In this document: one piece after another, positions 1 through 49,613 of the stretch
How the letters are laid out: every line of letters begins with the position of its first letter
Numbering within the stretch: position 1 is the stretch's first letter
Assembly (NCBI GenBank): GCA_028820845.1
Contig: JAPPII010000062.1
Coordinates: forward strand, 1 to 49,613
Source of the DNA: Candidatus Poribacteria bacterium
Lineage (GTDB): Bacteria; Poribacteria; WGA-4E; WGA-3G
Length of the DNA stretch: 49,613 nt
Reading direction: 5' to 3'
Program-made: the position numbers and the translations under genes
The notes under the pieces: model-generated
Seen by the model: only the letters and a program-made list of their open reading frames with translations
What the model was told of the DNA's origin: nothing
The model's database searches: none

Positions 1-198
1 TCGTGATAACATTAAGAAAACTGAAATTGCCTATGTCCAAAACTACTTATTGCGAAAAAGAATCGTCTAAAAAAAGACGAATCTGATTTGATAGACCTTG
101 TGCTTGCTATGACATGGACAAGAAATCGTATGTTAGAAATCAGAAAAGAAAAAGAACAAGAACCAAAGCAAATTGACTTGTTCCAAAATAATCCATAA
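1..198 (+). pseudogene. C-terminal end of an unknown gene, apparently frameshifted at the window edge
   Basis: Two short reading frames follow each other: one open from base 2 to a stop at 68-70, and another open from base 25 to the stop at 196-198. Read together across the A-rich stretch near 53-76 they look like one continuous polar, Lys/Glu-rich protein tail ending in DLFQNNP. A frameshift (real or a homopolymer sequencing error) is the simplest explanation. A small independent gene starting at ATG 109 is possible but less likely. The next gene follows 12 bases later with a good ribosome binding site, so the two probably form an operon. I cannot assign a family. The AT-rich composition matches the next gene and differs from the rest of the window. 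Confidence 0.35.
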
Positions 199-210
199 AG
201 GAGAGCTATA

Positions 211-684
211 ATGTGTAAAACCGTTTATGATAATTTCAAGTCCGAGCATATTCAATACAATATGTTTGATGAAGTAGATAATCCCAAATATCCGAAACAT
301 GCCCGCAAAGCATTTCCAATTCTTATTGAAAGAGCAAAAAGTAAAGAGCAACCCATCGGCTATAACGAACTTGCAAACCAGCTGCATATAGAGCCTTACC
401 CATCCCGTGCCATTAATATAGGCAAATGGGTGTTACCGTGTATCTCTACAATGCTCTATCAACTGGAACAAAGAACAGGCGAAAAACTGCCGAGACTCAC
501 AAATATCGTTTTCTCCTACGATTCTTTATCTAATAGCGATAACTGGATTGTAAGAAATTATAAACAATTACATGGAGACGTACTAACATGGAACGATTAT
601 AATAATAAGCTACTTGCACCTATTCATGCTTACGAAAAGTGGGAACAAGTGTCTAACCAGATAAATGAATTTTTTGATCAGTAG
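211..684 (+). CDS. Unknown 157-aa protein
   Basis: ATG is preceded by a clear AAAGGAGAG site, and the frame is open for 157 codons. I do not recognise a catalytic motif or domain. The protein is soluble, with no signal peptide or membrane segment. It has a central region around residues 40-70 (AKSKEQPIGYNELANQL) whose wording resembles small proteins that use a helix-turn-helix-like segment (GYNELA), then a mixed alpha/beta C-terminal half rich in Trp, Tyr and Asn. Base composition is clearly more AT-rich than the genes from 1075 on, which suggests transfer. The gene directly follows the broken gene end at 1-198 and probably belongs to the same unit. A role in defence or DNA modification would fit accessory AT-rich DNA but is only a guess. 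Confidence 0.7.
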   Translation: MCKTVYDNFKSEHIQYNMFDEVDNPKYPKHARKAFPILIERAKSKEQPIGYNELANQLHIEPYPSRAINIGKWVLPCISTMLYQLEQRTGEKLPRLTNIVFSYDSLSNSDNWIVRNYKQLHGDVLTWNDYNNKLLAPIHAYEKWEQVSNQINEFFDQ

Positions 685-1074
685 TTGAGAAGAAAAAGTA
701 ATGTATCAATAAACTGTGAATCTGCTTTTAACCGATCCCAACACTGCTTATTGCGAAGGGTTTTGTCAATATAGAGGCATGTGAGGCTTGGACGTGATCG
801 TCTCATTGACAAGCATTCCGACAACGCATCAATCACAACCGATGCCGAACACTAAAGAGTATTCTAACATCTTTGACACTATTTGTCAATAGAAAACATA
901 GGCAGCGGCTACATCTCCGCCTTAAAAGGCTCGAGTTTTGACGCTGAAGAAATTGATAAATCCGTGGTCCCGTAACCTAAGGTAAGTTCAGGGAAACTTT
1001 GGTAAGTCGATCGTCTGAGGGATCGCGACAGAGAGCACTCCTATCCGAGAACCGAGGCAAGTTAGTATAGCACA
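685..1074. other. Intergenic stretch without a recognisable gene
   Basis: No frame here is convincing. Two short open stretches (about 773-853 and 877-975, plus strand) have protein-like wording and end in stops at about 853 and 973-975. They could be decayed pieces of an older gene, but no family is evident. GC content rises across this stretch from the AT-rich left edge to the composition of the rest of the window, so it may mark a transfer boundary. Confidence 0.4.
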
Positions 1075-2316
1075 GTGGAATCCGTCCAATATACCAAAAG
1101 CATCCCACGTTATCTTACAATGCGCTACCTTGGGAAGAGGTGGGGAAGCCTCTATACGTCTCCATTCTCCTGCACGCGCCTCGTTGATATCCCAGAGCCG
1201 CAACTGCTAACGCCTGAATGGGTCAAAGTCAAAACCCGACTCAGTGGTATCTGTGGCTCCGATTTAGCGACAATCACTGCGAAAGGGAGTCCCTACTTCT
1301 CGCCGTTCACATCAACGCCCTTTGTGTTAGGACATGAAATTGTCGGTGATATTGCAGAGATTGGTGATGCAGTGGACGGCTTCCCTGTCGGCGCACGCGT
1401 GGTCATCGAACCTGCCTTGTCGTGTAAGGTGAGAGGTATATCGCCGGAGTGTCATCAGTGTCGAAACTTCCGTTTCGCCAACTGCGAAAATATCACAAAA
1501 GGCGATATTTCCGAAGGCGTTCAGACGGGTTATTGTCGTGACACAGGCGGTGGATGGAGCCGATACGTCCTCGCACATCAATCACAACTTCATCTCGTTC
1601 CTGATGGGATTTCGGACGAAGCGGCGGTACTCCTCGAACCTTTTGCCTGCGCGTTACACGGCGTTCTGAAAGCACAACACCCGGTAGGAGGGATTTGTAA
1701 TCCCGACTCTTCGATCTGTGTTATCGGCGGCGGTACGATGGGGCTGCTGACCGTTGCTGCGCTGCGGATCCTCGGTCATCGGAATCGAATTATCGTCTTC
1801 GCCAAATATCCGCATCAACAGGAATTGGCACGCCAACTCGGTGCGGACGATGTACTCTCACCAAACAAAAGTCGATACGCCGCGTTCTGTGAACTCACCG
1901 GCGCAGCATCGCATCAACCCGAACTCGGACAGCAGGTACTGATTGGTGGTGTGGATGTGACCTTCGATTGTATCGGCTCCAGTGTTACGATAGACGACGC
2001 GCTCCGTTTTACACGTGCAGGTGGAGAAGTTATTTTAGTCGGTATGCCGGGGATACCGAAAAATGTTGACTGGACATCTATTTGGTATAAGCAGTTGCAA
2101 GTAAAGGGTGCTTATACCTACGGACTCGAAACCCACAACGGCGAACAGATCCATACCTTCGCGCTCGGTATGCGACTCCTTCAGCAGATGGAGTCCCATT
2201 TGCGTCCGCTGGTGAGCACGCTGTTTCCGCTGAGGGATTACAAACGCGCCATTCAGACGGCTCTGAATACTGGCAAGACCGCTACGGTGAAAACTGTATT
2301 TGATTTACGGAACTAA
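1075..2316 (+). CDS. Zinc-dependent alcohol/threonine dehydrogenase-like MDR protein
   Basis: This is a medium-chain dehydrogenase/reductase of about 413 residues that probably oxidises a polyol, sugar alcohol or amino alcohol with NAD(P). It shows the catalytic-zinc Cys in GICGSD (C60), the GHE motif at 86-88, four cysteines at 117, 126, 129 and 137 that fit the structural zinc site, Glu in LLEPF near 189, and a Rossmann loop GGGTMG at 218-223. The start is uncertain: the first possible start after an in-frame stop at 1063 is GTG 1075. ATG 1120 is the alternative, but residues 1-15 read like part of the family N-terminus. No strong ribosome site precedes either. The toxin gene begins 5 bases after the stop. 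The substrate cannot be told from sequence. A second MDR protein is at 33853. Confidence 0.88.
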   Translation: MESVQYTKSIPRYLTMRYLGKRWGSLYTSPFSCTRLVDIPEPQLLTPEWVKVKTRLSGICGSDLATITAKGSPYFSPFTSTPFVLGHEIVGDIAEIGDAVDGFPVGARVVIEPALSCKVRGISPECHQCRNFRFANCENITKGDISEGVQTGYCRDTGGGWSRYVLAHQSQLHLVPDGISDEAAVLLEPFACALHGVLKAQHPVGGICNPDSSICVIGGGTMGLLTVAALRILGHRNRIIVFAKYPHQQELARQLGADDVLSPNKSRYAAFCELTGAASHQPELGQQVLIGGVDVTFDCIGSSVTIDDALRFTRAGGEVILVGMPGIPKNVDWTSIWYKQLQVKGAYTYGLETHNGEQIHTFALGMRLLQQMESHLRPLVSTLFPLRDYKRAIQTALNTGKTATVKTVFDLRN

Positions 2317-2321
2317 TTTTA

Positions 2322-2594
2322 ATGGAGTTTGAGTGGAACGCAAACAAAGCAGCATCTAATCTGTCAAAACATGGAGTGTCATTTGATGAAGCACAGACTG
2401 TTTTTGATGATACCTTCTATGTCGACTTTTATGATCCAGACCACTCTTACGATGAACATAGGTATATTATTATTGGACAATCGGCACAGAACCATTTATT
2501 GATTGTGTCATATACCGAACGAGGCAATGTAATTCGTTTAATCAGCGCGAGAAAAGCAACGCGCGGGGAGAGAGAAATGTATGAAGAAAGATAA
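2322..2594 (+). CDS. BrnT-family toxin of a type II toxin-antitoxin system
   Basis: A 90-residue protein with the BrnT signature: FEWNANKAASNLSKHGVSF at the N-terminus, then FDD, a central YDEHRYIIIG strand and a C-terminal VSYTERG...IRLISARKAT...ERE.YEER segment. BrnT toxins are RelE-fold ribonucleases that block translation and are neutralised by a protein encoded directly downstream. Here the downstream gene overlaps it by 14 bases (2581-2594), the usual arrangement. Conserved basic and acidic positions (R, E/T, R in the SAR motif) are present, so the toxin looks intact. The gene follows the MDR dehydrogenase closely, with no room for a long promoter, so its promoter may lie inside the upstream gene. 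Identification rests on the family pattern. Confidence 0.85.
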   Translation: MEFEWNANKAASNLSKHGVSFDEAQTVFDDTFYVDFYDPDHSYDEHRYIIIGQSAQNHLLIVSYTERGNVIRLISARKATRGEREMYEER

Positions 2595-2820
2595 AACAAC
2601 AACCGAAGACGAACTGAGACCGGAATACGATTTAAAGAGTTTGCAGGTAAGAAAAATGGGACCCGAACGGAAGCACTTCGGTAGATTTGTTGTCCAATTA
2701 GAGCCTGATGTTGCTGAGGTATTTCCAGATGCTGCATCTGTAAATGAGGCACTACGGTTTCTCATCCGGATCACCAAAGAAAACAGCGAGACCACTCAGA
2801 GCATTGGTACCGATATCTAA
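2581..2820 (+). CDS. Candidate antitoxin paired with the BrnT toxin
   Basis: A 79-residue protein whose ATG lies inside the 3' end of the toxin gene, a translationally coupled layout. The middle (residues 12-45) reads DELRPEYDLKSL followed by a basic stretch and GRFVVQLEPDVAEVFPD, and the C-terminus has a short helix SVNEALRFLIRI. This wording is typical of small antitoxins found beside BrnT and RelE-like toxins, with a DNA-binding beta strand-helix and a toxin-binding tail. It does not carry the usual BrnA/DUF4415 C-terminus. The function is inferred mainly from position. The reading frame is overlapped by another frame that runs into the next gene, but that gene has a better start at 2849. 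Confidence 0.65.
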   Translation: MKKDKTTTEDELRPEYDLKSLQVRKMGPERKHFGRFVVQLEPDVAEVFPDAASVNEALRFLIRITKENSETTQSIGTDI

Positions 2821-2848
2821 TATCCGATGTGAAACTGACGCACTTTCT

Positions 2849-4819
2849 ATGACACCTCTCGCTACTTTGCAGAACTCTCCACAAACTACGCTTTCCACCC
2901 ACAGAGGCATTACAGCACGGAGTCTACTTATCGGCATAGTCGGGGTAATATGTCAATGCCTCGCCACGCCTTACAACGACTTCCGCGTCGGCGGCACCTA
3001 CCTCGCAGGCAACCACCTGCCGATCGCCGTTGTCTTCATCATGCTCATCTTCGTACTCGGCGTTAATGTCCTTCTCAAGCGACTGAAGCCGGGCAGCGAA
3101 TTACAAGCGAGCGAACTCCTCATCATCTGGGGCATGATGCTGGTTGCCTCCGGCATTCCGTCTTCAGGATTGATGCGATACCTCGTTCCGCTCGCTGTGA
3201 GTCCATACTATTTCGCAACCGCTGAAAACGAATGGGCAACCCTGTTCCACCAGCACCTTCCAGAGTGGATGGTCGTAAGTGATCCGAAAGCCGTCTTCTA
3301 TTTCTATGAACAGTTACCAGAGGGGGATCCGATCCCGTGGCGGGCATGGTTAAAACCGATTGTTGGGTGGAGCGTGTTTGTCTTAATTTTTTATTTTGTC
3401 ACAATCTGCTGGACAGTGCTTCTCCGAAAACAGTGGGTCGAATACGAACGGTTCACCTTTCCGCTTGTTCAATTGCCGATAGAGATGTTCCAATCGCCAT
3501 CCGGTGGCAATCTTCTGAACCGATTCTTTAAATCACGCCTGATGTGGTGCGGTTTTGCAATACCGGTCATCCTACACGGTTTGAGGGGGTTACACCTCTA
3601 CTTTCCATCTACACCCAACCCACCGCTCTATTTTCCGATCGCCCAATTTTTTACCGAAAAACCGTTCTCCGCCTTGGCGTGGTGGCCCTCGGTGCATCTT
3701 TTTATCTACCCGACCGTCATTGCGATTGTCTATCTGCTGACGCTTGAAATCTCGTTCAGCTTCTGGTTTTTCTTTCTACTCGGAAAAATGGAGACGGTAT
3801 TCATCTACGCAACAGGTTCAAAAGTGAACCAGTGGGACTTCCACCAAAATCAACAGATGGGTGGGTTCATCGTTTTCATCGGATTAATCCTATGGAGTGG
3901 CAAACGGCATTTCACGCGTGCCTTCACCACAATATTTGGACGAACACACGCGAATGACACTGACGAACCGCTCTCTTACGCCTTTGCAGCCTGGGGAATG
4001 GTTCTCGGCATCCTGGCACTCTGTCTGATATGTGCCAGTGGTGGTATGAGTTTCTGGGTTGCGCTTTTCATTTTAGTTCTTTTCCTCGGATTGACAACAG
4101 TTATGACATGGATGGTTGCCAATGGCGGACTGTTGTTTGTGCTTTATTCCTTTCTGCCGGGTGAATATCTGATTACACTTTTCGGGAGTGCGCGTGTAAA
4201 CGCACCGAGTTGGACGTTTGTCGCCTACGAACGTGTCTTGATGTTTGACATGCGTGAAATCCTGATGCCGAGTGTGATGAACAACTTTAAACTTGCGGAA
4301 CCGTTGCGTCTCAAACAACGTCCATTTCTACTGGCGATGGGAATCGCAATCGTCTTAGCAATGGGTGTCTCCTACTATTCCTCTATAGATCTCGGCTACA
4401 GGTACGGTGCAGTCAATCTACAGCACTGGACGTATATGATCTCTACAACGGTTCCATTTAACCGACTCACAAGCATCCTCCAACATCCAAGTGGTATTGA
4501 ATTAGAGCGGCTGGGTTCGTTCATCTTCGGTGGTGCTATGATGTTCGGGATGCTCTGGATGCGCCACCACTATCTCTGGTGGAAATTGCATCCGATCGGT
4601 TCCCTCATGATGACGAGTTATGCGACTTACTGTTTTTGGGGATCGTTTTTCATCGGTTGGTTTCTGAAATACACTGTTTTGAAGTTTGGCGGTGTTGCGC
4701 AGTATCGGAAACTCCGTCCACTCGTTTTGGGTGTTGTATTAGGGGAGTGCTTTATTGGGGGCATCTGGATCGTTGTTGGGCTTTTTACGGGTATTGGGTA
4801 TCGTTTATTGCCGGGTTGA
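2849..4819 (+). CDS. Large polytopic membrane protein, DUF6785/DUF6784-like
   Basis: An integral membrane protein of about 656 residues with at least 12 hydrophobic segments. It has an N-terminal half with paired segments and a soluble loop containing FYFYEQLPEGDPIPW, then the motif WVEYERFTFPLVQLPI near residues 185-200, and a C-terminal half with a second set of membrane helices ending about 5 residues from the stop. The overall look is of the large DUF6785/DUF6784 proteins, which resemble transporter folds; the substrate is unknown. The frame is open from ATG 2744, but that start lies inside the antitoxin gene and precedes a hydrophilic stretch unlike a membrane N-terminus, so ATG 2849 (MTPLATLQ) is chosen. 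A small gene with a good ribosome site follows after 16 bases and may be co-transcribed. Confidence 0.8.
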   Translation: MTPLATLQNSPQTTLSTHRGITARSLLIGIVGVICQCLATPYNDFRVGGTYLAGNHLPIAVVFIMLIFVLGVNVLLKRLKPGSELQASELLIIWGMMLVASGIPSSGLMRYLVPLAVSPYYFATAENEWATLFHQHLPEWMVVSDPKAVFYFYEQLPEGDPIPWRAWLKPIVGWSVFVLIFYFVTICWTVLLRKQWVEYERFTFPLVQLPIEMFQSPSGGNLLNRFFKSRLMWCGFAIPVILHGLRGLHLYFPSTPNPPLYFPIAQFFTEKPFSALAWWPSVHLFIYPTVIAIVYLLTLEISFSFWFFFLLGKMETVFIYATGSKVNQWDFHQNQQMGGFIVFIGLILWSGKRHFTRAFTTIFGRTHANDTDEPLSYAFAAWGMVLGILALCLICASGGMSFWVALFILVLFLGLTTVMTWMVANGGLLFVLYSFLPGEYLITLFGSARVNAPSWTFVAYERVLMFDMREILMPSVMNNFKLAEPLRLKQRPFLLAMGIAIVLAMGVSYYSSIDLGYRYGAVNLQHWTYMISTTVPFNRLTSILQHPSGIELERLGSFIFGGAMMFGMLWMRHHYLWWKLHPIGSLMMTSYATYCFWGSFFIGWFLKYTVLKFGGVAQYRKLRPLVLGVVLGECFIGGIWIVVGLFTGIGYRLLPG

Positions 4820-4835
4820 TATAAGGAGAACTATT

Positions 4836-5072
4836 ATGTACATCGTTACGGATGACTTGGAAATCATAAACTTCGATCAGTACCAAAACCTGCGTGTAGA
4901 AGGGGAAGATCCTGGTAAAGGCCAACTCGTTTTAACTGCCCAGGATGGTTCCAAACGCGTTATTGCCGAATTTACTAACTTTGATGAAGCATTCAATACC
5001 TTTGAAGATATTCGCGAGGCCCTTGCAGCAGGGGAGACATACTATAGTTTAGAGGAATACGAGCGCGGATAG
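4836..5072 (+). CDS. Small acidic unknown protein, 78 aa
   Basis: ATG 4836 is preceded by ATAAGGAGAA at good spacing, which decides the start; the open frame extends further upstream only inside the preceding gene. The protein is acidic and soluble, without a membrane segment or Cys motif, and reads as an alternating strand and helix fold: MYIVTDDLEIINF, then VLTAQDGSKRVIAEF, then a helix FDEAFNTFEDIREAL and a tail YYSLEEYERG. I do not recognise a family. It may be co-transcribed with the membrane protein 16 bases upstream. Confidence 0.65.
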   Translation: MYIVTDDLEIINFDQYQNLRVEGEDPGKGQLVLTAQDGSKRVIAEFTNFDEAFNTFEDIREALAAGETYYSLEEYERG

Positions 5073-5311
5073 GTAGTCTAATTTTGTTCATCTTAAGAAT
5101 ATCTGCTGACAGCCGTCTGCCATCTGTATCAGATTTTCCCATACTTTCCCATACTTTTGCACACACATACCTATCAGCACGCCAGACAACAAAAAATGGG
5201 GGAAATGAGCTCTACGAATGTATTGATTTTCGCTTTGGAATATGTTAAGATATAATCATGATAGACAGCCTTATTCTATAGAAAGATTAACTTACTTTTT
5301 AGGAAACCATC
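5073..5311. other. Intergenic region with a probable promoter for the following small genes
   Basis: No gene seen. It contains a short direct repeat TCCCATACTT (around 5137-5156) and the promoter at 5223-5256 described separately. Confidence 0.4.
5223..5256 (+). promoter_or_regulatory. Probable sigma70 promoter
   Basis: TTGATT (5223-5228), 17 bases, TAAGAT (5246-5251), overlapping a TATAAT at 5251-5256. It lies 56 bases before the small ORF at 5312 and drives the small genes that follow. Confidence 0.45.
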
Positions 5312-5377
5312 ATGGCGAATAATGCCCCAACACCTCGTGAGGACCACTGGAACCGTCCAGAGGGGATAATACAATGA
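5312..5377 (+). CDS. Possible 21-aa leader ORF overlapping the next start codon
   Basis: ATG 5312 follows TTAGGAAACCATC and opens 21 codons rich in Pro, Asn and charged residues, ending at a TGA that overlaps the next ATG as ATGA (5374-5377). The ATGA overlap and the AGGGGATAATACA stretch before it suggest translational coupling to the 77-aa gene. A short ORF of this size can arise by chance, so this is tentative. Confidence 0.35.
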   Translation: MANNAPTPREDHWNRPEGIIQ

Positions 5378-5607
5378 ACGATCAACAATTCCATAAAAAT
5401 GTAAAAATAACATATCCAAACGACAGGAATGAACCCATCGTTGTGGAATGTTATGTCAACGAGTATATGCAGGTTAATGTTAACGACCCGAACATCCTCC
5501 GTTATGCCGATGAAAGTGGTCAAATTCAAATTGAGTTTCGCGTCGTTAACCGTGAAACAGATTCTGTCATTCGGAGCGAAGTAAAGAATATAGCCATGGA
5601 GACCTGA
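5374..5607 (+). CDS. Small unknown protein, 77 aa
   Basis: A 77-residue soluble protein starting at an ATG that overlaps the end of a short upstream ORF. The composition (many Val, Asn, Glu) and alternating pattern suggest a small beta-sheet domain: KNVKITYPNDR, PIVVECYVNEYMQVNV, IQIEFRVVNRETDSVI. No known motif is seen. The next gene, a membrane-anchored protein, starts 7 bases after this stop, so the two are likely one operon transcribed from the promoter near 5223. They may act as a pair, but there is no evidence of what they do. Confidence 0.6.
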   Translation: MNDQQFHKNVKITYPNDRNEPIVVECYVNEYMQVNVNDPNILRYADESGQIQIEFRVVNRETDSVIRSEVKNIAMET

Positions 5608-5614
5608 ATTCATA

Positions 5615-6142
5615 ATGGAGTGGTTGAATGACAACAGTGGCGCGCTTACTGTAATTTCGACTTTCGTGCTGGTAATCATCACGGGTTGGTACGCCTATTT
5701 GACAAGGAAACTCGTAGATACTGCCAACAAACCTGAAATTATAGTTTATCTACTTCGTGAGAAGGTAATCAGCGGTCTTGTAAGTGAGAAAGAGTTACAC
5801 CAAAGCATTTTTGAAACCACTGTGGCTACACTTTGTGTAGAAAACGTAGGTACAGGAGTTGCCCGTAAAATCAAGTTTGGAGTCCCCGTTGATTTCACGC
5901 CTCACGGAGGGATACCCCTCAATCAGATTGGGTTTCTTAATAAGGGAATCACTCTCCTGGCCCCTGGACAGAAAATAGAGCGTAATCAAGTCAGCCGGTT
6001 AACTGAATCTGTTGATTTGAGCCAAGTGTCAGTCGATATTGATGTTACCTACGAGGACTTACAAGGCAAAGAATATTCCCGGACTTTTACGCTTGATTTT
6101 AATGAATCAGACTTACCACCTCTTCAAGGTGTACCTCAATGA
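5615..6142 (+). CDS. Membrane-anchored unknown protein, 175 aa
   Basis: The N-terminus (MEWLNDNSGALTVISTFVLVIITGWYAYLTRKLV) holds one membrane helix at about residues 9-28, followed by a charged stretch and a domain of about 130 residues with predicted beta strands (TVATLCVENVGTGVARKIKFG and a later VSVDIDVTYEDL...YSRTFTLDF). The latter wording looks like an immunoglobulin-like or CARDB-like beta-sandwich. Small proteins beginning with a WL..NSGA..V motif and one helix occur widely in bacteria and are uncharacterised. The protein probably faces the cytoplasm or periplasm with its C-terminal domain. It follows the 77-aa gene by 7 bases. A weak hairpin (6142-6163) lies at its end. Confidence 0.65.
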   Translation: MEWLNDNSGALTVISTFVLVIITGWYAYLTRKLVDTANKPEIIVYLLREKVISGLVSEKELHQSIFETTVATLCVENVGTGVARKIKFGVPVDFTPHGGIPLNQIGFLNKGITLLAPGQKIERNQVSRLTESVDLSQVSVDIDVTYEDLQGKEYSRTFTLDFNESDLPPLQGVPQ

Positions 6143-6163
6143 ACAAACCCTCGGAGGTTTGTT
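6142..6163 (+). terminator. Hairpin at the end of the small-gene operon
   Basis: AACAAACC (6142-6149) pairs with GGTTTGTT (6156-6163) across a 6-base loop. No T-run follows, so it may act only as an RNA end-stabilising hairpin or a dispersed palindrome. Confidence 0.35.
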
Positions 6164-6249
6164 GATAACCGACCACTGATCGCTAACGATCGGATCCTAC
6201 AAATCCCAAAATCCTATCCCTCCTGATCCCGATAATTTCACAAAAAGAT

Positions 6250-6279
6250 TTGCAACACCCGCATAAACTATGCTAAAAT
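6250..6279 (+). promoter_or_regulatory. Probable sigma70 promoter of the LarA-like gene
   Basis: TTGCAA (6250-6255), 18 bases, TAAAAT (6274-6279), 44 bases upstream of ATG 6323. Confidence 0.55.
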
Positions 6280-6322
6280 AGAATAAAATTAGGAGTGAAA
6301 CAACATCAGTTAAAACCGTCGC

Positions 6323-7873
6323 ATGAAATACTTCACCTACTTCGGAAACCACCTTATCAACGCGAAACTGCCCGATAATTCGGAGGTCTACTACGCGAAG
6401 CCACCACTGCCGGGCATTAAGCGCGACGCACTCAGTGAACACACGCAGCACGCCTTTGAAAACCCGCTTGAGATGTCACCGCTCCGTGAACTCGTCAACG
6501 GCAACTCAAAGGTCCTCATCCTGTTCGACGACAACTGTCAACCTTTTCCGCTTACCAAAAAACCGGATATGCGGCAGATTATGATTGAGACGCTTCTGAA
6601 GATGCTGGACGGGTACGGCGTGGAGAAAAAGAATATCCAACTGATGTGTGCCGTTGCGCTGCACCGAAAGATGAAAGAACACGAACTCGCCTATATGCTC
6701 GGCAAAAACATTATGGACGCGTTCTATCCGCATCAACTCCGAAACTTCGATGCCGAAGACCCTGAACAGATCGTCTACGTCGGGAAAACGGAAAAAGATG
6801 AAACAGTCGAGACGGATAAGGCAGTGCTTGAAGCCGATCTGGTGATTTATGTCGATATGATACAGATTCCGCTCAACGGTGGACATAAGTCTGTAGCGGT
6901 GGGTCTCGGCACGTATAACTCTATCGCGCCGCACCACTCGCCACACATGACATCAGAAAGTCCGCATGTGATGCAACCCGAAGGCTCACACATGCATGCC
7001 TGTATCGAACGGATGAGCCGCCTCATTCAGAAAGAGACACCGATCTTGGTCCTCGAAGCCGCAATGAACGGTGCAATCTATCCGTTTCATCTACGCTACG
7101 TTGGGAAACCGAACGGGGATTGCAACATCGCAGAGAAGGTTTTGAAAACCTTTACACCCGCAACCTTATCACTCCTGCCTGAATCGCTTCGCTACGGAAT
7201 TCTCAAGAGCGTCCGGACAGACTATGAACCGATACAGATTAACGCGGGCGACATCGATGCAGTCCACGAGAGAACGTTGACATCCATGAAGGAACAATTA
7301 ACAGTAGACATTCCGCGCCAGTTCAGCACATTGGTGTTCGGATTGCCCGATATGAGTCCCTACGCCGTTGATGCACGTATCAATCCTGTGTTGGTGGTCA
7401 GTGACATCTTGGGATACGTCTTCAACTGGTTCTATAATAAACCTATCATCAAAAAGAATGGGGTTGTTATCATCATGAATCCAACGTATGAAATCTTTCA
7501 TGAAGCGTATCACGTTGCCTATAAGATGTTCTACGATGAGGTGCTCGCTGAGACAACAGAACCGTTTGAGATGCAACAGAAGTTTCAGGAGAAATACGCG
7601 AAGGATCCGTATTTAATCGACTGCTATCGGAACAAGTTTGCGCACCACGGTTTCCACCCGTTCACAGTTTGGTATTGGGCGACGTATCCGCTGAAATATC
7701 TCGCGAAGGTCATTCTTGTGGGTCCAAAAGAGCCGCGGGTGGCGCAACGGTTAGGTGTTGATTGGGCGAAAAACTTAGACGATGCGCTCGCAATGGCACG
7801 CGAAATCTCTGGGGAAGATGACGTGGTTGCCTTGACGATGCCACCGTTTTTCTATGCGAATGTTGGAGGATAG
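6323..7873 (+). CDS. LarA-like nickel-pincer racemase/epimerase family protein
   Basis: A 516-residue protein of the LarA (DUF2088) family. LarA racemises lactate with a nickel-pincer nucleotide covalently bound to a lysine; relatives act on other 2-hydroxyacids. Residues matching the family are HRKMKEHEL at 114-122 (the HRxM/T..E motif, with the hydride-accepting His) and GGHKSVAVG at 186-194, where K189 matches the cofactor-binding lysine. At 516 residues it is longer than the roughly 425 of lactate LarA and carries extra sequence in the C-terminal half (a YWATYPLKYLAKVILVG segment), so the substrate is probably not lactate. No larB, larC or larE is present in the window. The next gene, a MetE-like enzyme, starts 17 bases downstream, suggesting an operon. 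The start at 6323 has its best ribosome-site-like AGGAG about 30 bases away. Confidence 0.85.
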   Translation: MKYFTYFGNHLINAKLPDNSEVYYAKPPLPGIKRDALSEHTQHAFENPLEMSPLRELVNGNSKVLILFDDNCQPFPLTKKPDMRQIMIETLLKMLDGYGVEKKNIQLMCAVALHRKMKEHELAYMLGKNIMDAFYPHQLRNFDAEDPEQIVYVGKTEKDETVETDKAVLEADLVIYVDMIQIPLNGGHKSVAVGLGTYNSIAPHHSPHMTSESPHVMQPEGSHMHACIERMSRLIQKETPILVLEAAMNGAIYPFHLRYVGKPNGDCNIAEKVLKTFTPATLSLLPESLRYGILKSVRTDYEPIQINAGDIDAVHERTLTSMKEQLTVDIPRQFSTLVFGLPDMSPYAVDARINPVLVVSDILGYVFNWFYNKPIIKKNGVVIIMNPTYEIFHEAYHVAYKMFYDEVLAETTEPFEMQQKFQEKYAKDPYLIDCYRNKFAHHGFHPFTVWYWATYPLKYLAKVILVGPKEPRVAQRLGVDWAKNLDDALAMAREISGEDDVVALTMPPFFYANVGG

Positions 7874-7890
7874 GACAACAAGAGGAATTT

Positions 7891-8925
7891 ATGATAGAAT
7901 CGGACATTTTGATACCAACCAGTACTATTGGGAGTTATGCACCGCCGAGTTGGTTGTGTGTGACATTAGAAGCCATCGGACGCGGAGAACTTGGCGAAAC
8001 CGACATCAACGAAACGCTTGACGACGCAGTTCGCACCGCCATTGCGGATCAAGAACGCGCCGGTGTTGACATCATCACAGAGGGTGAGATGCGTAGGCAG
8101 GACTTTGTGCTCGGTTTCTATGAACGGTTTACGGGATTAGAGGAACTCCCTGCGCCGAGAACACAGGGACCCGACGGACACGACCAACGTGGCAAATGGT
8201 TGCCGTCTGTCCCGCTTGTCGCACCTGATGGCCTCGGTATTCTCGCTGAATTTGAATTCGCGAAAAACGAGACAACAAAACCGCTCAAGGTGACGTGTCC
8301 CGGTCCATTCACGCTCTCTGGACGAATCCAGACCGGAGGCATCTACAAAGAACGGCTCGAAGTCGCCTACGCCTGTGCTGAGATTATTAACACAGAACTC
8401 CGGCAGCTCGTCGCAGCAGGCGCAGAATTCATCCAACTCGATGAACCTTCCTATGCTGTTTACCCCGACCGTCCACAGGAGTTCGTGAAGTTGTTCAATC
8501 ACACCCTCGAAGACGTTTCGGCAAAGATTGGACTGCATATCTGTTTCGGCAACTACCGCGGGAGAGCCGTCGGCAAGCGTTCGTATCGTCCACTTTTTCC
8601 ACACATCCTTGAAGCGAATTTCGACCAACTTGCCCTCGAATTTGCGAATCGCGAGATGGCAGAAATCGCATTGTGGAGTGAATTCCCGAACGACAAAGAA
8701 CTTGCCGTAGGGTTAATCGACGTTAAAAACTACTATGTGGAAACACCAGAGGATGTCGCCGAACTCCTGCGCGAATCACTCAAGCACGTACGTCCTGAAA
8801 AACTTGCTATTACCCCAGATTGCGGTTTCAGCCAAACGGCGCGATGGGCGGCGGCAGCCAAACTGAAAGCGATGGTTGCTGGTACTGAGATTGTTCGTCG
8901 CGAATTAACAAGAACAACATCCTAA
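7891..8925 (+). CDS. Cobalamin-independent methionine synthase C-terminal-like (MetE-like) protein
   Basis: A 344-residue TIM-barrel protein matching the C-terminal catalytic half of MetE; it lacks the N-terminal half. It shows QLDEPS at 182-187, HICFG at 216-220 (H216, C218), E250, and PDCGFSQTARW around 309-319 (C311), the set that binds the catalytic zinc in MetE. Such short MetE-like proteins transfer a methyl group from folate or another donor to a thiol; whether this makes methionine is not clear from sequence. ATG 7891 follows AAGAGGAATTT and lies 17 bases after the LarA-like gene, so the two are probably co-transcribed. Confidence 0.88.
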   Translation: MIESDILIPTSTIGSYAPPSWLCVTLEAIGRGELGETDINETLDDAVRTAIADQERAGVDIITEGEMRRQDFVLGFYERFTGLEELPAPRTQGPDGHDQRGKWLPSVPLVAPDGLGILAEFEFAKNETTKPLKVTCPGPFTLSGRIQTGGIYKERLEVAYACAEIINTELRQLVAAGAEFIQLDEPSYAVYPDRPQEFVKLFNHTLEDVSAKIGLHICFGNYRGRAVGKRSYRPLFPHILEANFDQLALEFANREMAEIALWSEFPNDKELAVGLIDVKNYYVETPEDVAELLRESLKHVRPEKLAITPDCGFSQTARWAAAAKLKAMVAGTEIVRRELTRTTS

Positions 8926-8959
8926 TGGTCTATCCAGTTTCAACTCGGAGACGATACTG

Positions 8960-9021
8960 TTAGTAGTAGGGCAATTCATTGCCCGTTCGGAACGTGCGAT
9001 AAATCGCACTACTACAAACCA
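8960..9021. repeat. Dispersed double-hairpin element, copy 1
   Basis: Two perfect 16-base hairpins, GGGCAATTCATTGCCC (8969-8984) and GTGCGATAAATCGCAC (8994-9009), are bounded by GTAGTAG and CTACTAC. The same element occurs at 42517-42588 in the opposite orientation with the loop bases exchanged. It is non-coding and lies between the MetE-like and ClpX-like genes. Confidence 0.85.
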
Positions 9022-9070
9022 ACCCTTAAATTTAAGGTGAACAGAACACCAATAGAAATTACATAAAGCC

Positions 9071-10633
9071 ATGAATACAAATAAAAAAATACCCACAGCC
9101 GAAGAGATTGAACAAGAATTCCAAGATTTCGTTCAACGCAAGTATGGCGGCAGCGTCCGTCTGATTAACGCCACTGCGAGCGAAGCAAAACCGGAAGCGC
9201 AAACCGAAGAGCCGGAACCTAAAAAGACTTTCGATCTGAAGTTTGATCTCAAACCGAAGGAAATCAAGAAATATCTCGACCGATATGTTATTAAACAGGA
9301 CGAGGCAAAGAAGGCACTCGCGATTGCTGTCTGTGACCACTACAACCACGTCCGAGAATGCCACGAAAACCCAGAGGCTGCCGATACCGATTACTCAAAA
9401 CAGAATATCGTCATGCTCGGTCCAACGGGGGTCGGTAAAACCTATCTCATTAGACATATCGCTAAACTCATCGGCGTTCCGTTTGTCAAAGCCGATGCCA
9501 CCCGATTCAGCGAAACCGGCTATGTCGGTGCGAATGTAGACGATTTAATTCGGGAACTGGTGGCACAAGCCGAAGACAACCTCGAATTAGCACAATACGG
9601 CATTATCTATCTCGATGAAGCCGATAAAATCGCGACACCGCCGAATATCATTGGGCGTGATGTCAGCGGACGTGGGGTGCAGATTGGACTCCTCAAGTTG
9701 ATGGAGGAGACTGAAGTAGACCTACGCGCTGGAAACGATGTCGCTTCACAGATGCGCGCGGCGATGGAATTCCAGAGACGCGGCAAAGTCGAAAAAGAGG
9801 TTATTAACACGCGCCACATCCTCTTTATCATCAGCGGCGCGTTCACGGGTATAGAAAAAATTATTAAAAAACGGTTGCATCAAAGCCGAATTGGGTTCAA
9901 CGCAGCGGTAGTGAGTCAAAGTGAGGACGCAGCAGACTATTTTGGACACGTTACACCGCGAGACTTCATCGACTTCGGTTTTGAACCTGAATTCATCGGA
10001 CGCCTTCCCGTACATGTCGTTTGCACAGAACTGGAAGTTGATGACCTTTTCCACATTCTGAAACACTCTGAAGGCTCAATTGTTCGACAATATGAAAACG
10101 CCTTTCGCGCTTACGGTATTACGGCTCTATTTGCAGACAGTGGACTACACCGAATTGCTGAAAAAGCCATTGAACAGAAAACAGGGGCGCGCGCCTTGAT
10201 GACGGTCTGTGAAAAGGTCTTACGCAACTACAAATTTGAACTCCCGTCCACAGGTGTTAGCGAATTTGTTATTACCGCTGAGGTTGTCGATGATCCAGAT
10301 ACCGAACTAAAGCGCATTATTGAAGATGCCGACTACAACCGGAACATTGTGATGCACGAGCAGGTGCGTCGGTATGAAGCACGGTTTTATGCCGAGCATC
10401 AATTGCAAATTCAGTTTGACCCCGAAGCGACTGCCCTTATCTGCGAACGTGCGATCGCCGAAGAAAAATCGACAGCGCAGATATGCGATGAACGCCTCGA
10501 AAGTTACCAACACGGTCTGAACCTCATCAAGCAGAATACAGGGCAATTTACATTCACCCTTCCAAAGGCAGTCGTGGAAAACCCGGATGAACGCCTCGAA
10601 GCGTGGATTCGTGAATCGTATACCAAAAAGTGA
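9071..10633 (+). CDS. ClpX-like AAA+ unfoldase without zinc-binding domain
   Basis: A 520-residue AAA+ ATPase closest to ClpX. The first 60 residues are a charged linker instead of the ClpX zinc-binding domain. The ATPase module then shows Walker A GPTGVGKT (117-124), pore loop GYVG (150-153), Walker B IIYLDEAD (178-185), the ClpP-docking-type loop IGF (274-276), EFIGRLP (307-313) and sensor II GAR (372-374). Beyond residue 400 is an extra region of about 120 residues not present in standard ClpX (about 420 aa); it partly echoes the end of the AAA small domain, suggesting a duplication. It probably unfolds proteins for ClpP or a related protease. No clpP is seen nearby. The ribosome site is weak. 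A chlorite-dismutase-family gene follows after 63 bases. Confidence 0.85.
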   Translation: MNTNKKIPTAEEIEQEFQDFVQRKYGGSVRLINATASEAKPEAQTEEPEPKKTFDLKFDLKPKEIKKYLDRYVIKQDEAKKALAIAVCDHYNHVRECHENPEAADTDYSKQNIVMLGPTGVGKTYLIRHIAKLIGVPFVKADATRFSETGYVGANVDDLIRELVAQAEDNLELAQYGIIYLDEADKIATPPNIIGRDVSGRGVQIGLLKLMEETEVDLRAGNDVASQMRAAMEFQRRGKVEKEVINTRHILFIISGAFTGIEKIIKKRLHQSRIGFNAAVVSQSEDAADYFGHVTPRDFIDFGFEPEFIGRLPVHVVCTELEVDDLFHILKHSEGSIVRQYENAFRAYGITALFADSGLHRIAEKAIEQKTGARALMTVCEKVLRNYKFELPSTGVSEFVITAEVVDDPDTELKRIIEDADYNRNIVMHEQVRRYEARFYAEHQLQIQFDPEATALICERAIAEEKSTAQICDERLESYQHGLNLIKQNTGQFTFTLPKAVVENPDERLEAWIRESYTKK

Positions 10634-10696
10634 ACTAAAGTCCGTAAAGTGTCCCTAAAGTCTGTAAAGTTAGATTAAGGATATATAAAAACAACT

Positions 10697-11431
10697 ATGC
10701 ACACTCAGCCGCATGAACCGATAGATATCCGAGAAACCGGTGCGCCGATTGAGGGAGAACCGCAGTTTGGTGATCAACGCCTATATTTTCAACTCCATGT
10801 CTTTTCAAAATGCTTAGACGCACAGTCCGTCAGTCAAATACTTGAACATCAAGTGCGTGAAAAAGACAGTCTAAACGCCGTTTTATATGACGATTTGAAT
10901 CATCCAATAGGTGTCGGTGTGCTTCTTATTGCAGAAGATCCGGGAGTGCTAAAAACGGAGTCGCGCCTTCTACTGGTGAACGTACAAAATTACCTGCTTT
11001 CGTATCGTCCAGAAATGACGATGCTCGGTCGCACCTATTCAAGCGGTAGAGAGCCGAATTTAGAGGAGTGGCTTATCAACAAACCGCTCCGAAACGTCTT
11101 GAATCCCAATTTCCCGTGGGCGATTTGGTATCCATTGCGTCGAAAACCAGAATTCTATCAACTTGAACGCCGTGAACAAGGCAGAATCTTAGGGGAACAC
11201 GCTATGCTCGGCCGCAGCTACGCTGCGGGTGGGCATGCCAGTGACATTCGGCTCGCCTGTTTCGGATTAGATACCAACGACAATGAATTCGTTATCGGGT
11301 TAGTCGGTCCCGAATTATACCCGTTATCACGGCTCATACAGGATATGCGCCGAACAGAACAGACGACCAAATACATTGAATCGCTCGGTCCCTTTTTCGT
11401 TGGAAAAGTTCGGAAGCAATTTAGCAGATAG
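10697..11431 (+). CDS. Chlorite dismutase / HemQ-superfamily protein
   Basis: A 244-residue protein whose C-terminal two thirds match the chlorite dismutase superfamily: WYPLRRKPEFYQL (144-156), the helix RREQGRILGEHAMLGRSYA (158-176), CFGLDTNDNEFVIGL (188-202) and a final RLIQDMRRTEQTTKYIESLGPFFVGK. This superfamily contains heme-binding chlorite dismutases, HemQ coproheme decarboxylases and non-heme relatives. His168 and His180 are the only histidines near the expected heme-ligand region; I cannot say with confidence that either is the proximal ligand, so heme binding is not established. No heme-synthesis neighbours are present. The stop codon lies inside the first units of a heptanucleotide repeat that continues to the next gene. 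Confidence 0.75.
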   Translation: MHTQPHEPIDIRETGAPIEGEPQFGDQRLYFQLHVFSKCLDAQSVSQILEHQVREKDSLNAVLYDDLNHPIGVGVLLIAEDPGVLKTESRLLLVNVQNYLLSYRPEMTMLGRTYSSGREPNLEEWLINKPLRNVLNPNFPWAIWYPLRRKPEFYQLERREQGRILGEHAMLGRSYAAGGHASDIRLACFGLDTNDNEFVIGLVGPELYPLSRLIQDMRRTEQTTKYIESLGPFFVGKVRKQFSR

Positions 11432-11470
11432 CAAACCGCGAATAGCGAACCGCGAATAGCCAATAGCAAC
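11424..11470. repeat. Heptanucleotide-periodic element H1
   Basis: Degenerate 7-base units such as AACCGCG, AATAGCG, AACCGCG, AATAGCC, AATAGCA run from the stop codon of the preceding gene (TAG 11429-11431) to the ATG of the ABC permease at 11472. Spacing is exactly 7 for at least six units. It fills the place where the ribosome site of the permease gene should be. Confidence 0.8.
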
Positions 11471-11471
11471 A

Positions 11472-12197
11472 ATGAGAAATATCCTTGCCGTTTGCGCAAA
11501 AGAACTCTACACCTATTTCGTCTCACCGATCGCCTATTTCGTCTGTTTCGTATTCACAGCGATTTCAGGCTTCCTCTTCTCCATTTTGCTAATTAGCACA
11601 AGCAACATCGGCGGAACGGGTGCGGATGTGATGCAGACCCTCTTTGGCAATATGGCGATCATTCTACTCTTCTTTACACCCGTGTTAACAATGAAACTCT
11701 TCGCCGAGGAACGGAAATCCGGAACGATTGAACTCCTACTCACGTCTCCGATTACAGACGGACAGGTCGTTCTCGGTAAATTTCTGGCGAGTTGTACGCT
11801 TGTACTGATTATGCTCGCTTTAACGCTTCTATTCCCGTTACTTGCAGGACGTTTTGGATACCTCGACGCAGGTCCGTTGCTAACGGGTTACTTGGGCATC
11901 ATCCTGATTAGTTCCTCCTTCCTCGCACTGGGGCTGCTCATGTCGTCAATGTGCAGAAACCAACTCGTTGCGGCACTCACGAGTTTCGGCATTCTGATAA
12001 CGCTTTGGGTCATCGGTGCGCTCTCAGCCCGCGGGGGTCCAATTGGACAATTTCTCAGCTACCTGTCACTACCTGAACACTATGCCGATTTTGGGCGTGG
12101 TGTCATTCTTCTGCGAGATGTCGTCTATTATGTTAGCTTCACGTGTGTTTGCCTGTTTGCGACGTTCAAGTCCATCGAATCGTCAAAATGGAGATAA
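11472..12197 (+). CDS. ABC-2 type transporter permease (GldF-like)
   Basis: A 241-residue membrane protein with six hydrophobic segments and the ABC-2 permease pattern: a cytoplasmic start FAKELYTYFVSPIAYFV-like, FAEERKSGTIELLLTSPITDGQVVLGKF in the coupling region (residues 75-105), and a re-entrant region before the last helices. It resembles GldF and NosY-type permeases. It is followed by GldG-like (3 bases away) and DUF4340 genes, the standard auxiliary set for this transporter class. The ATPase subunit normally encoded just upstream is missing; a chlorite-dismutase-family gene is there instead. The ATG follows AATAGCAACA, a heptanucleotide repeat, and has no ribosome site. Confidence 0.85.
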   Translation: MRNILAVCAKELYTYFVSPIAYFVCFVFTAISGFLFSILLISTSNIGGTGADVMQTLFGNMAIILLFFTPVLTMKLFAEERKSGTIELLLTSPITDGQVVLGKFLASCTLVLIMLALTLLFPLLAGRFGYLDAGPLLTGYLGIILISSSFLALGLLMSSMCRNQLVAALTSFGILITLWVIGALSARGGPIGQFLSYLSLPEHYADFGRGVILLRDVVYYVSFTCVCLFATFKSIESSKWR

Positions 12198-12200
12198 GAC

Positions 12201-13799
12201 ATGGAAACTAACAAACGCATTGCAGCCCCACTTTTTGGAGTGCTTACCCTAATTTTTACTTTTGTTGGGATCGCCAACTGGATTTTCCAAGCGCGACTCG
12301 CCTCTTGGATTTGCCTGCTCCTCGCACTCGTCTCGTTCATTATCTTTGTTCGCTTGAGATTTTCGGCGGTCATGGACTTCTTCGTCAGTCGTCAAGCCCG
12401 TTATGGTGCCAACGTTGCGTTGAGCATTCTCGGCGTTATCGGTATCGCAGTCTTCGTAAATGCTATTGTTGTACAGCGTTTTGATAAAAGGGTAGATATT
12501 ACGCTTAACCAACTGTATACCTTATCAGAACAGACGCGGAAGATTCTCAAAACCGTTGACAAAGACATCCGTGTCACGGCATTTTTGGGACAAAACGTTC
12601 CTGCCCAAAACCAGCAACGTGCCAGAGATATGTTAGAATTGTATACATACGAAACCCAATTCGTGACCGTCTCCTACGCCGATCCGTACATCGACCAACT
12701 CCTTCGCAATAAGTACGATATTCGAGTAGACGGAACAATAGTTTTTGAAAGCGACACGCGGTACGAAAAGGTAACAACGATTGAAGAGCAGAAATTCACG
12801 AGTGCGATCCTCAAACTCATCAAGGACGAAACGAAAAAAATCTACTTTCTTGTCGGTCATGAAGAACATGAAATAGAGGATTTTAACACCGAAGGATACA
12901 GTAGCGTGCGCGCCGAACTGGAGAATCAGAATTACGCTGCATTCTCGCTCTCGCTTTTGACGGAACCAGACATTCCAGCGGATTGTGAAGTGCTTGTCAT
13001 CGCGGGTCCAAAAACCGCCTTAAGTCGTCATGAACTCGATATAGTAACGAAATACTTAGCACGGAACGGAAAATTGCTCCTCATGTTAGACCCATCACTT
13101 ACTTCTGCAGAAGACGCAAATAGGGGACTCGTTCGTCTCATGAAAAGATGGGGGATCACGATAGGAAACGATTTTGTCATCGATGAAACAGACTTTGTTC
13201 CGCTATTTGGACCGAGTGCCCCTGTGCCGGGATTTGAATTACACGAGATTACACGTGCCATGCGGGATTTTGTAGCGTTTCCGATAACGCGTTCGGTTAC
13301 ACCGGCTGCTGATAGTCCGGCAAACCTCAGCGTTAAATCCCTCGCGAAGACCGTGGGTGGTACACAAGACAGTTGGGGTGAAACCGAGCGCACTCCTGAC
13401 GGCACTTTCAGCACTGAATTCAATTACACTGCAGGTGTGGATACCGCGCCCCCGGTATCTGTCGCTGTTGCGATTGAACAGAAGATTGACAGCAACAATC
13501 AAGATGAAGCTACAGGTGCTTCCACCCGGATTGTCGTTTTCGGGGATTCAGATTTCGCAGTGAATGCCGCCCTCCGAGAGGCAAATCGCGACCTCTTTTT
13601 AGCGACAATCAATTGGCTCACATTAGAGGAGGACCTCATTGCGATTCGTCCCCTCGATTTACAAAAGCAGGCTTTGCGTCAGATGCGTGTCCAAGATGTC
13701 CAACTCGTACAAATAATCTCTGTTTTTCTGATACCTGCAATCGTCTTTATTGCTGGGTTAGTTGTCTGGTGGCAACGTCGTAAAGGAGAAGACGTGTGA
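12201..13799 (+). CDS. GldG-family ABC transporter auxiliary protein
   Basis: A 532-residue protein with three membrane helices in the first 95 residues, a large periplasmic region (about 100-500) of the ABC-transporter auxiliary (GldG) type, and a C-terminal helix ending VVWWQRRKGEDV. Recognisable parts include LYTLSEQTRKILKTVDKDIRVTAFLG (about 94-120), YFLVGHEEHEIEDFN near 215 and GKLLLMLDPSLT near 295. GldG-like proteins work with GldF-like permeases in gliding/secretion complexes or export of unknown substrates. ATG 12201 has TGGAGATAAGAC before it, 3 bases after the permease stop. The DUF4340 gene overlaps its stop by GTGA. These three genes form one operon. Confidence 0.82.
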   Translation: METNKRIAAPLFGVLTLIFTFVGIANWIFQARLASWICLLLALVSFIIFVRLRFSAVMDFFVSRQARYGANVALSILGVIGIAVFVNAIVVQRFDKRVDITLNQLYTLSEQTRKILKTVDKDIRVTAFLGQNVPAQNQQRARDMLELYTYETQFVTVSYADPYIDQLLRNKYDIRVDGTIVFESDTRYEKVTTIEEQKFTSAILKLIKDETKKIYFLVGHEEHEIEDFNTEGYSSVRAELENQNYAAFSLSLLTEPDIPADCEVLVIAGPKTALSRHELDIVTKYLARNGKLLLMLDPSLTSAEDANRGLVRLMKRWGITIGNDFVIDETDFVPLFGPSAPVPGFELHEITRAMRDFVAFPITRSVTPAADSPANLSVKSLAKTVGGTQDSWGETERTPDGTFSTEFNYTAGVDTAPPVSVAVAIEQKIDSNNQDEATGASTRIVVFGDSDFAVNAALREANRDLFLATINWLTLEEDLIAIRPLDLQKQALRQMRVQDVQLVQIISVFLIPAIVFIAGLVVWWQRRKGEDV

Positions 13800-15694
13800 A
13801 TTTTCGGACGACCTTGGTCATTATCATTCTGCTCGTAGGCACTGCTGGCGCGTATTTTCTATTCTTTCAGGAACCGACGGATAACGGGTCAACAGACGAA
13901 AAACCCCCAATTCATGAGGTCTACGGTATAGCCCGTGACAGCTTACAACAAATAGAACTTTTGTTCGCAGACGCAGCATATCAAAATTTGAAGTTGGTCA
14001 GAGAGGTAAATAGAAATTGGGAACTACAGACTCCGTTTCTGGCAAATGCTGACAACGAAAAAGTGAAGCAAATGTTAGACGATATTCTCAACAAACGCGT
14101 CAAACACACGCTTGAAGTACCAGAGTTGACACAGTATGGACTCGATACACCGAACATCACGCTTTCACTTTGGACGGATGGCACTCATCCGGCAGCGACC
14201 TTCTTCATCGGCAGTAAAGCGATTAACTACTCAGTTTACATCAAGGAGAAATCAGAAACGCACATATTTTTAATTGAATCCAGTGCGCTTGATGATCTGA
14301 CGAAATCACCGACCGATCTTCGAGACCGGTCAGTTGTTAGATTCAACCCGGAAACAGTGTCTAATATTACGTTTAAATCTGAAGATGCCGATTCATCTTC
14401 GCAATCAAGAACCGTGAATTGTGAAAAGCAAGGTGGCACGTGGCACCTTACATCCCCAATTGAGGTGAAGGCGGATGTTCAAGAAATTGAACGGATTCTT
14501 TCGGAGTTGCTTCTATTGCAAGTGGTGACCTTTGAGGTAGATAACACAGATACAATCTCCTCATCCGAATTAACAACATACGGATTAGGGGCACCGCGTA
14601 TCCAAGTGAAACTCACAGATACAGATCGGGCCTATGCCCTTGACGTCGGTTCGACACTCCCGACAGAAACCGGGAGTCCCAGACACGTCTATGTTAAGTT
14701 AGCCGTCAGCCGTCAGCCGTCAGCCATCAGTAAAGAAGCTCTTGATGTCTTGGAGGCTAATAGCCAATATACTGAAGGTCCTCACTCAATCTCCATTGTC
14801 CCTGATGACATCTATCACCTTCTCAACAAATCCGTTTTTGACTTACGCGATAAGCGGGTTATCGACTTTGAAAGGACTGCTACAAACCGTTTCGTTATTT
14901 CCATAAACGGGGAACAAGACACTGTCTGCACAAAAGGTTATGATAATATATGGGAATTGCAAACACCGACAGGAAAAATAAAGGCAGATGCAAAGGCAGT
15001 GGATGACCTACTTTTTGGCGTAGACTCGCTCGAAGCCGTTGCCTTTGTTGAATCATCCGCTAAAAATCTACAGACGTATGGGTTAGCAGCACCGTCAATC
15101 AAGGTTGCATTTACACAGCGCGGTGAAGAAAAGCCAACTATTTTGCTGATTGGAGACACCGCGGAAGATAGAACTGTCTACGTCAAAGCGGAGCATTCAT
15201 CGCAAATCGTCCGTGTTAAACGGGCACTCATTGATAAGATTGCACTCGGTACAGCGTGGTTACGAGATAAGCAAATCCTCAATTTCCACATTGACGATGT
15301 AATCCGACTTACGCTGCGTAGCGAGGACACAGAACCTCTCACATGTCAACGTCTCGGAACGAGTTGGCGACTTACAGCACCCGTGAAAGAGGCAGCGAAT
15401 AATATAACGGTAAACGCCATCATCTACGAACTCGACACTCTAATGGCAGACGCTTATGTTGGGAGCAATCCTGTCCTTACGGATGACATCACAGGTTTCA
15501 GCAATCCGCACGTGCAGCTAACTGTTGAGTTAGGGAATCAAAAAGTCTATACCTTGCAAATCGGCAACCCAGACACTTCCGGGCATTATTACGCACGACT
15601 TCAACATGAACCCGGTTTAATCTTTCTCCTTAATGCGGATCTCGTTCCAAAATTGAAAACGACGCTTGCACTGCTCCGGACCTCGGAACAGTAG
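13796..15694 (+). CDS. DUF4340 multi-repeat protein carrying a repeat-derived insertion
   Basis: A 632-residue protein with one N-terminal membrane helix (residues 5-24) and four DUF4340-type units of about 130-160 residues (about 42-190, 190-360, 360-488, 488-628). Each unit has a W.L..P pattern, a helix with L, then YGL..P and a VY(I/V)K strand followed by LRD. It starts at GTG 13796, overlapping the GldG stop as GTGA, after AAAGGAGAAGAC. The second unit has about 26 extra residues (302-327) between VYVK and the next strand compared with units 1 and 3; their DNA (14699-14776) is a heptanucleotide-periodic element like those between genes. The protein probably sits on the periplasmic face of the Gld-type transporter. 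Confidence 0.82.
   Translation: MNFRTTLVIIILLVGTAGAYFLFFQEPTDNGSTDEKPPIHEVYGIARDSLQQIELLFADAAYQNLKLVREVNRNWELQTPFLANADNEKVKQMLDDILNKRVKHTLEVPELTQYGLDTPNITLSLWTDGTHPAATFFIGSKAINYSVYIKEKSETHIFLIESSALDDLTKSPTDLRDRSVVRFNPETVSNITFKSEDADSSSQSRTVNCEKQGGTWHLTSPIEVKADVQEIERILSELLLLQVVTFEVDNTDTISSSELTTYGLGAPRIQVKLTDTDRAYALDVGSTLPTETGSPRHVYVKLAVSRQPSAISKEALDVLEANSQYTEGPHSISIVPDDIYHLLNKSVFDLRDKRVIDFERTATNRFVISINGEQDTVCTKGYDNIWELQTPTGKIKADAKAVDDLLFGVDSLEAVAFVESSAKNLQTYGLAAPSIKVAFTQRGEEKPTILLIGDTAEDRTVYVKAEHSSQIVRVKRALIDKIALGTAWLRDKQILNFHIDDVIRLTLRSEDTEPLTCQRLGTSWRLTAPVKEAANNITVNAIIYELDTLMADAYVGSNPVLTDDITGFSNPHVQLTVELGNQKVYTLQIGNPDTSGHYYARLQHEPGLIFLLNADLVPKLKTTLALLRTSEQ
14699..14776. repeat. Heptanucleotide-periodic element H2, in frame inside a gene
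   Basis: Starts as GCCGTCA repeated three times then GCCATCA, followed by CAGTAAAGAAGCTCTTGATG (14728-14747), close to the core CAGTTAAGAGGTTTTCTGATG at 41377-41397, then further 7-base units. At 78 nt (26 codons) it keeps the frame of the DUF4340 gene. Confidence 0.75.
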
Positions 15695-15707
15695 ACGATT
15701 GAACGCT

Positions 15708-16916
15708 ATGCAGACGTACATTATCGCAACCGCCTATTTCCTCTTTATCCTTGAGTTACTCATCATCAGCCGTTCTTTTTGGTACGCGCGGCGTGAACGT
15801 AACGCAGAACGTCCACCCTATACACCAAAGGTGGCGATCATCGCACCTCACTATGGGTGGGACGCTGACACGGTAGAACACGCTAAAAGTCTTTTACGCC
15901 AAGACTACGCGGGTGTGTACGAAGTCTTCTTTGTCACACATGAAAAAGCGGACTCAGGGCACGATGCCTCCTATCCCCACCTATGTGAGATTGCCGAATC
16001 GCACCCGAATATTCATGTCCTCTTAGCACCGAACATCGTCGAGAACAACCTCCCACGCTCGCAAAAGGTTCAGAACCTGCTGACGGCGATAGAAAAACTC
16101 CCTGACGATACCGAAGTCATTGCCTTTGTGGATGCCGATGTCGCTATCCGAGAAGATTGGTTAACACTCCTTGTTACTCCACTCCAAGAATCAGACATAG
16201 GAACAACTGTCGGTGGACGGTTCTACTTCCCACAAACATGGAACCTCGCGTCCCTCGTGGAAGCCATTTGGGTAAACTTCCAAATGAGTTTCCAAGGGGA
16301 CCATTCGCATACAATGGTGTGGGGTGGTTCTAACGCATTTCGACGCGAAATGCTCAAAAAAGCCCGAATCCTTCAACGCTGGGAAGAGGCAACAATCGAA
16401 GATCACAATACCACGCTTGCGATGAAAGATGTCAAACGCAAGGTGCATTTTGTCCCAGACTGCGTAGCCATTACGCGTACTGCGAATCGCAGATGGCATC
16501 AAATCGTTGAATTTACGAATCGCCAGATGATTATGACCCTTCACATGGGACTCTGGAGGCAGTGGCTTGCGAGCCTCATTGTGCTTCTACCGAAAGGCAT
16601 CTTCGTGTTTGGGGCAATTCCATTTCTATTCTTTCGTGAAGGGCTACTCCCTATTGTCTTCATCCCTTTTTTGGAAGCATTTGGTTACAGACTCTACACC
16701 AAAAATCTACCGCAATGGCTCCGTGAAATGCCTAAGATGCGGGAAACAATTGGCATAACCTCTTATGTCACTTCAATTTCGGTATTCCTCGGCGGTATCA
16801 ATGCTCTCTATGCAGTCTTCCAACGCAAAATCACGTGGGGTGGCGTGCGATACGAAATCTTGTCGGCGACAAAATGTAAAGTTTTAGGACGGGTTAAGCC
16901 AAAACGAGAAAAATGA
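15708..16916 (+). CDS. Membrane glycosyltransferase, GT2/GT21-like
   Basis: A 402-residue protein with a signal-anchor helix at residues 3-20, a GT-A catalytic domain and two to three C-terminal membrane helices. It carries the motifs of processive and ceramide-glucosyltransferase-like enzymes: PKVAIIAPHYG at the start of the domain, FVDADVAIRE (the DxD-type metal site), GGSNAFRRE, EDHNTTL (catalytic acid region) and RTANRRW...NRQM, which fits the Q/RxxRW motif of GT21. It probably transfers a sugar from a nucleotide donor to a lipid acceptor. The frame is open upstream to 15666 (a TTG), but ATG 15708, 13 bases after the DUF4340 stop, gives a clean signal-anchor start. The stop codon abuts a heptanucleotide repeat (16919). 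Confidence 0.85.
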   Translation: MQTYIIATAYFLFILELLIISRSFWYARRERNAERPPYTPKVAIIAPHYGWDADTVEHAKSLLRQDYAGVYEVFFVTHEKADSGHDASYPHLCEIAESHPNIHVLLAPNIVENNLPRSQKVQNLLTAIEKLPDDTEVIAFVDADVAIREDWLTLLVTPLQESDIGTTVGGRFYFPQTWNLASLVEAIWVNFQMSFQGDHSHTMVWGGSNAFRREMLKKARILQRWEEATIEDHNTTLAMKDVKRKVHFVPDCVAITRTANRRWHQIVEFTNRQMIMTLHMGLWRQWLASLIVLLPKGIFVFGAIPFLFFREGLLPIVFIPFLEAFGYRLYTKNLPQWLREMPKMRETIGITSYVTSISVFLGGINALYAVFQRKITWGGVRYEILSATKCKVLGRVKPKREK

Positions 16917-16918
16917 TG

Positions 16919-16946
16919 GTTTTCAGTTTTCAACCGTTGACCAGCA
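16919..16946. repeat. Heptanucleotide-periodic element H3
   Basis: Units GGTTTTC, AGTTTTC, AACCGTT, GACCAGC begin 2 bases after the glycosyltransferase stop. Only four units are clear. Confidence 0.55.
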
Positions 16947-17031
16947 TGCCATGAAAACAGTCTTGTTTTTTTTTTGAAAATATGGCATAGTATTTTTCAA
17001 AGAAATCTGGCACATTCGTAAGGGGTAAAAA

Positions 17032-17448
17032 ATGGGTGTAGAAAAGGTTGTTAAATCAGAAAAAGAATGGAAAGAACAACTCTCACAGGAAGAGTATCAG
17101 GTAACCCGGAAGAAAGGGACAGAACGCGCCTTCACGGGGCAATACCACGATTGCAAAGAGCAAGGGACCTATCACTGTATCTGCTGCGGCAGTCCACTTT
17201 TTAGCTCGGAGACCAAATACGATTCAGGGACAGGGTGGCCGAGTTTTTGGGAATCTATTACGCCCGAATCTGTTGAGACCAAACCGGATCGTAGCATATT
17301 TTTTATGCCACGCACGGAAGTCGTCTGTAGTCGGTGCGACGCACATCTCGGACACGTCTTTAATGACGGACCTAATCCGACAGGTAAGCGTTATTGTTTG
17401 AACTCTGCGGCACTTACATTGGTCAAAGAAGAACCAGATAGCGAATAG
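17032..17448 (+). CDS. msrB: Peptide-methionine (R)-S-oxide reductase MsrB
   Basis: A 138-residue stand-alone MsrB that reduces methionine-R-sulfoxide in proteins. It has the zinc pairs C49/C52 and C99/C102, the SGTGWPSFW motif (65-73), [14 protein letters not shown] (101-114) and the catalytic Cys122 in RYCLNSAAL. Length and motif order are standard, so the enzyme should be active. No MsrA domain is fused. ATG follows GTAAGGGGTAAAAA. A weak -35/-10 pair (TTGTTT 16963, TAGTAT 16988, spacing 19) may be its promoter. The last residues (PDSE) and stop codon are read from the first units of heptanucleotide element H4. Confidence 0.95.
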
Positions 17449-17550
17449 CAATTGGCAGTTGGCAATTAGCGATTGGCAGTTGGCGAATAGCCATAAACCA
17501 TAGACCAGCAGCCATAGACCTGACTGCTATTTGCTAACAGCAAACTGCGA
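17437..17550. repeat. Heptanucleotide-periodic element H4 (longest)
   Basis: About 16 consecutive 7-base units, including GCGAATA, GCAATTG, GCAGTTG, GCAATTA, GCGATTG, GCAGTTG, GCGAATA, then CATAAAC, CATAGAC, CAGCAGC, CATAGAC, CTGACTG, CTATTTG, CTAACAG, CAAACTG. The phase never slips. It starts at the msrB stop codon and ends 10 bases before the ribosome site of the radical SAM gene. Confidence 0.9.
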
Positions 17551-17567
17551 GAAAAAAAGGAGAATTA

Positions 17568-18788
17568 ATGGCACTACGTAGCCGAATTTCACCACGATTT
17601 TTTATCAATGAACTTTCGAGTGCTATATCGGAAGATTGGGATACCTCCAGGAAGTTCGCGCGCTACCAACTCGCTAAGGAAAGTTTCAACTGGCGACATC
17701 CGCTCGGCGCAAAACACGGTAGAGGCGACGCTATCCAACTGGTGAGTCTCCGCATTACCGATATGTGTAACCTCCGTTGCCATTCCTGCGGACAATGGGG
17801 CGATAACGGCTACCTCCTCGGAAAATCCATGAAAGAGCTCAAGCAGCGCGAGGTCCCAGTCGAAGTCTATAAAGACCTCGTGGACCAGATTGTGGATGAA
17901 GGCTGGTCTCCTGTGTGGTACATCTGGGGTGGCGAACCGATGCTTTACCCTGACATCATCGAATTGATGCACTACATCAAGGATCGTGGAATGCCGATAT
18001 CACTCGTTAGCAACGCGACACACATCGCCAGACGCGCTGAAGATATTTTGGAAACCTGTAAAATTATCTACTTGAGCGTTGATGGACCGAATGAGGAAAT
18101 TCACAATACACAACGTCCGGGTCTAACCGCAAACTACGACAACTTTAAAGATGTCAAGGCTGCGTTAGAAATACTCAGCGCAGAAAAAGAGAAGCGGAAT
18201 GTCAAGTTTCCTTATATTATTCCGCTCAGCTGCGTTACGATGTATAACATTGACGTTGTTGTAGACCTCTACAAGTTCACGAGCCAATACGCTGATGCGC
18301 AGATCTTCTATCTGACATGGTGGATAGACTCGGAATCGGCACAGGAACACACGGAAGACTTTGAGAGCCGTTTCGGTTTTAAGCCACAAACCCATTACGG
18401 TTGGATAGGGACGTGGAAGGACTTCGACCATGGGGTCATTCTTGACAGATTTGAAGAGATGGAAAGCCTTTCCGAAAAACAGCAGAAATGTCCGCCTATC
18501 ATGATGCCACGCCTCAATACACGTGGCGAAATTCAACGGTATTATACCGACCACCAGCAGACCTTCGGTTATAACCAGTGTGTCAGTATCTATATGACGA
18601 TGGAGATTGACAGCAACGGCGATGTGAGCCTCTGCCGCGATTACCACGATTACATCATCGGCAATATCAAAACAGATAAGGCTGTCGATATGTGGAACAA
18701 CCAGAAGGCGATGAAGTTCCGGCAGTCCGTGAGTAATGATGGGCCGATGCCTGTCTGCCGTCGCTGCTGTGGACTCATGGGGTTTTAA
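17568..18788 (+). CDS. Radical SAM/SPASM-domain protein
   Basis: A 406-residue radical SAM protein. The cluster motif CNLRCHSC (C67, C71, C74) binds the [4Fe-4S] cluster that cleaves S-adenosylmethionine, WGGEP follows near residue 125, and the C-terminus has a SPASM/twitch-type Cys set (C in NQCVS, SLCRDY, VCRRCCG) for auxiliary clusters. This architecture is used for peptide modification and for sugar or cofactor chemistry. No precursor peptide is seen nearby, so the substrate is unknown. ATG follows AAAAAAAGGAGAATTA. The sugar-isomerase and PhyH genes downstream may belong to the same pathway, though element H5 lies between. The stop codon abuts H5. Confidence 0.88.
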   Translation: MALRSRISPRFFINELSSAISEDWDTSRKFARYQLAKESFNWRHPLGAKHGRGDAIQLVSLRITDMCNLRCHSCGQWGDNGYLLGKSMKELKQREVPVEVYKDLVDQIVDEGWSPVWYIWGGEPMLYPDIIELMHYIKDRGMPISLVSNATHIARRAEDILETCKIIYLSVDGPNEEIHNTQRPGLTANYDNFKDVKAALEILSAEKEKRNVKFPYIIPLSCVTMYNIDVVVDLYKFTSQYADAQIFYLTWWIDSESAQEHTEDFESRFGFKPQTHYGWIGTWKDFDHGVILDRFEEMESLSEKQQKCPPIMMPRLNTRGEIQRYYTDHQQTFGYNQCVSIYMTMEIDSNGDVSLCRDYHDYIIGNIKTDKAVDMWNNQKAMKFRQSVSNDGPMPVCRRCCGLMGF

Positions 18789-18850
18789 TGGTTGTTAGTT
18801 GTTAGTTGTTGGTTGTTGGTTGTCAGTTAAAAGAGTTTCTGTAACAATTT
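18789..18850. repeat. Heptanucleotide-periodic element H5 with core
   Basis: Units TTGTTAG, TTGTTAG, TTGTTGG, TTGTTGG, TTGTCAG start right after the radical SAM stop codon and lead into CAGTTAAAAGAGTTTCTGTAACAATT (18824-18849). A closely related core is at 30942-30969 and at 41377-41397. Confidence 0.85.
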
Positions 18851-18931
18851 ACCAAGGCTTGTTTTACACCAGCGGAAACAATTTTTTGTAGAAATGCGTT
18901 AATTGATAATCGATGATATATTGGAGAGACT

Positions 18932-19795
18932 ATGAAAATAGGATTACGTATCCCCGGCACAGCCCGTCAACTGCCTTTTGCAGATTTCTGTAAATGGTGT
19001 GCAGACAACGGGTTTGAAGCCGTTGATATTGGAGAAGTTACACCCGGAATTGTTCAAACCGCGCGGGATGCCGGTCTCGCGATCGGCAGTGCGGACCTCC
19101 CCGGTGTCCGAGACCTACTCAGCCCTAAGAAATCCAAGCAGAAAGCCGGTGCTTCAGCAGCAAAGGACGCTATCGAAGCCGCCGCTGACAACGATGTGCA
19201 TATCATGTTCTGTGTCTTCGTACCCGAAGATGCAAGTCTCGGTCGCGCCAAAAACTTTGAGATTTGGAAGGATACTATCCCACCGATCGCTGAGTTTGCG
19301 GCATCTAAGGATGTGACAATCGCGATTGAAGGGTGGCCGGGTCCCGGACCTGCTTATCCTGCCCTCGGCTGCACACCAGAGATGTGGCGTGCGATGTTCG
19401 AGGTGTGTTCCTCTCCGGGTTTGGGAATCAACTACGATCCGTCCCATCTCGTCAGAATCGGCATTGATTACCTCCGCGCGCTTGACGAATTCGCATCCTA
19501 TGTTAAACACGTCCACGGCAAAGATACCGACTTCGACGAAGAAGCACTCTATCTGCACGGTAATCTGGGACCGAGTTTCCGTGATGCTCGTGGGTTCGGT
19601 GAAGATTGGTGGCGGTATACCATTCCTGGCGATGGTATCGTCGATTGGCTGAAAGTCGTTCAACGTTTAGAAGATGAAGGTTTTGACGGTATCGTTAGCG
19701 TGGAACTCGAAGATTACCGCTATTGGCGAACATGGGAAGCAGAATCTGACGGTCTGCGCCGCTCACGCGAATACCTGGCACAGTACGTACGCTAA
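18932..19795 (+). CDS. Sugar phosphate isomerase/epimerase family (AP-endonuclease-2-type TIM barrel)
   Basis: A 287-residue TIM-barrel protein of the xylose-isomerase-like family. Strands and metal-binding positions match the pattern: AIEGWPGPGPAYPAL (Glu near 131), GINYDPSHLVRIG (Asp near 172, His 174), KHVHGKDT (His near 195, 197), GDGIVDW and VSVELED (Glu near 256-259). Members isomerise or epimerise sugars or act on inositol-type compounds, using a divalent metal. ATG follows ATTGGAGAGACT. It is followed by a PhyH dioxygenase on the same strand, 80 bases away, with a palindrome between, so they may share transcription. The substrate cannot be assigned. Confidence 0.87.
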   Translation: MKIGLRIPGTARQLPFADFCKWCADNGFEAVDIGEVTPGIVQTARDAGLAIGSADLPGVRDLLSPKKSKQKAGASAAKDAIEAAADNDVHIMFCVFVPEDASLGRAKNFEIWKDTIPPIAEFAASKDVTIAIEGWPGPGPAYPALGCTPEMWRAMFEVCSSPGLGINYDPSHLVRIGIDYLRALDEFASYVKHVHGKDTDFDEEALYLHGNLGPSFRDARGFGEDWWRYTIPGDGIVDWLKVVQRLEDEGFDGIVSVELEDYRYWRTWEAESDGLRRSREYLAQYVR

Positions 19796-19807
19796 CTTGT
19801 TGTGGGA

Positions 19808-19822
19808 GGGGTTTTTAACCCC
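19808..19822. repeat. Small palindrome
   Basis: GGGGTT (19808-19813), TTT, AACCCC (19817-19822). The flanking TGTGGGAGGGG...CCCCCGATAT resembles other palindromes of this window. It could act as a weak terminator. Confidence 0.45.
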
Positions 19823-19874
19823 CGATATATCCAACTATTCAGAACAGGCAACAGCACTGCTAAGGAGAATCACT

Positions 19875-20801
19875 ATGAAGGAACTTCTTAATATGGGCAT
19901 GGAAGCTGCACCTGAAAAATACCTTGCCCACCTCATCACAGAAGAAGAACGCACCTTTTTTGAAGAACACGGGTATCTATACGTCCCGAACGCTCTCTCT
20001 ACAGAGATGCGCGAACAGCTAATCAATGCTGTAGATACCTTGCATAACAAAGCACTTGCCAATGGCAGAGCAACGCCGGGTTCACATTGGGGCTGGTCGG
20101 ATTTCCTCGGTGCCGATGACGCACTCTTAAATCTCGTCGATCTACCGACGACGTTACCGAAAGTCTGGGGCATCTTGGGTTGGAATATCTACCTCTACCA
20201 TGCCCACATGCACATCAAACCCCCCGCGGCACCTGACACCGAAGCGGGTGAAGGCTGGCTGGAATGGCATCAAGACAGCGGACGCGTTAATATCGAGTTG
20301 GAGACGAATCCACGCCCGCGTTTGTCTCTGAAAGTGGGGTATTTCCTCACCGATGTCTCTGAACCCGGTCGCGGTAACTTCTATATCCGTCCGGGCAGTC
20401 ATTTGTCAGATATGGACGTTCCAATGGCTGAAATTGCACGAGACCCGCGCGAAGCGACAGCAGACGATGTGCCTGACGATGCGATGCCGGTCTGTGTAGC
20501 GCCTGGAACCGCCGTGTTGTTTGATAGGAGACTCTGGCACTCCCGGAGTCCGAACCACTCCGATATGACTCGGAAAGCACTCTTCTACGGTTACGGCTAC
20601 CGCTGGATCCGTCCAAAAGACGAGATGAGCGTTGAAGCACTCTACGACCGGTGCGGTCCAATCCGTCGGCAGCTCCTCGGTGCCGCCACCCGAAATAACG
20701 GACGCTACGTTCCCTCCGAAGATGACGTACCGCTCCGCGGTTGGTTGATTGATAACCTTGGGGACAACCCTGCATTCGCAATGGGACCCCGCCATGCTTA
20801 A
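19875..20801 (+). CDS. Phytanoyl-CoA dioxygenase (PhyH) family protein 1
   Basis: A 308-residue Fe(II)/2-oxoglutarate dioxygenase of the PhyH family. The iron triad is visible: WHQD (H132, D134) and LWHSRSPN (H222), with R233 in SDMTRKAL fit to hold 2-oxoglutarate. GSHLSDM near 175 matches the family PGSH motif. These enzymes hydroxylate small organic substrates; the actual substrate is unknown. The frame is open further upstream, but ATG 19875 follows TAAGGAGAATCACT and gives the expected N-terminus. It is the first of four PhyH paralogues in the window (others at 27764, 36469, 38671), which differ strongly in sequence. Confidence 0.88.
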   Translation: MKELLNMGMEAAPEKYLAHLITEEERTFFEEHGYLYVPNALSTEMREQLINAVDTLHNKALANGRATPGSHWGWSDFLGADDALLNLVDLPTTLPKVWGILGWNIYLYHAHMHIKPPAAPDTEAGEGWLEWHQDSGRVNIELETNPRPRLSLKVGYFLTDVSEPGRGNFYIRPGSHLSDMDVPMAEIARDPREATADDVPDDAMPVCVAPGTAVLFDRRLWHSRSPNHSDMTRKALFYGYGYRWIRPKDEMSVEALYDRCGPIRRQLLGAATRNNGRYVPSEDDVPLRGWLIDNLGDNPAFAMGPRHA

Positions 20802-20815
20802 GCTCTAATCTCTCA

Positions 20816-20838
20816 AGGCGAGGCTTAGTGCCTCGCCT
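20816..20838. terminator. Palindrome at the end of PhyH 1
   Basis: AGGCGAGGC (20816-20824), TTAGT, GCCTCGCCT (20830-20838). A 9-bp perfect stem without a T-run, 15 bases after the PhyH stop. Confidence 0.45.
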
Positions 20839-20880
20839 AACGCTCTCCTCTCAATCTGTAGTACTCCGTAGGAATTTCAA

Positions 20881-21204
20881 ATGGACGACGAGCTGCAAAG
20901 GAAACGCGAAGCTGTCAAAAAACAGATGATTGACTTCGGACATTCAAAAAAAGCGCAAATTATTTTCTTCGGTACAATAGGTGTATGTTGCACAGGTGCT
21001 TTCATCACCCTTTTCCTGGGTGATGCCTATACGATTCTGAATCTCTGTTTGGTGGTGCCGAGTATATGGATGGCGTTTTTACGGTTGCTGCTTTTTAGAA
21101 TGGAGTTTCCGGAGTCGCGTTTCCTCCGCTGTGCCTTCTATTTTGTCCTCCTTCTCAGCGTTGTCAGCTCCATATTACTCATCAAACATCTGGTAAAAGG
21201 ATGA
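20881..21204 (+). CDS. Small membrane protein, 107 aa
   Basis: The first 25 residues are charged and helical (MDDELQRKREAVKKQM). Three hydrophobic segments follow (about 28-48, 53-72 and 83-103), ending in HLVKG. ATG follows GTAGGAATTTCAA. No family recognised. It is the first of three small membrane proteins in a row (also 21447 and 21888), but it does not share the LTSS motif of the other two. Confidence 0.6.
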   Translation: MDDELQRKREAVKKQMIDFGHSKKAQIIFFGTIGVCCTGAFITLFLGDAYTILNLCLVVPSIWMAFLRLLLFRMEFPESRFLRCAFYFVLLLSVVSSILLIKHLVKG

Positions 21205-21217
21205 TGACTAATGAACA

Positions 21218-21325
21218 GTGGAATGGTGGAAACTCCTGATTTTAGGTGTTCTCTGCGTAGGAATGTATTCTTGGCGGATATGGCAGTGGCGGCGGCTGCC
21301 GCCGAAACGTAAGAAATGGTGGTAG
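21218..21325 (+). CDS. Possible 35-aa single-helix peptide
   Basis: GTG 21218 opens 35 codons with a hydrophobic core (KLLILGVLCVGMYSW) and a strongly basic, Trp-rich tail (RRLPPKRKKWW). The layout is that of a small membrane peptide and lies 13 bases after the previous stop. The ribosome site is poor and the start is GTG, so it could be chance. Confidence 0.3.
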   Translation: MEWWKLLILGVLCVGMYSWRIWQWRRLPPKRKKWW

Positions 21326-21446
21326 TAGAGACCTCTGTTTGATGTGAGGAAGTTCTGCATTTTTCTGAACATTTTCAGGGAATGTTGCTCTCTTTAAGAG
21401 GAGGATCTGGGACAAGGATATTATTTTTTAGAGTAAGGAGTATGTT

Positions 21447-21710
21447 ATGAAATTCCGAATTTTAACAAGCAGCCAACGCAGGCGAGAGAGGGTATTTGAT
21501 ATGTGCCTTGTGATGTCTTACATTGGATGGCTACTGAAGAGTGTTCGCGAAGCACATCTTTTGCAAATGGTTGGCTCTCTTGGGCTCTTATGGGCGTGCA
21601 TGTCCTGGTTGATGCAAAAAATTGAAATTGACAAACTTTGGTTTCACATTGCCGCAACTGTTCTACTATTAGTGTGGATGTATCTGGCACCAATTCTTTT
21701 TACCCCGTAA
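21447..21710 (+). CDS. Small membrane protein A of a tandem pair, 87 aa
   Basis: Starts at ATG 21447 after GTAAGGAGTATGTT. It opens with KFRILTSSQRRRERVFD, then three hydrophobic stretches (about 17-30, 38-55, 62-85). The same KFR.LTSS.R..ER.FD motif and the later L..W..MSW..Q motif occur in the gene at 21888, so these are paralogues; this copy lacks the extra N-terminal helix of the second. No known family. Position between PhyH and an ECF sigma factor gives no clue. Confidence 0.6.
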   Translation: MKFRILTSSQRRRERVFDMCLVMSYIGWLLKSVREAHLLQMVGSLGLLWACMSWLMQKIEIDKLWFHIAATVLLLVWMYLAPILFTP

Positions 21711-21720
21711 ATTTACTCGA

Positions 21721-21746
21721 GGCGATTCACGTGAACGCGAATCGCC
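21721..21746. terminator. Palindrome between the tandem membrane-protein genes
   Basis: GGCGATTC (21721-21728) and GAATCGCC (21739-21746) across a 10-base spacer, 11 bases after the stop. No T-run. Confidence 0.4.
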
Positions 21747-21887
21747 CCACAGCATATTGCAACAGTTAGTTAGTTAACTAAATTTGATTCCAACGCACTG
21801 GGTGAACATTGATTATCATTTTACACTGACACCACTGCGACACTTCAAACATCCTGTTATTTCATAAGGCTATAAGGAGGTATTCTA

Positions 21888-22262
21888 ATGGCTGAGTCTT
21901 TTTGGACAGGCATAAGTAGTATACTAACCTTGATCACTCTACTGACAAGTTGTCTGTTGGTCCTTCCAGTCTACTATAGTTTAAAAGAAAAAAAAATCAA
22001 ATTTAGAGTTTTAACATCTTCAAAACGTACTCAGGAGAGAATATTTGATGCCGGTGCGCTGTTATTGTTTATCGGTATACTGCTTGGAAGAAATCCTGGA
22101 GCAGAGGATTTGCGGTGCTTTGGAGCACTTTTTTTGGCATGGAGCACCATGTCATGGGTTTTTCAACGAAGAAGAATCCAAGATACTGTTCAGGTTCATT
22201 TGATAGCATTGGGGTTATTGATTTTGATTGTTTGTTTGATTATGATTTTTATGGTCAGATAA
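21888..22262 (+). CDS. Small membrane protein B of a tandem pair, 124 aa
   Basis: ATG follows a strong ATAAGGAGGTATTCTA site. It has an N-terminal helix (about 8-32) followed by KFRVLTSSKRTQERIFD and further hydrophobic segments (about 52-66, 77-92, 100-122). It shares the LTSS motif and the L.W..MSW..Q segment with the 87-aa protein upstream, which supports tandem duplication with loss or gain of the first helix. No function known. Confidence 0.65.
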   Translation: MAESFWTGISSILTLITLLTSCLLVLPVYYSLKEKKIKFRVLTSSKRTQERIFDAGALLLFIGILLGRNPGAEDLRCFGALFLAWSTMSWVFQRRRIQDTVQVHLIALGLLILIVCLIMIFMVR

Positions 22263-22269
22263 AAAATAG

Positions 22270-22292
22270 CACGGGCAGCAATGCCGCCCGTG
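22270..22292. terminator. Probable bidirectional terminator
   Basis: CACGGGC (22270-22276) and GCCCGTG (22286-22292), with an inner GGC/GCC pair, lie between converging genes. Confidence 0.6.
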
Positions 22293-22311
22293 AGGATAGA
22301 AAGAATTCTCT

Positions 22312-22713
22312 CTATTGAGATTGTTCTGCTACGCCATTATAGGTATTACCCATGTAGCCACCTGAGTTTCGAGTTGTTTCCCCCATTTCCCTATTAACGG
22401 CTGGATTAAAGATAGTCTCACCAACAGCAATAACCACATTTATCACTGGAGCCTCTTTAAGAAGACCTACAAAAGACTTTGCAGCATTCCACAAGCTCGA
22501 TCCTCCACCACTGTTAGAGCTAGACTCACGCTTTTCTACACACTCCGAACAAGAGCAATCAGAGGCATGAGCATATTTGACACAATCATTTGGATCATGA
22601 TGCGCTGCGCCCCCACAGTCGGAACAACGTGCTCCGAATGCGAAAACCAAAGCTGGTGTAAGTGTCAGCGTAATTAACATAATCAGTACTATCAATCGTG
22701 AATATTGACACAT
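22312..22713 (-). CDS. Cys-rich exported protein next to an ECF sigma factor
   Basis: A 133-residue protein with a signal peptide (hydrophobic core VLIMLITLTLTPALVFA, about residues 9-25). The mature N-terminus is Cys- and His-rich: GARCSDCGGAAHHDPNDC, then HASDCSCSECVEK, about seven cysteines in 35 residues, which looks like a metal- or disulfide-stabilised module. A Ser/Gly linker and a hydrophobic C-terminal half follow (about 78-100, containing APVINVVIAVGE). The start is ATG 22713, decided by AAGGAGAAAAAGA before it; the frame also runs on into upstream sequence. It lies about 90 bases after the ECF sigma factor on the same strand, where an anti-sigma factor is often found, but it has no anti-sigma motif I can see. 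Confidence 0.65.
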   Translation of the reverse strand: MCQYSRLIVLIMLITLTLTPALVFAFGARCSDCGGAAHHDPNDCVKYAHASDCSCSECVEKRESSSNSGGGSSLWNAAKSFVGLLKEAPVINVVIAVGETIFNPAVNREMGETTRNSGGYMGNTYNGVAEQSQ

Positions 22714-22802
22714 TCTTTTTCTCCTTAATTGGAAAGTCGTATTATGCCCAACAGAAAGGTTGAGCAAACTTAAAACACAATCCAACCAAGCCACCGCTCT
22801 CA

Positions 22803-23363
22803 TCACTCAGGCTCCACGCCGAACTCTTTTCGGAGAAGTCCTCTCGCTTCATGAAGTTTGCGCTTGACCGTGCCAAGTGGCAGATCAAGTTCTTCCGCAA
22901 TCTCCTTTAGCGACACATCGTGAAGATAAAACAATATCGCAACTTCCCGCAGATACTCAGGCTTATTCGGTAGATGTCGCACTGCCTCAACTAACCTTGC
23001 CTTCAATTCTGTCTCGCGAAAAAGCATGAAAGCATTCCGATCGGCGTGGTATGTCAACACTTCATCCTCGTAAGGACGCTCGCCCCGCGAATGGTAGGCG
23101 GTGTTGTAATACCGTCTACATTGGTTAGAGGCGATTTGTCGCAACCATCCCCCGAAGCTGCTGACATTCCGTAAGCCGCCTATGTTCTCCCAGACCGCCT
23201 GCCAAGTATCTTGTAGGATTTCCATGGCATCTTCATAGTTACGCGATTCTGCAAGGATCAAGGGCCATACACGCGGGGTGTAGTGTTCCATCAACGCACG
23301 AAGATGTCTATCATCTCCCGCTTGGAGCCTCCGAATTAAATTTGTTGCTATATCGTTGTTCAT
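22803..23363 (-). CDS. ECF-type RNA polymerase sigma factor
   Basis: A 186-residue extracytoplasmic-function sigma factor. Region 2 lies at about residues 20-90 (YEDAMEILQDTWQAVWENI, then FGGWLRQIASNQCRRYY) and region 4 at about 125-178 with a helix-turn-helix (VSLKEIAEELDLPLGTVKRKLHEAR). It should direct RNA polymerase to stress or envelope genes. No anti-sigma factor gene is recognisable; the Cys-rich exported protein downstream may be a partner or target. The start ATG 23363 has only a weak ribosome site. Confidence 0.9.
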   Translation of the reverse strand: MNNDIATNLIRRLQAGDDRHLRALMEHYTPRVWPLILAESRNYEDAMEILQDTWQAVWENIGGLRNVSSFGGWLRQIASNQCRRYYNTAYHSRGERPYEDEVLTYHADRNAFMLFRETELKARLVEAVRHLPNKPEYLREVAILFYLHDVSLKEIAEELDLPLGTVKRKLHEARGLLRKEFGVEPE

Positions 23364-23549
23364 TCAGCGATAACCCGTTCGGATTTGGGCATAGAGGGAA
23401 GGTTATCGCAAAAAGGTTCAGAAAAATGTGAAAAAAAGCAAGTTAGGAAGTTGGAAAAGAGGAAGGTTGGAAGGGAGCGGTGTTTATCTGATGACGCGAA
23501 TTTTAAGAGCAAGAGGTCGGTATTGGAAAATCCCAGTCCTACAAGAGAC

Positions 23550-23578
23550 TTGATTATTTCCAAATTTCTGGGTATAAT
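23550..23578 (+). promoter_or_regulatory. Sigma70 promoter of mdh
   Basis: TTGATT (23550-23555), exactly 17 bases, TATAAT (23573-23578), 55 bases before the GTG start of mdh. The best promoter in the window. Confidence 0.7.
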
Positions 23579-23632
23579 TAATAGAAGTCATTTTAAGAAT
23601 AAAAACTGTATATTTTCACATTGGAGGTAGAA

Positions 23633-24559
23633 GTGGCAAGAAAAAAAATCAGTGTTATTGGTGCGGGGAATGTCGGTGCAACAGCGGCGTTTCTGATCGC
23701 ACAGAAACAACTCGGGGATGTCGTCCTGATAGACATCGTTGACGGGGTCCCGCAAGGTAAGGCATTGGACATGGCACAAATGGGGCCCGTGGAACTGTTT
23801 GATGCCGCAGTTGACGGCGATCTCGATTACAGTGCAACTGCAGGTTCCGATCTCGTAATTATTACATCAGGTTCCCCACGTAAACCGGGGATGACGCGCG
23901 AAGACCTGTTGCAAACGAATGCCAATATCGTCGGCAGCGTCACAGAAAACGTCGTGAAACAGTCGCCAGACTGCGTTATTGTGATGCTCACCAACCCGTT
24001 GGACATCATGACCTACCACGCGTGGAAAGTCTCAGGATTTCCTTCACACCGCGTCGTCGGGCAGGCGGGCATACTCGACTCGGCGAGGTTCCGTTATTTC
24101 ATCTCTCTTGAACTCGGTGTTTCCGTAGAAGACATCCATGCGCTCGTTCTCGGTGGACACGGCGACACGATGGTGCCGCTTCCGCGCTATACGACCGTCA
24201 ACGGCATCCCGATTCCGCAACTCATACCGGAAGATCGTATTGAAGCGATGGCACAACGCACGCGGGACGGTGGTGCTGAGATCGTTAACCTTCTCAAAAC
24301 AAGTGGCTATTACGCTGCGGGTTCATCGTTAGCACAGATGGCGGAAGCCATTATTCTCGATAAGAAACGGCTGCTGCCCTGTTCTGCACATCTCACGGGG
24401 CAATATGGGATTGACGATTTGTATATTGGGGTTCCGATTAAACTCGGTGGGAACGGTGTGGAGGAGATTCTTGAGATCGAATTGACTGATGACGAACTTG
24501 GGTCTTTACAGCATTCTGCTGCGACCTATCGGGAAGGGATTGCGTTGTTGGGATATTAG
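23633..24559 (+). CDS. mdh: Malate dehydrogenase
   Basis: A 308-residue NAD-dependent malate dehydrogenase of the lactate-dehydrogenase-like type. It converts malate to oxaloacetate in the citric acid cycle. Residues seen are the NAD loop GAGNVGAT (10-17), the dinucleotide acid D34, SPRKPGMTR with R83 and R89 (the substrate arginines of malate dehydrogenase), NPLD (121-124), DSARFR with the Asp/Arg pair (149-152) and catalytic H176 in GGHGDTM. GTG 23633 is chosen as start because GGAGGTAGAA lies just upstream; the frame extends by four codons to a TTG at 23621. It has its own promoter and a strong terminator. Confidence 0.93.
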   Translation: MARKKISVIGAGNVGATAAFLIAQKQLGDVVLIDIVDGVPQGKALDMAQMGPVELFDAAVDGDLDYSATAGSDLVIITSGSPRKPGMTREDLLQTNANIVGSVTENVVKQSPDCVIVMLTNPLDIMTYHAWKVSGFPSHRVVGQAGILDSARFRYFISLELGVSVEDIHALVLGGHGDTMVPLPRYTTVNGIPIPQLIPEDRIEAMAQRTRDGGAEIVNLLKTSGYYAAGSSLAQMAEAIILDKKRLLPCSAHLTGQYGIDDLYIGVPIKLGGNGVEEILEIELTDDELGSLQHSAATYREGIALLGY

Positions 24560-24574
24560 ATAGATAAGAAAAAA

Positions 24575-24619
24575 AGCACCCATCACGCCGATTCGCTGTT
24601 GAATCGAGCGATGGGTGCT
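24575..24619. terminator. Bidirectional terminator
   Basis: AGCACCCATC (24575-24584) and GATGGGTGCT (24610-24619), with a nested GATTC/GAATC stem, preceded by an A-run, between the converging mdh and 24647 genes. Confidence 0.75.
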
Positions 24620-24646
24620 ATAATAAACCCTATTGCCTGTCTAACC

Positions 24647-25252
24647 TCACGCCTTTTGTGCCACCATACCGGCGAGGGTGCCGAGGATCCTGTCGCACCG
24701 CTCAATCGTATAGGTTGCGATATCAATCTGTAAGCACTTCCCTTGCAACTTGAGGAACTGCCACTCTATTCCTGTTGTGGAGGCACCGTAAATCCAAGAG
24801 ATGTCATTCTCTCTTTCAGTGTTAAAGCGTTGGGCAGCGAGCATCTCTGCGACACACTGCCCAAGCCCAAGTTTCAGATCAAGATTCTTTGCCTCAACAA
24901 GCGCGATAACAGGTGCCTCTACATAAGATTGCCGAGGCGACAGGCTCACCAAAAAATCACACACACCAGTTAATCCACTTTCAGCGTCAACGTTGAAGTC
25001 GATTCCCGAAAAAAGACTAATTTTGCGATCAAATTTCTCCCGCAATTCAACGAGAACAGGGGAGACAATCAGTTCCGAGCGGGCTTTCTCTGTGTTTATA
25101 GTAGCGGCTAAAGGCACATTTCTCGCCAACGCATTTGTGAGTTCTGCACTTAGGCTCACCGGTTCGATTTCGGCAAAGATACCGGCGTGTTCAACCAATT
25201 CAAGTTCAAATTCTTTTTCCACTGTTTCGAGAGTAAAGTTGCTATAAGCCAT
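24647..25252 (-). CDS. PD-(D/E)XK nuclease-like unknown protein
   Basis: A 201-residue soluble protein whose centre carries GVCDFLVSL (D99) followed by VIALVEAKN (E120, K122) and a helix GLGQCVAEMLAAQ with Q132. The spacing Asp - about 20 - Glu-x-Lys followed by an amphipathic helix with Gln is that of the PD-(D/E)XK phosphodiesterase fold. Proteins of this size and pattern are common in cyanobacteria and others with no known function. ATG is preceded by GTAGGAGGTTTCCACG. It stands between mdh and dnaK and shares no obvious pathway with either. Confidence 0.7.
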   Translation of the reverse strand: MAYSNFTLETVEKEFELELVEHAGIFAEIEPVSLSAELTNALARNVPLAATINTEKARSELIVSPVLVELREKFDRKISLFSGIDFNVDAESGLTGVCDFLVSLSPRQSYVEAPVIALVEAKNLDLKLGLGQCVAEMLAAQRFNTERENDISWIYGASTTGIEWQFLKLQGKCLQIDIATYTIERCDRILGTLAGMVAQKA

Positions 25253-25303
25253 CGTGGAAACCTCCTACATCACACCAAGGGAATCGCAATTTAGAGGGCC
25301 CGC

Positions 25304-27238
25304 TTAACTTTTATCCTTTTTTTCATCTTCGTCAACAACTTCATATTCAGCGTCAACGACATCGCTGTCAGCGGCATCAGTTGTCGCCTCAGCAGCGGAC
25401 GGATCGCCTGCAGCTGCCCCTGGATCTGCCTCTGCTGCTTGTTGATATATCAACTGAGAGACCTCGTGCCAGACCTGCGTTAATTCGTCTGTTGCGGATT
25501 GGATCTCGGCGTTGTTATTAGACTCCAACGCCTGCTTGACACGGGCAACAGCGGCGTTCACCTTCTCCTTGGAAGCGTCGTCTATCTTGTCTCCCAATTC
25601 GCTGAGGTTTTTCTCTGTCTCGTAAACCAGAGAATCCGCACGGTTGCGCGCTTCGACTTCTTCCCGTTTCTGCTTATCCTCTTCAGCGTGCGTTTCGGCA
25701 TCCTTGACCATCTGATCAATTTCGGCTTCGCTCAGTCCAGAGGATGCGGTAATGGTAATCTTCTGCTCTTTACCCGTCGCTGTATCTTTCGCGGATACGT
25801 TAAGTATACCATTTGCATCAATATCAAAGGTCACTTCAATCTGCGGAACACCTCTCGGTGCAGGTGGCAGTTCACCCAATCGGAACCGTCCAATGGTTTT
25901 GTTGTAAACCGCTTGCTCCCGTTCGCCTTGGAGGACATGGACATCAACGGCTGTCTGATTGTTCTCAGCAGTCGTGAATATATTCGATTTCTTAGTAGGA
26001 ATCGTCGTGTTCCTATCAATCAACCGTGTGAACATCCCACCGAGGGTTTCAATACCGAGGGAAAGCGGTGTAACGTCTAATAAGAGGATGTCCTTAACCT
26101 CTTCATCGCCTGCGAGGACTCCCCCTTGAATTGCGGCACCGATTGCGACGACCTCATCCGGATTGACCCCTTTGTGCGGTTCTTTGCCGAAGAGTTGCTC
26201 AACAGCCTCCTGGACTTTGGGCATACGCGTCTGACCACCGACGAGGATAATCTCATCAATGTCAGCGGGTTGCATCTCCGCATCGGCGAGTGCCTGTCTG
26301 CAGGGTTCAAGCGAACGTTGGACTAAATTATCTGTAATTTGTTCCAACTTTGCCCGGGTAAGCGTCAGGTTCAGGTGCTTCGGACCACTGGCATCGACAG
26401 TGATAAAAGGCAAGTTGATGTCGGTTTGTAGTGTACTGGAGAGTTCACACTTCGCGGTCTCTGCCGCCTCTTTTAGCCGTTGCAGTGCCATCTGATCAGT
26501 GCGTAAATCAATCCCTTGGCTACTGAGGAACTCCTGCGCCATCCAGTCGATAACCGCCTGATCAAAATCGTCGCCACCGAGGTGTGTATCGCCGTTTGTG
26601 CTTTTTACCTCAAAAACCCCGTCCCCGATTTCCAGAATAGAGATGTCAAACGTCCCACCACCGAGGTCATAAACAGCAATCTTTTTGTCGCCTTCATTCT
26701 GAAGACCATAAGCGAGCGATGCGGCGGTCGGTTCATTGATAATCCGCTCGACTTCCAATCCAGCGATTTTACCGGCATCCGCCGTCGCCTGACGTTGGGA
26801 ATCATTGAAGTAAGCGGGAACAGTGACAACCGCTTTCGTAACATCTTCACCGAGATACGCCTCAGCAGTTTCCTTCATCTTCCGCAAAACCATAGCAGAA
26901 ATTTCAGGGGGCGAATAATCTTTTCCGTCGATGTTCACGGCGACATCGCCGCCTGTATCGGCTTTTAATTCATAAGGCACGCGGGAAGCATCATTACCTA
27001 TTTCGTTAAATTTCCGCCCCATGAACCTTTTAATCGAAAAAATTGTATTTTGCGGGTTCGTGATCGCTTGTCTTTTAGCAACGAGTCCAACGGGGCGCTC
27101 TCCCTCTTTGGTAAAACCGACAACAGAGGGGGTAGTCCGATTCCCTTCCGTATTTTCGATGACCTTGGCATCACCGCTTTCTAAAACGGCTACGCACGAA
27201 TTTGTTGTACCTAAATCAATTCCAATGACTTTGCTCAT
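25304..27238 (-). CDS. dnaK: Molecular chaperone DnaK (Hsp70)
   Basis: A full-length 644-residue DnaK. The ATPase domain starts [15 protein letters not shown] (residues 6-20), with [13 protein letters not shown] and the phosphate loop [13 protein letters not shown] and GGQTRMP; the substrate-binding domain follows from about 385 ([17 protein letters not shown]). The tail is Ala/Gly-rich then acidic, ending [14 protein letters not shown], as usual. It works with DnaJ and GrpE in protein folding; neither gene is in the window. ATG follows AGGAGTATTGAGAA. No CIRCE element (TTAGCACTC inverted repeat) is visible in the sequence upstream, so HrcA control is not supported here. Confidence 0.97.
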
Positions 27239-27380
27239 TTCTCAATACTCCTATGCATAAATAATTTCAAAGGCAGGCAGATTACGCAACAACGTACCTA
27301 CCCGTTATAAGGCATTTCCTCGTTCTCCACTGCCTCCACACATTCCACAGCAGAAAGTCCACCGACAACACCTCACCCGT
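27239..27380. other. Upstream region of dnaK
   Basis: No gene. On the minus strand there is a TTATAA stretch (around 27310) that could be a -10 element, but no convincing -35 at proper spacing. No CIRCE is seen. Confidence 0.3.
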
Positions 27381-27487
27381 TTATAGTAGATTTTAGAATT
27401 AATTTTACACTTCGCATCGGTGCGGTTAGAAACCGCACCTACTGGGGGTGTTTGAGAATGTAAATGTATTTACGGAATCTACTATAA
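27381..27487. repeat. 107-bp element with terminal inverted repeats
   Basis: Starts TTATAGTAGATT and ends AATCTACTATAA; over the outer 29 bases the two ends match at about 22 positions. Inside is a perfect palindrome GGTGCGGTTAGAAACCGCACC (27419-27439). The 25 bases 27418-27442 recur exactly at 37325-37349. It has no coding capacity and the layout of a miniature inverted-repeat element. Confidence 0.75.
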
Positions 27488-27594
27488 TGAATAAGTTGCA
27501 ATATTCATGCCAACGTTAATTGCTTGAAATAGCCAAATTCCTATCAAATGTCTGCCAAATTGGCACGGTCTTAAGAATGCAGCGATACCACAAG

Positions 27595-27705
27595 TCAATT
27601 TGACTGACCACGGACATCGTATTTCTGCTTGAGAAGTCCCCAAGCCGTCGGCAGTTTTGCATCAGGGTTAACTGCCAAAATTTCTTGGATGCCTCCTTGG
27701 ATATT
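27595..27705 (-). pseudogene. Relic of a LamG-domain gene 3' end
   Basis: A 36-codon open stretch on the minus strand, ending in TGA at 27595-27597, reads NIQGGIQEILAVNPDAKLPT then AWGLLKQ. This aligns with the last residues of the LamG protein at 35109 (DIQTEM...PEGKLAVTWGRIK). An in-frame TAA lies just upstream at 27706-27708, and no start or LamG body is present, so only the tail survives. It sits directly behind the terminator of PhyH 2. Confidence 0.5.
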
Positions 27706-27707
27706 TT

Positions 27708-27743
27708 AAAAAAAACTGAGGCGGATGTAAGACACACCCGCCC
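27708..27743 (-). terminator. Rho-independent terminator of PhyH 2
   Basis: On the minus strand GGCGGGTGT, TGTCTT-type loop, ACATCCGCC form a stem with one G-U pair, then TCAG and eight T residues. It begins about 20 bases after the PhyH stop. Confidence 0.8.
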
Positions 27744-27763
27744 TTGAAAACTAAGGCATCTCT

Positions 27764-28486
27764 CTAAGCGAAGGGGAATGTGCCTTGATAACCGCGCGGG
27801 CGAGAGACATGCCAAACGCCCTCATACATCGGGGTTACCTGATAATGACACACGACGTTGCTCCGTTCCATATCGTCGCGTTCTTTCGCGCCTTGGTGTG
27901 GAATGTGATTGATGAACAGGACACAATCACCGGCTTTCGGATGCAGGATCACGTGTTCTTGCGCCTCACACCACGCTTCAAATTTGGGACGATCTAACGG
28001 GTAGAGATGCGGTGGTTCTGACAGATGCCCGCCTTTGATGAACTTGAGGTGTCCCTCACCGGGATCGTTGTCCTGAAAATAGAACGTCGTGTTAATTCCT
28101 ACAGGTGCCATCGCAAACGGATGTTCTTCGACGTATCGCTTCTCCTGCCAGTAGCCGTAAAAATCCATGTGCCACTCTTGGAGATACGGCCCCGGATTGA
28201 TGTGTGCCCGTAGGCTTCGGAGCTGGCACTGCTTGCCCATTAACCCTTCCAAATAGGGACGGACACTGGGATGCCCGACGAGAGGATCGTAGGTATCGGG
28301 TTCCCGATCCAAGAGGGTATCAAACCACATGTTCCCTACGGCGTTTAAGCCCTCTTCCCACCCCATTTCGCGTGCATAATTGATGCGCTGACGAATACGT
28401 TCTGTCTCTTCTGGAGACAACGCGCCCTCTATTAAAACGAAACCTTCTTCTTGTAGTTGCGCGAGTTTATCTTTGATGTCTGCCAT
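27764..28486 (-). CDS. Phytanoyl-CoA dioxygenase (PhyH) family protein 2
   Basis: A 240-residue Fe(II)/2-oxoglutarate dioxygenase. The iron ligands are visible in EWHMDFYG (H106, D108) and HIPHQGA (H197), and R208 may bind 2-oxoglutarate. GHLKFIKGGH (145-154) replaces the usual PGSH stretch. It is more compact than the other three PhyH proteins here and very different from them, so a different substrate is likely. ATG follows GAAGGAGATGGAAC. The gene has its own terminator; the Nramp-related gene lies upstream on the same strand with 73 bases between. Confidence 0.85.
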   Translation of the reverse strand: MADIKDKLAQLQEEGFVLIEGALSPEETERIRQRINYAREMGWEEGLNAVGNMWFDTLLDREPDTYDPLVGHPSVRPYLEGLMGKQCQLRSLRAHINPGPYLQEWHMDFYGYWQEKRYVEEHPFAMAPVGINTTFYFQDNDPGEGHLKFIKGGHLSEPPHLYPLDRPKFEAWCEAQEHVILHPKAGDCVLFINHIPHQGAKERDDMERSNVVCHYQVTPMYEGVWHVSRPRGYQGTFPFA

Positions 28487-28559
28487 GTTCCATCTCCTTC
28501 TGAAGATTCAGAGTTATTGACGGTATTTTATACCTTTACGTGAAAGGGGTCAACCTTCA

Positions 28560-30056
28560 TTAGAACCATTGAGCGAGAAGTTTGGAGATTTTGACGTACA
28601 ACCCCCAGCCACTAATTCCAGCAAACACAATAAGCACCCCTGCCGAAATAAGCGCACCGACGAACATAAACGGCTTCGTCCGATACGCGCGCGGCAGTTT
28701 AGCGTTCAAATATAACGCAGCAAGCATCATCACAGCAATTGAAAAATTTGCCAAAATAAATCCAGCAATCTGTGTCAAAATGTCAAATGGGATGTTCAAC
28801 CAGATGAGTACCATCGTCGTAACAAAGATGTAGAGACAGACCCATTTGCGAAGCGTCCCGTAGTTCCATTGGTGTTGGGGCCAGATCGCCTGAAAGAACT
28901 CCTGCATCACGCGGGCATAAATCTCTGGGAGTGCCTGCAGTGTTCCCCACAATGCGACGATGATACAAATATAATACACCCAGACGAGTGAGCCGTGAAT
29001 ATTTTGCCAGACGCTCGCCTGATCGGTCAGCAAACTCCACCCTTCAAAGGTGCTTTGCATGCCATACAGGACAGCCGCACCTGAAATCATGAAAGCACCC
29101 GTCACAATGAAGAGGACGATTGCACCCATGCCGATATCCCAACGGAGCGGTGCCAGGATTTTACGGAGTTGGCTTACTTGTTCGGGTTGCTCAGGGAGGT
29201 AATCGATTCTATCACGTTCACCGGCGAGTCGGCGCACATCCACAATGTTCTGATGGGAGGTCATACCCCAGCGGTGGATGCCGACCCAATTGGCGTAGAC
29301 GATGTACCCCATCACAGATCCGCCGACATAACCGAATGCCGTCGCCATTGTCAATAACGGGTTCTCAACTGCATCCTGCGGTGCCCATTCAGGAAATTCA
29401 GGCAGATGTCCAAAACGGAGGCTCCCGACAACGGCTTTACCTAAGTCTGGACGCACCATCAAGGTGCCGATGATAGTCCCGACAACGAGGATAGCACAGA
29501 TGATGAGTTGCTGCTTTTCGAGCCTTTCAAAGGAGATACGCAAACCGAAAAGGAGGGCAAGGGTGATGAAACAGGACGTGATAAGGTTTTCCCAAACAGG
29601 TTGCGAGATCCCGGAAGGCAGGGCGTCCCTAAATAAATGATGGAGCAACGCGCCGCACGGTTTTCCAATTGGCACCCACGCCAAAGGCGCGCCTATCATT
29701 TCAAAGAGAACAATCCCGATAAGAAGCCATCCGCGCGGTCCAGGCAGCTTGACGAGCCGGTGTCCGATATATTCGCCGCTGACTGCGGTATAACGCCCAA
29801 GGAGATACGTGACAAAAATGCCTTTGACAGCGCAACTGAGAAGCACAAGCCAGAGCAAGTTATATCCTGCCCACGCCCCTGCTCGAACGACAACAATCGT
29901 TTCACCTGCGCCAATACTCACAGAAGCGACAATCGCCGCGGGTCCAAATACGGCAGCGAGCGCAATTATTTTCTTCAGAGACCACGGTTCAGCATGAGGA
30001 CCCGTAACGGGTGGAATATCCACAGTCTCAGTACTTCGGTTTTCTTCTGTCTGCAT
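28560..30056 (-). CDS. Nramp-related membrane transporter lacking the usual metal motif
   Basis: A 498-residue membrane protein with about 11-12 helices and overall Nramp (NRAMP/MntH-type) sequence patterns: GPAAIVASVSIGAGET in the first helix, and AFGYVGGSVMGYIVYANWVGIH in helix 6. Nramp proteins import Mn2+ or Fe2+ using the DPGN motif in helix 1 and MPH in helix 6. Both motifs are replaced here (SIGAGET in helix 1; no Met-Pro-His in helix 6). The protein may carry a different ion or substrate, or act as a regulator. An added 20-residue polar N-terminus precedes helix 1. Start ATG 30056 has a weak ribosome site. It is downstream of the ThuA gene with a hairpin between. Confidence 0.75.
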   Translation of the reverse strand: MQTEENRSTETVDIPPVTGPHAEPWSLKKIIALAAVFGPAAIVASVSIGAGETIVVVRAGAWAGYNLLWLVLLSCAVKGIFVTYLLGRYTAVSGEYIGHRLVKLPGPRGWLLIGIVLFEMIGAPLAWVPIGKPCGALLHHLFRDALPSGISQPVWENLITSCFITLALLFGLRISFERLEKQQLIICAILVVGTIIGTLMVRPDLGKAVVGSLRFGHLPEFPEWAPQDAVENPLLTMATAFGYVGGSVMGYIVYANWVGIHRWGMTSHQNIVDVRRLAGERDRIDYLPEQPEQVSQLRKILAPLRWDIGMGAIVLFIVTGAFMISGAAVLYGMQSTFEGWSLLTDQASVWQNIHGSLVWVYYICIIVALWGTLQALPEIYARVMQEFFQAIWPQHQWNYGTLRKWVCLYIFVTTMVLIWLNIPFDILTQIAGFILANFSIAVMMLAALYLNAKLPRAYRTKPFMFVGALISAGVLIVFAGISGWGLYVKISKLLAQWF

Positions 30057-30074
30057 AGAGATTACCCAATGAAA

Positions 30075-30096
30075 TGAGCGGGTTCAGAGACCCGCT
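30075..30096. terminator. Hairpin between ThuA and the Nramp-related gene
   Basis: GAGCGGGT (30075-30082), TCAGAG, ACCCGCTC (30089-30096). Perfect 8-bp stem, no T-run on the minus strand; it may be a dispersed palindrome or a weak terminator. Confidence 0.5.
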
Positions 30097-30110
30097 CACT
30101 TCTATATACC

Positions 30111-30839
30111 CTATTCCAAAGGCTCTAAGGGTTGTGCGTTTCCAAAGACCGGTGTCGGCGCGTTACCGGGTGCTGCCCACCGTGCAGCGTTTGCGATGAC
30201 ATGCCGAACGTTTTCATCGTAATAGATCGGGTAGGTCTCATGACCGGGACGGAAATAGAAGATTTTGCCCCGCCCGCGATAATAACAGCATCCACTTCGG
30301 AAGACTTCACCGCCGGGGAACCAACTCACGAAAATAAGTGTATCGGGTTCAGGAATATCAAAGGGTTCGCCATACATTTCGGCGTGCTCTATTTCAAAGT
30401 ATTCACCCAAGCCTTCAACAATCGGATGTCCGTGTTCAATCACCCAAAGCCGTTCTTTTTCAGCGGCTTCACGCCATTTGAGGCTACACGAGGTCCCCAT
30501 CAAACCGGTGAAGGGTTTAGAATAGTGTGCAGAATGGAGGACGATAAGTCCCATGCCGTCCAACACACGTGCGCGAACTTTCGCAGCGATAGCGTCATCA
30601 ACGGCACCGTGTGCGGCATGTCCCCACCATATTAAGACATCCGTGTTTGTGAGCACATCGTCGGTTAAGCCGTGTTCGGGTTCATCTAACGTTGCGGTCT
30701 GAATTTTGAAACCGCCCGCTTTGTCGAGACCCTCCGCAATCGCACCGTGAATCCCATTGGGGTAGAGACCACCAATGAATTCGTTTGTTTTCTCGTGCCT
30801 AAATTCATTCCAGACCGTAACTTGAATTGGTTGCGCCAT
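30111..30839 (-). CDS. ThuA-domain (trehalose-utilization-like) protein
   Basis: A 242-residue protein with the class-I glutamine-amidotransferase-like fold of the ThuA family: [11 protein letters not shown] at the N-terminus, [12 protein letters not shown] (67-78), [14 protein letters not shown] (96-109), and the C-terminal [35 protein letters not shown]. ThuA proteins are linked to trehalose and other sugar use, but their chemistry is not settled. ATG follows TAAAGGAGAAAGTT. It lies on the same strand as the Nramp-related and PhyH genes downstream. Confidence 0.87.
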
Positions 30840-30871
30840 AACTTTCTCCTTTAGAATAATTATCAGTTAAA

Positions 30872-30940
30872 TCAACGGTATGAATGCGAATCAACGGTAT
30901 GAAGCCCGTATGGGCTTCCCCGGATGGCATTCCCCGGGTT
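30872..30940. repeat. Direct repeat and palindromes upstream of ThuA
   Basis: ATCAACGGTATGAA occurs twice (about 30871 and 30889), followed by the hairpin GAAGCCCGTATGGGCTTC (30901-30918) and a CCCGG/CCGGG pair. The next bases enter the heptanucleotide-family core at 30940. No gene here. Confidence 0.55.
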
Positions 30941-30971
30941 GTCGGTTAAGAGGTTTCTATGTAACAATTCA
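30940..30971. repeat. Core of the heptanucleotide element family, overlapping the antitoxin stop
   Basis: TGTCGGTTAAGAGGTTTCTA then TGTAACAATTCA. It matches the H5 core (18821-18849) apart from a few bases. Its last three bases are the stop codon of the antitoxin gene on the minus strand. Confidence 0.75.
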
Positions 30972-31373
30972 TCTTTTTTCTACTGAAACTTCAGAACTGG
31001 GGGTTGATATTTCTGATGCCACTATTGAGGTTTCTGCTGCAGCGAGTTCAGCATTAGGTTCTATCGGCTCTAAGGGTTGAATCAACAGTCGGCATCCGAG
31101 GGCAGCAAGAATCGTGATAAGCATATCCAGACGCGGTGCTTCGTCGCTTGCGAGCATATCCGAGAGGCATTGTGCCTTAATACCCGCTTGCTTAGCAACT
31201 TCCGCGACCCCGCCTCGCGCTTCTACAACATTCTGGAGGCCAAGCAGAAAGAAGGGCGTATCCCCATCCTCTTGATATTCCTCAAGTGCTACATCAAGAT
31301 AACCGATTGCCTCCTCCCAGTCGGAAGTAAACCGTTCCATTAGAATTTCTTCCCATGTTCGATACTCTCTCAT
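30969..31373 (-). CDS. HigA-like antitoxin (addiction module antidote)
   Basis: A 134-residue protein with a helix-turn-helix at about residues 45-85 (VVEARGGVAEVAKQAGIKAQ, CLSDMLAS) of the kind in HigA-like antidotes, preceded by an N-terminal arm (MREYRTWEEILMERF). It should bind the toxin encoded upstream and repress the pair. The last 30 or so residues (after EPIEPN) are a low-complexity Ala/Ser/Glu tail not seen in typical antidotes; the stop codon lies in a repeat core, and the tail DNA has repeat-like composition, so the C-terminus may have been extended by the element. The start overlaps the toxin stop as ATGA. Confidence 0.75.
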   Translation of the reverse strand: MREYRTWEEILMERFTSDWEEAIGYLDVALEEYQEDGDTPFFLLGLQNVVEARGGVAEVAKQAGIKAQCLSDMLASDEAPRLDMLITILAALGCRLLIQPLEPIEPNAELAAAETSIVASEISTPSSEVSVEKR

Positions 31374-31708
31374 CGTTGCGCCTCCTTATATTCCAGCCAA
31401 CACCTTTTCGCGCGTTCAATATCCCGCGCCTGGGATGACTTGTCACCCCCACAGAGCAGCAGAACGATCGTGTCATCCACTTCACCAAAGTAGATACGAT
31501 AACCTGCCCCTAAAGAAAACCTCAATTCAAACACGCCAGCACCAACAGTGCGGTAATCCCCAAAATTGCCAGATCTGATCCGGTCAAGTCGCCTTTCAAT
31601 TCTGTTTCGCGTATTTCTATCGTGAATGGATATAAGCCACTCGGTAAAAGGCTCTCGTCCCTTTGAAGTCCGGTAGGCTTGGAGTTTTCTCGGTCGTATG
31701 CTCAGCAT
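31370..31708 (-). CDS. RelE/HigB-like toxin
   Basis: A 112-residue protein of the HigB/RelE phage-derived Gp49-like killer type: FTEWLISIHDRNTRNRIERRLDRIRSGNFGDYRTVGAGVFELRF, GYRIYFG and LLLCGGDKSSQARDIERAK. The C-terminal CGGDKSSQ.RDI stretch is the family hallmark; the toxin cleaves mRNA on the ribosome. Toxin first, antitoxin second is the HigBA order, and the antitoxin ATG overlaps this stop. It looks intact. ATG 31708 has no strong ribosome site. Confidence 0.85.
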   Translation of the reverse strand: MLSIRPRKLQAYRTSKGREPFTEWLISIHDRNTRNRIERRLDRIRSGNFGDYRTVGAGVFELRFSLGAGYRIYFGEVDDTIVLLLCGGDKSSQARDIERAKRCWLEYKEAQR

Positions 31709-31744
31709 TCAGGTTCTGTTTGACCTCCACAGCCTACTATGTCC

Positions 31745-32938
31745 TTAAAACACCAACTCCGTCTCCACCGCTTCATCGTAGTCCACCCGTTCAACCTCAA
31801 ACCCAAAAAGGTTTCGGAAGCGTTGCCTGAAGCCTGCGTAATCAGAGAGTTCGTAGAAATTGTCGGTATCAATCTGGTCCCACCGCTCCGTCACTGCGTC
31901 GGTCACCTCAGGCTGCAACTCACGATCATCAAGACGGATATAGCGTTCAGCGTCGAGTTGGGGTTCCAACCCCGGTCCGAGATGCTCAGAGAAAAGCCGT
32001 TTCATCTGTCCAATGGGTGCTTCGTTGATGCCTTTAGCGTTCATAATGTCATAGAGGATGCTGACGTAAAGCGGCACAACAGGAATTGCTGCGGAGGCTT
32101 GCGTAACGACGGCTTTGTTCACCGAAATATAGGCACTCCCACCGAGTTGGTTCGCGAGCCGTTCATCAAGTGCGTCCACACGCGTCTTCAAATCGTCTTT
32201 TGCTCTGCCGATAGTCCCATCTCGGTAAATCGACCACGTCAAGGCACTTCCGATGTAGGTATAGGCAACGACTGTCACCTCTGGTGCCAGCAATTCCGCC
32301 TCGGTTAATGCGTCAACCCACATCTCTAAGTCTTCACCTCCCATCACGGCGATTGTATCAGTGATCTCCTGCTCATTTGCAGGTGCAATCATTACAGGCG
32401 TAATGACTTCACGATTCAGATCAATCGTTTTTCCCGTATACGGTTCGCCGATCGGTTTGAGGACGGATTCATGTGAGGTCCCTGTGTTCGGATGGATTCT
32501 ACGGGGTGCGGCGATACTGTAGACGAGGATGTCTATTTTTCCGAAATCTGATTTGAGTCGGCTAATAGCTTCCGCTTTCATCTCATTGGAAAACGCGTCT
32601 CCATTGAGACTGGCGGCGGAGAATCCGTCTGCTGCTGCCTGTTGATGGAAGGCAGCAGTGTTATAGTAACCAGCAGTTGCAGTGCGTCTGTCATCAGGTG
32701 GACGTTCATAGAGGAGCCCAAGCGTTTTGGCACCGTAAGCGTACGTCAAAGCGATACGCGAGGCGAGTCCATATCCCGTCGATGCCCCGACAACAAGTGC
32801 ATTCATACCCGTCTCTTTGTGTGGAATGCCCTGTTTAATTTCATCGATTTGGTTTTGAACATTGGTCTGACACCCAACGGGATGGGCGTTGGTACAGATA
32901 AACCCGCGTATCCGCGGTTTAATAATTTGAAGTGCCAT
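31745..32938 (-). CDS. fabV: Trans-2-enoyl-ACP/CoA reductase FabV
   Basis: A 397-residue FabV, the long single-domain NADH-dependent enoyl reductase that finishes each fatty-acid elongation cycle. It has the NADH loop VVGASTGYGLAS (49-60), SIAAPRR (141-147) and the active-site Tyr-x8-Lys pair Y238/K247 in IYRDGTIGRAK. Length fits the family (about 400). ATG 32938 follows GAAGGGGACA. It is adjacent to a RidA-family gene transcribed in the same direction, 23 bases upstream. FabV enzymes are resistant to triclosan in other bacteria; nothing here tests that. Confidence 0.93.
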   Translation of the reverse strand: MALQIIKPRIRGFICTNAHPVGCQTNVQNQIDEIKQGIPHKETGMNALVVGASTGYGLASRIALTYAYGAKTLGLLYERPPDDRRTATAGYYNTAAFHQQAAADGFSAASLNGDAFSNEMKAEAISRLKSDFGKIDILVYSIAAPRRIHPNTGTSHESVLKPIGEPYTGKTIDLNREVITPVMIAPANEQEITDTIAVMGGEDLEMWVDALTEAELLAPEVTVVAYTYIGSALTWSIYRDGTIGRAKDDLKTRVDALDERLANQLGGSAYISVNKAVVTQASAAIPVVPLYVSILYDIMNAKGINEAPIGQMKRLFSEHLGPGLEPQLDAERYIRLDDRELQPEVTDAVTERWDQIDTDNFYELSDYAGFRQRFRNLFGFEVERVDYDEAVETELVF

Positions 32939-32961
32939 TGTCCCCTTCTTTTCTGAAGCGA

Positions 32962-33423
32962 TTAGTCTTCAATTTCGACAACCATTTCAACCTCAACGGG
33001 AATCCCACCCGGGAGCTGTACCATACCGACTGCGGAGCGGGCATGTCTGCCTTTATCACCGAATACCTCGACGAAAAAATCGGAGGCACCGTTGACAACG
33101 GCGGGTTGGTCGGTGAAGTCGGGTGCCGAGTTGACGAACCCGACCACTTTGACGACGCGTTTGATTCGGTCGAGATCGCCGAGTGCGTGTTTGAGGGTGC
33201 TTAGCAAGCAAATCGCCACTTGGCGCGCCGAGGCATAGCCTTCTTCAATCGTGGCATCCGTACCGAGTTGGCTCTTATAGATTGGACCCTCGCCGTTTCC
33301 GGGTCCATGTCCCGAAGTAAATATGATATTACCGGTCTGCACAGTTGTGACGTAATTCGCCACGGGCACCGCTGGTTCCGGGAGTTCGACACCTAATTCT
33401 TCAAGTCTTTGTTCTATTTTCAT
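32962..33423 (-). CDS. RidA / YjgF-family protein
   Basis: A 153-residue protein with the RidA fold: TTVQTGNIIFTSGHGPGNGEG, LKHALGDLDRIKRVVKVVGFVNSAPDF, DFFVEVFG then RSAVGMVQLPGGIPVEVEMV. RidA proteins hydrolyse reactive enamine/imine intermediates. Arg129 in RSAVGMV corresponds to the conserved catalytic Arg. The extra 20 N-terminal residues and the HGPGN segment place it in the longer YjgF-like subgroup rather than classic RidA. The ribosome site is weak. It probably shares transcription with fabV. Confidence 0.87.
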   Translation of the reverse strand: MKIEQRLEELGVELPEPAVPVANYVTTVQTGNIIFTSGHGPGNGEGPIYKSQLGTDATIEEGYASARQVAICLLSTLKHALGDLDRIKRVVKVVGFVNSAPDFTDQPAVVNGASDFFVEVFGDKGRHARSAVGMVQLPGGIPVEVEMVVEIED

Positions 33424-33765
33424 CTGATATGTCCTTTTACAAATGGATTAAATTATAGTATGCCGCGAACATGGTGTTCTTCGCGTGCTTTGGCATATTC
33501 GGTCTACAAACCGCATTCTAAAGCATGCGGTAATTGTTTACATCCGCCCCTATTATTAAACAGATTTTCGCCAATTTTGTCAAGCAAAGTTTTTGGCAGT
33601 CAGCGGTCCGCAAGCGTGACAATTATCAGCATTTGTTGTTTGAATCCGGTTTTGAGGATAGTGAACTAACCTATCAGGACAGTGGACTTCGGTTCGCTGC
33701 CTTGTTTTTTTACCTCACTGTTCGCGGTTCGCGAATCGCGGTTCGCTATATCAAAACTCCACAAT
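33424..33765. other. Intergenic region rich in small palindromes
   Basis: No gene is supported. It holds two palindromes (CGCGAA...TTCGCG near 33466-33486 and CCGCAT...ATGCGG 33511-33530) and heptanucleotide element H6. An open stretch of 80 codons (33534-33776) runs through H6 and is judged spurious. Confidence 0.5.
33718..33752. repeat. Heptanucleotide-periodic element H6
   Basis: Units CTGTTCG, CGGTTCG, CGAATCG, CGGTTCG, CTATATC in exact 7-base spacing, shortly before the promoter at 33766. Confidence 0.7.
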
Positions 33766-33794
33766 TTGCTTTATAGGTTTACTTATGCTAAAAT
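33766..33794 (+). promoter_or_regulatory. Sigma70 promoter of the second MDR gene
   Basis: TTGCTT (33766-33771), 17 bases, TAAAAT (33789-33794), 59 bases before ATG 33853. Confidence 0.55.
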
Positions 33795-33852
33795 GTGCGG
33801 AGACTTAACTGAAATATTCCTATACCTTTAGCAGAAAGAACGAGGAACAACC

Positions 33853-34875
33853 ATGAAAGTAGCAGCAATTTTAGGTGAACGGCAGGCAGGATTGATTGAC
33901 GTTCCAGATCCAACACCGAAAGAGGATTGGGTCGTCGTAAAAATTCACGCATCCCCGATGTGTAATGAATACCATTCTTTTGAACACGGGCACAAAAGCG
34001 ATTGGCTTGGACACGAAGCGGCGGGTGAGGTTGTTGACATCGCTCAACCCGGAAAAGTGAAAGTCGGTGATCGGGTGGTTGTGATGCCGCAATATCCGTG
34101 TGGGAAATGCGTGCTTTGCACCGATGGAGATTACATCCACTGTGAAAACAACTACAATTTCGAGGAATTCACCGGTTCCCGTTACGGTAGTGCGACGATG
34201 GCACAGTATATCGTCAAGCCGTCTTGGTTGCTCCCGAAGATTCCAAACAATGTGTCTTACGAACACGCCTCGCTGGCATGTTGCGCCTTGGGACCGTCCT
34301 ATCGCGCCTTCGACGAGATGGGTGTCAACGCGACCCACACTGTGTTAATCACGGGGATCGGTCCTGTCGGTTTCGGTGCGATTACCAACGCCCGTTTCCG
34401 TGGCGCGAAAGTCATCGCGGCGGAACTGATTCCGTGGCGCGTCGAACGCGCAAAACAGATGGGAGCCGAAGCGGTCATCAACCCAACGGATGAAGATGCA
34501 GTCGACCAGATTCGCGATCTCACAACAGATGGACGCGGTGTCGATTTCGCCCTCGACTGTTCAGGGAACGTCCAAGCACATAGACTCTGTATTGACGCGA
34601 CGCGTAGACGCGGCACCATCGCCTTCGTCGGTCAAAGCGGTGGAAACGACACTATTATTCACGTCAGCCCTGATCTCATCGGTAAAGGGTTACGCCTCGC
34701 TGGTGCATGGCACTATAACTTGAGTCAATTTCCGGGATTGATGAGGGTTATCGAAGGTTCACCGATCCTCGATCTGCTCATTAGTAATATCTTTCCGATG
34801 AGCGAGATTCAACAGGCATTCGAGACCTCTGCATCTCACGAAAGCTCTAAGATTATCCTCAAACCTTGGGAATAA
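33853..34875 (+). CDS. Zinc-dependent MDR alcohol dehydrogenase-like protein 2
   Basis: A 340-residue MDR dehydrogenase with C37 (PMCNEYH) in the catalytic-zinc position, GHE at 53-55, a structural-zinc set C83, C86, C89, C97 (CGKCVLCTDGDYIHC) and a Rossmann loop GIGPVGFG near 167-174. The first Cys is followed by Asn-Glu instead of the usual Gly-Ser-Asp seen in the protein at 1075. It oxidises an alcohol or polyol with NAD(P); the substrate is unknown. ATG 33853 has a promoter about 60 bases upstream and a GAGGAACAACC site. A truncated sulfatase follows after 3 bases. Confidence 0.88.
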   Translation: MKVAAILGERQAGLIDVPDPTPKEDWVVVKIHASPMCNEYHSFEHGHKSDWLGHEAAGEVVDIAQPGKVKVGDRVVVMPQYPCGKCVLCTDGDYIHCENNYNFEEFTGSRYGSATMAQYIVKPSWLLPKIPNNVSYEHASLACCALGPSYRAFDEMGVNATHTVLITGIGPVGFGAITNARFRGAKVIAAELIPWRVERAKQMGAEAVINPTDEDAVDQIRDLTTDGRGVDFALDCSGNVQAHRLCIDATRRRGTIAFVGQSGGNDTIIHVSPDLIGKGLRLAGAWHYNLSQFPGLMRVIEGSPILDLLISNIFPMSEIQQAFETSASHESSKIILKPWE

Positions 34876-34878
34876 GCT

Positions 34879-34992
34879 ATGTCAACGACCCACAAACCCA
34901 ATATACTCCTCATTGTATCCGGTGACCATGCTGCACCTGCAATTAGCTGCTATGGGAGCGAGATGGGTGAATTGGTCGCTTACTCAATATAA
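34879..34992 (+). pseudogene. Sulfatase N-terminal stub
   Basis: ATG 34879 opens 37 codons reading MSTTHKPNILLIVSGDHAAP then AISCYGSEMG, then a premature TAA. This is the opening of arylsulfatase-type genes (PNILLI..DDHA...SCYGS), where the Asp pair binds calcium. Here the first Asp is Gly (SGDH). After about 30 residues the match ends. The rest of the gene is gone or was never there, and a palindrome and a convergent gene follow. A broken gene is the natural reading. Confidence 0.75.
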
Positions 34993-35065
34993 CAAGGTCT
35001 CGGATGAGGCTTATAGTAAAGCCCGAAAATATCTGCACATACTGATGTGGGACATCCTTCGCCGC

Positions 35066-35089
35066 TGGCGAGGTTTCCTAACCTCGCCA
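35066..35089. terminator. Palindrome between convergent genes
   Basis: TGGCGAGGTT (35066-35075), TCCT, AACCTCGCCA (35080-35089). Perfect 10-bp stem; possibly a terminator for both directions, or a repeat. Confidence 0.5.
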
Positions 35090-35108
35090 ACACTAACCTG
35101 TAAAGTTG

Positions 35109-35930
35109 TTATCGCTCAGATTTTATCCTACCCCAAGTAACAGCGAGTTTACCCTCAGGCTCAACATCGGAGACACGGAGGTCCATTTCCGTCTGGATAT
35201 CTTTATCCGATAAAGCCTCACCGTAAATGGCAAATTCATCAATAACACCGTTAGCACCCGATGCAGCGACTCTGTAATTAAACTTGTTATTGCCCCCAAT
35301 CCTTGGCGGTCTATGGAATTCAGGAAACGGTCCGATGCCAGTTTTCGTTGCGACTTCCTCGCCGTTAATGTAGATGAAAGCGTCATCTACAAAATTCCAC
35401 GTCACCGCTATGTGCATCCACTCATCCTTCTTAACAACATCAGCGGCGGGAACGGTCATCAGCGCATCTATATCCAGAGCACTCTCTATCAAAAAAACGA
35501 ACTGGTCTTCAAGTTGCCCTACTAAGGTGCCTTTCCCAATAGAGAAGGAGAGCGCAACCGTGCTTGCATCGAATAACCGGTAAGTTCCGTCACCCGCGCC
35601 GTCCCAATACGGTTTAAACCAGAATCCAAGCGTGCCGGGGTTAGGCATCAAGTAATCAAATTCAATAAAGTCCTCCTTGTTATCACCGAACTCCATTCCC
35701 ATTCCAAAGACACCCTCTTTACTCGGCACCCGCTGTGGACCACCGATAATCACACCATCAATGCCATTCCCACTGGCATCCTCAGCAATATTCGCATCTT
35801 CTCCCTTGAAGGAGAACCAGACTTCAGGTTCTGCAGTATGCCCACTATGAGAAAGGATTGCCAAACCGATCCCAAGTATCAAACACAACGTTAAGGGTCC
35901 ATAGATAGACTGGATTGTTCGGTTAAACAT
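35109..35930 (-). CDS. Exported LamG-domain (concanavalin-like) protein
   Basis: A 273-residue protein with a signal peptide (hydrophobic core LTLCLILGIGLAIL, cleavage near HTA-EP at about residue 33) and one LamG/concanavalin-A-like domain: YEPEVWFSF-like start at about 36, GTLGFWFKPYW (about 100-110), WMHIAVTWNFVDDAFIYINGEEV (about 170-195) and GVIDEFAIYGEALSDKDIQ (about 228-248). LamG domains bind sugars or proteins outside the cell; the C-terminal GKLAVTWGRIKSER is a short tail recurring in this organism (see the relic at 27595). ATG follows AACGGAGGACGCT. It faces the plus-strand MDR gene. Confidence 0.82.
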   Translation of the reverse strand: MFNRTIQSIYGPLTLCLILGIGLAILSHSGHTAEPEVWFSFKGEDANIAEDASGNGIDGVIIGGPQRVPSKEGVFGMGMEFGDNKEDFIEFDYLMPNPGTLGFWFKPYWDGAGDGTYRLFDASTVALSFSIGKGTLVGQLEDQFVFLIESALDIDALMTVPAADVVKKDEWMHIAVTWNFVDDAFIYINGEEVATKTGIGPFPEFHRPPRIGGNNKFNYRVAASGANGVIDEFAIYGEALSDKDIQTEMDLRVSDVEPEGKLAVTWGRIKSER

Positions 35931-36013
35931 AGCGTCCTCCGTTTCTCTCCTTAAGGATTTGTTGAATTTGTGTTTTCAGCATCGGAAGTTTAAATATGTC
36001 TTGGAGGTATAAG

Positions 36014-36340
36014 TTATAGTTCCGTGACATATTCTACTTCTCTTTCAATATAAGGTTTGTAACCCGGTTTGATGGATGTGGGGGTCACAAGGTCAACGTC
36101 CTTCTCAAATAGATCTTCCAGAAAAACAGCCAACCCCATGTAATCGTCAAAAGTTAGTCTTTCGAGTTCAACAAGGAAATCAATGTCGCTTGCGGCGGTT
36201 GCCGTCCCCCGCACGTAAGAGCCGAACAAGCCAATCCGTTTGACCCCGTATTTCTGCAGGGCCTGCCGATTATCCACAAGGGTCTGCTTGATAAACTCCT
36301 TGCTGAGAACTACTTGATTGTCCACCTTGAATTCCTCCAT
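36014..36340 (-). CDS. MNT-type nucleotidyltransferase
   Basis: A 108-residue minimal nucleotidyltransferase with GLFGSYVRG (37-45) and SDIDFLVEL (51-59) and D83 in VDLVT, the three-carboxylate site (D52, D54, D83). Such proteins are usually antitoxins that modify or partner a HEPN toxin next door (MntA/HepT type). No HEPN gene is beside it: on one side is the LamG gene, on the other a divergent PhyH gene. It is thus an orphan or works with a partner elsewhere. Start ATG 36340 lacks a strong ribosome site. Confidence 0.83.
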   Translation of the reverse strand: MEEFKVDNQVVLSKEFIKQTLVDNRQALQKYGVKRIGLFGSYVRGTATAASDIDFLVELERLTFDDYMGLAVFLEDLFEKDVDLVTPTSIKPGYKPYIEREVEYVTEL

Positions 36341-36411
36341 TGCGGCAGTCGTTCATATACCTAAAAGAACCTTCGTTGTCGTATGCCCGATACTTACTAT
36401 TGTAAATTATC

Positions 36412-36440
36412 TTGAAATATAAAGCAAACCTTTATATCAT
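36412..36440 (+). promoter_or_regulatory. Sigma70 promoter of PhyH 3
   Basis: TTGAAA (36412-36417), 17 bases, TATCAT (36435-36440), 29 bases before ATG 36469. Confidence 0.55.
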
Positions 36441-36468
36441 ATTTAGCAAAGAAACGTGAGGGACAGAC

Positions 36469-37281
36469 ATGACACCGAAACAGAAGTATCTCTTTGATCT
36501 ACGCGGCTACCTGCATTTAGAGAACGTCCTAACACCAAAAGAACTCAGTAACGCACAGGCAGCGGTCGAACGACTCGTGCAAGCATCGTCAGATGAATTG
36601 CCGCCCGGAATTAGTCGCGGTAGTGAAGGGTTTTCAAATGGGTTCTCTGCTGACAAATCGCTTGAGGCGTTGACTTTACATCCTACTACGTGGTCCATCA
36701 TCAAGGAACTGACGTGGAACAAACCGCGCTTCAATCGCGGGTCGCTTGTTGTGAATACACACGAGCGACAGGAGATGACACCGCTCCACTGTGGCGGTGA
36801 AGATTTCCGCTGGACGCGACGCTACGGTGTCAGACACAATCAGATCTTCACAAATGATATTGTGTGTTTCTTCTATTTCACGGATGTCTATCCGGGGGAC
36901 GGCGGTCTGATCGTCTTACCGGGTTCCCATAAAAGCGAATTTGAACGTCCAGAAAATCTGTTTTTCCCTGACCCTGATACTATAGATGCACCGCTCCATC
37001 CGGCTCTCGTCAATGTAACACCAAAAGCAGGAGACGTTGTGATTATTACCGAGATGCTGACACACGGTGTCCTTGTTTGGAAACCGAAAGACAGAGATCG
37101 GCGATTCCTGATTTTGCGCTATAAGACGCAGTTTTTCCAAGACGAGCGCGGTCTCCGCGACCCGTTCCCACCGGAAGTGATGGAGCGACTCTCGCCAGAG
37201 ACAAAGGCGTTGGCGGCTTATGGTTCAGAATGGGAAATAAAAGACCTTGTAAAACAGGATAACGTGACGCTGACTTTATAG
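36469..37281 (+). CDS. Phytanoyl-CoA dioxygenase (PhyH) family protein 3, unusual iron site
   Basis: A 270-residue PhyH-family protein. It keeps FTDVYPGDGGLIVLPGSH (137-154), the distal THGV (H199) and Arg211/212. At the position where the others have HxD, it has PLHCGGED: H107 followed by Glu111-Asp112 without the H-x-D spacing. Either the carboxylate is shifted or iron is bound by two His only, as in some halogenase-like relatives. The protein may be inactive or have altered chemistry. ATG 36469 follows GAGGGACAGAC. The gene is followed, after a repeat, by the phosphorylase-like gene. Confidence 0.8.
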   Translation: MTPKQKYLFDLRGYLHLENVLTPKELSNAQAAVERLVQASSDELPPGISRGSEGFSNGFSADKSLEALTLHPTTWSIIKELTWNKPRFNRGSLVVNTHERQEMTPLHCGGEDFRWTRRYGVRHNQIFTNDIVCFFYFTDVYPGDGGLIVLPGSHKSEFERPENLFFPDPDTIDAPLHPALVNVTPKAGDVVIITEMLTHGVLVWKPKDRDRRFLILRYKTQFFQDERGLRDPFPPEVMERLSPETKALAAYGSEWEIKDLVKQDNVTLTL

Positions 37282-37324
37282 ATAGGATAAATAAAGATAA
37301 ATCGTGTAATTTCATAGTGATGCC

Positions 37325-37349
37325 CGGTGCGGTTAGAAACCGCACCTAC
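37325..37349. repeat. 25-bp palindromic repeat, second copy
   Basis: Exactly identical to 27418-27442, centre GGTGCGGTTAGAAACCGCACC. No terminal inverted repeats like those at 27381 are seen around it. Confidence 0.8.
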
Positions 37350-37409
37350 CGAGTCTTGGGAAAATCTGCTTTACCCGATAAAATTCTTAGTCTTCATAGG
37401 AAATAGACA

Positions 37410-38177
37410 ATGCTTAAGGAGTTAACGAAGAAAGATTGGTTGTCGCTTTTAAACATCCCTGAGAACAGAATACCCACCGTTTTAGTCTTACGAGGGACAC
37501 GGAATCTAAAGGTCAACTACACCAAACATAGTGCTTTTTTCACAGACGTTTTTGAAGTCGGTTCACCGAACGGTATCTTTGAGGATGTGCTGATTGGAAC
37601 GTATAAAAATATAGATGTAGGTTATGCTTCTGTGTACGGGGATGCAATGGCATCTGAAGTCACACATCTTTTCGGTGTGTTGGGAACATCCTTGGTCATA
37701 CAGACAGGCTGTTGTGGCGCACTCACAGATAGCATTCAGGCAGGCGATCTTGTCTGTGCAACATCGGCGTATTGCGGTGAAGGGGCAGCACAGTATTATT
37801 TATCAGATAAACAAGAAATCAACGCTTCACCTGAACTCGTTGAAGGGATCCCCTCTTTCACTGGACACAAAGGTCGCATCTGGACGACTTCGGCACTGTT
37901 TGCTGAGGGAGCAGCAGAGATTCAGGACTGGTCTCATCAAGGTTATATTGCTGTAGATATGGAAACGGCGAGCACTTTCGCAGTTGCGGAATACTTTGGT
38001 ATGCAACGCCTATCGTTGTTGTTTACTTTTGATAATCCGAGTCAAGGTGATCATATTCTCTTGAGCGATGCTGAAAAGCAGAAACGAAGAGAAGACGGAG
38101 AACAAACTCTTATTGATACGGTCTTTGCCATTATAACACAAGCGGGTAGGCACAAGACCTACCCCTACAGCCCCTGA
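37410..38177 (+). CDS. Nucleoside-phosphorylase-family protein with a repeat-derived C-terminus
   Basis: A 255-residue protein of the PNP/UDP phosphorylase family: LVIQTGCCGALTDSIQAGDLV (about 95-115), TTSALFAEGAAEI near 155 and VDMETASTFAVAEYFG (about 180-195), the substrate-binding stretch with a conserved Glu. It may cleave nucleosides or related adducts with phosphate. The last 11 residues (AGRHKTYPYSP) are encoded by a repeat that recurs 58 bases later and has no counterpart in the family, so the natural C-terminus has been replaced or extended. ATG follows AGGAAATAGACA. GNAT follows downstream. Confidence 0.83.
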   Translation: MLKELTKKDWLSLLNIPENRIPTVLVLRGTRNLKVNYTKHSAFFTDVFEVGSPNGIFEDVLIGTYKNIDVGYASVYGDAMASEVTHLFGVLGTSLVIQTGCCGALTDSIQAGDLVCATSAYCGEGAAQYYLSDKQEINASPELVEGIPSFTGHKGRIWTTSALFAEGAAEIQDWSHQGYIAVDMETASTFAVAEYFGMQRLSLLFTFDNPSQGDHILLSDAEKQKRREDGEQTLIDTVFAIITQAGRHKTYPYSP

Positions 38178-38228
38178 CGTCTGTTTGGCAAGCAACAAAG
38201 CGGGTAGGCACAAGACCTACCCCTACAG
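38141..38228. repeat. 30-bp direct repeat pair, related copy at 39590
   Basis: AGCGGGTAGGCACAAGACCT then ACCCCTACAG stands at 38141-38170 and again, identical, at 38199-38228. The first lies in the phosphorylase coding region and contributes its C-terminus. A diverged relative, split by a 21-base insertion, is at 39590-39640. Confidence 0.9.
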
Positions 38229-38243
38229 AGGTCTATCACTACA

Positions 38244-38651
38244 ATGGAAGTCGTTAGAGCAGCACTTAGGGATGCTGACATACTCGCTGAACTGAACAAA
38301 GAACTTATCGAGGATGAACAACACCCGAATCCAATGAATATCGCCCAACTCACAGAACGTATGCGAGACTGGCTGGCGACCGACTATATCTGTTATATGG
38401 CAAAGGAGAAGGGCAGCATTGTCGCCTATTGTTTATACAGAGATGACGAATCACACTACTACATGCGGCAGTTGTACGTAGACAGAGCACATCGCCGAAA
38501 GGGTATCGCTACGCGATTGCTTGATTGGTTACACAAAAACGTGTGGACAGATAAGAAGGTCAGATTGGATGTCCTTGCCCATAACGAAGATGCGGTCGCT
38601 TTTTATGAGAGATACGGCTTTAGGATTGGTGTCTTCAGAATGGAAAAGTGA
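38244..38651 (+). CDS. GNAT-family N-acetyltransferase
   Basis: A 135-residue acetyltransferase. The acetyl-CoA site is YVDRAHRRKGIATRLLDWL (about 77-95, the RxxGxG/A loop) and LDVLAHNEDAVAFYERYGF (about 108-126). Members move acetyl groups to amines of small molecules or proteins; the substrate is not told by sequence. ATG follows GAGGTCTATCACTACA, closely behind the second 30-bp repeat. The PhyH 4 gene begins 19 bases after the stop, so the two may be co-transcribed. Confidence 0.88.
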   Translation: MEVVRAALRDADILAELNKELIEDEQHPNPMNIAQLTERMRDWLATDYICYMAKEKGSIVAYCLYRDDESHYYMRQLYVDRAHRRKGIATRLLDWLHKNVWTDKKVRLDVLAHNEDAVAFYERYGFRIGVFRMEK

Positions 38652-38670
38652 AAGTGTGAGGAAACTAACA

Positions 38671-39585
38671 ATGAAATATGACGCAACAAACCGAACCTTT
38701 GACTGCGAACCGACCCTCACCGATACAGAGGTGCTGCAGTATTGCAGAGACGGCTATCTGCAACTCCAAGGGGTTGTCCCTGATGAGATTAACCAGCGGA
38801 CGTGTGATTATCTGAACGGCGATCTGCCGATAAATCCCTGCTTTATTCCAAAAGGCATGACACACGCCGATTTAGAGCGGATGCGGGATACACACGAACC
38901 GAGTTCGATTCTCTTAGAAGACTGGTACATTGAGCATGTACTACTGAATCGGGAACTCGCTGGCGCATTGCGTTCACTGCTGGGTAAAAACGTCGGGTTA
39001 CCCGTATTGGTAAGCAACCACCGCGTGGAATGTCCCATGCCTGCACAGGGATGGCATCACGATGCCGATCACGTCTTCGGACCTGAAACTAATTTCGTTG
39101 AGGTTTTCTATTTTCCGCAAGATACGCCGATGGAACTCGGACCGACAGAACTTCTGCCGGGTTCGCACATCCATTCCACAAGTCGAGACATCGCCGAGAA
39201 AGGCGTTTCAAGCGAGGGCCCCGCAGGTTCTTTCGTTATCCACTCGCAAAGTATTCTTCATCGTCGTGGTGCATCGACTGCGGAAGGGTTACGCCACATG
39301 CTAAAATATAGTTATTGGCGGACAACACCACCGACACGGGATTGGAAAGAAGAACCTGATTTCGATTTTCAAATGGCGGAGTATGGTGGACACGGCGTTG
39401 CGAGATACGTGGCACATACCTTCTATTGGTTATGCGGCAAAGGTGATGCGTTCCGTCTTATCGGTGGGCAGGCGTGGCCTTGGTCGAGTGTGAATCAAAT
39501 TGGACCCTCTTACGGTTTCGGACACAAAGAGGGGTATCTCCCGAACTGGCGGAAGGACAATCCGGATGATTATGCGGTGCCATAA
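38671..39585 (+). CDS. Phytanoyl-CoA dioxygenase (PhyH) family protein 4
   Basis: A 304-residue Fe(II)/2-oxoglutarate dioxygenase. The iron triad is visible: GWHHDADH (H129, D131), distal ILHRRG (H197), and R208 in GLRHMLKYSYWR for 2-oxoglutarate. GPTELLPGSHIHST around 157-170 matches the PGSH region. The frame extends upstream into the GNAT gene, but ATG 38671 follows GTGAGGAAACTAACA and gives the expected start. It differs from PhyH 1-3, consistent with separate substrates. A repeat-derived stretch (39590-39640) follows. Confidence 0.87.
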   Translation: MKYDATNRTFDCEPTLTDTEVLQYCRDGYLQLQGVVPDEINQRTCDYLNGDLPINPCFIPKGMTHADLERMRDTHEPSSILLEDWYIEHVLLNRELAGALRSLLGKNVGLPVLVSNHRVECPMPAQGWHHDADHVFGPETNFVEVFYFPQDTPMELGPTELLPGSHIHSTSRDIAEKGVSSEGPAGSFVIHSQSILHRRGASTAEGLRHMLKYSYWRTTPPTRDWKEEPDFDFQMAEYGGHGVARYVAHTFYWLCGKGDAFRLIGGQAWPWSSVNQIGPSYGFGHKEGYLPNWRKDNPDDYAVP

Positions 39586-39589
39586 TACG

Positions 39590-39640
39590 CGAGGGTAGGC
39601 ACAAGACCTAGGGGAAACACCCAAGCAAAAACCCCTACAA
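39590..39640. repeat. Diverged copy of the 30-bp repeat
   Basis: GAGGGTAGGCACAAGACCTA, then a 21-base insertion, then CCCCTACA. It lies between the converging PhyH 4 and CRTAC1-like genes. Confidence 0.75.
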
Positions 39641-39651
39641 TGGAATATGCA

Positions 39652-41313
39652 TCATCTCTCGGAGATAACAAGGACCTGGTTCGTTTTAACGTTTTGTAAG
39701 GTTTGGACTTTGCCACAGGTCCACCGTACCGTCAGCGTATCCACCGATGCCGCGGTGCCTAATCCGAAATGTAAACGGAGATCGTTCTGGCTGAGGTAGC
39801 CTGAACCACTTTTGACCTCACGGATCTGTGTCAAGTCCCCAGAAACAACCGTCACCCGTGCGCCAATGGCATCCCGGTTGCAATGTGTGCCGACAAGTTT
39901 GACCCGCAACCACTGCGCCGTGTTGCCTCCATCGTTTCGCAAGACGGTCGGTGAATCCTTTAAGTTAGAAACGACGATATCTATATCGCCGTCGTTATCA
40001 ATATCACCGAACGCTGCGCCTCGGCTCACTTTCTGGGTCGCTATTGCCGCATCGATGGGCTCCGAAAAATTGACTCCCCGGTTATTGAGAAAAAGTTGAT
40101 TCGGCTGGGAGTATGTGCCTATTGGATCAATCTCAGCGATATTGTCGTCAAGGTGACCATTCGCAATAAACAGGTCCAACCAACCGTCGTTGTTAAAATC
40201 GACGAAATCGACACCCCATGCCAAATAGGGGAGGCTTCTTTCGCCGACCCCTCTGGCGAAACTATCTTCCGTGAAAAAACCGCTCTGGGCATTGTGATAG
40301 AGGCTATTCGTCTGGTCCTGAAAATTTGTGATGACAATATCAAGATAGCCGTCGTTGTCAAAATCGCCGAGGTTCGCGCCCATTCCGCTATAAGTGCGTC
40401 CTTCTTCGCTCAGCGCAACGCCTGAGAAAAGCGCGTCTTCTGTCATCTCAATGCTGTTCGGATTGTTACGGTAGAGGAGGTTGGGTGTGGTATCGTTGGC
40501 AACGAAGATATCCACGTCTCCGTCGTTATCCACATCCCCACAGACGACCCCTAACCCTTTGCCCCGTGCCTCACTTATCCCTGTTTTCTCCGACACATCC
40601 GTGAAAGTGCCGTCGTCGTTGTTAAGGTAAAGCACATCTGAAACGCCGGGCAGTGCCTCTGGTGTGCAGTAGGTCTGAATCCCTTGTCGCGTGCATATCG
40701 GATTCGTCTCTGGATCGAACTGAACATAGTTGACGACATAAAGATCCAGATCGCCATCTACATCTATATCCACGAAAGCACAACCGCTACTAAACTGATC
40801 GCCGCCGACCCCAGTAGCCGCAGTAACATCTGTGAAAGTGCCATCGCCGTTGTTGCGATAGAGAACATTCACGCCGTAGTTGGTTATGTAGAGATCTGTA
40901 AAACCGTCGTTGTTGTAGTCGCCGACGCAGCATCCTAATCCGTAGCCGGTATCGCCAACGGCTGCTTGTGTTGTTACGTCGGTGAAGGTGTCGCCATCGT
41001 TGCGATAGAGACGATTCGTGGGTAAGGTTGGAGAGGCCATCCCTGGCAAATCACTGCCGTTGACGAAATAGAGGTCCAAATCGGCGTCGTTATCAAAATC
41101 GAAGAGGGCAACCCCACTGCCGATCGGCTCAATAAAGTATTTCTGTCCACTCTCACCGTTCGCATGTCGAAACGCAATACCGAGTTCCGTTGTTATATCC
41201 GTAAAACCGATTGCATCCGCTTCTGAAGACGCTGGTTGTCCATTCAAGAGAGAAAAGATAAAAGCAACGAGAAGGAGACGCATCGCTTGTCCCGTCAATT
41301 TTTTGTAACGCAT
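39652..41313 (-). CDS. Exported CRTAC1-like FG-GAP/ASPIC-UnbV repeat protein
   Basis: A 553-residue exported protein. A signal peptide (hydrophobic core MRLLLVAFIFSLLNG at about residues 11-25) is followed by seven or so FG-GAP/VCBS repeats with calcium-loop patterns D.DND.D.DL (for example DFDNDADLDLYFV, DYNNDGFTDLYIT, DIDVDGDLDLYVV, DVDNDGDVDIFVA, DFDNDGYLDIVIT, DFNNDGWLDLFIA, DIDNDGDIDIVVS), and a C-terminal ASPIC/UnbV domain (about 470-550). Such proteins form beta-propellers that bind Ca2+ and attach to cell-surface partners. The frame is open upstream to 41361; ATG 41313 (MRYKK) or ATG 41283 fit a signal peptide better. Heptanucleotide element H7 lies just upstream. Confidence 0.88.
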   Translation of the reverse strand: MRYKKLTGQAMRLLLVAFIFSLLNGQPASSEADAIGFTDITTELGIAFRHANGESGQKYFIEPIGSGVALFDFDNDADLDLYFVNGSDLPGMASPTLPTNRLYRNDGDTFTDVTTQAAVGDTGYGLGCCVGDYNNDGFTDLYITNYGVNVLYRNNGDGTFTDVTAATGVGGDQFSSGCAFVDIDVDGDLDLYVVNYVQFDPETNPICTRQGIQTYCTPEALPGVSDVLYLNNDDGTFTDVSEKTGISEARGKGLGVVCGDVDNDGDVDIFVANDTTPNLLYRNNPNSIEMTEDALFSGVALSEEGRTYSGMGANLGDFDNDGYLDIVITNFQDQTNSLYHNAQSGFFTEDSFARGVGERSLPYLAWGVDFVDFNNDGWLDLFIANGHLDDNIAEIDPIGTYSQPNQLFLNNRGVNFSEPIDAAIATQKVSRGAAFGDIDNDGDIDIVVSNLKDSPTVLRNDGGNTAQWLRVKLVGTHCNRDAIGARVTVVSGDLTQIREVKSGSGYLSQNDLRLHFGLGTAASVDTLTVRWTCGKVQTLQNVKTNQVLVISER

Positions 41314-41335
41314 AGTCTCTGTATGTGGTATAATG

Positions 41336-41460
41336 GCAGTCAGCATATTGGCTATCGGCAATCAGCCATCGGCTTCCAGTTAAGAGGTTTTCTGATGAAG
41401 TTACGACTTCTTGCTGAAGGCTGACTGCTGAAGGCTGAGGGCTATTCCTTTGACGACTTC
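41336..41460. repeat. Heptanucleotide-periodic element H7 with core
   Basis: Units such as TATTGGC, TATCGGC, AATCAGC, CATCGGC, then CAGTTAAGAGGTTTTCTGAT (41377-41396), then GAAGGCT, GACTGCT, GAAGGCT, GAGGGCT, all in 7-base phase. It lies between the divergent CRTAC1-like and Gfo/Idh/MocA genes and occupies the room where promoters would be expected. Confidence 0.88.
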
Positions 41461-41479
41461 TAAAAAAGGAGAATTTCTA

Positions 41480-42451
41480 ATGGCTAATACTCTACGTTTT
41501 GGCGTTGTCGGTTTAGGTATGGGCATGAATCGCTCGCGTATGATTCACGGCACGGACGGTGCAGAACTTGTCGCCGTGGCAGACCTCGTTGAAGAACGGC
41601 GTAAGAAGGCTGAAGAAGAATTCGGTTGCGAAAGCCACGACGATGCGCTTGAGATGTTCGACCGTGATGATATCGACGTGGGGATGATTATGACCCCCAG
41701 CGGGCTCCACGGTAAATTCGGAGAGGAAGCCGCACGCCGCGGCAAACACGTCATCACTACAAAACCGATGGATGTCAGCGTTGAAAATTGCAACTCCCTC
41801 ATCAAAACCTGCGAAGACAACGATGTCAAACTACTTGTCGATTTCGGTGAACGCTACGGTACACATAACCGTAGAATCCAGAAAGCACTCGCAACAGGTG
41901 CTATCGGTAGACCGCTTTTGTGCGAACTCCGTATGAAGTGGAAACGTCCGGATAGTTACTACATCGGCTGGCACGGGACGTGGGAACTCGACGGCGGCGG
42001 CTCTATCATGAATCAAGGCGTACACTACGTCGATCTCATGCTCTGGTTCATGGGACCGGTCAAACGGATCATCGGTGCGCACTTCGATGTCTACGATCAC
42101 GAAAACTGTGAAACTGAAGACATGACTTCAGCGATCCTTGAATTTGAGAACGGCGCGCTCGGTCACGTCCTGACGACAACAACATACCCCGGCGGTAACG
42201 TCTCAATGATTCACGTCCACGGCGAAAAAGGCATTATCGGTCTCGGACCAGAAGTATGGGAATTCGCCGATGATGACGAACCCGAAATCGAACTGCCACC
42301 CTATCCGAATAACGTCATTGAAGATGCAATCCAAGTTATCAACAACGGTGGATCACCAGCAGTCGATGGCTATGAAGGCAGACGTTCTGTCGCGCTGAAC
42401 ATGGCTATCTACGAGTGCGCACGCACTGGCAAAGCGGTTGAATTGTCGTAG
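41480..42451 (+). CDS. Gfo/Idh/MocA-family oxidoreductase
   Basis: A 323-residue NAD(P)-dependent oxidoreductase. The Rossmann loop is VVGLGMGMNRSRM (residues 9-21), with the acidic strand VAVADLVEE, TKPMDVSVENC (about 94-104; the KP motif with Lys95 in the family EKP position) and the C-terminal alpha/beta domain with WELDGGGSIMNQGVHYVDLMLWFMG (H187 in the substrate site). It should oxidise a sugar, inositol or related polyol. The start is ATG 41480, fixed by AAAAAAGGAGAATTTCTA. A rho-independent terminator follows. Confidence 0.9.
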   Translation: MANTLRFGVVGLGMGMNRSRMIHGTDGAELVAVADLVEERRKKAEEEFGCESHDDALEMFDRDDIDVGMIMTPSGLHGKFGEEAARRGKHVITTKPMDVSVENCNSLIKTCEDNDVKLLVDFGERYGTHNRRIQKALATGAIGRPLLCELRMKWKRPDSYYIGWHGTWELDGGGSIMNQGVHYVDLMLWFMGPVKRIIGAHFDVYDHENCETEDMTSAILEFENGALGHVLTTTTYPGGNVSMIHVHGEKGIIGLGPEVWEFADDDEPEIELPPYPNNVIEDAIQVINNGGSPAVDGYEGRRSVALNMAIYECARTGKAVELS

Positions 42452-42462
42452 AGCTCTCTGCA

Positions 42463-42490
42463 AGGCGGGTCCCTGTGTCCGCCTATTTTT
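42463..42490 (+). terminator. Rho-independent terminator of the Gfo/Idh/MocA gene
   Basis: AGGCGG (42463-42468) and CCGCCT (42479-42484) with a 10-base loop, then ATTTTT, 12 bases after the stop. Confidence 0.65.
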
Positions 42491-42516
42491 ATGTTTCAAA
42501 CCCATAGATTCGTCTG

Positions 42517-42588
42517 TTTGTAGTAGTGCGATTCATCGCACGTCATAAAACTATAAGAACGGGCAATAAATTGCCCTACTACGAACCA
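42517..42588. repeat. Dispersed double-hairpin element, copy 2
   Basis: GTGCGATTCATCGCAC (42526-42541) and GGGCAATAAATTGCCC (42561-42576) between GTAGTAG and CTACTAC. It is the inverted counterpart of 8960-9021: the hairpins appear in reverse order and complement, with loops TC and AA exchanged. Confidence 0.85.
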
Positions 42589-42622
42589 GCAAGATTTTAG
42601 GAGGCAAACCAAATAACTCTGC

Positions 42623-42651
42623 TTGCAATTCGGGCAAAAACTCGGTATAAT
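42623..42651 (+). promoter_or_regulatory. Sigma70 promoter of mtaB
   Basis: TTGCAA (42623-42628), 17 bases, TATAAT (42646-42651), 38 bases before ATG 42690. Confidence 0.7.
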
Positions 42652-42689
42652 ATTTACTCAGAAAACAGAAACGGAAGCGGAAAAGATTC

Positions 42690-44045
42690 ATGAGAACCGC
42701 AAAACTCATTACGATGGGTTGCAAGGTCAATCAATACGATACACAATCCATGCGCGAAACCCTCTATCGCAACGGATATACCGTCCTCGACGATGAAACA
42801 TCGCGTCAGGGTGCTGACCTTTATCTCATCAATACATGCACCGTAACAAATACCGCTGACCAGAAGGCACGGCAGGTCATTCGGCGAGCGATCCGTCAAA
42901 ATCCGAATGCGAAAGTGCTTGTTACCGGTTGCTATGCCGAAAGCGACCGCGAGACGATTGAAGAGATACCGGGTGTAACGTTCGTTTTCGGCAATAGAGA
43001 GAAGGCAGATTTTCAGAGCTACCTCGACGTATTGCACACCGAAACACCGTCTTTGACTCCTGAAACAGCACACACACCGAACCCGCTTCTCTCCATAGAA
43101 CCCGTTCAACACGACGCTATCCGTGAACACGCACGCTTCAGCAAAGGTGTGAGTGATGCTGGTAAAAGGACACGCGCCCTTATCAAGGTGCAAGACGGTT
43201 GCAGCGCATTTTGTACGTATTGCATCATCCCTTATGTGCGCGGTCGGATGACGAGTCGTCCGCTCAACGATATCGCTGACGAAGCACGTCGTATCGCTGA
43301 TAGCGGTATCAAAGAGATCGTCATCACCGGTGTGCATCTGGGTGCCTACGGTATGGATACCGGTAGGGACAGAGACATCGTCGACATTTTAGCGCATATC
43401 CACGACATTGAAGGCATCGAACGAATCCGTTTCAGTTCCATCGAACCGATGTATTTCCCAGATAGCCTCGGTGAACGGATGGCAGCACTCCCGAAATGCA
43501 TGCCCCACTTCCATCTACCAGTTCAAGCCGGTTCCGATGAAATATTGCGACAGATGCGCAGGCGTTACACCACCGCACAGTTCGCGCACCTCGTTGAGAA
43601 CTTACGAGATGTCTTTGGTGAAGATGTCGGGATTACAACCGATATTATGGTCGGGTTCCCCGGTGAAACGGACGTACACTTTGAGGAATCGTGCCGGTTC
43701 GTTGAAGACATCGGGTTCAGCCAACTTCATGTGTTCCGCTATTCCCCACGCAAAGGCACACCCGCAGCAACCTATCCGAATCAGGTATCACCGCACGTCG
43801 CTGCTGCACGTAGTCAGACGATGATTGCGCTCGGCGAACGCCTCAACACAGCATTTCGACAACGGATGCTTGGGAAACAGAAAGAGGTGCTCATCGAAGC
43901 GAGCAGAGAGGGGCAAAATAACCATCTCGCCGGTTTCACCGACAACTATCTTCGGGTCCTCGTGGACGCGCCAGAGAGCGCGATTAATCAGATCCAGCGC
44001 GTCACGCTCGGTGCGTTAGAAGGGGACTGCATCGCTGCCGCCTAA
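42690..44045 (+). CDS. mtaB: tRNA t6A37 methylthiotransferase MtaB
   Basis: A 451-residue radical SAM methylthiotransferase that makes ms2t6A37 in tRNAs reading ANN codons. UPF0004 domain cysteines C11, C50 and C81 (TMGCKVN, LINTCTVTN, VTGCYAE) bind the auxiliary cluster; the radical SAM cluster motif is CSAFCTYC (C171, C175, C178), and a TRAM-like C-terminal stretch follows (about 390-450). The short N-terminal motif GCKVN places it with MtaB rather than MiaB or RimO. ATG follows ACGGAAGCGGAAAAGATTC. Its stop is only 2 bases from that of mutS, which is convergent. Confidence 0.93.
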   Translation: MRTAKLITMGCKVNQYDTQSMRETLYRNGYTVLDDETSRQGADLYLINTCTVTNTADQKARQVIRRAIRQNPNAKVLVTGCYAESDRETIEEIPGVTFVFGNREKADFQSYLDVLHTETPSLTPETAHTPNPLLSIEPVQHDAIREHARFSKGVSDAGKRTRALIKVQDGCSAFCTYCIIPYVRGRMTSRPLNDIADEARRIADSGIKEIVITGVHLGAYGMDTGRDRDIVDILAHIHDIEGIERIRFSSIEPMYFPDSLGERMAALPKCMPHFHLPVQAGSDEILRQMRRRYTTAQFAHLVENLRDVFGEDVGITTDIMVGFPGETDVHFEESCRFVEDIGFSQLHVFRYSPRKGTPAATYPNQVSPHVAAARSQTMIALGERLNTAFRQRMLGKQKEVLIEASREGQNNHLAGFTDNYLRVLVDAPESAINQIQRVTLGALEGDCIAAA

Positions 44046-44047
44046 TC

Positions 44048-46735
44048 TTAAGACTTCTCCGCTTTTGCCTTTAAATCATAAAGAATATTCACTGCATCCA
44101 ACGGCGTTACCTGTGAGAGTTCCAATTGTTGGATCTCTTCGACGAGGGGGTGCGTCTTAGGTGTAAAGAGTGCCATCTGCAGCGAATCGCTTTGCATTGT
44201 TTTTCGTGAGACGCGGCGGCGGGGTTTCGGCATCGTCGGATGCCCTTTTGCGGACTGTCCGGTCGCGCCATCTGCCTCGACGCTGAGGTTGTGCTGTTCA
44301 AGCACCTCGAGTATTTGCTGCGCGCGGGTGATTACAACTTGTGGTAACCCAGCGAGTCGTGCAACGTGGATTCCGTAACTCTGATCTGCGCCACCCGGAA
44401 CAACCTTTCGGAGAAACGTCACCTTCTGTCCATCCTCATGGACAGCAACGTTGTAGTTCTTCGCACGTTTATATTTGCTGGCGAGTTCCACTAACTCATG
44501 ATAGTGTGTCGCAAAAAGCGTTTTCGCACCCATCCGTTTTTCATCTAAGAGGTACTCCGATACCGCCCATGCGATGCTGAGTCCGTCAAACGTGCTGGTG
44601 CCGCGACCGACTTCGTCGAAGATGACGAGGCTGTTTCGGGTCGCATTGTTGAGGATATTTGCCGTCTCGTTCATTTCAACGAGGAAAGTACTCTGCCCCA
44701 TCACGAGGTTGTCCGAGGCACCGACCCGTGTAAAAATCCGATCCACCAATCCGATTTTCGCAGCGGAGGCAGGCACGAAACACCCGATTTGTGCCATCAA
44801 AACGATGAGTGCGGTTTGACGGAGATAGGTGCTCTTGCCGCTCATATTCGGTCCCGTGATGATATGCAACTGCTCGTCATCACAGTTGAGTATTGTATCG
44901 TTCGGAACAAAACCCTCTTGCGTGAAGAGTTGTTCGACGACAGGATGCCTACCGTCCCGGATAACGATCTCATCCACCGCTGCCACGGTCGGCTTGACGT
45001 AGTTGTATCTCGATGCGATATAGGCGAAATTGGCGAGAACATCCGTCATTGCGACCGCCCCCGCAATCTGCTGGATGGCTTCCGTCCATTTGGATACCTC
45101 CTCGCGAATCTGGCAGAAGAGATCATACTCCAACGTCTGTATCCGATCTTCTGCGTTCAGCACCTTTGCCTCCTGCTCCTTGAGTTCGGGTGTGATGAAC
45201 CGTTCAGAGTTCCGAAGCGTCTGTTTGCGGATATAGTCGTCAGGCACCATGTGTAGGTTCGGTTTTGTTACATCAATGTAATAACCGAAGACCTGATTGA
45301 ATCCAATCTTCAAGGACTGAATACCGCTCCGTTTGCGTTCTTCTTCTTGCATTGCAGCGATCCAGTCCTTTCCTTGCCCTACAATCTGCCGAAGTTCATC
45401 AAGTTCCTCATTATAGCCGTCGTTTATGATGCCGCCTTCGCGAATTGTTGCGGGCGGGTCCGGATGAATACCGTGTTCAATCAATTCGACTAACTCCGGA
45501 AGCGTATCCAATGCGTCGTTAAGAGACACCAACAGCGCGCTACCGCAATTTTGGAGCTGCACCTTGACATCGGGAATCAGACAGAGAGACTCTTTCAAGG
45601 CATGCAGGTCGCGTCCATTTACAGAGCCGAGACTGATACGCGAAATAAGCCGCTCTATGTCAAACATCTGTCTAAGTGCTTCGCGCAATTCCTCTTGCAG
45701 GTTAATCTGGGTTTTGAGTTCATCGACTGCCCTGAGGCGTTCTTCAATCTCTTTTTCATCAAGGAGCGGTTGCAAGAGGCATTGACGTATCTTCCTACCC
45801 CCCATTGATGTCACCGTTTGATCAAGGACTTCAAGGAGTGTCCCTTTTGTGGAACCGTCGCGAATGGAGGCTGTGAGTTCAAGGTTGCGTTGTGTATCTG
45901 CATCCAGCACCATAAAGTCTGAGAGGGTATAGGTCTGGAGAGAGACGATGTGTTCGACTTCCTGTTTCTGTGTTTCGTTGAGATAATAGATGAGCGCGCC
46001 TGCCGCAGAGATAGCCGTCGGGAGATGTTCGCATCCGAATCCGTCAAGCGAAATTGTCTGAAAATGTTCAAGGAGTTCCGTGCGGGCAGTGTCGGTTTCA
46101 AAACGCCAGTCGGGTAAGTTGTTGAGGGTCACCTTGAGTTCGGTTTTGAGACGGTCAAACATCTCTTCGTCCTCAAACGTATCGGAGAAGAGGCATTCTT
46201 TCGGGGAAAAACGGTGAATCTCTGACCAGAGCCGCGAGGGGTCTGTCAGTTCGGTCACGAAAAATTCACCGGTAGAAATATCTGCAATCGCAACGCCATA
46301 AGTGCCTCTATTGAGATAGATGGAGACGATATAGTTGTTCACCTTATGCTCAAGCACCTTCGGATCGGTCACGGTGCCGGGTGTAACGATTCGGACGACA
46401 TCGCGTTTGACGAGGCGGTTCTCATCGCGTGCCACTTTTGCGTCTTCGGTCTGCTCTAAGATGGCGATCTTATGTCCGGCTTTGACGAGTTTATAGAGAT
46501 AAGAATCGAGTGCGTGGTGTGGGATACCTGCCATCGGTGGCGGTGGGGATTGTTGGTTTTTATGACTTCTTGCTGTCAAGGCGATTTCAAGGACGCGTGC
46601 GATGAGTTCTGCATCCTCAAAGAACGCCTCATAGAAATCGCCGACGCGACAGAGAAGAATCGCGTCTCCGTGTTGTTTTTTTACCTGTTTATAGAGTTCC
46701 ATCAACGACAGATCTGACTGTCTCGAACGTGCCAT
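44048..46735 (-). CDS. mutS: DNA mismatch repair protein MutS
   Basis: A full-length 895-residue MutS. The mismatch-reading motif FYEAF (G-D-F-Y-E) is near residue 32, the connector and lever domains follow, the ATPase has Walker A GPNMSGKST and FDEVGRGTSTFDG (Walker B and signature), and TLFATHYHEL. It recognises mispaired bases and calls in MutL. No mutL is in the window. The C-terminus ends NILYDLKAKAEKS. ATG 46735 follows GGAAAACGCT. Upstream is a region of short repeats. Confidence 0.96.
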   Translation of the reverse strand: MARSRQSDLSLMELYKQVKKQHGDAILLCRVGDFYEAFFEDAELIARVLEIALTARSHKNQQSPPPPMAGIPHHALDSYLYKLVKAGHKIAILEQTEDAKVARDENRLVKRDVVRIVTPGTVTDPKVLEHKVNNYIVSIYLNRGTYGVAIADISTGEFFVTELTDPSRLWSEIHRFSPKECLFSDTFEDEEMFDRLKTELKVTLNNLPDWRFETDTARTELLEHFQTISLDGFGCEHLPTAISAAGALIYYLNETQKQEVEHIVSLQTYTLSDFMVLDADTQRNLELTASIRDGSTKGTLLEVLDQTVTSMGGRKIRQCLLQPLLDEKEIEERLRAVDELKTQINLQEELREALRQMFDIERLISRISLGSVNGRDLHALKESLCLIPDVKVQLQNCGSALLVSLNDALDTLPELVELIEHGIHPDPPATIREGGIINDGYNEELDELRQIVGQGKDWIAAMQEEERKRSGIQSLKIGFNQVFGYYIDVTKPNLHMVPDDYIRKQTLRNSERFITPELKEQEAKVLNAEDRIQTLEYDLFCQIREEVSKWTEAIQQIAGAVAMTDVLANFAYIASRYNYVKPTVAAVDEIVIRDGRHPVVEQLFTQEGFVPNDTILNCDDEQLHIITGPNMSGKSTYLRQTALIVLMAQIGCFVPASAAKIGLVDRIFTRVGASDNLVMGQSTFLVEMNETANILNNATRNSLVIFDEVGRGTSTFDGLSIAWAVSEYLLDEKRMGAKTLFATHYHELVELASKYKRAKNYNVAVHEDGQKVTFLRKVVPGGADQSYGIHVARLAGLPQVVITRAQQILEVLEQHNLSVEADGATGQSAKGHPTMPKPRRRVSRKTMQSDSLQMALFTPKTHPLVEEIQQLELSQVTPLDAVNILYDLKAKAEKS

Positions 46736-46834
46736 AGCGTTTTCCTTGTTGTGATGTGCGTGGTTGTCTGTTATGCGAAAGGTTAATTTTAATACCGTAA
46801 CACATTTTGGGTTTTATGTCAAATGTATTTTGGT

Positions 46835-46862
46835 GATTGGCTGTTAGCGGTTGGTGTTTAGA
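46835..46862. repeat. Heptanucleotide-periodic element H8
   Basis: Units GATTGGC, TGTTAGC, GGTTGGT, GTTTAGA in 7-base phase. Confidence 0.55.
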
Positions 46863-46949
46863 AGGGTGGAAGATAGGGGTGTCGGGATTAGGAATCCCCC
46901 TACAGTGGATTCTCACTACGCGGTAGGTGCGGAATGTAATACAAGGAAT

Positions 46950-46977
46950 GGATTTGGTCTATTTAAAGACCAAATCC
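46950..46977. repeat. 28-bp perfect palindrome
   Basis: GGATTTGGTCT (46950-46960), ATTTAA, AGACCAAATCC (46967-46977). It lies within a stretch flanked by GGTAGGTGCGG and CCGCACC, words shared with the 25-bp palindrome family. Confidence 0.75.
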
Positions 46978-47012
46978 CCCAACCGCACCGCTTGTGAACG
47001 AAATAGGAAACG

Positions 47013-49592
47013 TCAACTTTCAGAAGATAGCAACCAATTCAGTTCGTGTCTTAGGCGTTGTGGGTTTTTAGTGACATAGAAAGCCCATCGTCCCCGTTGC
47101 TCTGGTTCTCCAAGTTTCTCTCGATTCCAATTATTGACCGCGGTAACCCATCGCTTCGCGGCTTCACGTTTCATAAGATCCTGATCGGGTTCAAATCCCT
47201 TAGTCTCCAAAATTAGATTAACCCCATTCCTGAGTCTGACGATAAAATCAGGTTCATAACTATGCGTAACGCCTTGGTATTCATAGGGAATACTTAAGCC
47301 AAGGTGGTCATTACGAACATAGCATTTTACAGATTCGGATTGCTCCAACCAAAAACAGGCAGAGCGTTCCCATTTTTCGGTATCCAGTACAACTTGATTG
47401 ACCTGACTTCGTTGTGTACCATGGCATGTGCGTTTAGTGAAAAAATCCACAGCAGCTGATGTACCAACGGATTTATAGCGATTCAAGATAGGCAGCAGTG
47501 GAACTTCGCCTTGTGTTTCATCTGGTTGGATTGCTGCCAGCAATCGTTCAACAATCCGCATTACATATTTTTGGTGTCCGAGTTCACAACGATTACATCC
47601 CTGGAAATCAACTTTTGTCTCAATATAAGCATCAACTAACCTGAAAACTTGTGGAAAGAGACGGTGTCGAGCGAAGAGTCTACGTTTTGGATTGCTATCT
47701 GGATCTGTTGAGGTTTCATGGTCGCCGACTAATTTCCAGACAATCTGCCCAGCAATTTCAAATTTGATAGCTTGGATGTGTGTTGTTTTATAGTATTCTT
47801 CCCGATTTTGCTCTTTGAACTCACCGGGCCCCAAAGTGGTTGTTTGTCCAATATGATAACCAACTGCCGCTTTAACAAAAACGGCGGTTGGGGTGAGTTC
47901 CGGTTCAAGGTGAAGTTGTTCCATTGATTTGATGTCAGCCTTGATTTCGTTTTTTTGCAGTGCGAAGGCGTATCCTTCCACAACTGGAAATCGAATCTCA
48001 TAGTGTTCCCGTCCGGGGACTGCTCGTACATGATTCAGTGGTTTGTCATCAGGTTCTCGGGCGTTCGTACGCCTGCCTTTGAAAGGGATGACCGAAAACG
48101 GGATGCCGTAGACATCGACGTATTCCTCGGTGAGTAGACCGGTTTCTGGATCGGGTGTGTAATTCATGCGGCGTAACCCGCGTCCAACGACCTGTTCGCA
48201 GAGCAATTGGCTGCTAAAGGCGCGCAATCCGAGAATATGTGTAACATTGTTTGCATCCCATCCTTCGTTGAGCATAGCGACGGAGACAACGCATCGGATC
48301 TGTTCACCAGGCTGTCCACGTTTGCCAATTGTCGCGACGATTTGCCGCAAGTCTTCAGCAGCTTGGCTCCGGTTCTTATTTGGATCTTCGCTCTCTGCTT
48401 TTGCCAATATTTTGCTATCTATCCGCAGCGTTCGTGTAACACCGTTGCTGTTGTCAAGGAATTCTGGAAAGACCGACCCTTTCCCGTAGGTTATTTCGGT
48501 TTCTTTCTTCTTTCGTCCTTTTCTACTTGTGTCGTTTTCGGCAATGACTTCTACTACTCGTTCACCGGAAATTTCCCGGTAAAAATGCTCCGCGATATAG
48601 GTATTATCGCAAACAATAATTAGCACAGGGGGTGTTTTCTCTTGGGCATCTGATGCTTCCTGAATGTATTCAAAGCGTTCATTCCACTGGCTTGCAAGCG
48701 TATTAAGAGCATCCTCTGCCTCTCGGTAGACTACTTCAGGTTTGGGTTTTCCACCCGGTAATTTCTCTGCTGGCAAAAGATCGTCCGTAATTGTCTTCCA
48801 CAGTCGAAAATATCTGGGTTCAGGTCTACCGGTGTTATCACTGACAGGTAACCGTGGAATCTTGGTAATACCACTCTCAATCGCGTCCACTAAACCGAAA
48901 TCGCTGACGAGCCACGGGAAGGGTTTGCCTTCAATGTGCCCACTGCCTTGGATGTAGAAGGGTGTAGCGGAAAGATCAACGCAAAACTTCACACCGCATG
49001 CTTGGTTAAACCTATCCAAACCGCTAATCCAAACGGTGGCTTCTTGGCGTTCTTTTTTTTCTTCAGCAGAGAGTCTATCGTCAGTCGGTGCAGGACGGTA
49101 GGCGTGATGTCCTTCATCGTTCAACACCATAATCGGGGTGCTGTCATAGAGTTCTCCCAAGACCCGTTTGGCAAAAGCGTCCGGTGTTTCCGCACCTTTA
49201 TCGACAACGGTATAAGTTTGACCACCTTCACTATGCGGCGATTCGGGTGCAAACTGGTGCCAATTGGTAACCATCACCTTCCCGCTGTTGAGCAACGGAC
49301 GGAATTTTGTCGGAATGAGTTCAAATTCGTCGTAGTAGTTATCACTATCTTCGGGACGCAACACCTGCAGCCGTTTTTTGATGGTGAGGTTTGGACAAAC
49401 GACGAGTGCTGCCTGCGGGAAGCGCTCGTCGGAAGACACTTTGCCGCGATTGCAGAACGCCCACGCGATAAGCATCGCCATCACGACGGTCTTGCCGCTA
49501 CCAGTTGCCATTTTGCACCCGTAACGGATGAGATCTGGGATGTTGGGTTCGTTGGGTGTGTCTACGTAGTGTTTACATTTTGTTAGCAGTGA
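47013..49592 (-). CDS. Type III-like restriction enzyme helicase/nuclease subunit, 5'-truncated
   Basis: The open frame runs from an in-frame TGA at 49593-49595 to the stop at 47013, with a first ATG at 49511 that falls inside the Walker A region, so the N-terminal part is missing. From that ATG (832 aa) the motifs are ATGSGKTVV (Walker A), VLNDEGHH (DEGH box, 130-136), SATPF, GWDANNV, GRGLRR (motif VI) and a C-terminal PD-(D/E)XK nuclease: YEPDFIVRL...LILETKGFEP. Codons before the ATG still read in frame (VDTPNEPNIPDLIRYGCK), supporting truncation by a stop, frameshift or assembly break near the window edge. No methyltransferase partner is visible. DNA defence is the likely role. Confidence 0.8.
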   Translation of the reverse strand, partial: SLLTKCKHYVDTPNEPNIPDLIRYGCKMATGSGKTVVMAMLIAWAFCNRGKVSSDERFPQAALVVCPNLTIKKRLQVLRPEDSDNYYDEFELIPTKFRPLLNSGKVMVTNWHQFAPESPHSEGGQTYTVVDKGAETPDAFAKRVLGELYDSTPIMVLNDEGHHAYRPAPTDDRLSAEEKKERQEATVWISGLDRFNQACGVKFCVDLSATPFYIQGSGHIEGKPFPWLVSDFGLVDAIESGITKIPRLPVSDNTGRPEPRYFRLWKTITDDLLPAEKLPGGKPKPEVVYREAEDALNTLASQWNERFEYIQEASDAQEKTPPVLIIVCDNTYIAEHFYREISGERVVEVIAENDTSRKGRKKKETEITYGKGSVFPEFLDNSNGVTRTLRIDSKILAKAESEDPNKNRSQAAEDLRQIVATIGKRGQPGEQIRCVVSVAMLNEGWDANNVTHILGLRAFSSQLLCEQVVGRGLRRMNYTPDPETGLLTEEYVDVYGIPFSVIPFKGRRTNAREPDDKPLNHVRAVPGREHYEIRFPVVEGYAFALQKNEIKADIKSMEQLHLEPELTPTAVFVKAAVGYHIGQTTTLGPGEFKEQNREEYYKTTHIQAIKFEIAGQIVWKLVGDHETSTDPDSNPKRRLFARHRLFPQVFRLVDAYIETKVDFQGCNRCELGHQKYVMRIVERLLAAIQPDETQGEVPLLPILNRYKSVGTSAAVDFFTKRTCHGTQRSQVNQVVLDTEKWERSACFWLEQSESVKCYVRNDHLGLSIPYEYQGVTHSYEPDFIVRLRNGVNLILETKGFEPDQDLMKREAAKRWVTAVNNWNREKLGEPEQRGRWAFYVTKNPQRLRHELNWLLSSES

Positions 49593-49613
49593 TCAATATA
49601 GCTGCGAAATAAA

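Follow-up and report, generated by a model that had tools for sequence, protein, structure and literature searches.

A palindromic repeat with heptanucleotide arms and its probable in-frame insertion in a DUF4340 gene of Candidatus Poribacteria

A DUF4340 gene from a metagenome-assembled genome of Candidatus Poribacteria, a lineage of sponge-symbiont bacteria, very probably carries a MITE-like palindromic repeat that has multiplied in one genus of this phylum and that was inserted in the second DUF4340 loop in an ancestor of four of the genomes compared. Comparison with orthologues shows the extra segment to be an in-frame insertion of a dispersed repeat. The interpretation given in a preliminary description of this DNA is supported, with two amendments: the net gain is 72 nucleotides, and the copy, whose right side is degraded, forms no hairpin.

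The host gene and its filled and empty orthologues

The window, which is the entire 49,613-nucleotide stretch that was analysed, includes a single open frame at 13796-15694 that matches the Pfam family DUF4340 with an E-value of 1.1e-54. The features of this gene, and of an intergenic copy of the element located elsewhere in the window, are as follows.

13796..15694, + strand: DUF4340 gene that received the insertion; 632 amino acids, GTG start, tandem DUF4340 domains preceded by a membrane helix at the N terminus
14699..14770, + strand: in-frame insertion LAVSRQPSAISKEALDVLEANSQY, net +72 nt (24 codons), with ends placed to within a few codons
14701..14731, + strand: left arm, the heptad array AGC-CGTCAGC-CGTCAGC-CGTCAGC-CATCAGT, which has three heptads fewer in L013/L053
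14728..14747, + strand: core of the element, CAGTAAAGAAGCTCTTGATG; compare CAGTAAAGAGG and CAGTTAAGAGG of intergenic copies
14755..14766, + strand: short right-arm remnant GGCTAATAGCCA, which matches the right terminus of intergenic copies
41348..41444, + strand: palindromic copy from the same family, located between genes, with left heptads, core CAGTTAAGAGGTTTTCTGATGAAGTTACGACTTC and right heptads

Three GCCGTCA units followed by GCCATCA, reported earlier as lying in frame within the gene, are read at 14702-14729, and Tandem Repeats Finder (TRF) places a period-7 array with 95% matches at 14701-14730. The additional 7-base units AGGCTAA, TAGCCAA and TATACTG are likewise present at 14754-14774, on the 3′ side of the core CAGTAAAGAAGCTCTTGATG. 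The preliminary description gave the insert a length of 26 residues (78 nt); the length is indeed a multiple of three, but the net excess relative to orthologues is 24 residues. Its match between the core and positions 41377-41397 is fair rather than close, with about 14 of 20 bases agreeing by eye. The segment matches nine other places in its own genome (E-values from 1.7e-6 to 8.7e-4), and thus the repeat is not a product of chance. The right side of this copy is degraded and no hairpin fold is predicted (z = 0.0). In L010, the right-arm remnant reads CGCTGATAGCCA and its TGA is out of frame. Predicted tryptic peptides from the insert include QPSAISK and EALDVLEANSQYTEGPHSISIVPDDIYHLLNK.

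Orthologues came from public genome contigs and 85 genomes of the phylum, giving 60 sequences in total, some of which are duplicates. The insertion LAVSRQPSAISKEALDVLEANSQY is absent from every aligned orthologue outside a group of four genomes, which comprises G000 (the source of the window), G056 (the same species), and G073 and G068 (sister species). In the aligned set, the genes without the insert pass from VYVK through a turn of about five residues to the next strand, and the one exception among these empty sites is L066, whose loop is longer and unrelated. Insert-free relatives, which the preliminary description had proposed to look for, therefore exist, and none of the distant orthologues encodes the 26 residues with non-repeat DNA, the outcome it had named as contrary to its reading.

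In a tree computed without the two DUF4340 insert regions, the four filled genes form one clade with a support of 1.0, which is nested among empty genes and has an empty gene as its sister. This nesting indicates that the insert was gained rather than lost elsewhere, and we rejected deletion in all other lineages on the same grounds. In the window gene and in G073 the insert accounts for a net 24 residues (the G073 protein, of 633 residues, has its one extra residue elsewhere), whereas G068 has a net excess of 17 residues, corresponding to exactly three heptamers (21 nt) fewer. The empty sites are only about 70% identical, and thus the ends of the insertion are unreadable at the level of single bases.

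A second site in the same protein, near residue 205, is filled in G083, G061 and G060, and a degraded relative is found in G054. The peptide at this site in G083 and G061 is NQRSAVSGQR...TDSRLLKADGY. The carriers form no exclusive clade (support 0.65), so that one gain followed by losses is indistinguishable from several gains.

Structure and distribution of the element

Intergenic copies span about 80-130 bp and are hairpin-like, with TCAGC heptads, the core CAGTAAAGAGG, a loop and an inverted arm. The left half begins with TAGC or TGGC, continues with heptads of the form NNTC(A/G)GC, and ends in the core CAGTAAAGAGG or CAGTTAAGAGG. The right half consists of a loop of about 20-45 bases, CCTCTTTACTG or a similar sequence, heptads of the form GC(T/C)GANN, and a terminal GCTA or GCCA. 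The resulting TAGC/TGGC...GCTA/GCCA heptad arms are terminal inverted repeats, as in MITEs. Single-strand folding of the window copy at 41348 and of an in-gene copy at L104 (z-scores of -2.41 and -2.48) predicts a ladder of 5-bp stems with 2-nt internal loops between them, and a copy in a YegS gene has no hairpin fold (z = +1.2). An alignment of 16 copies revealed an arm number too variable for a useful covariance model, and the window contains no Rfam match above the gathering score.

The pattern TCRGCNNTCRGCNNTCRGC has 112 matches in the G000 genome, compared with eight for a reversed-pattern control. Across the phylum, there are 7-435 matches per genome in this genus and at most nine elsewhere. 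Within the genus the number of pattern matches varies about 60-fold, from 435 in G083, 255 in G061 and 252 in G071 to seven in G051.

For a survey of other copies, we used 1.61 Mb (28%) of the G000 genome, in which genes were called with a simple codon-usage script. There are 60 tight arrays with a period of 7 in this sample versus 0-2 for periods of 8, 10, 11 and 13, and thus heptanucleotide tandem repeats stand far above those of other lengths. Nine pairs of convergent arrays are separated by 30-57 bp, and only three pairs of convergent arms are 200-5000 bp apart.

The window also carries heptad arrays built from other units (GCGAATA, TTGGCAG/TTGGCAA, GTTGTTA and GTTCGCG, at 11428-11467, 17439-17548, 18789-18828 and 33715-33746), which probably represent sister families. 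The array at 17439-17548 has inverted arms too. Additional short palindromes, such as GGGTTGCTACGCAACCC and GCGTTTCGCTACGCTCCACTC, are nested in the heptad arms of several intergenic copies, close to the centres of L003, L008, L028, L035 and L048.

Copies in genes, reading frame and effect on proteins

The survey sample includes 64 family arrays, ten of which lie wholly inside coding sequences, in eight genes including DUF4340. The ability to enter coding DNA that the preliminary description claimed for the element thus extends to several other genes. Of the 60 arrays that could be cleanly classified, 50 are intergenic and 10 are coding; coding sequence makes up 82% of the sample, which suggests that most coding insertions have been removed or avoided. 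By Pfam, the hosts are DUF4340, BatA/VWA, POTRA/Omp85-type, O-antigen ligase (Wzy_C), YegS/DAGK lipid kinase and UPF0182 genes. Another host codes for a SprA-like protein of 2247 amino acids, with a weak SprA_N match below the cut-off, and the eighth (C13:58499-60382) has no class assigned. Unrelated host proteins have peptides such as GQPSAVSRQQ, DQRSAVSGQQ, SQQSAVSSQQ and NRQQSAVSDQQ in common. In five other genes that were compared, the orthologues from sister genomes lack the insert or have one of different length, although some loops differ in length even among genomes without the element. A further coding copy with two arms is located near the N terminus of a 356-amino-acid protein in a 400-kb sample of G083.

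In G077, the first loop of BatA contains a separate two-armed copy with a different heptad flavour, and the copy in G000 is compound. The latter insert (L004:706-830; G000:C47 ~29225-29349) is a TCAGC element split by five GCGAACC heptads. This compound arrangement, with the peptide RTANREPRTANRE, indicates that heptad families of different kinds can be nested.

Because seven leaves a remainder of one when divided by three, a heptad array encodes the same 7-residue repeat (SAVSxQx) whichever frame is read, a logic that had already been set out for TAACTGA repeats (PMC4679880). The TCAGCNN units are read as SAVSGQR, SAVSRQP or SAVSSQQ, and all three frames are free of stop codons. The reverse orientation has a stop codon in every 21 nt, except with units like TCGGCTT, which give KPKAESR in reverse. 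All eight left arms in coding sequences are in the sense orientation. Two antisense arrays occur in coding sequences; both are right arms of GCCGAAA type, which lack stops when read on the coding strand, and they encode ESRKPKANE and ESRKLKAES. The core itself is read in at least two frames.

The lengths of in-gene arrays differ by exactly 21 nt in all four comparisons (DUF4340 in G068 and G073, BatA in G000 and G073, BatA in G080 and G070, and the SprA-like gene in G068 and G073). Changes in 21-nt steps only are what slippage combined with selection for frame predicts, and translation of the insert is therefore probable.

AlphaFold2, applied to ten DUF4340 orthologues (mean pLDDT of 79), places the insert between the strands at 297-306 and 330-336, with residues 308-327 having a pLDDT below 50. 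Residues 198-202, in the second loop that is invaded in other species, also have a pLDDT below 50. The prediction thus depicts the insert as a floppy loop of low confidence. Outside the insert, the gene is under purifying selection (dN/dS of 0.19 versus L052 and 0.15 versus L053); the corresponding values within the insert are 0.44 and 0.35, from few sites. Such an extra loop probably has a neutral or mildly deleterious effect.

Most of the hosts (DUF4340, BatA, POTRA/Omp85, SprA-like, O-antigen ligase and UPF0182) are envelope or membrane proteins, and the same loop has been hit independently across species (BatA site 1 in G000 and G077, and the second DUF4340 loop). Both observations fit a model in which coding copies are kept as useful, changeable loops that provide slow surface variation in a sponge symbiont. 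However, we consider this quite unlikely, given that the insert is less constrained than its flanks, that right arms decay, that YegS is a lipid kinase rather than a surface protein, and that the number of genes is small.

Mobility and relation to known repeats

A 111-bp intergenic block at C47:32476 lies between the stop codon of an Omp85-type gene and the next start codon in the G000 genome. It is absent from G073 and G068, where these two codons abut, with an ambiguity of an A or two. The first BatA insertion, in its G000 form, is also absent from both sister genomes. These differences indicate that the family has moved or changed since the species split.

In an alternative model, slippage within a loose loop generated the heptamers on the spot, as a simple tandem repeat that has never transposed. 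Heptad number does vary in slippage-like steps, and heptanucleotide repeats are common in bacteria (PMC4679880). However, the array comes together with the core CAGTAAAG and a right-arm terminus, both of which match copies dispersed between genes; other coding copies are two-armed and whole (C13:152485-152582 and L104), and the C47:32476 copy is either there in full or missing altogether. An origin wholly in place is very unlikely, and we continue to favor the insertion of a MITE-like element.

Direct repeats flanking 13 regex-defined elements, a small sample, are not above chance, so that the target-site duplication characteristic of MITEs is not seen in this set. The flanks are A/T rich, and the clean empty site at C47:32476 reveals no clear target duplication. 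No autonomous partner for the heptad hairpins was evident in the 1.61-Mb sample, in which the three arm pairs 200-5000 bp apart would be the candidates.

The genome has four Y1 transposase hits, two of which are RAYT-like genes. One of these (L082:1290-2030; G000:C30 ~7740-8480) has GTAG-tagged palindromes GTAGGTGCGGTTTGTAACCGCACC on both sides in a REP-RAYT arrangement. The GTAGGTGCGGTTTGTAACCGCACC repeat is also found within the UPF0182 gene near C61:162773, where it adjoins a heptad array and the frame is open. The second RAYT-like gene (L083:1040-2030; G000:C92 ~101,500-102,500) adjoins tandem GTAG-tagged CGTGCGATGAATCGCACTACTACAAACC repeats.

The co-occurrence of Y1 hits and REP-like palindromes in one genome might suggest that the element is a REP-type palindrome mobilised by the organism's own RAYT transposases. 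However, the repeats flanking the two RAYT-like genes are of other kinds, and none of the four Y1 hits, as read, has heptad arrays beside it. The GTAG/CGTC tag with an adjoining Y1 gene, which is typical of REP/RAYT systems, is not found for the heptad element. An origin from these four Y1 hits was rejected on the basis of their flanks, and the model as a whole is highly improbable.

We propose that an intact copy of the MITE-like element would form a hairpin, in which a stem of heptads, each with five paired nucleotides (TCAGC/GCTGA) and two unpaired, surrounds CAGTAAAGAGG...CCTCTTTACTG. The element would move in trans through the action of some enzyme, probably as a DNA hairpin. A copy that lands in a gene would be translated, and most such insertions would be lost. 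The survivors are expected to be those whose added length is divisible by three, whose array is read in the direction free of stops, whose right arm brings in no stop in frame, and which sit in a flexible loop. Once in place, the array would slip, and selection for frame would retain only changes by multiples of three heptads. A model in which the insert is transcribed but then skipped in translation or removed, leaving the protein unchanged, has a parallel in the translational bypassing of palindromes in yeast mitochondria (cited in PMC6649704), but it is barely credible given that skipping would make frame irrelevant, whereas coding copies are all open and arrays change by 21 nt only.

By analogy, the element appears to work like the protein-coding palindromes of Rickettsia (RPE; Ogata 2000, 2002) and Wolbachia (Ogata 2005), combined with heptad arms as in Nostoc P6b and TAACTGA repeats. 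Reviews (PMC10969869 and PMC2229807) describe the former as palindromes of about 100-150 bp that are intergenic or fused in frame in conserved genes. Similarly, the Poribacteria repeat is short and palindromic, lies both between and inside genes, and is inserted in frame in conserved genes (DUF4340 and others) whose orthologues lack it. For RPE, the review lists the mobilising enzyme as unclear and marks target-site duplication with '?', and likewise we found no enzyme and detected no duplication. The likeness is one of layout as described, and Poribacteria is an unrelated phylum. The Poribacteria element differs in that its stem is made up of 7-nt units and contains 2-nt internal loops, that its arrays change in 21-nt steps, and that at least two core frames are in use.

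The TAACTGA heptamer repeats of Beggiatoaceae, Cyanobacteria and Bacteroidetes (MacGregor 2015, PMC4679880) are 7-nt direct repeats that are mostly intergenic and sometimes inside ORFs; one orientation has stops in all frames and the other gives an open 7-residue repeat. Some Poribacteria right arms are TAACTGA-like (TAACTGATAACCGATAACTGA at C47:32476). However, they are described as direct repeats with a single inverted case and have no core with paired arms; the in-ORF cases are mainly at protein ends, and the sections consulted give no pairs of filled and empty orthologues. The P6b region of the Nostoc trnL intron (TDNGATT / NNTGAGT; PMC4476775) shares a stem with 7-nt motifs on both sides and a length that varies by unit, but it resides within a group I intron RNA, uses other heptamers and does not code for protein. 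Intragenic MITEs (ERIC/RU and the 107-bp Correia element; Delihas 2007) are also small inverted-repeat elements with in-frame fusions, but the review table lists them with terminal inverted repeats and target-site duplications, and they lack heptad arms. Our literature search, whose coverage is incomplete, found no paper linking Poribacteria with heptanucleotide repeats.

More speculatively, and in our view with only a modest chance of being correct, the element might still be active throughout the genus, and its 7-nt ladder might ease the invasion of genes. The open arm, being stop-free in every frame, giving an identical 7-residue repeat in all three and able to grow or shrink by seven residues, would then repeatedly remodel envelope-protein loops in a sponge symbiont.

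Protein-coding palindromes were described as peculiar to Rickettsia and then to Wolbachia, and the Poribacteria element would be an independent case in a distant phylum. It offers a reason why 7-base repeats can persist in genes, which is that, in the right orientation, the peptide is independent of frame. With many pairs of filled and empty orthologues, movement of the element, tolerance of the proteins and function of the loops become testable, and the spread in copy number of up to about 60-fold within the genus would permit a co-occurrence search for the mobilising enzyme.
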